Source: Spongiibacteraceae bacterium (GTDB lineage Bacteria; Pseudomonadota; Gammaproteobacteria; Pseudomonadales; Spongiibacteraceae). From it: a DNA stretch of 45,426 nucleotides. Below, piece by piece: positions 1-45,426 of this stretch. Both the position numbers and the translations under genes were made by a program. Location of the stretch: the NCBI GenBank assembly GCA_002710725.1, contig PAKT01000011.1, forward strand, positions 1 through 45,426. The letters run 5' to 3'. Below the pieces are notes generated by a model. The model saw only the letters and a program-made list of their open reading frames with translations, did not search any database and was not told the origin of the DNA. Numbering within the stretch: position 1 is the first letter of the stretch; each line of letters begins with the position of its first letter.

Positions 1-926
1 AGGCCGGAGTCCAGTGGCACGCCACCATTGATCCCCCGGTTGCGCTTGCACAATCGCATCCAGTAGTCACCCACAAGGTCACCCCGGCCGTGCTCGCGCT
101 CTAGCATGGATTGTAGCCGGACAAGAAAATGAGCATAAACCTTCATCTGGCTCGATCCGGAAAAGCTGCGCACCCGCCGCAGTCGACTTTCAGCGTGCAG
201 CGCAAACTCTTCATCGCTATAGTCAAAGCCCACTGAATCAAACATCCACTTGACCAGCTCGTTACCTTCCGCCATCTGCCGATCTGCATGCAGGCTTGAA
301 ATCTGCTTTTCGTGAAGCCTGTAATCCAAAAGAACTTGGGGGACATTACCCATCTTGAAAGGCGACGAAATCACCATTCTTGCCCATAGCTCCATATCCT
401 CTATGTGCCCAAATCGCGCCTCATAGGGAAACAACTCAAACACCTCCCGCTTGGCCATTACCAGAGGGTGGCAAAAAGGGGTTTTCCACAGAAACATGCC
501 CGCGCGGCACTCAGCATTGGTTTCGGGATAATTGTCGATTCCACTGCGAGCGCCAAACACGCGACAGCGAGCGCCAACTATGTCCAGGTCGTTCTGCTGC
601 GCAAAACGCAGCTGCTCACCAAAGCGTTCCGGCCGACAGATGTCGTCGGCATCCATACGGGCAATCCAGCGACCCACACTAAGCCGAACACCCTCATTCA
701 GGGTCGCGACCAGGCCTTTATTTTCCCTCGATATAACCCGGAAGCGAGCATCTTTCTGCTGCCAGGACTCCAGGATATCCAGGCTACCATCCGTTGAACC
801 ATCATTAATCAGCAAACACTCGAAATCCTCTTCGCTCTGTGTCGCGATAGAGGAAATCGCCTCATCGAGATGATCCTCGGCATTGTAGACCGGCAAAATA
901 ACGCTGATCAGCGGTCCGTCACTCAC
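1..926 (-). CDS. Family 2 glycosyltransferase, 3' end runs off the window
   Basis: Read on the minus strand from GTG at 926: MSDGPLISVILPVYNAEDHLDEAISSIATQ..., typical GT2 N-terminus with NDGSTD and RMDADD motifs. Overlaps the preceding stop (GTGA). Absent from the ORF track because no stop lies in the window. Confidence 0.85.
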   Translation of the reverse strand, partial: MSDGPLISVILPVYNAEDHLDEAISSIATQSEEDFECLLINDGSTDGSLDILESWQQKDARFRVISRENKGLVATLNEGVRLSVGRWIARMDADDICRPERFGEQLRFAQQNDLDIVGARCRVFGARSGIDNYPETNAECRAGMFLWKTPFCHPLVMAKREVFELFPYEARFGHIEDMELWARMVISSPFKMGNVPQVLLDYRLHEKQISSLHADRQMAEGNELVKWMFDSVGFDYSDEEFALHAESRLRRVRSFSGSSQMKVYAHFLVRLQSMLEREHGRGDLVGDYWMRLCKRNRGINGGVPLDSG

Positions 927-2038
927 TGCACACCTCGCTGCAACAGGCCGTAGTAGGCATCACCAAATCGTTCCGGTGAAAACCGGGTCCCGGCAAGCTC
1001 TGCCAGCTCACGGCCCAGTGAAGTCCACTCTGAGGACGAATCCAAAAACGTCCTCAGACACGCCGCCAGAGAATCATCGTTGCCCGCCTGAAAGGTATAG
1101 GGGTAGTTGGCGGGCAATACCCCGGCAACCGGCGCAATGTCGGATCCGACAACTGGCCTGCCCGCCAGCATTGCTTCTATCATTGCGACGGGCGACCCTT
1201 CTGTCAGCGAGGACATAATAAATCCATCAAACACCTTTAGATAACGACTGGCGCCATCGATTGCACCGGCAAAGACCACTCGCGAAGCAAGACCCAGCTC
1301 CTGAGCCAAGGCTTCCAGTGCAACCCGCTCTTTGCCGTCGCCAATAAAAAGAAGCTGAGCGGAAGTATCGATTGCCGCAAACGCCTTGATCACCGACGCA
1401 TAATCTTTTTCCGGGGACAAGCGCCCAATGGCTCCCAGCACAATGCCGTCTGCGGCGACACCCAAAGCTTTCGCTGCATCTTCTCTGGGTAACAGGCCGC
1501 TCGTCAGCTCGCGGCCATCCAAACAGTTTTCGATAACATTCAGGTCAGAATCAGCCTCGATCAGCTGGGGTGCCAGGTAGCTGGCGCTATCCTGGGAAAC
1601 CGTCACAATTTTCCAATTATCGGGAAAGCCCCTCTCAACCACTTTATCGAGCGCCGGCAGTTTGCGCTTTCCAATATTGACCCGACCGTGCACAACCATA
1701 ACGCGCAGGCAGTGCTGCGGAATTTTATCGTCCAGCGCCAACAGCGCATTGGCGGACAGCAAGCCATCAACGATCACTGCATAATAGTTGCCATCACGGA
1801 CTACAGACAGCAGCTCCCGCAACAGCCTTCGATAACGCAAAGGGTGCTTTCGTGGGCGTCGCAAGGTATCGAATTCATGCCCAAGACAAACCCCGACCCC
1901 TTCTAGCCCCTTGCCGCAGACAAGCGCATTGTCAACACTAACTCCGCGCTCACCAAGCTGCTGCGCGATATTGCGATGAACGAGGTGAATGGAGGCCGCT
2001 GCGGGGGAAGACTCGCTGATCAGATTAAGAACGTGCAT
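923..2038 (-). CDS. Family 4 glycosyltransferase (group 1)
   Basis: ORF 923..2092; start placed at MHVLNLISES (2038), which abuts the rfbB stop. Contains GAIGRLSPEKDY, LLFIGDGKER and SLTEGSPVAMIEAMLAGRPVV, typical of GT4. Confidence 0.88.
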   Translation of the reverse strand: MHVLNLISESSPAAASIHLVHRNIAQQLGERGVSVDNALVCGKGLEGVGVCLGHEFDTLRRPRKHPLRYRRLLRELLSVVRDGNYYAVIVDGLLSANALLALDDKIPQHCLRVMVVHGRVNIGKRKLPALDKVVERGFPDNWKIVTVSQDSASYLAPQLIEADSDLNVIENCLDGRELTSGLLPREDAAKALGVAADGIVLGAIGRLSPEKDYASVIKAFAAIDTSAQLLFIGDGKERVALEALAQELGLASRVVFAGAIDGASRYLKVFDGFIMSSLTEGSPVAMIEAMLAGRPVVGSDIAPVAGVLPANYPYTFQAGNDDSLAACLRTFLDSSSEWTSLGRELAELAGTRFSPERFGDAYYGLLQRGVQ

Positions 2039-3105
2039 CAAGCGCCTGCATCCAGCCGAGACAACCACCAGCTCTCCCGCTCCAGATACCACTTGAGCGT
2101 AAGACGAATGCCTGCCTGAAAGTCGAACCTTGGCTTGTAGCCAATCTCAGTCATGGCCTTGGTCGCATCAATAGCGTAGCGTCGATCATGGCCCGGGCGG
2201 TCCACAATAAATTCCAACTGCCCGATACTTTGCCTGCCTTGCGCGACCATAGACTGTGGAAACTTCAATCGATAGGCCTCACTGCCTTCAATCAGTTTAT
2301 CCAACTCTTCGCAGAGGATGTTCAGCAAGGCGAGATTGGACAGCTCCATATTACCGCCAATATTGTAGACCTCACCCAGGCGACCGCGTTGCAAGACCGC
2401 ATCAATAGCACGCGCGTGATCTTCTACAAAAAGCCAGTCCCTGATGTTTTCTCCATCCCCATAGACAGACACGGTTTTGCCCGTCAATAAACGGGCAATG
2501 GCCAGCGGTATCAATTTCTCCGGATAGTGATAGGGACCATAGTTATTGGAGCAGTTGCTCGTCGTAACCTGCAAACCATAGGTGTGATGATAAGCCCGCA
2601 CCAGATGGTCCGAAGCTGCCTTGCTGGCCGAATAGGGTGAGTTGGGCTGATACTGGTGAGACTCGGCAAAAGGCGCATCGTCACTTTCAAGACTGCCATA
2701 AACCTCGTCAGTGCTGACATGATGGAATCGATGTTCGCGGCCAGCCCCTTCCAGCCACACACTTCGAGCAGCCTTCAGTAGGGAGTGGGTACCCAGCACA
2801 TTGGTCTCAATAAATGCATCCGGCCCACTGATGGATCTGTCCACGTGACTTTCTGCGGCAAAATTCACGAGGATATCGATGCCATAACGCCGAAGAAGAG
2901 ACTCAACGAGCTCAGTATCGAGAATGTTCCCATGCACAAAATGGAAATTTTCCAGCGCCGAGAGTTCGCTCAGATTGTCGCGGCTGCCCGCGTAAGTCAG
3001 CGCATCCAGTACAACGACGCAATCATCAGGATGGTTTGCCATCCAGTAGTGAACAAAATTGCAGCCTATAAAGCCCGCGCCTCCCGTGACAAGCAACGCG
3101 CTCAT
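2038..3105 (-). CDS. rfbB: dTDP-glucose 4,6-dehydratase
   Basis: MSALLVTGGAGFIGCNFVHYW..., HVSTDEVYGSL, YSASKAASDHLVRAY, SNNYGPYHYPEKLIPL. Confidence 0.96.
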   Translation of the reverse strand: MSALLVTGGAGFIGCNFVHYWMANHPDDCVVVLDALTYAGSRDNLSELSALENFHFVHGNILDTELVESLLRRYGIDILVNFAAESHVDRSISGPDAFIETNVLGTHSLLKAARSVWLEGAGREHRFHHVSTDEVYGSLESDDAPFAESHQYQPNSPYSASKAASDHLVRAYHHTYGLQVTTSNCSNNYGPYHYPEKLIPLAIARLLTGKTVSVYGDGENIRDWLFVEDHARAIDAVLQRGRLGEVYNIGGNMELSNLALLNILCEELDKLIEGSEAYRLKFPQSMVAQGRQSIGQLEFIVDRPGHDRRYAIDATKAMTEIGYKPRFDFQAGIRLTLKWYLERESWWLSRLDAGA

Positions 3106-3971
3106 TGTTTTATTTCCCGCAGGCCGATCAGTTCACCATCCAGAGCTTGCTGCCAGTGCACTGGTTTCCAATCCAGACTGCGCTCCAGCTCTCTGCTATC
3201 AAGCACACTGTAGCTGGGTCGCCGTGCCGCTGTTACATATTCCTCAGAAAACACCGGTTGTATCTTAACTGGAGATTTCAGCAAGCCCTGAGAGAGCCCC
3301 TGACTTTGAATCGCACAGGCAAAATCATACCAGGATGCCACACCGGCATCGCTGAAATGAAAAGTACCGCTCTGGTGGCGACCAACCGCTTTCCATATTA
3401 TCGCGGCCAGATGAGAGGCCGATGTGGGCGTACCAACCTGGTCGCAGACAACTCGCAAATCGGTACCCTGCTGCATAAGCCCCAGCATTGTGGTCATAAA
3501 ATTTTTGCCTGCGCGGCCATATAACCAGCCCGTTCGGATAATACAGGCCGCCGGGCAGGCCTTGAGTAGAGAGAGTTCCCCCTGCAGTTTTGTCTCACCG
3601 TAAACGCCCAGCGGCCCGCATTCATCGGCTGGCGTATAGGGCCTTGATTTGGCGCCATCAAATACAAAATCAGTGGAGATATGTATTAGCTTAAAATTGG
3701 CTTGTTCAGCAATTTCACCCAGTACCTTAACCGCCTCGCAGTTCACTGCGTAAGCCTGGTCACCTTCGGTCTCCGCCTTATCCACGGCTGTATACGCGCT
3801 GGCATTGACCACACAATCCGGCTGATAGTTCGAAATTTTGCCACTAATTTCAGCGAGGCACTGCATATCAAGCTGCGCACGCCCCCAAAATTTCACCTCA
3901 TGCTCAGCGGGCATCGTCCGTTGCAGTGCGCGCGCCAGCTGGCCAGACTCACCAATAACAAGCACCCGCAT
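3102..3971 (-). CDS. rfbD: dTDP-4-dehydrorhamnose reductase
   Basis: [16 protein letters not shown]..., NASAYTAVDKAE, HISTDFVFDG, IIRTGWLYG. Start at 3971 abuts rfbC. Confidence 0.95.
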   Translation of the reverse strand: MRVLVIGESGQLARALQRTMPAEHEVKFWGRAQLDMQCLAEISGKISNYQPDCVVNASAYTAVDKAETEGDQAYAVNCEAVKVLGEIAEQANFKLIHISTDFVFDGAKSRPYTPADECGPLGVYGETKLQGELSLLKACPAACIIRTGWLYGRAGKNFMTTMLGLMQQGTDLRVVCDQVGTPTSASHLAAIIWKAVGRHQSGTFHFSDAGVASWYDFACAIQSQGLSQGLLKSPVKIQPVFSEEYVTAARRPSYSVLDSRELERSLDWKPVHWQQALDGELIGLREIKQ

Positions 3972-4519
3972 TACGGGAAACACTCCAAGTCAGCAAACGT
4001 GCAAGCAACACGATCTTTTTCCGACAAAATCGTGGCAACCCCTTCACAAAGGGGCCAGTCGATCGCCAGCGTTGTATCACTCCACAACAATGCGCGCTCA
4101 CTTTCCCGGTCGTAATATTCCGTGCATTTGTAGTGCACATCGGCCACTTCCGAGAGCACATAAAAACCATGGGCAAAACCGGGCGGAACCCATAATTGTT
4201 TATGGTTCTGGTCTGACAGTTCAAGTCCATACCAGCGACCAAAGGTCGTGGAGCTTTTGCGAACATCGACCGCCACATCAAAAATGCGGCCTGAAGCACA
4301 GCAGACCAGCTTGCCCTGGGGGCGCTCAAGCTGAAAATGCAGCCCGCGCAAAATGCCCTGCTGTGAGCGACTGTGATTATCCTGGACAAAGTGGCCTTCA
4401 ATACCCGCGGCGCGGTAACGCTCACTCTGCCAAGTCTCGGCAAAAAAACCTCGCTCGTCCCGGTGAACCCTAGGCTCTATCACCAGCAGCCCGTCTAAGG
4501 GCGTCGTCTCAACCTTCAC
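3971..4519 (-). CDS. rfbC: dTDP-4-dehydrorhamnose 3,5-epimerase
   Basis: [53 protein letters not shown]. Confidence 0.96.
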
Positions 4520-5397
4520 TGCGGGATGCCACCTTTCACAATCTTAACCAAGTAGTCGCCGTAACCACTGCTCTGGGTTTCACGGGCAATTTTCAGAATC
4601 TGCTCACTGGACACGTAGCCGCGTCGCCAGGCAATTTCTTCAGGGCAGCAAATTTTCAATCCCTGCCGAGCCTCTACCACTCGCACAAAATTGGCAGCGT
4701 CCAGTAGTGCCTCATGGGTTCCCGTATCCAGCCAGGCCACCCCTCTCGGCAAAAAATTCACCCTAAGTTTTCCCGCATTCAGGTAGTGATTATTGACGTC
4801 GGTAATTTCCAGTTCTCCGCGTGCCGAGGGTGCGATGGACTTTGCGATATCAATAACTTGATTGTCGTAGAAATAGAGACCGGTTACCGCATAGTTGGAT
4901 TTCGGCTGCTCCGGCTTTTCCTCAATGCTGGTAACACGGCCATCGTCGGTGCAGGTAACTACCCCATAGCGATGGGGGTCGTCTACATAGTAAGCAAACA
5001 CTTCGGCGCCAGCTTCAAGCCCTGCGGCACGACTCAACTGCTCTCCCAAACCGCTGCCGTAGAAAATATTGTCTCCCAACACCAAGGCGACGGAATCACT
5101 GCCAATAAATTGTTCACCAATAACAAAAGCCTGCGCCAATCCGTCTGGACGCTCTTGCTGAGCGTATTGGATGCTGACACCCCATTGCGAGCCATCACCC
5201 AGCAGGCGTTGATACTGAAAGGCGTCATGGGGCGTGGTGATAATCAGAATATCGCGGATTCCAGCCAACATCAGAGTCGACAGGGGGTAATAGATCATCG
5301 GCTTGTCATAGACCGGCATGAGCTGCTTACTACCCGCCAGCGTAATGGGGAACAAGCGCGACCCCGTACCGCCCGCCAATATGATTCCTTTTCGCAT
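4516..5397 (-). CDS. rfbA: Glucose-1-phosphate thymidylyltransferase
   Basis: [56 protein letters not shown]. Confidence 0.97.
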
Positions 5398-5515
5398 AGA
5401 CTGCTCTTAGTGATAGAATTTTGTAATACGCACCGATTTTAAGCGCACGCATTATCCCTGATTACGCACCGGATTTCCGCTTCTCCCGCTCAAGTGAGAC
5501 ACACTGACCCACGCC

Positions 5516-6514
5516 ATGACCCAAGAAATAACAGACGAACCCCAGAGCAAGCGCATATTACTGCTCGGCACCGGCGAAAATCGACTGCCTGATTATGCCA
5601 GAATCTATGCCGCATTACGCGCCACCGGCCGGGTCGAGACGGAGACGTTCAACCAACGAGAAATCAGGCAGATTGGCAAAGTACTCAAGGCTCTGCCCCT
5701 ACAGAACTATGACGCCGTTATTGCAGACATTCCCTTTAAGCACCTGCGGCGAGCGGCGTTGGAACTCCGGCAGGCCCCTGGCCTGCTCATCTACGAACAG
5801 GACGCGTGCCAGAATTTCCTCCGTGGTTCAAAATGGTATGGCGAGTTCGACTATTTCTACCGCCTACTGCCCCATGCCCAGCTGGCATTGACCGGCCACC
5901 AGGTCAGCGAAAAATTCCGGCAGCTTGGGCTAAATGCTCACTTTGTGGCCAAGGGTTTTGACGAAAGTCAGCTCTCCTACACTGCCACCGCACGCGACAT
6001 CAGCGCGGGTTTTATCGGGCGAGTGCGCTCAAACGTTTACGCTGAGCGGGCCAGATATCTGGAGTCGCTTGCAGACTCTCATGACGTCGCTTTGATGCGC
6101 ACAGAAACAACAGAGGAGTACAACGAGCTGCTCAACCGTATCGGTATCTTTGTGAGCGCGGATGTTGGACTGGGCGAGTATATGGCCAAAAACTTTGAGG
6201 CCATGGCCTGCGGCTGTGCTTTGCTTGCTTGTCGGCAAGGCGCGGGGGAAGAAGAAGCGCTAGGGCTGATCGATATGGAAAATGTAGCCCTTTACAGCTC
6301 GCTGGAAGAAGCCGGGGAAAAACTTACTTTGCTACAGCATGACTCGGCGCTGCGCAACAAAATAGCCGACGCAGGACGACAGTTAGCCTGGGACCGCTAC
6401 ACCTTCAGTGCTCTGGCAGATCGCCTCTATAAGCTGGCCGTCACTACCGACGGAATGACCGCCCCGCCCTTGACCTGGATTGAGCAATTAAAAGTCCGGC
6501 TCAGAAAGGGCTAA
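5516..6514 (+). CDS. Glycosyltransferase (CgeB-like / glycosyl transferase family 1-like)
   Basis: 332 aa, divergent from rfbA. C-terminal DVGLGEYMAKNFEAMACGCALLACRQGAGEEEALG resembles the GT-B nucleotide-sugar region. Confidence 0.7.
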   Translation: MTQEITDEPQSKRILLLGTGENRLPDYARIYAALRATGRVETETFNQREIRQIGKVLKALPLQNYDAVIADIPFKHLRRAALELRQAPGLLIYEQDACQNFLRGSKWYGEFDYFYRLLPHAQLALTGHQVSEKFRQLGLNAHFVAKGFDESQLSYTATARDISAGFIGRVRSNVYAERARYLESLADSHDVALMRTETTEEYNELLNRIGIFVSADVGLGEYMAKNFEAMACGCALLACRQGAGEEEALGLIDMENVALYSSLEEAGEKLTLLQHDSALRNKIADAGRQLAWDRYTFSALADRLYKLAVTTDGMTAPPLTWIEQLKVRLRKG

Positions 6515-7401
6515 GCCAAGCAGGCATGAAGAAACTTAACCAGATTTTCTGGTTTGCGGAGCGCCTCACGCCAGTCATTCTTCAGCGCTTTGCGATAGAA
6601 TATCCTGGCTTCAGCGTAGCGCTTGCGGCGATATAACAGGCGAAACAACGAGACGCCGCGCCGCGCTTCGTAGCGCCCACGATGTTTCATCAATGCATCC
6701 GGAAGCTTACCCGGGGAAAAAACCTCATCTACCAACTGCATACCCACTGATAGCGCGGCATCGGCTCCGTGTCTCCGGCTGTCATCGTGCTTGTATATTT
6801 TGACGACCTGGCTGGCCGAAACCGCACAACGCCCGTTCACCAGGCAGTGGGCAAAAACCGGAATATCTTCAGTCTGGCGCAAGCGCTCGTTGAAGCGAAA
6901 CCGCTCTAACAGCGACCTCGACATCGCAACGGCACCATTGGAGAGACGTATTTTTTTATAGAGGTAGTCAAGAAACCGCTGCTCCGGATCCTCACTGATT
7001 TCCGGGACCGGCGAAATTCGCACATCTCCAGAAAGAAAAACGGACAGCGTTCTGGCGACAATCATATCCGGCTCCCCAGCGGTTTCGTCTGCTAGACGAA
7101 AATCAGCAAGGGCGTTTTCCAACAGCTCGTCGTCGGCGTCCAGAAACAACACCAGCCTGCCACGCGCCTCCCGAACACCACGATTACGAGCAGCCGAAGC
7201 TCCCGAATTATCCTGACTGACAATATGCAAGTGACTGAATTCGCTATTCAGCGCCGCAAGAACTTCTGCAGTGTTGTCCGTCGAACCGTCATCTACGACG
7301 ATAACCTCATAGTCATCCCCACTCTGACCACAAGCAGATCGGACTGCCCGCTCCACAAGGTGCCCGTAGTTGAAAGTCGGAATAACTATCGAAAATCTCA
7401 C
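6511..7401 (-). CDS. Family 2 glycosyltransferase
   Basis: MRFSIVIPTFNYGHLVERAVRSACGQSGDDYEVIVVDDGSTDNTAEVL, LVLFLDADDELL. Confidence 0.92.
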   Translation of the reverse strand: MRFSIVIPTFNYGHLVERAVRSACGQSGDDYEVIVVDDGSTDNTAEVLAALNSEFSHLHIVSQDNSGASAARNRGVREARGRLVLFLDADDELLENALADFRLADETAGEPDMIVARTLSVFLSGDVRISPVPEISEDPEQRFLDYLYKKIRLSNGAVAMSRSLLERFRFNERLRQTEDIPVFAHCLVNGRCAVSASQVVKIYKHDDSRRHGADAALSVGMQLVDEVFSPGKLPDALMKHRGRYEARRGVSLFRLLYRRKRYAEARIFYRKALKNDWREALRKPENLVKFLHACLA

Positions 7402-8801
7402 TAGAGAAGCCTATCGCTAGATAAAAGCGACTTAAAGGTTTTCTCCACCCCCGGATGCGCATACCAGTTGCGCAGAAAGCGCTCCCGATCTTTCTGCTGG
7501 CAGCGCTTAAACGCAGCCGATGACGCCACCGCATGCAATACGTCCAGATCAATAAGCTGAATGCCCCTATCTGTCACCAGAAAATTGGTAGCCTTGAGAT
7601 CGCCGTGGCAAAGCTGCAATTCCTGCATTACCCGAAACGTTTCCGCCACCTCGATAAGTTCGATTTCAGTGGGCTCACGCCGGGTAAAGACATCCAGCAT
7701 TTCTTCTCCACCGACATCTTCCGTCACCAGATACGCTACCCCGCGCAATGGGCCGCGCCGCTGTTCCAGCAGAACCAGCGGCACAGGTGTTTTTATACCC
7801 GCCATCTGCAGCAGATGTGCGGCGCGCCAGGCGTTGCTCGCGCGGGTTTCGCGAAACAGTCGACGCAGGCGATGGCCGGCATTCTTGATATTGTATCGCT
7901 TGATAATCACCGGCCGGCCCGCCAGCTCCGTGCGCACAACGGTTGCACTATTGCCGTCTTTCAGCAAGGTTGCGCGAACCATGACGCTATCCGGCGCGGC
8001 TTTGAATTTACTTAACCACACCTCGTCAATACCGCGCTTGTAGGCCAGATGCCAGCCACCGGTTCGGCTCACCACAATCTCGGTGCAATTACGGTAGATC
8101 TTGGTCAGATATTTATTTGCCCGGTACCACCAGCGTTTGCGGGTCTTCTCGTGCAACAAAAGGCGCGCTTTGTCTTCGGCGATATCCAGCGACAGCGGCA
8201 AGTAGGGGCTATCGAGCAGCGCCTGGCGTTCGCGCCAGGGAAACTGGGCGATAAAATCCGCCAGGTTATCCAGCGACTGCTCCACCGATAAGGGCCCCGC
8301 CGCGCTCTTCAGGGAGGCATTGTCGACAATAAACATCTTTCCGTTTGCTAGCAGGAAATTATCGAAGTGGATATCCTCCTGCCAGACCCCGGCGCGATGC
8401 ATACTCGCCAGCAACTCGAAGGTCGCCGCCAGAAAGGCGCTGCGGCGCTCCCCGCGCACACCGCTGCCCAGCGATTCGGCACCTTCGAGCTTTTCATAGA
8501 TTACGGCGAGCAGACCGTTTTCCAGAGCACCCGCCCAAAGCAACGCGGGCGCGGGCAAACCCGCCTGCTGCAGGGCATTGAAGCCGCTGACCTCTGCCTG
8601 CTGTTCACGCTCGACCGACGGCAAGAACACTTTGGCGACAACCGCCCTGCGCCCCCAGCGACCGGCGAAGGTGGCGCGCTTACCCGGCAGCAAACGCAGA
8701 CTCTGTTCCAGCACCAGGGACTCACCGTCAACGGCAGACTCCACCGGCGTCACAACCTGCCACTGCCGATCCTCAAGCGCACTGCGAAGCGCATCAGTCA
8801 T
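7401..8801 (-). CDS. Tandem-domain lipopolysaccharide core kinase (WaaP/InaA-like, two kinase lobes)
   Basis: Start placed at MTDALRSALED (8801). Two kinase catalytic motifs: GVWQEDIHFDNFLL...MFIVDN and QLCHGDLKATNFLVTDRGIQLIDLD. Sits directly downstream of the waaG-like gene. Confidence 0.82.
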   Translation of the reverse strand: MTDALRSALEDRQWQVVTPVESAVDGESLVLEQSLRLLPGKRATFAGRWGRRAVVAKVFLPSVEREQQAEVSGFNALQQAGLPAPALLWAGALENGLLAVIYEKLEGAESLGSGVRGERRSAFLAATFELLASMHRAGVWQEDIHFDNFLLANGKMFIVDNASLKSAAGPLSVEQSLDNLADFIAQFPWRERQALLDSPYLPLSLDIAEDKARLLLHEKTRKRWWYRANKYLTKIYRNCTEIVVSRTGGWHLAYKRGIDEVWLSKFKAAPDSVMVRATLLKDGNSATVVRTELAGRPVIIKRYNIKNAGHRLRRLFRETRASNAWRAAHLLQMAGIKTPVPLVLLEQRRGPLRGVAYLVTEDVGGEEMLDVFTRREPTEIELIEVAETFRVMQELQLCHGDLKATNFLVTDRGIQLIDLDVLHAVASSAAFKRCQQKDRERFLRNWYAHPGVEKTFKSLLSSDRLL

Positions 8802-9906
8802 GTTTTTTCTCCAGAAACTCTGCGGCGCGTTGCGGCATGCTGAAAATATCCGCCGATGCCGCAAATACCCGGCCGCGCTCACGCCAGGGCGCTGCTGGCG
8901 CTTGAGCAATCTCTCTCAAGGCCGCATTCAGTTGTAATTGAGAGAAAGGGTTTTTAATAACCGCCCCCATTTTCCGTTCGCTGACATAACGGGCGTAGCC
9001 GCAGGCATCCGTCGTCACAACCGGCAAACCCGCCACCATCGCCTCCAACAACACCGTACCGGTATTTTCGCGGTAGGCCGGGTGGAGCAAAACATCCCCA
9101 GCCCACAGGTAATCACTCACCGCGTCCACACCTCCGAGGAAGTGCACCTGCGCCGATACATTGAGATTTCCGGCCAGTTTTTCAAAGCGATCTGAGCGGT
9201 CTTTACCCAGAATCAAAAGCCGGCTTTTTTCGTCGGACTGTAACAGCGCTGCAAAAGCGCGAATGGCTCGATCAAGCCCCTTGGTGCGAAAGCCGCTGCC
9301 GACGAAGAGGACAATTTTCTCCTCGTCCTGCCAGCCAAAGCGCTCGCGCAAGGCTTGGCGTTTGGCTGAATAATCCTCGGGCATAATACGGTCGCGGCGA
9401 ATGCCCGGTGGCAGCAACTGCAGGCGCTCATCCGGTGTTTTGTAGTAGCGCTGATACACCGCTTTTTCCGGCTCGGAGATCAACAGTGAGCGGGTCGCGA
9501 CCGCCGGAGAAAATACCGCCTGCTCCATCGCCAGATACTGGCGGGCTCGCGGCAGGTAGCGATATAGGCGACCTCGCTCCTCATAAACCTTGGCGGCAAA
9601 ACAGCTGTCGGCCGCATAGTAGATATCCAGCCCGGGCATTTTATTAAAACCTACCAGCCGCTCAACACCGGAGGTTTTCACCTGCCCCGGCAAGGCCTCG
9701 GCAAAGGCCCGGTCGCGGGCATGGTTAGTGATACCACTGACCGGCACTTCCCGCACAGTGATGTCGTCAGGCCGCTCACCTTCCCACTCACCGCAAAACA
9801 CGGTAACCCGGTGGCCGCGTTCAATGCAGGCCCGGGCAATGGCCAGCATATCGCGCTGCAAGCCTCCAAACGGAAAAAACTTGAACAGCGCAAAGCCGAA
9901 ATGCAT
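8794..9906 (-). CDS. waaG: LPS core glycosyltransferase, WaaG-like (GT4)
   Basis: MHFGFALFKFFPFGGLQRDMLAIARACIERGHRVTVFCGEW; VLFVGSGFRTKGLDRAI; HPAYRENTGTVLLEAMVAGLPVVTTD. Neighbour of waaC/waaF. Confidence 0.9.
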   Translation of the reverse strand: MHFGFALFKFFPFGGLQRDMLAIARACIERGHRVTVFCGEWEGERPDDITVREVPVSGITNHARDRAFAEALPGQVKTSGVERLVGFNKMPGLDIYYAADSCFAAKVYEERGRLYRYLPRARQYLAMEQAVFSPAVATRSLLISEPEKAVYQRYYKTPDERLQLLPPGIRRDRIMPEDYSAKRQALRERFGWQDEEKIVLFVGSGFRTKGLDRAIRAFAALLQSDEKSRLLILGKDRSDRFEKLAGNLNVSAQVHFLGGVDAVSDYLWAGDVLLHPAYRENTGTVLLEAMVAGLPVVTTDACGYARYVSERKMGAVIKNPFSQLQLNAALREIAQAPAAPWRERGRVFAASADIFSMPQRAAEFLEKKHD

Positions 9907-10907
9907 CAGCTTGTCTCCTGCTGCAGTTCTTCCACCGCCCGCCAGACCCGGCGCGGGGTGAGCGCGGTCATAACCACCGGGTCGGTGGCGGGTAAATCAC
10001 CGCGGGGGAACTCGCCCGCCAGCAGGTGGCGCTGGTTGGCGCCGTAGGTCCCCACGAGATTGGGCGAGGTGGGACCGTAAAGCGCCACAGTGGGGCGATT
10101 CAGCGCAGCGGACAGATGGCCCAGCCCGGTATCAACCGATACCACAAAGGCCGCGCCTTGCAACTCAGCGGCGACGCCCTGCAGATTCAGCTTGGGCAAC
10201 ACTTTGATTTTCTCTGATATATCAGCCAATCGCAGCGCGCGCTCACGCTCCTCATCATTGCCCCAGGGCAGACGAATTTCATAGCCCTGTTTTACCACCT
10301 GTTTGCACAGCTCACGCCAGTAGGGCTCGGGCCAATGCTTGTCGTGACGAGTCGTGCCGTGCAAAAACACGGCATAGGGATCGCGCTCACCCCCGAGTTT
10401 GAACTTGCTGTAGTCGATAGCGTAGTCGCCGCGACGCGAAGGCTTTTCATAGCCCAGCGCCTGCGCGAACAATTGCCGGGTGCGCTCCACCGCGTGCTGT
10501 TCGCGCGGAATATGAAACTTGCGATGATAGAACCAGGATGCCACTTTCTCTCGTACCGTGGCGCTATCCATTCCCGCTCGCGGCGCCTTGACCAGCCGCA
10601 TCAGCACCGCGCTTTTGAACAGGCCCTGAGCGTCGATAACCAAATCGTAGTTTTCTTTTCGAATCTGAGTTTTGAAAGCCTTCCACTCAATACCCTTCAT
10701 CGCCGCCAGCGGCGACTTGCGCCAGCGCCGGATAGCAACCGTAATAACCCGACCAACCGAGGCATGCCAGGCAGGTATTTCGGCAAACCCCTCTTCGACA
10801 ACCCAGTCGAATACGATTCCGGGAATCGCCTCAGCGGCATCGGTGAGGGCCGGCAGGGTGTGAATCACATCGCCCATCGACGAGGTTTTGATAATCAGTA
10901 CACGCAT
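9906..10907 (-). CDS. waaC: Lipopolysaccharide heptosyltransferase I
   Basis: MRVLIIKTSSMGDVIHTLPALTDA, VIDAQGLFKSAVL, FLHGTTRHDKHWPEPYW, SVDTGLGHLSAALNRPTVALYGPTSPN. Confidence 0.95.
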   Translation of the reverse strand: MRVLIIKTSSMGDVIHTLPALTDAAEAIPGIVFDWVVEEGFAEIPAWHASVGRVITVAIRRWRKSPLAAMKGIEWKAFKTQIRKENYDLVIDAQGLFKSAVLMRLVKAPRAGMDSATVREKVASWFYHRKFHIPREQHAVERTRQLFAQALGYEKPSRRGDYAIDYSKFKLGGERDPYAVFLHGTTRHDKHWPEPYWRELCKQVVKQGYEIRLPWGNDEERERALRLADISEKIKVLPKLNLQGVAAELQGAAFVVSVDTGLGHLSAALNRPTVALYGPTSPNLVGTYGANQRHLLAGEFPRGDLPATDPVVMTALTPRRVWRAVEELQQETS

Positions 10908-11971
10908 CAGGAGTTATCTTTGCCGCTCAGCTCTACGGCAATCGGCTCATCGGCAAGCAAAGCATCCAGAGATTGAATGACTCGCACCGGCGCCAGATCT
11001 ACCAGACATTTCAGATGCCCCAACGGGCATTCACGTTTGAAACAGGGGCCGCAATCTACCGGAATCTGTTCGATGGCAACGCGCTCGGCCAGCGGCGGCG
11101 TAAAGCCCGGCGAGGTAGAGCCATAGACCACCACCAAGGGCCGGCCCAGAGCCGCCGAAATGTGCATCAGCCCCGAATCGTTGGAAACCACCGCAGACAC
11201 CTGCGACAGAATGTCGATGGCCTGCCCCAGTGAGGTTTTCCCGCAGAGGCTGATGCAGCGCTCGGCAGACGTCGGCGGCAGGGCCGCGCGAATTCGCTCG
11301 GCCACCTCGGCATCCTTGGCTGAGCCCATCAACACCACCTGCCAACCGCGGCCGATATACTCGGCGGCCACCGCCGCGTAATGCTTGTCCGGCCAGCGTT
11401 TGGCGGGGCCAAATTCGGCACCGGGGCAGAGCGCCAGCACAGGCGATTGCAGGCCTTTCTCCGCCAGCAATTTTGCCGCGGCTTTCTGGTCCACCGTCAG
11501 GGCCGGCCGGGGAATCGGCTCAGGCAGGTCCGCCCCCTGCGACAGGGCCAGCGCGACAAAGCGCTCAATCATCAGTGGATAGTCGGATTTGTTCAGCTTG
11601 CGCACATCGTTCAGCAAGCCGTAGCGCATTTCACCGCGCCAACCGGTCCGCTGAGGAATGCCGGCGAAGAAGGGGATCAGGGCAGATTTTAATGAATTCG
11701 GCAGAACAATCGCCTGATCGTAACCGGCCTCGCGCAATTCACGGCCAATCGTGCGCCGGGTGCCCAGCTGCAACTGACCGTGCCCCACCGGCATACTCAG
11801 GCCGCTGCGCACTTCCGGCATCCGGTCGAGCAGAGGCTTGCTCCACTGGGGCGCAAGCACATCAATCTCGCAACCCGGATGACGCTGGCGCAGCACCTTG
11901 AACAGGGTCTGCGCCATAACCATGTCGCCGACCCAGGAAGGTCCAATGATGAGTATGCGACGGTTCGGCAT
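10907..11971 (-). CDS. waaF: Lipopolysaccharide heptosyltransferase II
   Basis: Start at MPNRRILIIGPSWVGDMVMAQTLFKVLRQ (11971), 8 bp after the ilvE stop; LCPGAEFGPAKRWP, SNDSGLMHISAALGRPLVVVYGSTSPGFTPP. Confidence 0.95.
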   Translation of the reverse strand: MPNRRILIIGPSWVGDMVMAQTLFKVLRQRHPGCEIDVLAPQWSKPLLDRMPEVRSGLSMPVGHGQLQLGTRRTIGRELREAGYDQAIVLPNSLKSALIPFFAGIPQRTGWRGEMRYGLLNDVRKLNKSDYPLMIERFVALALSQGADLPEPIPRPALTVDQKAAAKLLAEKGLQSPVLALCPGAEFGPAKRWPDKHYAAVAAEYIGRGWQVVLMGSAKDAEVAERIRAALPPTSAERCISLCGKTSLGQAIDILSQVSAVVSNDSGLMHISAALGRPLVVVYGSTSPGFTPPLAERVAIEQIPVDCGPCFKRECPLGHLKCLVDLAPVRVIQSLDALLADEPIAVELSGKDNS

Positions 11972-11979
11972 CGATCCGA

Positions 11980-12909
11980 TCAGTCGGCGACCGGCGCCAG
12001 CCATTCGGCCCGGAAGTTGCCGCGACCTTTCACCGAATCGAAGTAAGCATTCTGCAGCTTTTCGGTAATGGGGCCGCGCTTGCCTTCGCCGATGCGGCGC
12101 CCGTCCAGCGACTGAATTGGCAGCACTTCGGCGGCGGTGCCGGTGAAAAAGGCCTCATCGGCGATATAAACCTCATCGCGGGTGATGCGTTTTTCAATGA
12201 TCTCGTAGCCGTTGTCTTCTGCCAGCGCAAAGATGGTGTTGCGGGTAATGCCGTCCAGACAGCTGGTCAGCTCGGGGGTATAGAGCTTGCCGTCGCGAAC
12301 AATAAAAACATTCTCGCCGGAGCCTTCCGCCACATAACCTTCGTTGTCCAGCAGCAGGGCTTCTTCACAACCGCTGTCCAGCGCTTCCTTCAGGGCCAGC
12401 ATCGAGTTGATGTAGTGACCGTTGGCCTTGGCCTTGCACATGGAAATGTTGACGTGATGACGGGTGTAGGACGAGGTGCGCACCTTGATACCGTTGATCT
12501 TGGCTTCCGGCGACATATAGGCCGGCCAGTGCCAGGACGCCACAATCACGTGAGTCTTCAGATTGTCGGCGCGCAGGCCCATGCCTTCGGAGCCGAAAAA
12601 GACCATCGGCCGCAGATAGGCCTCATCCAGGCCGTTTTCACGCACTACATCGCGTTGAGCAGCGTTGAGCACCTCTTTCGAATACGGCACTTCCATATTG
12701 AGGATGTGGGCCGAACGAAACAGACGGTCGGTATGTTCCTTGAGGCGGAAAATGGCCGTACCGTGACTGTCCGTCTTGTAAGCGCGCACGCCCTCGAAGA
12801 CACCGAGACCATAGTGCAGAGTGTGAGTCAGCACATGCACCTTGGCTTCGCGCCAGGGCACCATTTCACCATCAAACCAAATCACGCCATCGCGATCAGC
12901 CATGGACAT
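11980..12909 (-). CDS. ilvE: Branched-chain amino acid aminotransferase
   Basis: MADRDGVIWFDGEMVPWREAKVHVLTHTLHYGLGVFEGVRAYKT, EGSGENVFIVRDGKLYTPEL, FFTGTAAEVLPI. Confidence 0.96.
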   Translation of the reverse strand: MSMADRDGVIWFDGEMVPWREAKVHVLTHTLHYGLGVFEGVRAYKTDSHGTAIFRLKEHTDRLFRSAHILNMEVPYSKEVLNAAQRDVVRENGLDEAYLRPMVFFGSEGMGLRADNLKTHVIVASWHWPAYMSPEAKINGIKVRTSSYTRHHVNISMCKAKANGHYINSMLALKEALDSGCEEALLLDNEGYVAEGSGENVFIVRDGKLYTPELTSCLDGITRNTIFALAEDNGYEIIEKRITRDEVYIADEAFFTGTAAEVLPIQSLDGRRIGEGKRGPITEKLQNAYFDSVKGRGNFRAEWLAPVAD

Positions 12910-12936
12910 TGCAGATACTCCTCAAGAAAATTCGTT

Positions 12937-15816
12937 TTACGCTTCGCCCGGTGTCATCCAGTGCTGCCATTGTTCAAGCACTCGCTCCCGCTGCTCCATA
13001 ACCTCGGCAAGGGGCACAATCCCCTTTTCTTCTTGCAGGCTTGAGCGGTGAACAAAACTGCGGAAAGTCTTGTAGGCATCAATCAGAGCAAGAGCCTGAG
13101 CTTCACTTAACAGGCCCTCGGCCTGCAGCGACTCCAGAATCCGGATGTTGTCGGTATATCGCGTGAGCGAGGGGTACCGGCAGGCCTGGGCGAGAACCGC
13201 ATATTGCACCATAAATTCAATATCAACGATACCTCCAAGCCCCTGTTTCAGCTCAAAGCTCTCATTTTTTTTGCTGCTGCTTTCGCCGGAAAGGTGCTCA
13301 CGCATACGGTCGCGCATTTCGACCACCTCCTTGCGCAAGGTCGCCTCGTCACGGGGCTTGGCCAGCAGAGCCGCACGCAGCTCGGCAAAACGCTGCGCCA
13401 AGCCCTCACCGCCCGCTACCACCCGGGCGCGCACCAGCGCCTGATGCTCCCAGGTCCAGGCATTGGTGTACTGGTATTCCTCGAAGGCTTTGAACGACGC
13501 CACCAACAAGCCCGAATTGCCCGACGGGCGCAGCCGCATATCGGCCTCGTAGAGCTGACCCAGCCCTGTGGTCGCGGTGAGAATATGGATCATGCGCTGG
13601 CCGAGCCGGGTTACAAAGGTCGCCGCATCCACCGATCGTTCACCGTCCGTCACCGCGGTGCTTTTCACATCGTGGATAAACACCAGATCCAGATCGGAGC
13701 CATAGCTAAGCTCCAGCCCACCCAGCTTGCCGTAGGCCACCACCACAAAGGGCAGCTCGCTTTCACAACCGGGCAGGTTGCCGTGGCGGGCCTGCATATC
13801 CTGCCAGGCCAGCTCCAGCACGTGGCTGAGCACCACTTCGGCGATGGCGGAGAGGTAATCACTGACTTTCATCAGCGGCAGCGTGCCGACGATTTCCGAG
13901 GCGGCAACGCGCAGAATATGGGCCAACTTGAAATAGCGCAGGGCTTCCATCTGCGCTTCCTGATCCTCTTCCGGTATACGCAGCAGTTGCTGGCGCAGCT
14001 CGCTGTATAACCCTTCTTTATCCGGCACGGAAAACAGACTGTGCTCATTAAGCAGTTCGTCGAGTAGCACCGGGTTGCGGGCCAGCTGCCGCGAAATCCA
14101 GGGGCTGGCATCGCACAGGCGCACCAGGCGACTGAGGGCGCCGGGGTTTTCTATCAGCAGCACCAGATAGGCGGTACGGCGCAGCACCGACTCCACCAGC
14201 GGCAGAATGCGCAGATAGCAGCGGCCCGGCAATTCTGCATCAACGCAGGCATCGAGTAGGCGCGGCAGAAAATCGTACAGTCGCTCGCGGCCGATGCTCT
14301 GCATCCGCTTGACGGTGCCGCCATCCAGCATGGCGAGCGTCAGCCGGGCGACTTCCTCGGCTTCATCAAAGCCAGCGTCCTCCAGCTCGGACAGCAGGAC
14401 TGAATGCTCGGCGCCGTGCAGCAGGTCTTCCCAGGGGCGTTCGGACAGTTCGATTTCATCGCTTTCTTCGGGATCCGCTATTACCGCCTCAAAGTGAGTG
14501 GCCACATTCTCGCGGTGCTGTTGCAGTGCAGCTTCAAAGCCCGCCCAGTTATCAAAACCCATCACCCAGGCCAGCGCCGCGCGCTCTTTAGGCTCCCGGG
14601 GCAACTGCTGGGTTTGACGATCGAGCCAGGCTTGAATGGCGTGTTCGCTGTCGCGTAAAAAGCCGTAAGCGGCTGCCAGCTCGCGCACGGCTTCTACGGG
14701 CAACTGCTCCAGCTCCATCAATTCGTTGAGCACAACCAGCAGCCGTCGCTCCTGCAAGGCGGGCTCGCGACCGCCGCGCACCAGTTGAAAACACTGGGCG
14801 ATAAACTCCACCTCACGAATACCGCCGCTGCCCAGCTTGATATTGTCCTGCAACTGGCGCCGCTTCACCTCGCGCCGGATCATCGACTTCATTTCGCGCA
14901 GGGCTTCTATCACTGAAAAATCAATATAACGCCGATAGACAAAAGGCTTCAGATCGGCCAGCAACCGCTCGCCAGAGGCGATGTCGCCGGCCACGGCCCG
15001 CGCCTTGATCATGGCGTAGCGCTCCCACTCCCGCCCCTGATCCTGGTAGTACTCCTCCATGGCATCGAAGTTGATCACCAATGGGCCGCTCTGGCCGTAG
15101 GGGCGCAGCCGCATATCCATGCGAAACACAAACCCGTCCGCCGTGCGCTGATCAAGGCTGGCAATAAGGCGCTGACCCAGCTTGATAAAAAACTGCTGGT
15201 TATCTACCTGCCGCGCGCCACCCACCGTCTCGCCCGATTCAGGGTAGGTAAAGATCAGGTCGATATCCGAGGACAGGTTCAGCTCACAGGCCCCCAGCTT
15301 GCCCATGGCAATGACCACCAGCCGCTGCGGTTCACCACTTCGCCCCTGGGGCGCACCCCACTCAGCGGCCAGATCCTGATGATGGAAATCAAGCGCTACC
15401 TGCAAGCAGCGGTCAGCCAGCAAGCTGAGGTCGGTGGTGGTTTGTGAGGTATCTGCCAGGCGGTTGAGATCCCGCCAGACAATACGCAGCCAATGTCGGT
15501 TGCGAAAGCGGCGCAGCGCCTTGTCCAGCTCGGCCACCGAGGCCGGCTGGGCCGTAAATGCAAAGTCGCTTTCCGGCGCATCAAGTTCGCCTGCGGACTG
15601 AAGGTCAATCAGCACTTGCGGCAACTGACGCAGGATTTCAAAGCCCGCCTGGGAACTGGCCAATAGCCGGCTCAGCCGCTCGGCAAAAACGGCGTCCTCG
15701 AGGCTGGCTTCGTACCAGGCCCGCTGCTCGTCATTGCAGGCTTGTAACAGCTGCTGCCAGTTACTCGCCAAATCCTCGCGTAAACATTCCGGAACCGTAT
15801 CGACAGGCAGTGCCAT
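12937..15816 (-). CDS. glnE: Bifunctional glutamine synthetase adenylyltransferase/adenylyl-removing enzyme
   Basis: 959 aa; repeated nucleotidyltransferase signatures (MGKLGACELNLSSDIDLIF and YGKLGGLELSYGSDLDLVF). Confidence 0.96.
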   Translation of the reverse strand: MALPVDTVPECLREDLASNWQQLLQACNDEQRAWYEASLEDAVFAERLSRLLASSQAGFEILRQLPQVLIDLQSAGELDAPESDFAFTAQPASVAELDKALRRFRNRHWLRIVWRDLNRLADTSQTTTDLSLLADRCLQVALDFHHQDLAAEWGAPQGRSGEPQRLVVIAMGKLGACELNLSSDIDLIFTYPESGETVGGARQVDNQQFFIKLGQRLIASLDQRTADGFVFRMDMRLRPYGQSGPLVINFDAMEEYYQDQGREWERYAMIKARAVAGDIASGERLLADLKPFVYRRYIDFSVIEALREMKSMIRREVKRRQLQDNIKLGSGGIREVEFIAQCFQLVRGGREPALQERRLLVVLNELMELEQLPVEAVRELAAAYGFLRDSEHAIQAWLDRQTQQLPREPKERAALAWVMGFDNWAGFEAALQQHRENVATHFEAVIADPEESDEIELSERPWEDLLHGAEHSVLLSELEDAGFDEAEEVARLTLAMLDGGTVKRMQSIGRERLYDFLPRLLDACVDAELPGRCYLRILPLVESVLRRTAYLVLLIENPGALSRLVRLCDASPWISRQLARNPVLLDELLNEHSLFSVPDKEGLYSELRQQLLRIPEEDQEAQMEALRYFKLAHILRVAASEIVGTLPLMKVSDYLSAIAEVVLSHVLELAWQDMQARHGNLPGCESELPFVVVAYGKLGGLELSYGSDLDLVFIHDVKSTAVTDGERSVDAATFVTRLGQRMIHILTATTGLGQLYEADMRLRPSGNSGLLVASFKAFEEYQYTNAWTWEHQALVRARVVAGGEGLAQRFAELRAALLAKPRDEATLRKEVVEMRDRMREHLSGESSSKKNESFELKQGLGGIVDIEFMVQYAVLAQACRYPSLTRYTDNIRILESLQAEGLLSEAQALALIDAYKTFRSFVHRSSLQEEKGIVPLAEVMEQRERVLEQWQHWMTPGEA

Positions 15817-15834
15817 GAAAGTCCTTAGTGTGAG

Positions 15835-17613
15835 CTAGTTACTTTGCGCGCTGGGTGCCACGCGCATGACTTCGGTAATGGTGGTTTCGCCCGCGGCCAC
15901 TTTCTGGGCGCCGCTCAGGCGCAGGGTTTTCATGCCACCCTTAACCGCGGCCTGGCGCAGACCGGCCAGATTCATATCATTGTTGATCATGCCTTTTACG
16001 GCGTCATCAATAGTCAACACCTCGTAGATGCCCTGACGACCGTAGAAACCGGTATTGCGGCACTCCAGACAACCCTCGGCGCTGTAGACCTGCTTCGGGC
16101 TTTCCGCTCGCCAGGGGGCAATCAGCTGCTGCCAGCCGAGCGAGTCGGTTGCTGCCGGTTGCTTGCAGTGGGGGCAGAGGGTGCGCACCAGGCGCTGGGC
16201 CATTACACCCAGCACCGTTGCTTTGAGCAGGTATGAAGGTATATCCAGCTCCAGCAGCCGGGTAATGGCGCTCGGCGCATCGTTGGTGTGCAAGGTCGCA
16301 ATCACCAGATGGCCGGTAAGCGCCGCCTGCACCGCCATCTCGGCAGTTTCACGGTCACGGATTTCGCCGATCATGATGATATCCGGGTCCTGGCGCAGCA
16401 GCGCCCGCACCCCGGCAGCAAAGCTCAGTCCGATCTGAGAGTGCACCTGCATCTGGTTGAAGCTGCCCTCTACCATTTCGATGGGGTCTTCAATGGTGCA
16501 GACGTTCACATCCGAGGTCGCGATCTGTTTCAGGCTCGAATACAGGGTCGTGGTCTTACCAGAGCCGGTGGGCCCGGTGACCAGCACAATGCCGTTGGGC
16601 TGGTTGATCATCGACTGCCAGCGCTTGAGGTCCTCACCGCGCAGGCCCAGCTGATCAAAGCTGCGCAGCAGGACTTCCGGATCGAAGATCCGCATCACCA
16701 TCTTTTCGCCAAAGGCAGTCGGCAGGGTGGACAGGCGCAGCTCTATCTCGCCGCCGTGAGGATTTTTGGTTTTCAGGCGGCCATCCTGAGGCCGGCGCTT
16801 TTCCGCAAGGTCCATGCGACCGAGAATTTTCAGGCGGCTGATCACCGCCGCCATCACCCCCGCAGGCATCTCGTAGACATTGTAGAGGGCACCGTCGATA
16901 CGAAAGCGCACATTGCCGATGTCCCGCCGCGGCTCGATATGAATGTCGCTGGCCCGCTGATCAAAGGCGTACTGCAGCAGCCAGTCGACAATCTTGACCA
17001 CATGACCGTCGTTGGCGTCCAGATCCTTGGCAGCGCCCATTTGCAGCAGCTGCTCCAGGTTGGTGACGCCGGACTCCTTCTTCTCGGTACCCTGCACCCC
17101 CAGCACCGAATTCGAGAGGCTGTAAAACTCCACCGTATAGCGTGCGATATCCGAGGGCTTGGCCAGCACCTTGCGCAGCGGCTTGCGCAGGGTTGGGGCG
17201 AGGTTGTCTTCCCATTTGCGCTCGAAGGGATCCTGCACACCGACTACCACTTCATCCTCGTTCACCTCCAGCGCCAGAATGCCGTAGCGCTGGGCGAAGG
17301 CGAAAGACATCACCTCGGTGATCGCCGGTACATCAATCTTCAGCGGGTCGATGGGACGATATTCCATGCCACAGTGCTCCGCCAGCCACTGCATCAAAAA
17401 ATCTTCGGTCAGACGACGCCCCGGACGCTTGAGGTTTTCCAGGTCAAAATTGGCAATGTGCTCGACCGGATGAACGGCTTTGCCATCGCGCTTGGACGTA
17501 AAATGGGGGATGCGGCGAAAATCGGCAGCCGTAATATAACCTTCCTGCTCCAGCAGGTTCAGCAGTTGTTTGACCGACAGGGGGCCGGATAGCTTGGGCG
17601 CCGTATTCTGCAT
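15835..17613 (-). CDS. GspE/PilB-type secretion ATPase (orphan)
   Basis: Walker A GPTGSGKTTTLYSSL, Asp box EDPIEMVEG, Walker B RQDPDIIMIGEIRD, His box TGHLVIATLHTNDA, zinc motif CPHC...CLEC. No adjacent gspF/pilC. Confidence 0.92.
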   Translation of the reverse strand: MQNTAPKLSGPLSVKQLLNLLEQEGYITAADFRRIPHFTSKRDGKAVHPVEHIANFDLENLKRPGRRLTEDFLMQWLAEHCGMEYRPIDPLKIDVPAITEVMSFAFAQRYGILALEVNEDEVVVGVQDPFERKWEDNLAPTLRKPLRKVLAKPSDIARYTVEFYSLSNSVLGVQGTEKKESGVTNLEQLLQMGAAKDLDANDGHVVKIVDWLLQYAFDQRASDIHIEPRRDIGNVRFRIDGALYNVYEMPAGVMAAVISRLKILGRMDLAEKRRPQDGRLKTKNPHGGEIELRLSTLPTAFGEKMVMRIFDPEVLLRSFDQLGLRGEDLKRWQSMINQPNGIVLVTGPTGSGKTTTLYSSLKQIATSDVNVCTIEDPIEMVEGSFNQMQVHSQIGLSFAAGVRALLRQDPDIIMIGEIRDRETAEMAVQAALTGHLVIATLHTNDAPSAITRLLELDIPSYLLKATVLGVMAQRLVRTLCPHCKQPAATDSLGWQQLIAPWRAESPKQVYSAEGCLECRNTGFYGRQGIYEVLTIDDAVKGMINNDMNLAGLRQAAVKGGMKTLRLSGAQKVAAGETTITEVMRVAPSAQSN

Positions 17614-17768
17614 AGAAAATTCCCTAGTCTTTTCACTGTATTATCACAGTCACCCGCCCATAATTACCAGCGTGCAACCGCGCCTGCCCCAAAAGGGCCC
17701 AAAAGATCAACTGTTACAATTTTATGACGAGCCAGTATACTGGCGGCCTCGCGAAGCAGGAGAGCATT

Positions 17769-18446
17769 ATGGCTGGTAACCCTCTCACCAATTTGTTCGG
17801 AAAATCACCGATCGCCCCCATCCAGCAGCATATGACCAGCGTCCGGGATTGTGCCCAGACGCTGGCCGCCTTTATGGAGGCCGCCTATGCCGGAGATTGG
17901 AGCGCCGCCAAAGAGCAGCAGAAAGCGATCACCAAACTTGAGCACGAAGCCGACAAGCTGAAAAAGCAGGTTCGGATTCAACTGCCCAAGAGCCTGTTTC
18001 TGCCGGTTCCGCGCTCGGACCTGCTGGATCTGGTGGGGGTACAGGATCACATCGCCAATCTGTCCAAGGATATTGCCGGCCTCATGCTCGGCCGCCAGAT
18101 GGAAATTCCGGAAAAGCTGACCGACCTGATGCGCGACTACCTCAAACTCGCCATCGATACCGTCAATCAGGCGCATCGCGCCATTGACGAGTTGGACGAG
18201 TTGCTGGAAAGCGGCTTTCGCGGTCGCGAGGTGGACTTTGTGGAATCTCTGATCAACGAGCTGGACAAGCTCGAACACGAAAATGACAAGGCCCAGGTCA
18301 AAATCAGAGCCGCGCTGTTCAAACTGGAAGATTCGCTGCCGCCCGTCAATGTCATGTTCCTCTATCGGATCATCGACTGGGTAGGTGAACTGGCCAACGA
18401 AGCACAGAAAGTAGGTTCGCGCCTGCAGATTCTGCTGGCCCGTTAA
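17769..18446 (+). CDS. PhoU-like DUF47 / TIGR00153 family protein
   Basis: Start at MAGNPLTNLFGKSPIAPIQQHM; EHEADKLKKQVRIQLPKSLFLPVPRSDLLDLVGVQDHIAN, typical of DUF47 next to Pit transporters. Confidence 0.9.
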   Translation: MAGNPLTNLFGKSPIAPIQQHMTSVRDCAQTLAAFMEAAYAGDWSAAKEQQKAITKLEHEADKLKKQVRIQLPKSLFLPVPRSDLLDLVGVQDHIANLSKDIAGLMLGRQMEIPEKLTDLMRDYLKLAIDTVNQAHRAIDELDELLESGFRGREVDFVESLINELDKLEHENDKAQVKIRAALFKLEDSLPPVNVMFLYRIIDWVGELANEAQKVGSRLQILLAR

Positions 18447-18474
18447 CGAACCACGACAAATTTGGGGATAACAC

Positions 18475-19737
18475 ATGTCTGTTATTGCAGAACACGGCCA
18501 TATTTTGCTGATTCTGGCCTGTTTATTCGGCTTTTTCATGGCCTGGGGCGTGGGCGCCAACGATGTGGCCAACGCCATGGGTACCTCAGTGGGTTCCAAG
18601 GCGCTGACCATCAAACAGGCGATCCTGATCGCCATGGTGTTCGAATTCTGCGGCGCCTATCTGGCCGGGGGTGAAGTTACCTCGACCATCCGCAAAGGCA
18701 TCATCGATTCATCGATACTCGCCGACACGCCCGAGTTATTGGTGTACGGGATGATGTCCTCGCTATTGGCGGCCGGTACCTGGCTGCTGATTGCCTCCCT
18801 GATGGGCTGGCCGGTTTCCACTACCCACTCCATCGTGGGCGCGCTGGTCGGCTTTGCCGCCGTGGGCATCAGTGTGGACGCCGTGGCCTGGGGCAAGGTT
18901 GGCCAGATCGCCGCCAGCTGGGTGGTCTCGCCGCTGATGGCCGGCACCATTTCCTTCCTCTTATTTATGAGTGCCCAGCGCCTGATTCTCGATGCCCCGG
19001 AACCCTTCAAGGCGGCCAAGAAGTACGTGCCGTTCTATATGTTTGCGGTGGGCTTCATCATCGCCATGGTTACCATGGTAAAAGGCCTCAAACATATCGG
19101 CCTGGGCCTGAGCTTCCAGGAATGTGTGGGCTACGCGGCGATGGTGGGTCTGGTGATTATGGGGCTGGGCTATGTACTGCTCAGCCGCATCAAGGACGAG
19201 CCCATTGAAGGCAGCTTCCGCTACGCCAACGTCGAGCGCGTCTTCGCCATTCTGATGATCTTCACCGCCTGCGCCATGGCCTTTGCGCACGGCTCCAATG
19301 ACGTGGCCAATGCGGTTGGCCCGCTGGCAGCGGTAGTTTCCGTCATCCAGTCCGGCGGCGAAGTGGCCGCTAAATCCCCCCTGCCCTGGTGGGTCTTGCT
19401 GCTCGGCGGCGGCGGTATTGTGGTCGGTCTGGCCACTTACGGCTTCAAGGTTATTGCGACCGTCGGCAAAAAGATCACCGAGCTGACCCCGAGCCGCGGC
19501 TTTGCCGCCGAGCTCGGCGCCGCCACCACCGTGGTGCTGGCCTCAGCCACTGGTCTGCCGATTTCCACCACTCACACACTGGTGGGCGCGATTCTCGGCG
19601 TCGGCCTGGCACGGGGTATTGCCGCCCTCAACCTGCGCGTTATCGGCAGTATTTTCCTGTCCTGGCTGATTACCCTGCCCGCAGGTGCCGGTCTGGCGAT
19701 TATTTTCTTCTTCCTGTTTAAAGGCATTTTCGGCTGA
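18475..19737 (+). CDS. Inorganic phosphate transporter, PiT family
   Basis: GVGANDVANAMGTSVGSKALTIKQA, GWPVSTTHSIVGALVGF, FAHGSNDVANAVGPLAAV, GLPISTTHTLVGAILGVG. Confidence 0.95.
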   Translation: MSVIAEHGHILLILACLFGFFMAWGVGANDVANAMGTSVGSKALTIKQAILIAMVFEFCGAYLAGGEVTSTIRKGIIDSSILADTPELLVYGMMSSLLAAGTWLLIASLMGWPVSTTHSIVGALVGFAAVGISVDAVAWGKVGQIAASWVVSPLMAGTISFLLFMSAQRLILDAPEPFKAAKKYVPFYMFAVGFIIAMVTMVKGLKHIGLGLSFQECVGYAAMVGLVIMGLGYVLLSRIKDEPIEGSFRYANVERVFAILMIFTACAMAFAHGSNDVANAVGPLAAVVSVIQSGGEVAAKSPLPWWVLLLGGGGIVVGLATYGFKVIATVGKKITELTPSRGFAAELGAATTVVLASATGLPISTTHTLVGAILGVGLARGIAALNLRVIGSIFLSWLITLPAGAGLAIIFFFLFKGIFG

Positions 19738-19740
19738 TCG

Positions 19741-20886
19741 GTGGCCCTTCCCGACCTCAAGACCCAACTCGCGGAGCTGATTGCACTTCCCTCAGTCAGT
19801 TCCGCCTCCCCTCGCCACGACCTCGGCAACCTGCCGGTTATCGAAAAGCTGGCAGGCTGGCTTGAGGAACTGGGCTTTGCCGTACAGATTCTGCCGCTGC
19901 CCCACCACCCCCAGAAAGCAAACTTGTTGGCCACGCTGGGTTCCGGCCCGGGCGGGCTGGTACTGGCGGGGCACACCGACACCGTTCCCTGTGATGAGTC
20001 ACTCTGGACCAGCAGCCCCTTTACCCTGACCGAGCGAGATCAGCGCCTGTACGGTCTCGGCGCGACGGATATGAAGGGCTTCTTCCCGATTGCCATTGAG
20101 GCGGCCCGCCACTTTCTCGATAGCCCGCTGCAGCAACCGTTGATGATTCTGGCCACCGCCGACGAAGAGAGCTCCATGGCCGGCGCCCGGGCGCTGGCCA
20201 GCCAGGGTTTTCCCAAGGCCCGCTATGCGGTCATTGGCGAACCTACCGGCCTCAGACCCATTCGTATGCACAAGGGCATCATGATGGAAGCGGTGCGCCT
20301 GCAGGGCCAATCCGGGCATTCATCTGACCCTAAACTGGGGCGCTCAGCGCTGGATGCGATGCACGAGGTGATGAGTGAGCTGGTCAAGCTGCGCCGTGAC
20401 CTGGCTGGGCGCTACCGCCACGAGGGCTTTACCCTGCCCACGCCGACACTCAACTTTGGCTGCATTCACGGTGGCGACAACCCCAACCGCATCTGTGGGC
20501 AGTGTGAACTGCAGTTTGATCTGCGCGGCGTGCCCGGCATGCACAATGACGAATTGCGCGCCGCCATCCGTGCCCGGCTGCAACCCATAGCCGAAGCCCA
20601 CCGGGTAGACTTTGAACTGGCTTCACTGATGCCGGGCATCGAACCCTTTGAGCAGGCGGCAGACAGCGAACTGGTGAAAGCGGCCGAAAGCCTGACCGGC
20701 CACCGGGCCGATGCTGTGGCCTTTGGCACCGAAGCAGGTTTTATGCAGCAACTGGGCATGGAAACCATTGTGCTCGGCCCGGGCTCCATCGATGTGGCAC
20801 ACCAGCCAGACGAGTATCTGGAGCTGAGCCAGATTACACCTGCTGTGAACCTGCTGCGCGACCTGATCAAGCGCTTCTGTCTTTAA
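19741..20886 (+). CDS. argE: Acetylornithine deacetylase (M20 family)
   Basis: GTG start; LVLAGHTDTVPCDESLWTSSPF, LYGLGATDMKGFFP, ATADEESSMAGAR, FGTEAGFMQQLGMETIVLGPGSIDVAHQPDEY. Confidence 0.93.
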   Translation: MALPDLKTQLAELIALPSVSSASPRHDLGNLPVIEKLAGWLEELGFAVQILPLPHHPQKANLLATLGSGPGGLVLAGHTDTVPCDESLWTSSPFTLTERDQRLYGLGATDMKGFFPIAIEAARHFLDSPLQQPLMILATADEESSMAGARALASQGFPKARYAVIGEPTGLRPIRMHKGIMMEAVRLQGQSGHSSDPKLGRSALDAMHEVMSELVKLRRDLAGRYRHEGFTLPTPTLNFGCIHGGDNPNRICGQCELQFDLRGVPGMHNDELRAAIRARLQPIAEAHRVDFELASLMPGIEPFEQAADSELVKAAESLTGHRADAVAFGTEAGFMQQLGMETIVLGPGSIDVAHQPDEYLELSQITPAVNLLRDLIKRFCL

Positions 20887-20911
20887 GCAAACGCCCGCCA
20901 TTTAAAATCCA

Positions 20912-21075
20912 CGTCATTGCGAGCGACGCGAAGCAAACTCGTGACGCCTCTGCCAACCCCAAAAGATTGCTTCCTGCCGCGCTTCGCGGGGCATGCTAAG
21001 GAGCACAGCGACGCGGCGATCTTTTGGAGTCACTGCCACACTGAAGGAGTTTGCTTCGCTTTGCTCGCAATGACG
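20912..21075. repeat. Intergenic nested inverted-repeat element of the CGTCATTGCGAGCGAAGCGAAGC type
   Basis: Outer arms CGTCATTGCGAGCGACGCGAAGCAAACTC (20912-20940) and GAGTTTGCTTCGCTTTGCTCGCAATGACG (21047-21075) are inverse complements at 27 of 29 positions; inner pair CCAAAAGATTGC / GCGATCTTTTGG. Confidence 0.9.
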
Positions 21076-21077
21076 AG

Positions 21078-21704
21078 CTACAGAATGGGCCGAACTCGAT
21101 ACCAACCCGCCACACTATAGCGCTGGCGCCGGGCTGGCTTCACCTCGTGCGGAAAGCGCTCACTGAGAAACAGCACCAAACGCCCAAACAGCGGCGCAAC
21201 GGCTTCCACCACCTCACCGTCAAAGTTGCGGTACATCACCAGCTCGCCGCCCCAGTCCGGCGCCCAGACCGGATTCAAATAGAGCACGCTCGACAGAATG
21301 CGGTTGGTTTGTCCGGCAAAGGCGTCCAGATGGGTTTTGTAAAACGCCCCACGCTTGTAGCGGGCGAAATGGCATTCAAAATCAAACAGGCCCAGCATCA
21401 AACGCTGATTCAGCTCCAGCCGCAGCTGCTCCATCCAGTTCAGATAGGCGGACTCGGCGGGATAATCATGGTCGAGCCAGTGGATGGTATCCGAGCGCAA
21501 CCGCTCGCTGAGCCGAAACGCGCTGTCGCGCCCCACTCCGGCGCGCCGAAAGCCGGCGCGACTGCGGGGGCCCACTCGCTCGTAGAGCGCCCACAGCAGT
21601 TCTGGCGGCACCAGCGAATCGCACAGGCTGTAGCCATCGCGCAAAAGATCGTCGGCGATACGGTCAAAGGCTTCCGGCAGAAGAAGGGGGCTGAGAGTGT
21701 TCAT
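21078..21704 (-). CDS. 2OG-Fe(II) oxygenase family protein
   Basis: Start at MNTLSPLLLPEAF (21704). FYKTHLDAFAGQTNRILSSVLYLNPVWAPDWGGELVMYRN has an HxD motif and GGEL typical of prolyl-4-hydroxylase-like enzymes. Confidence 0.8.
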   Translation of the reverse strand: MNTLSPLLLPEAFDRIADDLLRDGYSLCDSLVPPELLWALYERVGPRSRAGFRRAGVGRDSAFRLSERLRSDTIHWLDHDYPAESAYLNWMEQLRLELNQRLMLGLFDFECHFARYKRGAFYKTHLDAFAGQTNRILSSVLYLNPVWAPDWGGELVMYRNFDGEVVEAVAPLFGRLVLFLSERFPHEVKPARRQRYSVAGWYRVRPIL

Positions 21705-21825
21705 GCGGGCACTCGCGACAGGACGCGGCTTTTTAAGGCAAAAACCCCCGCTTGTCACCTTATTTCAAGCAAAGATTCACATTCGTAATCGTGGTTTGCC
21801 CTTATAGGTGGGGCGTCACCGGTGT

Positions 21826-21831
21826 TATAAT
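21826..21831 (+). promoter_or_regulatory. -10 hexamer of the 6S RNA promoter
   Basis: TATAAT at 21826-21831, about 7 nt upstream of the inferred 6S RNA 5' end. The -35 is not clear. Confidence 0.5.
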
Positions 21832-21837
21832 CTGGCT

Positions 21838-22016
21838 CGACCCTGGGGTATGCGTCAGACCGCAAGATCCCTGAGCCGATGCTTTTTACCCAGGCCGTTT
21901 CCAGCCGTTGCTGTTGTGCATGCCCGCTTGACGGGAAGCCTGATGCAACGCGGGGACTGCCACCTTGAACCTCTGGGTTCAAGGGTCACGCGGCCAACGG
22001 TACCACCGGGGTTTTT
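21838..22016 (+). ncRNA. ssrS: 6S RNA
   Basis: Contains CCCTGAGCCGATG and the hairpin CCTTGAACCTCTGGGTTCAAGGGT, recalled from gammaproteobacterial 6S RNA; complementary ends; directly upstream of the 5-formyl-THF cyclo-ligase gene, its usual neighbour. Confidence 0.9.
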
Positions 22017-22055
22017 CTACTTGCTCGCTCGCAGCACTTTGCGCACCATAAGCGC

Positions 22056-22649
22056 ATGACATCCCTGCAGAAATCAGCACTGAGACGCAGCCTGCGCGAA
22101 CGCCGCCGGGGCCTGTCTGTTAACGCCCAACGCACAGCAAGCAGGAATCTCGACACCCAACTGCGCGCCTTGCCTGTCCTGCGCTCCGCGCGCAACATTG
22201 CTCTCTATCTCGCCAATGACGGCGAAATTTCGCCCTACACGACCCTGCGCCGACTCAGCCGCATGGGCAAACGCTGCTACCTGCCCTGTCTGCGCCGCAC
22301 TCACCTGGCCTTTCGCAGCCATCGCCCGGGGCAGACATTGCGATCCAACCGTTTTGACATTCCTGAACCCGCACCCAGGCGGGGCACTGACCTGCCGGTC
22401 GCGGCCATGGACGTGATTTTATTGCCGCTGGTGGGCTTTGATCGCAAGGGGAATCGACTGGGGATGGGCGGCGGTTTTTACGACCGCACACTGGCGCGTT
22501 TGTCACCCATGAAACGGCCGCTGCTGATCGGCCTCGCCCACCACTGTCAGGAAGTAGAGCAACTACCGGTACAGAGCTGGGATATTCCGCTGGACGCGGT
22601 GGTTACCGACAAAAGCGTTTACTGGCTGAAGCAGCGTCGCCGTCCCTGA
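22056..22649 (+). CDS. ygfA: 5-formyltetrahydrofolate cyclo-ligase
   Basis: DVILLPLVGFDRKGNRLGMGGGFYDRTLA; location downstream of 6S RNA. Confidence 0.94.
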   Translation: MTSLQKSALRRSLRERRRGLSVNAQRTASRNLDTQLRALPVLRSARNIALYLANDGEISPYTTLRRLSRMGKRCYLPCLRRTHLAFRSHRPGQTLRSNRFDIPEPAPRRGTDLPVAAMDVILLPLVGFDRKGNRLGMGGGFYDRTLARLSPMKRPLLIGLAHHCQEVEQLPVQSWDIPLDAVVTDKSVYWLKQRRRP

Positions 22650-22654
22650 CAGAC

Positions 22655-23278
22655 TCAATGATCAAACAGGTGGCCGAGTTTGCCGGCCTTGGTGGCCAGA
22701 TAGCGGGCGTTGTGGGGGTTTTCACCAGTGCGCAGCGGCAGCCGCTCAACCACTTCAATACCGTGTTCGGTCAGGGCGTTTACTTTGCGCGGGTTGTTGG
22801 TCATCAGCTTGAGCTGGCTGATCCCGAGGTGGTCACACATGACTTTGCAGATGCTGTAATCGCGCATATCCGCATGAAAGCCGAGCTTTTCATTGGCCTC
22901 AACCGTATCAGCGCCTTCATCCTGCAGTTTGTAGGCGCGGATCTTGTTCAGCAAACCAATACCCCGCCCTTCCTGACGGAGATAAAACAGCGCGCCGCGC
23001 CCCTCGGTGGCAATCTGCTCCAGCGCGGCCTGGAGTTGCGAGCCACAGTCACAGCGCATGCTGAACAGGGCATCGCCGGTCAGGCACTCGGAATGCACCC
23101 GCCCCAGCACCGGCTCGTCGCTGCTGACATCGCCCAGGGTGAGCACAATGTGCTCTTTGTGATTTTCTGTATCCTCAAAACCATGGATATCGAAAATGCC
23201 CCACGGGGTGGGCAGTTTCGAGGCTTCGACAAACCTAAGGGACACGCTGAACTCCGGCCAGATTGCAGGGAGGCGCAA
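22655..23278 (-). CDS. ribA: GTP cyclohydrolase II
   Basis: [57 protein letters not shown]. Start may be internal ([16 protein letters not shown]). Confidence 0.96.
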
Positions 23279-23314
23279 TTCTAGCCTGATTGGCAGGCAA
23301 ATTCGACCGCAAAG

Positions 23315-23938
23315 TCAGTAACGGGCACGAAGTGTCAGGATGTTGTCCCGTTCCTGCATATCGACGTGGGTCAGGTAACTCATACCCAGCAGCACCACCT
23401 GCGGAAAATTGCCTTCAATCACTACCGCCGGCACATTATTGGCCACAATACCGCCGACGCTCACCGAGCGCAGCGTGACCCGATAGGAGGGCGCAATGCC
23501 GCTGGCCGTGGCCACCGCGGCTCGCTCCCCTTTTTTGAAATCGATACCCAGCTGGGTGGCGTGGCGACTGCTAAGTGCCATCAGATTGGCGCCGGTATCC
23601 ACCAGCGCAGCAATGTTGCGCCCATTGATGCTGACCTGCGTCATATACTTCAATTGGCTGTCGCGATGCAGTACCACCTCGCGAGCGGTGTTGGCGCGGT
23701 AGCTGGCGTTGATGCGCGAGGACAGATCCAGCCACTGCTGCTGACCGTCGATTTCGACCAGCGCTTTTTCCGTATTGGCCTGCAGCAGGGTTACCCCCTG
23801 AAAACTCTGACCCTGGCGCAGCAATTTCTGCTGGCCGTTAACCGTCAGGTAGGCGGAACCCTCGAAGAGGGCGTTGACCTGCACGTCTGCCAGCACCGAC
23901 TGCGCCAGCAGGCAAAGCAGCGCCAGGCACCGTTTCAC
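23315..23938 (-). CDS. Retropepsin-like aspartic protease (TIGR02281-like), exported
   Basis: Signal peptide MKRCLALLCLLAQSVLADVQ; INGRNIAALVDTGANLMALS aspartyl protease motif; LLGMSYL. Confidence 0.87.
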   Translation of the reverse strand: MKRCLALLCLLAQSVLADVQVNALFEGSAYLTVNGQQKLLRQGQSFQGVTLLQANTEKALVEIDGQQQWLDLSSRINASYRANTAREVVLHRDSQLKYMTQVSINGRNIAALVDTGANLMALSSRHATQLGIDFKKGERAAVATASGIAPSYRVTLRSVSVGGIVANNVPAVVIEGNFPQVVLLGMSYLTHVDMQERDNILTLRARY

Positions 23939-25413
23939 TGGGCGGCCTCGTGCAGGGCGATCAATTCGGCCACCGTGGCTTCGACATCGTCGGCCTGGGT
24001 AATGGCGCTGATCATGGCCGCGCTGCCAACGCCGGTGGTCAGCACATCTTTGGCCCGGCGCACATCAATGCCGCCAATTGCGGTCAGGGTGTATTGCTCG
24101 CCGAGCAGCTCAACCCAGTGTTGCAGTTGGCTCAGGCCTTGCGGATCAAAGGGCATCACCTTGCTGGTCGTCGCATAGATCGGGCCGAGCGCAATATAAC
24201 TGGGTTTAAGGCTGTGCGCCGTGGCGATTTCAAAATAGCTGTGCGTGCTCACCCCTAGCCTCAGTCCCGCCTCGCGAATGGCGTTGATATCCGCCGTCTG
24301 CAGATCCTCCTGGCCCAGGTGCACGCCGTAGGCGCCGGCGGCAATGGCCTCTTCCCAGAAATCATTGATAAACAAACGCGCTTTGTAGCGCTCACTGACG
24401 GCAACCGCACGCTCAATTTCCTCGCGCAGCGCCGCGCCGGTTTTATCTTTCACCCGCAACTGGATAGTGGTAACGCCCAGCGGCAACAGGCGCTCAATCC
24501 ATTCGGCACTGTCCACCACCGGATAAAGCCCCAGTTTACCGCCGCAATCCGGGAAAGGTTTTACTGCCTTGTGGCGCAACGTCGGGCTGACTGTGGGCAG
24601 GTCCCACCAGTGGGTGGGCCAACCCATATGGGCTACCGCACCGGGGCCACCTCCAATTTGACTTGATAGTCTCAGCCCCTGAGTCACGTAGGCCTTGCCC
24701 AGTACCAGCGCATCTTTCAGGTCATAGCCCCGCGCCACCGCCGCGGTAACCGCTGAGGACAGGGTGCAGCCGGAGCCGTGGCTGTTAACGGTTTGCACAT
24801 CGCGGCCGTGCAGCCAGAAACCGTCCTCGCCGTCGGTCCAGTAGTCCAGCCGCTCGCCGTTAAGGGCATCGAAGTGACCACCGGTTATCAGCACCGACCG
24901 CGCGCCCAACGCGACCATTTCCTTGCCGGCTTTTTCTACATCGTCCAGCCCCCGTAACTGGCGACCCAAAAGGGCCTCGACTTCGTTGCGATTGGGGGTT
25001 AGCAAATCGACCCGCGGCAATAATTGGTCAAGCAAGGCGTTGGTGGCGTCACCCGTTATCAGGGAGTCGCCGCTGCTCGCGCGGGTAACCGGGTCACAAA
25101 CCACAAAGCCCGGATATTCCTTGAGGTACTTCGCGACCATCTCTACCACTTCTTCACTGGCGAGCATGCCGACCTTGATGGCATTGGCGGGCAGGTCACT
25201 GTCCAGGGCGTTGATCTGCGCCGCCAGCGCCCGGCGATGGGTAACCGCCACATAGCCCACGGCAAAACTGTTCTGAGCCGTGATCGCGGTGATCACGGTA
25301 CAACCGTGAACCGCAAAATCCTGAAAGGTGGCCAGGTCGGCCTGAATGCCGGCGCCGCCGCCGGAATCCGAACCGGCAATACTCCAGGCTATGGGTCTAC
25401 TCTGTGATGCCAT
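23935..25413 (-). CDS. thiDE: Bifunctional hydroxymethylpyrimidine (phosphate) kinase / thiamine-phosphate synthase (ThiD-ThiE fusion)
   Basis: N-terminal SIAGSDSGGGAGIQADLATFQDF and VNSHGSGCTLSSAV (ThiD); C-terminal TTIQLRVKDKTG, FINDFWEEAIAAGAYGVHLGQEDL, AIGGID (ThiE). Confidence 0.94.
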   Translation of the reverse strand: MASQSRPIAWSIAGSDSGGGAGIQADLATFQDFAVHGCTVITAITAQNSFAVGYVAVTHRRALAAQINALDSDLPANAIKVGMLASEEVVEMVAKYLKEYPGFVVCDPVTRASSGDSLITGDATNALLDQLLPRVDLLTPNRNEVEALLGRQLRGLDDVEKAGKEMVALGARSVLITGGHFDALNGERLDYWTDGEDGFWLHGRDVQTVNSHGSGCTLSSAVTAAVARGYDLKDALVLGKAYVTQGLRLSSQIGGGPGAVAHMGWPTHWWDLPTVSPTLRHKAVKPFPDCGGKLGLYPVVDSAEWIERLLPLGVTTIQLRVKDKTGAALREEIERAVAVSERYKARLFINDFWEEAIAAGAYGVHLGQEDLQTADINAIREAGLRLGVSTHSYFEIATAHSLKPSYIALGPIYATTSKVMPFDPQGLSQLQHWVELLGEQYTLTAIGGIDVRRAKDVLTTGVGSAAMISAITQADDVEATVAELIALHEAAQ

Positions 25414-25458
25414 TCACTGTCCTTACTGATTGCCCACAAGCGCGTGGGGCTGAAAAAT

Positions 25459-26361
25459 TCAATTCTCGCAGTGCTGCCGGATAATGGCCCAGGCCTGCTC
25501 CGCGCTGTCGACATAGGTAAACAGATGAATATCCTCTTCGCTGATCATGCCGTAATCCACCAGCGCATCAAAATTCAGCACCTTCTCCCAGAACTCGCGG
25601 CCGAACACCAGGATCGGCAGGCTTTTCACCTTCTGGGTTTGCAGCAGGGTCAGGGTTTCAAAAAACTCGTCAAGGGTGCCATAGCCGCCGGGAAAAACCA
25701 CCAGCGCCTTGGCGCGCATCAGAAAATGCATTTTGCGCAGGGCAAAATAATGAAATCGGAAGCTGAGCTCCGGCGTAATCCAGGCGTTAGGGTGCTGCTC
25801 GTGGGGCAATACAATATTGAGCGCGATACTCTCGGCACCCACATCGTCAGCACCGCGGTTGGCCGCTTCCATAATACCGGGGCCGCCGCCGGTCATTACA
25901 TGTACCCGTGGCTTGCCTGGGGTACCCGAGTAATGCTCGCCGATGATACTCGCCAGACGCCGGGCCTCGTCGTAATAACTGCTCAGGCCGGCGCGATTTT
26001 CGACGATGTCCAGATGACGCTGCATGCCTGCATCATCGGGATTTTCCGCTAACAGCTTTCTTGCCTGCGCTACCTGCTGAGCGGCCTTATCAGGGTCAGG
26101 CAGACGCGCGCTGCCAAACATGACGATGGTGGCGTCGATTTCCCGCTCCTGCATGGTCATTTCCGGCTTAAGCAATTCCAGCTGCAGGCGAATCGGGCGC
26201 AGCTCGTTGCGCAGCAGAAAATCTTCGTCGGTAAAGGCCAATCGATAGGCGGAGGAGCGGGTTTGAGGTGTTTCTTCTACTTCGCGTGCGCGGTGCGCAT
26301 CTTCAGCGGCGGAGGGAAAGGCGACATTGCCAAAACCCCGGCGGTTCTTTTTCTCACTCAT
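25459..26361 (-). CDS. LOG family / TIGR00730-type protein
   Basis: VMTGGGPGIMEAANRGADDVGAESIALNIVLPHEQHPN and VVFPGGYGTLDEFFETLTLLQT (PGGxGTxxE motif). Confidence 0.9.
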   Translation of the reverse strand: MSEKKNRRGFGNVAFPSAAEDAHRAREVEETPQTRSSAYRLAFTDEDFLLRNELRPIRLQLELLKPEMTMQEREIDATIVMFGSARLPDPDKAAQQVAQARKLLAENPDDAGMQRHLDIVENRAGLSSYYDEARRLASIIGEHYSGTPGKPRVHVMTGGGPGIMEAANRGADDVGAESIALNIVLPHEQHPNAWITPELSFRFHYFALRKMHFLMRAKALVVFPGGYGTLDEFFETLTLLQTQKVKSLPILVFGREFWEKVLNFDALVDYGMISEEDIHLFTYVDSAEQAWAIIRQHCEN

Positions 26362-26393
26362 CCAGTGCCCTTATTTCGTGGCGGGCGAGAGCC

Positions 26394-27191
26394 CTATTGT
26401 TGATGCCAGAACGGCATCCCCAGAGTCGGCGTGCTCGGACTGGCGGTCTGCCGTTCAGGCATGGCCCCGGCCAGATAACCCTGGCGACCGGCGCGAATCG
26501 CGTCACGGAAGGCCTGTGCCATCAACACCGGATCGTTGGCCTGAGCCACCGCCGTGTTGAGCAGAATACCATCGTACCCCAATTCCAATGCCATGACTGC
26601 ATGAGACGGTTTGCCGATACCGGCATCGACTATCAAGGGCATATCCGGCAGTCGCTCGCGAATGGTCTGCAGGTTATAGGGGTTCATCAAACCCCGGCCG
26701 GTGCCGATGGGCGAGCCCCAGGGCATCAATACTTCACAGCCGACATCGCGCAGCCGTTGGCAGATCACCAGATCATCGGTGCAGTAGGGAAACACTTTAA
26801 AACCCAGTGTGGTCAGCTGTTCGGCGGCCTCGACGGTGGCGATAGGATCCGGCTGCAGATTGTAGTCATCCCCAACCACTTCCAGCTTGATCCAATCGGT
26901 TTCAAACATCTCCCGACTCATCTGCGCCAGGGTGACCGCTTCCTTGACTGAATGGCAGCCCGCTGTGTTGGGGAGTAAGGTTTTTTCAAGCTTTTGGATA
27001 TGCGTCCACAGCGACTGCCCACCCGCCTCTTCCGGCGACTGCCGGCGCAGCGAAACGGTGATGATCTCGGCACCACTGGCCTCAATCGCATCACTCATCA
27101 CCTGCGGTGAAGGATAGAGTGCGCTGCCAATCAGCAGGCGATTGGAGAAGCTTGCTCCGTAGAGGGTCCAGGTGTCTGGGTTTAAAGTCAT
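26394..27191 (-). CDS. thiG: Thiazole synthase
   Basis: [97 protein letters not shown]. Confidence 0.96.
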
Positions 27192-27213
27192 GTGGCTCTG
27201 CCTTGTTTAGTGG

Positions 27214-27299
27214 GGCGTCGGACGTCTGATGTCTGACGTCGGACGCCAAAAAAACCATGCTGCTTTTGCGTCAGACTTACGACGTCCGACGTCTGACTC
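27214..27299. repeat. Heptamer-armed inverted-repeat element, copy A (short core)
   Basis: Left arm GGCGTCG GACGTCT GATGTCT GACGTCG GACGCC; right arm GCGTCA GACTTAC GACGTCC GACGTCT GACTC; core about 20 bp. Confidence 0.92.
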
Positions 27300-27304
27300 A
27301 AGCA

Positions 27305-27508
27305 CTACCCCCCCTGCACAGGTGCGACTACATCAACCCGATCGCCCGCCTGCAGGGATACACTTGCGTAGGTGGAACGCGGTACAAAATCTTCATTCAC
27401 GGCCACCGCCACGCGCTGGCCATCAAAGCCCCATTCGCCGAGCAGTTCAGCAAGGCTTTTGCCGCTGTCGATCTGTCGGCTTTCGCTGTTCACACTGACT
27501 TCTATCAT
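27305..27508 (-). CDS. thiS: Sulfur carrier protein ThiS
   Basis: Start at MIEVSVNSESRQIDSG (27508); ends VDVVAPVQGG with the C-terminal GG. Confidence 0.94.
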   Translation of the reverse strand: MIEVSVNSESRQIDSGKSLAELLGEWGFDGQRVAVAVNEDFVPRSTYASVSLQAGDRVDVVAPVQGG

Positions 27509-27509
27509 T

Positions 27510-28598
27510 TCAGGTCTTTCGGCTGACACTTTCCTGCTCTTGAACAAAGGCTCCACTGTAATCCCCGGCCAATGCCTTTATGGCCGAGGCCAACACGGTC
27601 GGCGCCAGCAAATAGCCGTGGCGATACAGGCCATTCAGCCGCAGCAAACCATCACTGACCTGCACCTGCGGCAGATTGTCCGGCAGCGCCGGGCGACAGC
27701 GGGCGAAGCTGTGAACAATCTGTGCCTCGGCAAAGCCCGAATGCACGCTGTAAAGAGCCGACAACAACTCCAGTTGCGAGCGCACCGTTACCGGCGCCTG
27801 CGATTCACTCTCTATCTCGGTTGCGCCCACCACGTAAATATCGCCGGGCTTCGGCGTGATATAGAGATGGTAGCGCGGATGCATCAACCTGACAGGTCGG
27901 CTCAGCCGCACTTCCGGCGCCCGCACCCACAATATTTCACCACGCACTCCACGCACATCCGGCCAGTCGGTTTTTGCGCCGAAACCACGGCAGTCGATGG
28001 CCCAGTCAAACTTTTCAGCGCCGGCTGCTGTGTTCAAGGTACCAGCACTCACCGACTGCACCGCAACATTGGCGCGCCACTCGGCGCCACCGGTAACAAG
28101 CGCGTGTTGCAATGCGACGAGCAGGGCCCGGTTGTCGAGGCAACCTTCGCCCACCAACCAAAGTCCCTGCCGAAAGCTTGCCGGCAACTCTGGCTCCAGG
28201 CCGGAAATACCCGCTCGATCGAGCTGCTTGACCTCCGGATCATTGCCCGCGACCGCTTTCAACTTCTGGGCAAAATGCTGCAGGCTGGCGCGATCCAGAT
28301 CGTGGGCGACCACGACCGATCCACTGTCGTTCAGCGCCACCACGTGAGAACTGCTTTGTGCCAACTGCTGCAGCAACTCACGCCACTGGCCCAGCGCGGG
28401 CTTGCCCAGCGCAAACATCTCGGCGCCGCTGGTTACCGCTTCGCTGTAGGGCGCCAGCATGGCCGCCGCCACGTAAGCGGCACTGTTTGTGCCCAGCTCG
28501 TCACCAGCGTCAAACAGCGTGACCTTATGGCCAGCACGCTGCAGTTGCCAGGCCATGAGACGGCCGATCAAGCCGGCACCCGCGATTCCGATTTTCAT
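27510..28598 (-). CDS. thiO: Glycine oxidase
   Basis: MKIGIAGAGLIGRLMAWQLQRAGHKVTLFD; LNGLYRHGYLLAPTVLASAI; adjacent to thiS and thiG. Confidence 0.93.
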   Translation of the reverse strand: MKIGIAGAGLIGRLMAWQLQRAGHKVTLFDAGDELGTNSAAYVAAAMLAPYSEAVTSGAEMFALGKPALGQWRELLQQLAQSSSHVVALNDSGSVVVAHDLDRASLQHFAQKLKAVAGNDPEVKQLDRAGISGLEPELPASFRQGLWLVGEGCLDNRALLVALQHALVTGGAEWRANVAVQSVSAGTLNTAAGAEKFDWAIDCRGFGAKTDWPDVRGVRGEILWVRAPEVRLSRPVRLMHPRYHLYITPKPGDIYVVGATEIESESQAPVTVRSQLELLSALYSVHSGFAEAQIVHSFARCRPALPDNLPQVQVSDGLLRLNGLYRHGYLLAPTVLASAIKALAGDYSGAFVQEQESVSRKT

Positions 28599-28613
28599 AG
28601 CCGGCTACCGGGA

Positions 28614-28720
28614 GACGCTGGACGGGAGACGGAAGACGCAAAAGCGAGTGCGGCTGCGCCGCACAATGCTACGTCTGCGAAGCAGCCGGTTGGAGCGTCG
28701 CCCGTCTCCCGTCCAGCATC
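28614..28720. repeat. Heptamer-armed inverted-repeat element, copy B (full core, divergent arms)
   Basis: Left arm GACGCTG GACGGGA GACGGAA GACGC (28614-28639); right arm GCGTC GCCCGTCTCCCGTCCAGCATC (28695-28720); core contains the perfect hairpin GTGCGGC-TGC-GCCGCAC. Confidence 0.9.
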
Positions 28721-28751
28721 AAGCCCCCTTTCCGACCCCACCATAGCCAAG

Positions 28752-30790
<2,039 letters not shown>

Positions 30791-30947
30791 GCGGGCAGTG
30801 TAGCGCCGAAGAGGGTGAGGGAGCAACAAGCAAGTCAACATGACTGGCCATTAGCGTCTGATGGCACAGTTGTCCCGCAGAATAATGTGCGCTACCGTTT
30901 CTTGATGGATTGGTCACCAAAGGCCAAAACCAGCCGGAAAACGCCAT

Positions 30948-30987
30948 CCACACGTGCATTTAAGCGGGGTTAGCCCTCCACGTGTGG
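30948..30987. repeat. Perfect 9-bp inverted repeat CCACACGTG...CACGTGTGG
   Basis: CCACACGTG at 30948-30956 and CACGTGTGG at 30979-30987, 22-bp spacer. Confidence 0.8.
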
Positions 30988-31018
30988 CTCTGGCATTTTC
31001 GCAAGGAAGCGAAGTTTC

Positions 31019-31204
31019 GTGAAATATGCCATTCTGATCGACGCCGGGTTCGCTAAAACCAAGCTCGGCTCAAGGTCGATTAAAGACCTTCGTCCCTCCC
31101 TTCAGCAAAAGACCCTGGATAGGCGAATCGGCCTGGATATCGCATCGCAGATTCAGGTGATCAATGCCTTTATCGCGAACGACCAGCTTAAGAAGCAGGA
31201 TTGA
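31019..31204 (+). pseudogene. Remnant of a NYN-domain protein gene (internal deletion)
   Basis: 61-aa ORF: MKYAILIDAGFAKTKLGSR matches a NYN-protein N-terminus, followed at once by LQQKTLDRRIGLDIASQ, which resembles the later QKGVDMRIGLDIAS segment, with the middle missing. Confidence 0.6.
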
Positions 31205-31298
31205 GACAACCGCCAGCTAGCCAGCCCGGTTGGCGTCCATGTTAAACTGTCGGCCGGGCCATCTGTCTAACCTCTTATCCAGACCCGAGGAACCGAGC

Positions 31299-31484
31299 AT
31301 GCAACTGCAAAGCCCCAAACAAGACGCTCTGGAGGCCATCCAGCAACTGCCCGACAGCGTGGACTTCGACGAGATCGTCTACCGCCTCTACGTGCTCAGC
31401 AAAATCAATCAGGGCATGAAGGATGTCGAGGAAGGCAGGGGCATTTCCCAGGAGGAGCTGGCCCGCGAGATCGAGCAATGGTGA
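31299..31484 (+). CDS. Putative type II antitoxin
   Basis: 61 aa MQLQSPKQDALEAIQQLPDSVDFDEIVYRLYVLSKINQGMKDVEEGRGISQEELAREIEQW; overlaps the ParE-like toxin start by 7 bp. Confidence 0.82.
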   Translation: MQLQSPKQDALEAIQQLPDSVDFDEIVYRLYVLSKINQGMKDVEEGRGISQEELAREIEQW

Positions 31485-31780
31485 TCTGGACGCCCCGCGC
31501 CCGTGCCGACCTCAAAGCCATTCACGACCACATCCACAAAGACGCGCCGATCAACGCCAAGCGCGTCACACAGAAGATTCTAGACAAGGCCGCCGAATTG
31601 GAGGATTTCCCCGGCACGCACAAGGGCGTGCCGGAAGCCAGAACCGACGATCTGCACGAAGTCAGTGTCAGTGCCTGGCGGATCATTTACCACTCGCGCA
31701 ACAACAATGTTTACATCATCACCGTGGTGCACAAGCGGCAGCTACTGGAGGAAGACCGGTTGCAGCATCGAAACCAATGA
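31478..31780 (+). CDS. ParE/RelE family toxin
   Basis: MVIWTPRARADLKAIHDHIHKDAPINAKRVTQKILDKAAELEDFPGTHKGVPEARTDDLHEVSVSAWRIIYHSRNNNVYIITVVHKRQ; ParE-fold pattern. The last codons lie in repeated sequence. Confidence 0.88.
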   Translation: MVIWTPRARADLKAIHDHIHKDAPINAKRVTQKILDKAAELEDFPGTHKGVPEARTDDLHEVSVSAWRIIYHSRNNNVYIITVVHKRQLLEEDRLQHRNQ

Positions 31781-31872
31781 CACTGACCCCATTGATTGCA
31801 CTGGAGGAAGACCGGTTGCAGCATCGAAACCAATGACACTGACCCCATTGATTGCACTGACCCCATTGATTG
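31745..31872. repeat. 56-bp tandem duplication plus a partial third copy at the parE 3' end
   Basis: CTGGAGGAAGACCGGTTGCAGCATCGAAACCAATGACACTGACCCCATTGATTGCA at 31745-31800 and again at 31801-31856, followed by a further CTGACCCCATTGATTG (31857-31872). Confidence 0.95.
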
Positions 31873-31902
31873 AAAACGCTCCAGGCCAAGTAACTGAAAG
31901 CG

Positions 31903-32343
31903 CTAGTCATTTCCCAGAAATCGCTGCCGATGGTTTTCCTCAGGGAGAATACACCGCTCGTATTTCCCGAAAATACGATAACGATTCACGGCAATGCGCC
32001 GATACAACCAGTTTCGCAATGGTCGCGGCACCAGCCAGCCGATCGCGAGAAGGGGCCAGGGCAATGGCAACTGCCACAACACCCGGATCAGAGCAGGGGA
32101 CTCGGTGTACAGCTCCGGCCCCTCAATCAGCAGCAGGGTTTCATACTGATCGAGCGGCAAACCGTACCATTTGAGAATGGCCTGTCCCTCCGGCGACTGC
32201 ACGGTCGCGAGGCGGAAGCGCCAGTTTTTATCGAATCGAATCAGAAAACGCGCCCAGGCTGAGCAGAGTTTGCAAACACCATCGAACAGAATAACCCGAT
32301 CTCGCTGGCCTATTCCGGGGGCACATTCGGCTGGCTGCGACAT
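31903..32343 (-). CDS. Thiol-disulfide oxidoreductase DCC family protein (DUF393)
   Basis: RVILFDGVCKLCSAWARFLIRFDKNWRFRLATVQSPEG; DGxCxLC motif. Confidence 0.9.
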   Translation of the reverse strand: MSQPAECAPGIGQRDRVILFDGVCKLCSAWARFLIRFDKNWRFRLATVQSPEGQAILKWYGLPLDQYETLLLIEGPELYTESPALIRVLWQLPLPWPLLAIGWLVPRPLRNWLYRRIAVNRYRIFGKYERCILPEENHRQRFLGND

Positions 32344-32416
32344 TCGACCTCCGCACTGGTAATGACGGCATCAATCATTTCGGTAGCTTACGCTGAGAGA
32401 TGCGCTGAGAGATGCG

Positions 32417-32887
32417 CTAAGCGATATAGAACAAGGCAAGCTGCAAGATTACCGCCGCAAAAACACCCGCCAGCACATCGTCAATCATGATACCAAAACC
32501 GCCGTGAACCTTTTTATCCAGCCATTTGATCGGCCAGGGCTTGGCGATATCGAACAAGCGAAAGAGAGCAAACCCGGCAATCACCCAGAGGGGTTCGGCA
32601 GGCACGGCAATCATGGTGATCCAGAAGCCGACAAACTCGTCCCAGACAATACTGCCGTGATCGTGGACACCCATGGCTTTGGCGGTATAACCGCAACAAA
32701 ACACACCAAAAAGAAAGGTAACCGCCAACACGGCAACATAGAAGGGCAACTCCAGCTGGGACAAACCCAGCCAAAGGGGGACCGCCATCAGGGTACCGAA
32801 AGTACCCGGCGCCTTGGACGACAGGCCAGAGCCAAAACCAAAACTGGCGAGGTGAATCGGGTTACGGCAAAGTGCTTGCAAGTTCAT
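32417..32887 (-). CDS. pgpA: Phosphatidylglycerophosphatase A
   Basis: HLASFGFGSGLSSKAPGTFGTLMAVPLW, VHDHGSIVWDEFVGFWITM, FRLFDIAKPWPIKWLDKKVHGGFGIMIDDVLAGV. Confidence 0.95.
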   Translation of the reverse strand: MNLQALCRNPIHLASFGFGSGLSSKAPGTFGTLMAVPLWLGLSQLELPFYVAVLAVTFLFGVFCCGYTAKAMGVHDHGSIVWDEFVGFWITMIAVPAEPLWVIAGFALFRLFDIAKPWPIKWLDKKVHGGFGIMIDDVLAGVFAAVILQLALFYIA

Positions 32888-33849
32888 TGGAAGTGCAAAT
32901 ATCCCATGTTGTTATAGTGTGTCAGATCAATCGGCGCACCATCGCGAACCAGATTTAGCCCGGCTCCAGACGCGACAGAACCCAAGCGCGAGCACCGAAT
33001 GTTGTGTTCAGCCGCCAGCGCGAAGATGGCTTCGCGCTGCGCTGAACTGGCGGTAAAACACAGCTGATAATCATCACCGCCGGTCAGGGCATACGCTTCG
33101 GCAACATCTCGCGAATAACTGTCTTGCAGCGCCGCAGAGAGCGGCAGAGCGCCCACATCCAACTCGGCACTTGCACCACTGGCCTGAAGTATATGAGCGA
33201 GATCGGCGGCCAGACCATCGGACAGATCGATGGCTGCACTGGCAATATCGCGCAGACTGACGGAAAACCTCAGCGGGGGCTCAGCGCGATAATACTGCGC
33301 CATAAATACCTGCTCTGCCTCACTGAATGCTGTGTTCTCCAGACAGTCGAGCGCCGCTCGGGCATCGCCCAACGTGCCTGTTACCCAGACATCATCGCCA
33401 GGCTTGGCACCGCTGCGCAGCAGGGCTTTGCCTGCCGGCACCTCACCAAACACCTGTACCGACAAACACAAAGGCCCACGCGTGGTATCGCCACCGACCA
33501 AAGGTATCGCAAAAAAGCGCGAAGCCTCCGCCAGACCTTTCGAAAAGGCGGCGAGCCAGGTTTCATCCGCATGTGGCAGGGTAAGCGCCAAACAGAAACC
33601 CACAGGACGGGCACCACAGGCAACGAGATCACTGACCGCAGCTGCCAGCACGCGCCAGCCCAAGCCGGTTACGTCAGGAGCTTTTGGAAAGTGGACGCCC
33701 TCCACCATGGTGTCGATGGAGGTACACAGGGTGTGACCGGGAGAAAGTGAAAGCTCGGCGCAGTCGTCACCGATGCCGGTCACAACTGCAGAGCCCTGCT
33801 GAAAGGAAGAGAAATAAAGCCGAATCAAGTCAAATTCGGAGAGTGCCAT
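32884..33849 (-). CDS. thiL: Thiamine-monophosphate kinase
   Basis: MALSEFDLIRLYFSSF, VVTGIGDDCAELSL, SIDTMVEGVHFP, IDLSDGLAADLAHI, LTGGDDYQLCFT. Confidence 0.95.
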   Translation of the reverse strand: MALSEFDLIRLYFSSFQQGSAVVTGIGDDCAELSLSPGHTLCTSIDTMVEGVHFPKAPDVTGLGWRVLAAAVSDLVACGARPVGFCLALTLPHADETWLAAFSKGLAEASRFFAIPLVGGDTTRGPLCLSVQVFGEVPAGKALLRSGAKPGDDVWVTGTLGDARAALDCLENTAFSEAEQVFMAQYYRAEPPLRFSVSLRDIASAAIDLSDGLAADLAHILQASGASAELDVGALPLSAALQDSYSRDVAEAYALTGGDDYQLCFTASSAQREAIFALAAEHNIRCSRLGSVASGAGLNLVRDGAPIDLTHYNNMGYLHFQ

Positions 33850-34305
33850 TTATTTGCGGGCAGCTGCCATTTCGATTTTGCGGGTATTGGCCGCCACTTT
33901 ATCCAGAATGGAGTTGATATAGCGGTGACCATCGGTAGCGCCAAAACGCTTGGCCAGATTCACACACTCGTTGATGACGACTTTGTAGGGCACATCGATA
34001 CGGTTTTTGAGCTCCCACACGCCCATGCGCAGGAGGCTCAGCTCAATGGGGTCGAGGTCACTCAACTTGCGATCCAGCAGGGGCTCGAATTCATCCTGCA
34101 GATCGTTCAGGTTCGCGGGAATGTCGTGCAGCATCTCACCGAAATACTCGGTATCTACATGTTTCATGTCGTAGTCGGCCAGAAACTGGGCCTGTATTTC
34201 GTGCAGGGGTTGCCTGGCCATCTCCCACTGGTAGAGGGCCTGCAGGGCATAATGCCGCGCCTTGCGACGCAGCGCCGGTAAATTGTTCTCGGGAGCTTGC
34301 GACAC
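33850..34305 (-). CDS. nusB: Transcription antitermination factor NusB
   Basis: RRKARHYALQALYQWEMA, ELSLLRMGVWELKNRIDVPYKVVINECVNLAKRFGATDGHRYINSILDKVA. Confidence 0.96.
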   Translation of the reverse strand: MSQAPENNLPALRRKARHYALQALYQWEMARQPLHEIQAQFLADYDMKHVDTEYFGEMLHDIPANLNDLQDEFEPLLDRKLSDLDPIELSLLRMGVWELKNRIDVPYKVVINECVNLAKRFGATDGHRYINSILDKVAANTRKIEMAAARK

Positions 34306-34310
34306 TGATA

Positions 34311-34784
34311 TCAGCCTATGTTCTTGAGCAGGCTGACCATTTCCAGCGCTGACAGGGCCGCTTCTTCACCTTTGTTGCCCGCCTTGGTGCCGGCGCGCTC
34401 AATGGCCTGTTCGATGGTGTCGACGGTCAGTACGCCAAAGGCAACCGGCAAACCCGACTGCATGGACACCTGTGCCAGACCTTTGGTGCACTCGCCCGCC
34501 ACATACTCAAAGTGAGGGGTGCCGCCGCGAATCACCGCGCCGAGGGCGATAATCGCATCGTATTTTTTGGTCTCGGCCACCTTCTGGCAAACCAGCGGAA
34601 TTTCAAAAGCGCCCGGCGCACGCACCACGGTAATATCACCTTCGGCTATGCCATGACGGATCAGACAGTCTTTGGCGCCGTCCAGCAGGCTTTCCACCAC
34701 AAAGGCGTTCCAGCGACCAACCACAATCGCGTATTTGCCCTCGCAGTTGGCAAAAGTGCCTTCAATGGGTTTGTTCGTGCTCAT
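34311..34784 (-). CDS. ribH: 6,7-dimethyl-8-ribityllumazine synthase
   Basis: [66 protein letters not shown]. Confidence 0.97.
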
Positions 34785-34811
34785 AGTCTGTTTCCCAAAA
34801 CGTAAAAAGGA

Positions 34812-35951
34812 TTAGTGCTCAGCCGGGGTGACATCCCCATCGGCGCTGACAAATTCGGCGATATCCAGGTCAAAACCGGAGATCGCATTATACTTGATCG
34901 GCGCGCCCATCAGGCGGATTTTGCCAACCCCGAGATCGCGCAGGATCTGAGAGCCGAGGCCGACGTTCATATAGGTATTCTGGTGCTGGGCGCTGTCACC
35001 CATCGGCGCAGGCCTGTTGCCGCGGGCGATATCAAGACTGCTGATCAGGTCAGCGGAGGACTCTGCATTGGCCAGCAACACCACCACGCCACCGTCTTCT
35101 GAAATCTTTTTGAGGCAGCGGTTCATATTCCAGCCACTGTTCTCACCCGGCAGCTGGATATGCAACAGGTCGCGAATCGACGAGCCCAGATGCACCCGCA
35201 CCAGCACCGGTGTTTCGTGGTCTATCGCTCCTTTGGTAACGGCGAAGTGAACGTCGTTATTCACATCATCCCGGTAGCTGTGCAGCTGGAACTCGCCGAA
35301 ATCGGTGTTGATGGTTTCCACCGCCAGCTTGTGAATAGTCTGCTCGTTAACTACCCGGTAGTGGATCAGATCGGCAATGGTTCCGATCTTGATATCGTGT
35401 TTCTCGGCAAAGGCTTCCAGATCCGGCCGGCGCGCCATGGTGCCGTCGTCGTTCATGATCTCGCAGATCACGCCGGAAGCACCGAAACCCGCCAGACGCG
35501 CCAGATCACAGGCCGCTTCGGTATGACCTGCGCGCGTCAGCACACCACCGCTTTCCGCCATCAACGGAAAGATATGACCGGGCTGAACAATATCTTCAGC
35601 GGTGGCATTTTTCGCCGCCGCCACGCGCACCGTGTGGGCGCGATCTGCCGCAGAAATACCAGTCGTAACCCCTTCTTTTGCTTCTATCGACAGGGTGAAT
35701 TTGGTACCAAAGCCGGAGGCATTGCGATCCACCATCAGTGGCAAACCCAGGCTTTCACAGCGACTGCGGGTCATCGGCATGCAGATCAGGCCGCGAGCGT
35801 GCATGGCCATAAAGTTGATGTCCTGTGGCCGCACGCACTCGGCAGCCATAACGATATCGCCTTCGTTTTCACGATCTTCGTCGTCCATCAGGATCACCAT
35901 CTTGCCGAGGCGTATATCCTGAATCAGTTCTTCTACCGTGTTGAGCTTCAT
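34812..35951 (-). CDS. ribB: 3,4-dihydroxy-2-butanone-4-phosphate synthase with degenerate GTP cyclohydrolase II-like C-terminal domain
   Basis: Start at [38 protein letters not shown] (35951). The C-terminal half lacks the CLTGD...CDCG zinc/active-site segment of GCH II. Confidence 0.95.
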
Positions 35952-35973
35952 AATCCTTCCCAATGTCAGAGCG

Positions 35974-36636
35974 CTAGCGTTTGCGCCCGGTAAAACCGTG
36001 TTCTGCCAGAAAGGCCTCGCTGAGTCGCGAACCGCTCTGCGACTTTTCACACTGAAGTAAACGCTCCAGGTAGCGGGCAATCACATCCACTTCCAGGTTG
36101 ACCCTCGTCCCCGGCTGGTAGTGGGTAATAATCGTTTCGGCCGCCGTGTGCGGCACAATGTTCAATTCTACGCCATCTTCGCTCAGAGCGTTGATGGTCA
36201 GGCTCACGCCATCAATACAGATCGAGCCCTTGTGCGCGGTATATTTGCGCAAGGGTTCGGGCACTGCCACCGACAGCCTGATGGAGCGGGCATCCTCGTG
36301 GCGCGCCACGACTTCGCCAGTACCGTCAATATGGCCGCTGACAATATGACCGTCAAACCGACTGTCGGCGCGCATTGCCCGCTCCAGGTTAACCGGCGCA
36401 CCGGTTTTCAAGGCGCCCAGCGTCGCCAGCGACAGGGTTTCCCGCGATACGTCGGCCGTAAAGCCGGAGCCAGTGAGGCTGGTCACGGTCAGACATACGC
36501 CATTGGTGGCAATGCTGTCGCCGAGTTTTACCGCCCCCATCTCCAGATCGCCAGCGTCGATGGTCAGCCGTTTGTCGCCGCCTGCGTCGGCGATCGCGGC
36601 AATCCTGCCGACGGCTTCAATAATGCCGGTAAACAT
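35974..36636 (-). CDS. ribE: Riboflavin synthase alpha subunit
   Basis: MFTGIIEAVGRI..., LGDSIATNGVCLTVTSL, VSGHIDGTGEV, KGSICIDGVSLTIN. Confidence 0.96.
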   Translation of the reverse strand: MFTGIIEAVGRIAAIADAGGDKRLTIDAGDLEMGAVKLGDSIATNGVCLTVTSLTGSGFTADVSRETLSLATLGALKTGAPVNLERAMRADSRFDGHIVSGHIDGTGEVVARHEDARSIRLSVAVPEPLRKYTAHKGSICIDGVSLTINALSEDGVELNIVPHTAAETIITHYQPGTRVNLEVDVIARYLERLLQCEKSQSGSRLSEAFLAEHGFTGRKR

Positions 36637-37748
36637 CAGTGAGCCACCGTATGCAGGGTCGCATCGAGGCGCCAGTCAGTGCCAATCGCGCGAATACCAT
36701 CAATATGCACGCGGCGCTGGCTGTTCATATCATCCAGTGGCAACGCAAATAATGGCCGGGCCTTGCTGCCAAGCAGCGTAGGCGCCATATACACCGTCAG
36801 GGCATCGAGCAGTTCTGCCTGTAAAAAAGCGCCCGCCAGGGTGGCACCACTTTCCACCAGCACTTCGTTGCACTGCCGGCGGCCCAATTCTTTCAATACC
36901 GCTGCAAGCTCAACCCGGCCGTCGGCTCCCGCCAGTATCATGACCTCCGCGCCAGCGGCTTCCAGCCGATTGCGGGACTCAGGCGCATCCACCGCGCCAA
37001 TCACCAGCACCCGGCCGCCGTCTTGAAAAAGTTTGCCGTCAAGCGGCGTGCGCAGACGAGAGTCGAGAATCACTCGCAGTGGCTGACGGCATTGCTCAGC
37101 GGGCAACTCGCCCTGTTCCGGCCGAACAGTTAACGCAGCATCGTCGTGAATCAGCGTTTCCACTCCACTGACGATGGCGCAGCTCCCCGCACGCAGGCGC
37201 TGGACATCGCGCCGCGCCGCCGCACCGGTGATCCACTGGCTTTCACCAGAGGCCATTGCAGTCCGACCGTCCAGACTCATCGCCAGCTTGACCCGCACGC
37301 GCGGCAAGCCGGTTTTCATGCGCTTGATAAAGCCGGGGTTCAGCGCTTCGGCCTGACTCTGCTGAAGGCCCACCTCGACGTGAATACCGGCATCACGCAG
37401 TAATTGCACGCCACGCCCTGAGACCTCAGGGTTCGGGTCTTCCATCGCCACAACCACGCGCTTGATGCCCGCTTTAATCAGAGCCTCTGCACAAGGTGGC
37501 GTTTTACCGTGGTGGGAACAGGGCTCCAGACTGACGTAGGCGGTTGCGCCTTGGGTTTGTTCGCACCGGGCCAATGCGTTGACTTCCGCGTGGCCTTCTC
37601 CGGCACGCTGATGCCAACCCTCGGCCAGCAGTTCATTGTCGCGCACCAGCACACAGCCCACGTTGGGGTTAGGGCTGGTGCTGTAATGGCCCCGCCCGGC
37701 TAACTGAATGGCGCGCGCCATCCAGCGCGCATCGAGGGCCGCATCCAT
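36636..37748 (-). CDS. ribD: Bifunctional diaminohydroxyphosphoribosylaminopyrimidine deaminase / 5-amino-6-(5-phosphoribosylamino)uracil reductase
   Basis: MARAIQLAGRGHYSTSPNPNVGCVLVRD, GEGHAEVNAL, AYVSLEPCSHHGKTPPCAEALI, RVKLAMSLDGRTAMASGESQWITG. Confidence 0.97.
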   Translation of the reverse strand: MDAALDARWMARAIQLAGRGHYSTSPNPNVGCVLVRDNELLAEGWHQRAGEGHAEVNALARCEQTQGATAYVSLEPCSHHGKTPPCAEALIKAGIKRVVVAMEDPNPEVSGRGVQLLRDAGIHVEVGLQQSQAEALNPGFIKRMKTGLPRVRVKLAMSLDGRTAMASGESQWITGAAARRDVQRLRAGSCAIVSGVETLIHDDAALTVRPEQGELPAEQCRQPLRVILDSRLRTPLDGKLFQDGGRVLVIGAVDAPESRNRLEAAGAEVMILAGADGRVELAAVLKELGRRQCNEVLVESGATLAGAFLQAELLDALTVYMAPTLLGSKARPLFALPLDDMNSQRRVHIDGIRAIGTDWRLDATLHTVAH

Positions 37749-38233
37749 TACTGGCCACCCGTCTCCGGTTTGTTCGAAATAGGGTTCGCAGACAGGCGAT
37801 CAATCTCTGCGCGAAATTCATCGAGATCCTGAAAACTGCGGTAAACAGAGGCAAAGCGCACGTAGGCCACGTGATCAATTTTCTGCAGGTGATCCATTAC
37901 CAGCTCACCCACCAGCAGGGAGGGGATTTCACGTTCGCCCTTGGATTGCAGCACCCGCTTGATATCGGTAATGGTCGCTTCAATCTTTTCAACGCTGACC
38001 GCGCGCTTTTCCAGTGCCCGCAAAATGCCGGCGCGCAGTTTTTCTTCATCGAAGGGTTCGCGGCGATCATTGCTTTTGATGACTTTCGGCATCAAAAGCT
38101 CGGCACTCTCATAGGTAGTAAAGCGCTCGGCACAGGATAGACACTCGCGGCGACGGCGCACCTGCCCGCCCTCGGCGACCAGACGTGAGTCGATGACTTT
38201 GGTGTCTTCAAATGTGCAGAAGGGGCAGCGCAT
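37748..38233 (-). CDS. nrdR: Transcriptional repressor NrdR
   Basis: Start at [42 protein letters not shown] (38233). The upstream ORF extension is repeat-encoded ([11 protein letters not shown]). Confidence 0.97.
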
Positions 38234-38254
38234 GGGTGGAGCCTCGTTAACTCG

Positions 38255-38375
38255 GGTCGGACGTCGGACGTCGGATGTCGGACGCAAGGGCCATACGGCT
38301 TTGCCGCACTCGCAGCATTGCGCCGCGAAGCGGCGCCCGCTTTAGCGTCAGACGTCCGACGTCCGACGTCCGACC
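38255..38375. repeat. Heptamer-armed inverted-repeat element, copy C (full core)
   Basis: Left arm GGTCG GACGTCG GACGTCG GATGTCG GACGC (38255-38285); right arm GCGTCA GACGTCC GACGTCC GACGTCC GACC (38345-38375); arms complementary at 29 of 31 positions; core hairpins at 38320-38336 and 38294-38308. Confidence 0.95.
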
Positions 38376-38404
38376 AGGCAAGCCCCTAAACCGCCCCGCA
38401 ACCA

Positions 38405-39667
38405 TCATGCATACACCGGAAACTTCTTACAAATCTCCAACACCTTGGCCTTCACCTCTGCAATCACCTGCTCGGAATTGCCGTTTTCGAGGCTTTCCAG
38501 CACATCGCACATCCAGCCCGCCAGCTCTTTACACTCGGCTTCTTTAAAGCCGCGCGTGGTAACTGCCGGCGTGCCAACGCGCAAACCGCTGGTGATAAAG
38601 GGTGAACGCGGATCATTCGGCACTGCATTTTTGTTTACGGTGATATTGGCATCACCCAGCGCCGCGTCAGCGTCTTTGCCGGTGTAGGGCTTGCCGATCA
38701 AATCGACCAGCATCAGATGGTTTTCGGTACCGCCGGAAACGATATTGATACCGCGCTCGATAAAGGTAGCCGCCATCGCCTTGGCGTTTTTCACCACCTG
38801 CGCCTGGTAGGTTTTGAACTCGGGCTCCATCGCCTCTTTAAAGCTCACCGCCTTGGCTGCGATAACGTGCATCAGTGGGCCGCCCTGACCACCGGGGAAT
38901 ACGGCGGAGTTGAATTTCTTCTCCAGAGCCTCGTTGGCCTTGGCCAGAATCAGGCCGCCACGCGGGCCGCGCAGTGTTTTGTGGGTGGTGGTGGTCACCA
39001 CATCGGCGAAGGGAATCGGGTTGGGGTAAACACCCGCTGCAACCAGACCCGCCACGTGGGCCATATCCACCATCAGGTAGGCGTCAACCTTGTCAGCAAT
39101 CTCCCGGAAGCGAGCCCAGTCCACAATGCCGCTGTAGGCCGAAAAACCGGCGACAATCATCTTCGGCTTGTGTTCCAGCGCCAGCGCTTCTACCTGATCG
39201 TAATCAATCAGGCCGGTTTCCGGGTTCAGGCCGTATTGCACAGCATTGTAGATCTTGCCGGAGAAATTGGGTTTGGCACCATGAGTCAGGTGACCGCCCG
39301 CATCCAGGCTCATGCCCAGAACGGTCTCACCGGGCAGCAGCAGGGCCTGATAGACCGCTGAATTGGCCTGCGAGCCGGAGTGGGGCTGAACGTTGGCGTA
39401 GTCGGCGCCAAACAGGGCCTTGGCTCGCTCGATGGCAAGCTCTTCCGCCTTGTCGACGAATTCGCAGCCGCCGTAGTAGCGTTTTCTGGGATAGCCTTCC
39501 GCGTACTTGTTGGTCAGCACCGTACCCTGCGCCTGAATCACACGCGGGCTGGTGTAGTTTTCAGAAGCAATCAGCTCAATGTGCTCTTCCTGGCGAGTTT
39601 CCTCTTCCTGGATGGCATTCCAAATATCGTCGTCATAACCGGCAATGGCCATGTCTTTAGAAAACAT
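38405..39667 (-). CDS. glyA: Serine hydroxymethyltransferase
   Basis: [67 protein letters not shown]. Confidence 0.98.
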
Positions 39668-39745
39668 TCACGGTCTCCCACAGAAGTGATTCATGTGCTG
39701 CCGGGCAGCGGGCTGGAAAAGGCGCGCATTGTACAATAAATGACT

Positions 39746-39766
39746 CTTGTCGGTAAGGTCGACAAG
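39746..39766. promoter_or_regulatory. Dyad CTTGTCG-GTAAGGT-CGACAAG overlapping the putative glyA promoter
   Basis: 7-bp perfect inverted repeat with 7-bp spacer. On the minus strand a TTACCG / 17 bp / TACAAT promoter candidate overlaps it, upstream of glyA. Confidence 0.4.
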
Positions 39767-39813
39767 GGAGATTGGCGTGAGACAACGACTGACGCGGCTT
39801 TGATTGGTGCATC

Positions 39814-39850
39814 GGGGACGTCTGACGTCAGACGTCCGACGTCCGACCCC
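39814..39850. repeat. Heptamer element, copy D (core-less / one arm)
   Basis: GACGTCT GACGTCA GACGTCC GACGTCC GACCCC (39817-39850); the right part is nearly the right arm of copy C. Confidence 0.88.
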
Positions 39851-40673
39851 CCTCATCCACAAACTCGTTGGTAAAGAACGACCCGCTCAGCTGCCTGACA
39901 GTACGCAACTTGGCCTGCCCCTTTAAGAGCACCCGCTCACCCTGCACGGTGCAGTGAATTTCGCCGCCGCGCTCGGATAACTGGTGGGCCAGCAGCTCCT
40001 TTTTACCCAGTTTTTCGGCCCAGAAGGGCGCCAGAGAACAATGGGCGCTGCCGGTAACGTCATCTTCATCAACGCCGTAATTGGGCGCAAAGAACCGGGA
40101 CACAAAGTCGCAGTGTTCGCCGGGCGCGGTCACAATCAGACCGCCTTCCACCACCTTGCGCAGCAAATCCATGTCAGGCTCGATCGCCAGTACTTCGCCT
40201 TCTGTGGCCACCTCCGCAATCCAGTTGCCCGCCTTGACCTGGGCGCGGTAGCCCTTGACCTCGCCCTCAAGGTCCAGCGCTTTCAGAATCTCATCGGGAA
40301 GTTCGGCTGACTCCACGCTTTGCGCAGGGAAATCCAGCGTCAGATAGTCGCCGTCCACGGTCACTGTCAGATCACCGCTGCGACTGGAAAAGGTCAGTGC
40401 GCCCTCCTCCCCGGCAATTTCCGCCAGCACCCAACCTGCGGTCAGGGTGGCGTGGCCGCACAAATCCACTTCGACGGTGGGCGTAAACCAGCGGATATTC
40501 CAGCGCTTGTCGCCCTCTTCAGGCACAAGATAGGCGGTTTCGGCAAAGCCCATTTCCGCGGCAATCGCCTGCATCTGGCCCTCCTGCAGGGGCGACTTCA
40601 GCAGACAAACTCCGGCAGTATTGCCGCGATACTGGTCGCTCACGAAAGCATCCACTTGATATATTTTCATCAT
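39828..40673 (-). CDS. PhzF family isomerase/epimerase
   Basis: MMKIYQVDAFVSDQYRGNTAGVCLL, MGFAETAYLVPEE, RWFTPTVEVDLCGHATLTAGWVL, VDEDDVTGSAHCSLAPFW. Final residues GRTSDV and the stop are encoded by repeat copy D. Confidence 0.92.
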   Translation of the reverse strand: MMKIYQVDAFVSDQYRGNTAGVCLLKSPLQEGQMQAIAAEMGFAETAYLVPEEGDKRWNIRWFTPTVEVDLCGHATLTAGWVLAEIAGEEGALTFSSRSGDLTVTVDGDYLTLDFPAQSVESAELPDEILKALDLEGEVKGYRAQVKAGNWIAEVATEGEVLAIEPDMDLLRKVVEGGLIVTAPGEHCDFVSRFFAPNYGVDEDDVTGSAHCSLAPFWAEKLGKKELLAHQLSERGGEIHCTVQGERVLLKGQAKLRTVRQLSGSFFTNEFVDEGGRTSDV

Positions 40674-40797
40674 AACGGCAGGTTAACCTTTCTCACATGG
40701 TCATTATTGATGGTGCAGTGATCGGCGAATGCAGCGAAGCCCGTACTAAAGCGCGGGCGCTTGCTCACAATAACCTCTGACAAAATAAGGCCCGTTT

Positions 40798-42033
40798 ATG
40801 CCCAAGGCTCAAGCCGCAAGCAGTATACAGCCAACCCTGCTGCAGTCTTACACGCGGGTAAGACAGTTCAGTGAACAACTCTGCGAAACACTGACCGCCG
40901 AGGATGCCTGCATTCAGTCCATGCCCGATGTCAGCCCGAGCAAGTGGCATCTGGCCCACACCACCTGGTTTTTTGAGCAGTTTATCCTCGCAGAAAGCCG
41001 TAAAGGCTACCAGCCGTTTCACCCGCAATACGCCTACCTGTTCAACAGTTATTATATCTCCAAGGGCGAGCGCCACGCCCGCCCCGAGCGCGGCCTGCTG
41101 TCGCGCCCCACGCTGCAGGACATTCGCCAGTATCGCCACGCCATAGATCAACAATTGCTGGAATGGCTGAGCGACCCCGAGGCGCTGACAGACGAGATTG
41201 CCGGGCTGATCACCCTCGGCCTGAACCACGAGCAGCAGCATCAGGAACTGCTGCTTATGGATATCAAACATGTCTTTTCCTGCAACCCCTTACTGCCGCG
41301 CTACAGCGAGCAGGCTCCGCCGCCGGCCGAACCCATCACACCCGGCTGGCAGGAACATCCGGGCGGGCTGATTGACATTGGACACACAGACAAGGGTTTT
41401 GCCTTTGACAACGAACAGCCGCGTCACAAGGTCTGGCTCGAGCCCTTTGCCCTCGCCAGCCAGCTGGTCAGTAACGGCAACTGGCTGGCCTTTATCGAAG
41501 ACGGTGGCTACGAAACCGCATCACTCTGGCTGTCGGAAGGTTGGGATTGGTGCCAGCAACAGACGGTTAAAGCACCGCTGTATTGGCAAAAAGAGGGCGG
41601 TCAGTGGATGGAGTTCACCCTCCACGGCCTGCAGTCACTCGACCCGCACCGCCCGGTCTGCCATATCAACTACTTCGAGGCCGCGGCCTATGCCGAGTGG
41701 GCCGGCGCCCGTCTGCCCCGGGAGACGGAATGGGAAACGCTGGCCCGACACAAACCCTGCACACACGCCCTCCACCCCAACGGACACGACTTTTTCGGTC
41801 AACTGTGGCAGTGGACCGCTTCACCCTATCAGGCCTATCCCGGGTTCAAGGCACTGCCCGGCAGCCTCGGCGAATACAACGGCAAGTTTATGGCCTCGCA
41901 GATGGTGCTGCGGGGCAGCGCCTGCATTACCCCGCCGGGACACGAAAGACTGACTTACCGCAACTTCTTCTACCCTCACCAGCGCTGGCAATTTGCCGGT
42001 CTAAGGCTTGCCCGTGACAGCTCAACTGATTGA
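40798..42033 (+). CDS. egtB: Ergothioneine biosynthesis sulfoxide synthase EgtB
   Basis: SPSKWHLAHTTWFFEQFIL, LGLNHEQQHQELLLMDIKHVF (Fe-binding HxxxHxE), C-terminal FGE-sulfatase-like domain with RGSACITPPGHERLTYRNFFYPHQRWQFAGLRLAR. Confidence 0.93.
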   Translation: MPKAQAASSIQPTLLQSYTRVRQFSEQLCETLTAEDACIQSMPDVSPSKWHLAHTTWFFEQFILAESRKGYQPFHPQYAYLFNSYYISKGERHARPERGLLSRPTLQDIRQYRHAIDQQLLEWLSDPEALTDEIAGLITLGLNHEQQHQELLLMDIKHVFSCNPLLPRYSEQAPPPAEPITPGWQEHPGGLIDIGHTDKGFAFDNEQPRHKVWLEPFALASQLVSNGNWLAFIEDGGYETASLWLSEGWDWCQQQTVKAPLYWQKEGGQWMEFTLHGLQSLDPHRPVCHINYFEAAAYAEWAGARLPRETEWETLARHKPCTHALHPNGHDFFGQLWQWTASPYQAYPGFKALPGSLGEYNGKFMASQMVLRGSACITPPGHERLTYRNFFYPHQRWQFAGLRLARDSSTD

Positions 42034-42976
42034 TCTGCAACCCGATAACAGCACCCTGCTGGAGGAGTCCATCGCCGGACTCAAGGCCACTCCCCGGCAC
42101 TTGCCCTGCAAGTATTTTTACGACGCCGAAGGTGCCCGGCTGTTTGAGCAGATCTGCGAGCTGCCGGAGTATTACCCGACGCGTACAGAGATCGGCATAC
42201 TCAAACGCTTCCTGCCGGATATGGCTCGGCTTATCGGCCCCCGCGCGCGCGTGGTCGAATACGGCAGCGGCGAAGGCCTGAAAATTCGCCTGTTACTGGA
42301 CGCCCTGCAAAACCCCGCCGCCTATACCGCCATTGATATTTCCCGCGAGCAATTGCGGCTCGCCGCCAGTCAGCTGAGCCGCGACTACCCTGATGTGGAC
42401 ATTCAGCCGGTCTGCGCCGACTACAGCAGTGCACTAGACCTGCCCCAACCGCACCATGTCTTTGAGCGCACCGTGGTTTTCTTCCCCGGCTCGACCATTG
42501 GCAACTTTGCCCCCGAGGAGGCCGTTGCCATGATGCGGCGTTTTGCGGCGCTGGCCCGACAGGGTCAACAGCCCGGCGGGCTGCTGATTGGCGTCGACCT
42601 GAAAAAATCCCGACAACGGATAGAGGCGGCTTACAACGATGCCCTCGGCCTGACCGCAAAATTTAATTTGAACTTACTGCGCAGGCTGAACCGGGAAGTA
42701 GGCGCTAACTTTCAGCTGGATCATTGGCAGCACAGGGCCTTCTGGAATGAACGCCAGGGCGCCATTGAAATGCATCTGGTGAGCCAGCGCGAACAGGTGG
42801 TGCATATCAACGGCGACAGCTTTTCCTTTACTGCCGGTGACAGCGTCCACACGGAAAACAGCTTTAAATACACGCCAGAGGAATTTATCGCACTCGCCGC
42901 TCAGGCCGGCTTCCGCTCGGCGGGGGTGTGGACCGACGACGAATCCCTGTTCAGCGTCCACTACCTGACTCTGTGA
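42008..42976 (+). CDS. egtD: L-histidine N(alpha)-methyltransferase EgtD
   Basis: KATPRHLPCKYFYDAEGARLFEQICELPEYYPTRTEIGIL, VEYGSGEGLKIRLLLDAL, FFPGSTIGNFAPEEA, SFKYTPEEF. Start TTG 42008 or GTG 42014. Confidence 0.94.
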   Translation: MPVTAQLIDLQPDNSTLLEESIAGLKATPRHLPCKYFYDAEGARLFEQICELPEYYPTRTEIGILKRFLPDMARLIGPRARVVEYGSGEGLKIRLLLDALQNPAAYTAIDISREQLRLAASQLSRDYPDVDIQPVCADYSSALDLPQPHHVFERTVVFFPGSTIGNFAPEEAVAMMRRFAALARQGQQPGGLLIGVDLKKSRQRIEAAYNDALGLTAKFNLNLLRRLNREVGANFQLDHWQHRAFWNERQGAIEMHLVSQREQVVHINGDSFSFTAGDSVHTENSFKYTPEEFIALAAQAGFRSAGVWTDDESLFSVHYLTL

Positions 42977-42994
42977 GGCTGAGCTATCGCCGAA

Positions 42995-43017
42995 TTACCT
43001 AGAGGCTCGATAGGTAA
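42995..43017. terminator. Inverted repeat TTACCTA...TAGGTAA after egtD, possible transcript-end hairpin
   Basis: Perfect 7-bp arms with 9-bp loop; no clear T-tract follows. Confidence 0.3.
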
Positions 43018-43107
43018 AAGCCCCTATAAAACGGCGTAAATCCACGCATACCCTGCTTTGCAGGCGCGCTCTACCATGGAACGCTCAAGATAATGGGAGT
43101 GTCAGCC

Positions 43108-43314
43108 ATGCAAGCCAATGCCGCGTCACGCACAAAACAGCCTCAAGCCGCGCCCACCACCATGGCAGCAGTCACTGGCAAAGCCGGGGCCACCGTCTTG
43201 ATGGAATTGCTGTCAAACAGCTACCACACCCTGACGGAAACCGTTCACCGGGACAATCTGGACGTGCTGCACGAACTGTCCAGCCATCAGCTTTCCGAAC
43301 CGGTCGCCAGATAG
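43108..43314 (+). CDS. Small hypothetical protein
   Basis: MQANAASRTKQPQAAPTTMAAVTGKAGATVLMELLSNSYHTLTETVHRDNLDVLHELSSHQLSEPVAR; fills the gap after egtD; overlaps the converging hydrolase by 28 bp. Confidence 0.35.
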   Translation: MQANAASRTKQPQAAPTTMAAVTGKAGATVLMELLSNSYHTLTETVHRDNLDVLHELSSHQLSEPVAR

Positions 43315-44246
43315 CCGTCGACCTTAGACCAGATTCGCGCGCGAATCGCCTCTGACTCGTTGACCAGATGATGACGTGCGCTATTCAAGTGACAGAACAC
43401 CGCATTCGGAAAATGCTCGCGAATCACAGGCAGGTTGAAGCGCCAGTCCACCGTATCATCCGCATCGCCCTGCACCACCAGCACCGACTTCAGTGAACTG
43501 GGCAGACGGTGAAATGCCGGCTCCCAGAGCTTGAGTGCATTTACCCAGCTCATCGGCAGTACCTTGCACTGCAGCACATCCACCTCGCGCAGCCAGGCAC
43601 AGAACTCCGCATCCCCGGAATTTTCCGCCCAGCGCCGGGGCAGACTGGGAATCACTCGACCGATCAGCTGATGCAGGGGCTTGCCCCAGCGCCAGCCCTT
43701 TGGCCTGACCAGCGGTGCGAGCAGAACCACTTTGTCAAAAGCGTTACCACCCTGCAGCAAATAGGTCATCAGAATGGCACCACCCGTGCTCTGCGCCAGA
43801 GCAATTTTACTCTTCGGCAAATCAAATTGTGCCACGGCGTAAAAGGCGTCGTGCAAAACCTGCAGATACTGATCAAAACGGTCGATCTCGGCACGCTTGC
43901 CGCTGGACAATCCATGCCCCGGCAGATCATAAACCACCACCGCAAAATGGCGATCCAGGCAGTACTGGATCGCATGCTTGAGCAGGCCGGCGTGATCGTA
44001 AAAGCCGTGATAGAGAAAGGCCGTTTTTTCTGCGTTGCGGGGAATGAAAACATGCGCGGCAATATCGAAGCCGGCGGAGGGGAAGACACCGAAATAGTGG
44101 CTTAAACCCTCATACTGATTTTCAAAGTCGATACCGTAAAACTTGAAATAGGCCTGCGCCAGCGGCGAGTTTTCCGCCGACGCAGACAGGTTCGGCAAAC
44201 GCAGCGAGTCGCGACTGTCCGCCGCCAGCGTAAGCCAATCACTCAT
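43287..44246 (-). CDS. Alpha/beta hydrolase (monoacylglycerol-lipase / S33-like)
   Basis: TAFLYHGFYDHAGLLKHAIQYCLDRHFAVVVYDLPGHGLSSGKRAEID, LAQSTGGAILMTYLLQ, VLVVQGDADDTVDW. Confidence 0.9.
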   Translation of the reverse strand: MSDWLTLAADSRDSLRLPNLSASAENSPLAQAYFKFYGIDFENQYEGLSHYFGVFPSAGFDIAAHVFIPRNAEKTAFLYHGFYDHAGLLKHAIQYCLDRHFAVVVYDLPGHGLSSGKRAEIDRFDQYLQVLHDAFYAVAQFDLPKSKIALAQSTGGAILMTYLLQGGNAFDKVVLLAPLVRPKGWRWGKPLHQLIGRVIPSLPRRWAENSGDAEFCAWLREVDVLQCKVLPMSWVNALKLWEPAFHRLPSSLKSVLVVQGDADDTVDWRFNLPVIREHFPNAVFCHLNSARHHLVNESEAIRARIWSKVDGYLATGSES

Positions 44247-45310
44247 CAGTTAACCTTGGCGTCGAGCCCACCGTCAGCATAGCGCTCGAACATGACTTCG
44301 AGTGACAGCGGCTTGATCTTGCTGGCGTTGCCCGCAGTACCGAAGGCCTCGTAGCGCGCTATACAGATATCTTTCATCGCCTTGGTGGTTTCTTTGAGGT
44401 ATTTACGCGGATCGAACTCGGCACGGTTTTCCGCGAGAAACTTGCGCACAGCGCCGGTAGAGGCCAGCCGCAAATCGGTATCGATATTGACCTTGCGCAC
44501 ACCGTGCTTGATACCTTCAACAATTTCTTCAACCGGCACACCGTAGGTTTCCGGAATTTCGCCTCCAAACTCATTGATGATCGCCAGCCAGTCCTGCGGC
44601 ACGCTGGACGAGCCGTGCATGACCAGATGGGTATCGGGAATGCGCTTGTGGATGGCTTTAATGCGCTCTATGGCCAGAATGTCGCCCGAGGGCGGACGGC
44701 TGAACTTGTAGGCGCCGTGGCTGGTGCCAATAGCAATCGCCAGCGCATCGACGTTGGTTCTGGCGACAAAGTCGGCCGCTTCTTCGGGGTCCGTCAGCAG
44801 CTGATCGTGGCTCAAAGTACCTTCAGCGCCGACGCCGTCTTCTTCACCGGCCTGACCGGTTTCCAGCGAGCCCAGACAACCCAGCTCACCCTCTACCGAT
44901 ACACCGCAGGCATGGGCCATATCCACCACCCGGCGGGTGACGTCGACGTTGTAGTCATAATCGGCGGGGGTTTTGCCGTCTTCGCGCAGTGAGCCATCCA
45001 TCATCACCGAGCTGAAGCCCAGCTGGATGGAGCGCTGGCAGACATCGGGGCTGGTGCCGTGGTCCTGGTGCATGACCACCGGAATTTCCGGAAACTCTTC
45101 GATCGCCGCCAGAATCAGGTGACGCAGGAAAGGCGCACCCGCGTACTTACGGGCACCGGCCGAGGCCTGCATGATCACCGGACTGTCAGTTTCGCGCGCC
45201 GCTTCCATAATGGCGCGGGTCTGCTCCAGGTTATTGACGTTAAACGCCGGAACGCCGTAGCCGTATTCGGCGGCGTGGTCCAGCAACTGTCGCATGCTGA
45301 TTAGGGCCAT
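44246..45310 (-). CDS. fba: Fructose-bisphosphate aldolase, class II
   Basis: [91 protein letters not shown]. Confidence 0.96.
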
Positions 45311-45353
45311 GATTTACCTCAGTTTTTTCAGAATTTTCGATCGCGGGCGCGGC

Positions 45354-45426
45354 TTCCCTCACCCTGTTCCTCTCCCAAAGGGAGAGGGGACCTTATAGCT
45401 TGCTCCGTGCGCTCCCTCTCCCTTTG
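45354..45426. repeat. CCCTCTCCCTTTGGGAGAGG-type dispersed intergenic repeat, truncated by the window end
   Basis: CCCTCACCCTGTTCCTCTCCCAAAGGGAGAGGGG followed by an inverted second unit CCCTCTCCCTTTG at the window edge. Confidence 0.85.

Follow-up and report, generated by a model that had tools for sequence, protein, structure and literature searches.

A dispersed palindromic element with inverted heptad arms and a covarying two-hairpin core in Zhongshania-group genomes

Results

Two armed palindromes in the thiC-thiO and glyA-nrdR spacers

The window (the whole stretch of 45,426 nt that was analysed) carries two related palindromic sequences, copy B in the thiC-thiO spacer, downstream of a TPP riboswitch, and copy C in the glyA-nrdR spacer. 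Two structured RNAs in the window exceed the Rfam gathering score, a 6S RNA (21837-22016, + strand) and the TPP riboswitch upstream of thiC (30694-30794, - strand). At 31744-31872 a 56-bp sequence is perfectly duplicated in tandem, with a third, partial copy of 18 bp after it (CACTGACCCCATTGATTG).

An earlier note on this DNA had spelled out a common core layout for B (28635-28670, + strand) and C (38314-38349, - strand), and we found this layout exactly as described. The equal segment lengths that it reported hold as far as AATGCT; beyond this motif lengths diverge, and the interior measures 55 nt in B and 59 nt in C. The two stem differences between the copies (T-A/C-G and G-C/C-G) are each compensated on the other side, and the second hairpins proposed for both copies are real, with one G-U pair in C. 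What the note did not include is the outer half of the element: each core lies between two long inverted arms composed of GACGNNN heptads, 26 nt long and 88% complementary in B, 31 nt long and 94% complementary in C (Table 1).

Folded whole as RNA, B reaches -67.4 kcal/mol (shuffle mean -40.1; z -8.2) and C -88.7 kcal/mol (shuffle mean -51.5; z -8.5). GC-rich triloop hairpins such as GCGGCGAAGCCGC are recurrent in the intergenic DNA of these genomes, so that B and C could be thought to resemble each other by chance. Against this, the joint core pattern has two matches in the window and none in 100 dinucleotide shuffles, covariance-model E-values are as low as 5e-28, and unpaired positions are conserved across an alignment of 27 copies. 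Chance likeness, to which we assign next to no probability, is already refuted by the finding of copies elsewhere in the genome. B and C are two copies of a dispersed non-coding element of about 105 bp.

Table 1. Position and composition of the elements in the window
Feature	Position	Strand	Context or basis
Copy B, whole element: GGGA-type heptad arms and two-hairpin core	28614..28720	+	thiC-thiO spacer; covariance model 104.8 bits
B left arm: heptads GACGCTG GACGGGA GACGGAA + GACGC	28614..28639	+	inverted-repeat and heptad search
B hairpin 1: AGCG (A bulge) GTGCGGC-TGC-GCCGCAC AA TGCT	28643..28670	+	fold and covariation
B hairpin 2: CTGC-GAA-GCAG	28675..28685	+	fold and covariation
B right arm: GCGTC GCC CGTC TCC CGTC CAG CATC	28695..28720	+	inverted-repeat and heptad search
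Copy C, whole element: TCG-type heptad arms and two-hairpin core	about 38254..38376	-	glyA-nrdR spacer; covariance model 112.1 bits
C left arm: GACGTCG heptads, last unit GACGC	38345..38375	-	inverted-repeat search
C hairpin 1: AGCG (G) GCGCCGC-TTC-GCGGCGC AA TGCT	38314..38341	-	fold and covariation
C hairpin 2: TGCGGC-AAA-GCCGTA	38294..38308	-	fold
C right arm: CGTCCGA heptads	38255..38285	-	inverted-repeat search
Copy A: TCG-type arms, short degenerate interior (AAAAGCAGCATGG...)	27207..27302	-	inverted repeat; covariance model 29 bits
Arm-only remnant: four TCG-type heptads, self-complementary, without interior	about 39817..39847		inverted-repeat, heptad and covariance-model searches

Arms and interiors are modular

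The arms around the two-hairpin core come in two sequence types. Elements are modular, in that two inverted arms of one type can also enclose interiors that are unrelated and range in length from 7 to more than 400 nt. Furthermore, elements can be nested, with TCG-type elements found within GGGA-type elements at three loci (L048, L052 and L054). The NNN triplets of the two arms match within an element at a rate of 0.80, compared with 0.58 when arms are re-paired, a difference that is biased since detection demanded complementary arms.

Large one-sided heptad expansions were seen in element arms of genome G010, namely a CATCTCG run (L107, 2436-3156), about 10 units of GACGGGA (L111) and an AGAACGC expansion (L116). 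Two more short hairpin repeats, the CCGGAGCGCCGGGCGCC type and CCCAAAGCACTCGCTGCGCTCGCGGGGCAGGCCCTCTC, are inserted within heptad arms (L066, L108 and the L008-orthologous site in G005, G010, G017 and G020).

The family is multi-copy and patchily distributed

Using a covariance model trained on six copies, we found the family in this draft genome (G000) and in most, though not all, of its Zhongshania-group relatives, and no copies in 38 genomes from other families of the order. In G000 the model gave 50 matches over both strands; since the near-palindromic element is matched on each of them, the number of elements is about half that. The arm pattern yields about 30 arm-bearing loci in this genome, 18 of them with a B/C-like core; these 18 are included in the 27-copy alignment (A3). 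The distribution is patchy on the tree: copies are many in G000 and absent from its sister G002, and they are present in G010 and absent from its sister G015. Other carriers are G003, G005, G011, G013, G014, G017, G018, G019 and G020, and other element-free genomes are G004, G006-G009, G012 and G016.

Gammaproteobacteria BRH_c0 is probably a further carrier, and weaker arm-bearing relatives with unrelated interiors occur in Alcanivorax sp. 24, a Spirosoma MAG and a Sandtown MAG. In the MAG labelled Spirosoma fluviale, inverted GACGTTA/GACGTCA heptad arms surround unrelated spacers at 4017-4152 and 7412-7621 of L088, which may reflect either a wide occurrence of such arms or misbinning.

Both hairpins covary beyond the relatedness of the copies

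The earlier note had read the compensatory differences between B and C as a suggestion that the fold is under selection. These two copies alone are insufficient, because a T-A to C-G change can go via U-G, a state that four copies show. Across the 27 copies, 95.3% of hairpin cells are paired, and both-sided changes are found at 8 of the 15 pairs (33 cells). None of 500 column shuffles reaches these values, and pairing falls below 58% when partner columns are slid out of register. The unpaired core positions AAA and AATGCT are conserved as well. By parsimony, the hairpins underwent 19 paired-to-paired double changes, 8 single changes of the G-U type and 10 breaks, compared with 23 double changes and 62 breaks in the arms, which are looser than the hairpins and switch type blockwise.

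As the copies are related, we added a null that preserves the tree and, for each branch, how many substitutions of each kind it carries. The summed APC-corrected score of the hairpins (126.4) exceeded all 500 simulations (maximum 39.1), as did the both-sided cells (33, maximum 22) and the pairing (0.953, maximum 0.843). Two pairs were significant family-wise: 83-91 in hairpin 2, and 37-46 in hairpin 1 when the core alone was analysed (p=0.048). The latter is the pair at which B and C differ by G-C/C-G. No non-structural pair was significant. Power for single pairs is limited, none being significant when the APC correction is omitted.

Our results show clear retention of the folded shape despite sequence change. 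The independent, non-compensatory stem substitutions in more copies that the earlier note had set against its own claim did not occur. What stands of that claim is the covariation of both hairpins in 27 copies beyond a tree-preserving null; selection on the fold may be its cause, but template-switch correction of palindromes could also produce both-sided changes, and no clear excess of G-U over A-C marks one strand as transcribed.

Shared spacers are filled by different elements

Most elements are found near the 3′ end of a gene, in spacers of tandem or convergent gene pairs. The thiC-thiO spacer measures 6-7 nt in four genomes (G002, G004, G006 and G012) and 153 nt, with B, in G000, and it is filled by differently built elements in seven others (G003, G005, G010, G013, G014, G017 and G019). 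At glyA-nrdR and at a third orthologous site, arm type, interior and core direction vary between species. Together with the differences between sister species and the nesting, these changing occupants of shared spacers suggest that elements are repeatedly installed in trans at preferred sites. The glyA-nrdR spacer is occupied in nearly all element-bearing genomes, which could instead reflect old, retained sites. Growth of arms around ancestral spacer DNA is possible at glyA-nrdR, but as the only route it is excluded by thiC-thiO, where the empty spacer has 6-7 nt.

One site (L069) was considered as an empty/filled pair and rejected. G020 and G005, whose flanks are 97.5-99.8% identical, each carry a different element there and G011 carries both, which amounts to a spacer rearrangement.

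Discussion

The pairing of the hairpins could be kept by selection on RNA, a folded transcript in operon spacers or at gene 3′ ends stabilising, processing or terminating mRNA, possibly in both directions. The RNA folds of B and C are strong, and a location downstream of genes that are tandem or convergent is shared with REPs, which have been interpreted as transcribed RNA elements (PMC3733652). Moreover, B forms a terminator-like hairpin on the thi-operon strand, GTGCGGC-GCA-GCCGCAC TCGCTTTTGC, and several Zhongshania glyA-nrdR interiors are terminator-like hairpins with T-runs. A core strand acting as RNA would be expected to show more G-U than A-C. We counted 7 G-U and 3 A-C in the hairpins, a weak excess, and 24 and 29 in the arms, where the excess is absent, so that no transcribed strand stands out; core orientation relative to genes is also mixed (about 5 sense, 9 antisense). 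Terminator-like matches in the thi region do not rise above shuffles (5 versus 3.6) and there are none in C. The corresponding sites lack the element in sister species. A known RNA family was rejected: all Rfam matches to the elements lie below the gathering score, nearly all of them to miRNA-precursor models. The lack of a clear G-U/A-C bias and the mixed orientation favour a DNA-level explanation, with which RNA effects remain compatible. Effects of the elements on mRNA are possible, but we hold it rather unlikely that RNA function is what keeps the stems paired.

At the DNA level, the repeats might have no function at all, heptad slippage and template switching between the inverted arms making palindromes and perfecting them again, in which case covariation would reflect repair and not selection. 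Several observations fit such upkeep by mutation: heptad arrays do expand (L111, L107 and L116), both-sided changes include transversion swaps without intermediates, the arms have as many as 62 breaks beside their 23 double changes, the strands are symmetrical for G-U and A-C, and inverted heptad arms also exist in distant bacteria such as Alcanivorax and the Spirosoma MAG. Repair alone, however, provides no explanation for the conservation of unpaired core positions (AAA and AATGCT) or for the dispersal of the core to many loci, and the thiC-thiO spacer of 6-7 nt has gained a whole element. We consider this explanation improbable, yet a serious rival.

On balance, we lean towards B and C being non-autonomous, palindrome-forming interspersed repeats, similar to MITEs, foldback elements or REPs and maintained as folded DNA; their shape is probably kept because they spread or persist in that form. 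Inverted GACGNNN-heptad arms bracket a short interior, here two triloop hairpins, and an enzyme acting in trans would recognise, copy or insert the element as a folded single strand or a cruciform. Recognition would rest on the arms, whose type is the same at the two ends, with the interior being mostly cargo. Insertion would be preferred close downstream of gene ends, and the same spacers would be struck repeatedly across lineages. Pairing may be kept by the failure of copies unable to fold to propagate further, by palindrome-templated repair or by the two together. In this reading, both the enzyme and a single-stranded intermediate are inferred, and so is what causes the covariation.

No transposase-bearing copy was found among the arm-bounded interiors inspected, the longest of which (748 nt, L107) contains no convincing ORF. 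Across orthologous spacers, which are represented by one genome per species and are highly divergent, we found no clean target-site duplication; a GGCTATG that flanks B on either side, at some distance from the arms, may be chance. A link to RAYT/Y1 transposases was rejected, since their presence does not track the elements: Y1_Tnp/RAYT genes are lacking in the carriers G000 (70% complete), G014, G017 and G020 and present in the element-free G002, G004, G012 and G015. A link to reverse transcriptases through telomerase-like synthesis of heptads was rejected on the same grounds.

REPs and REPINs are short intergenic palindromes present in many copies, whose inverted doublets form long hairpins and in which compensatory changes are common (PMC3116915); REPs adjoin the 3′ ends of genes in tandem or convergent arrangement (PMC3733652). 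The B/C family is likewise a set of multi-copy intergenic palindromes at gene 3′ ends with compensatory changes. Unlike GTAG-tagged REPs and REPINs, its unit is longer, its arms consist of variable heptads and RAYT (PF01797) does not follow the elements. Indeed, no conserved GTAG tetranucleotide lies beside the B or C hairpins, and the core ends in GACGC...GCGTC. CGTC-tagged REPs, which have an unpaired CGTC tag, a stem of 8-9 bp opening with A-T pairs, a loop of 4-5 nt and a CCA tail, share with the B/C family an intergenic, palindromic nature without a dedicated transposase, a location near the 3′ ends of tandem or convergent genes and a prominent GACG/CGTC (PMC3733652). In B and C, in contrast, CGTC is paired within the arms, loops have 3 nt and stems have 4 and 11 bp. 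Elsewhere in the window (20912-21075), an inverted pair, CGTCATTGCGAGCGACGCGAAGCAAACTC / GAGTTTGCTTCGCTTTGCTCGCAATGACG, separated by a spacer of ~106 nt resembles a head-to-head dimer of a CGTC-tagged REP. Among the features of a MITE, the B/C family shows short length, terminal inverted repeats and no ORF, but arm detection required complementarity and these are not independent proof. BrickBuilt of Porphyromonas gingivalis is an intergenic, MITE-like element built of tandem repeats, with 23-nt direct repeats and small inverted ends (PMC4596501). The B/C family has in common with it being intergenic, MITE-like and built of tandem repeats, and differs from it by its inverted heptad arms and two-hairpin core.

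The nearest situation described appears to be that of the small dispersed repeats of Nostoc, reportedly described by Elhai and colleagues in 2008 as hairpins of 21-27 nt with compensatory changes, tied to tandem heptamers and showing nested insertions. Covarying hairpins, associated heptads and nesting are all found in the B/C family. The Nostoc repeats are said to be often embedded in tandem heptamer arrays, whereas in B and C the heptads themselves are the inverted arms of an element of ~105 bp. The CCGGAGCGCCGGGCGCC-type and CCCAAAGCACTCGCTGCGCTCGCGGGGCAGGCCCTCTC insertions within heptad arms also recall small dispersed repeats within heptamer arrays. In eukaryotic foldback transposons, short direct repeats make up the long inverted repeats that flank a variable loop, an arrangement that the B/C arms and interior resemble by analogy only. 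GACGGGAGACGGGAGAC had no match in the papers searched. The family acts like a MITE, foldback element or REP, yet fails the testable defining features of GTAG- and CGTC-tagged REPs, and it resembles families known in other bacteria. It is conceivable, if doubtful, that it represents a class of modular bacterial foldback elements that has not been described before, in which inverted arrays following the GACGNNN rule would be the recognised unit, interiors would be interchangeable, and a trans-acting enzyme present in some species only would repeatedly install elements at the same gene-end hot spots; the GACG-heptad inverted arms of Alcanivorax, the Spirosoma MAG and other lineages would then belong to the same class.

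If our reading is true, these are clearly covarying, heptad-associated palindromic repeats outside cyanobacteria. The pairs of sister species with and without elements (G000/G002 and G010/G015) would make the mobilising factor of transposase-less palindromic repeats a problem for phyletic profiling, and the shared hot spots would offer a way to ask if such repeats tune operons, as at thiC-thiO and glyA-nrdR, or are merely tolerated.
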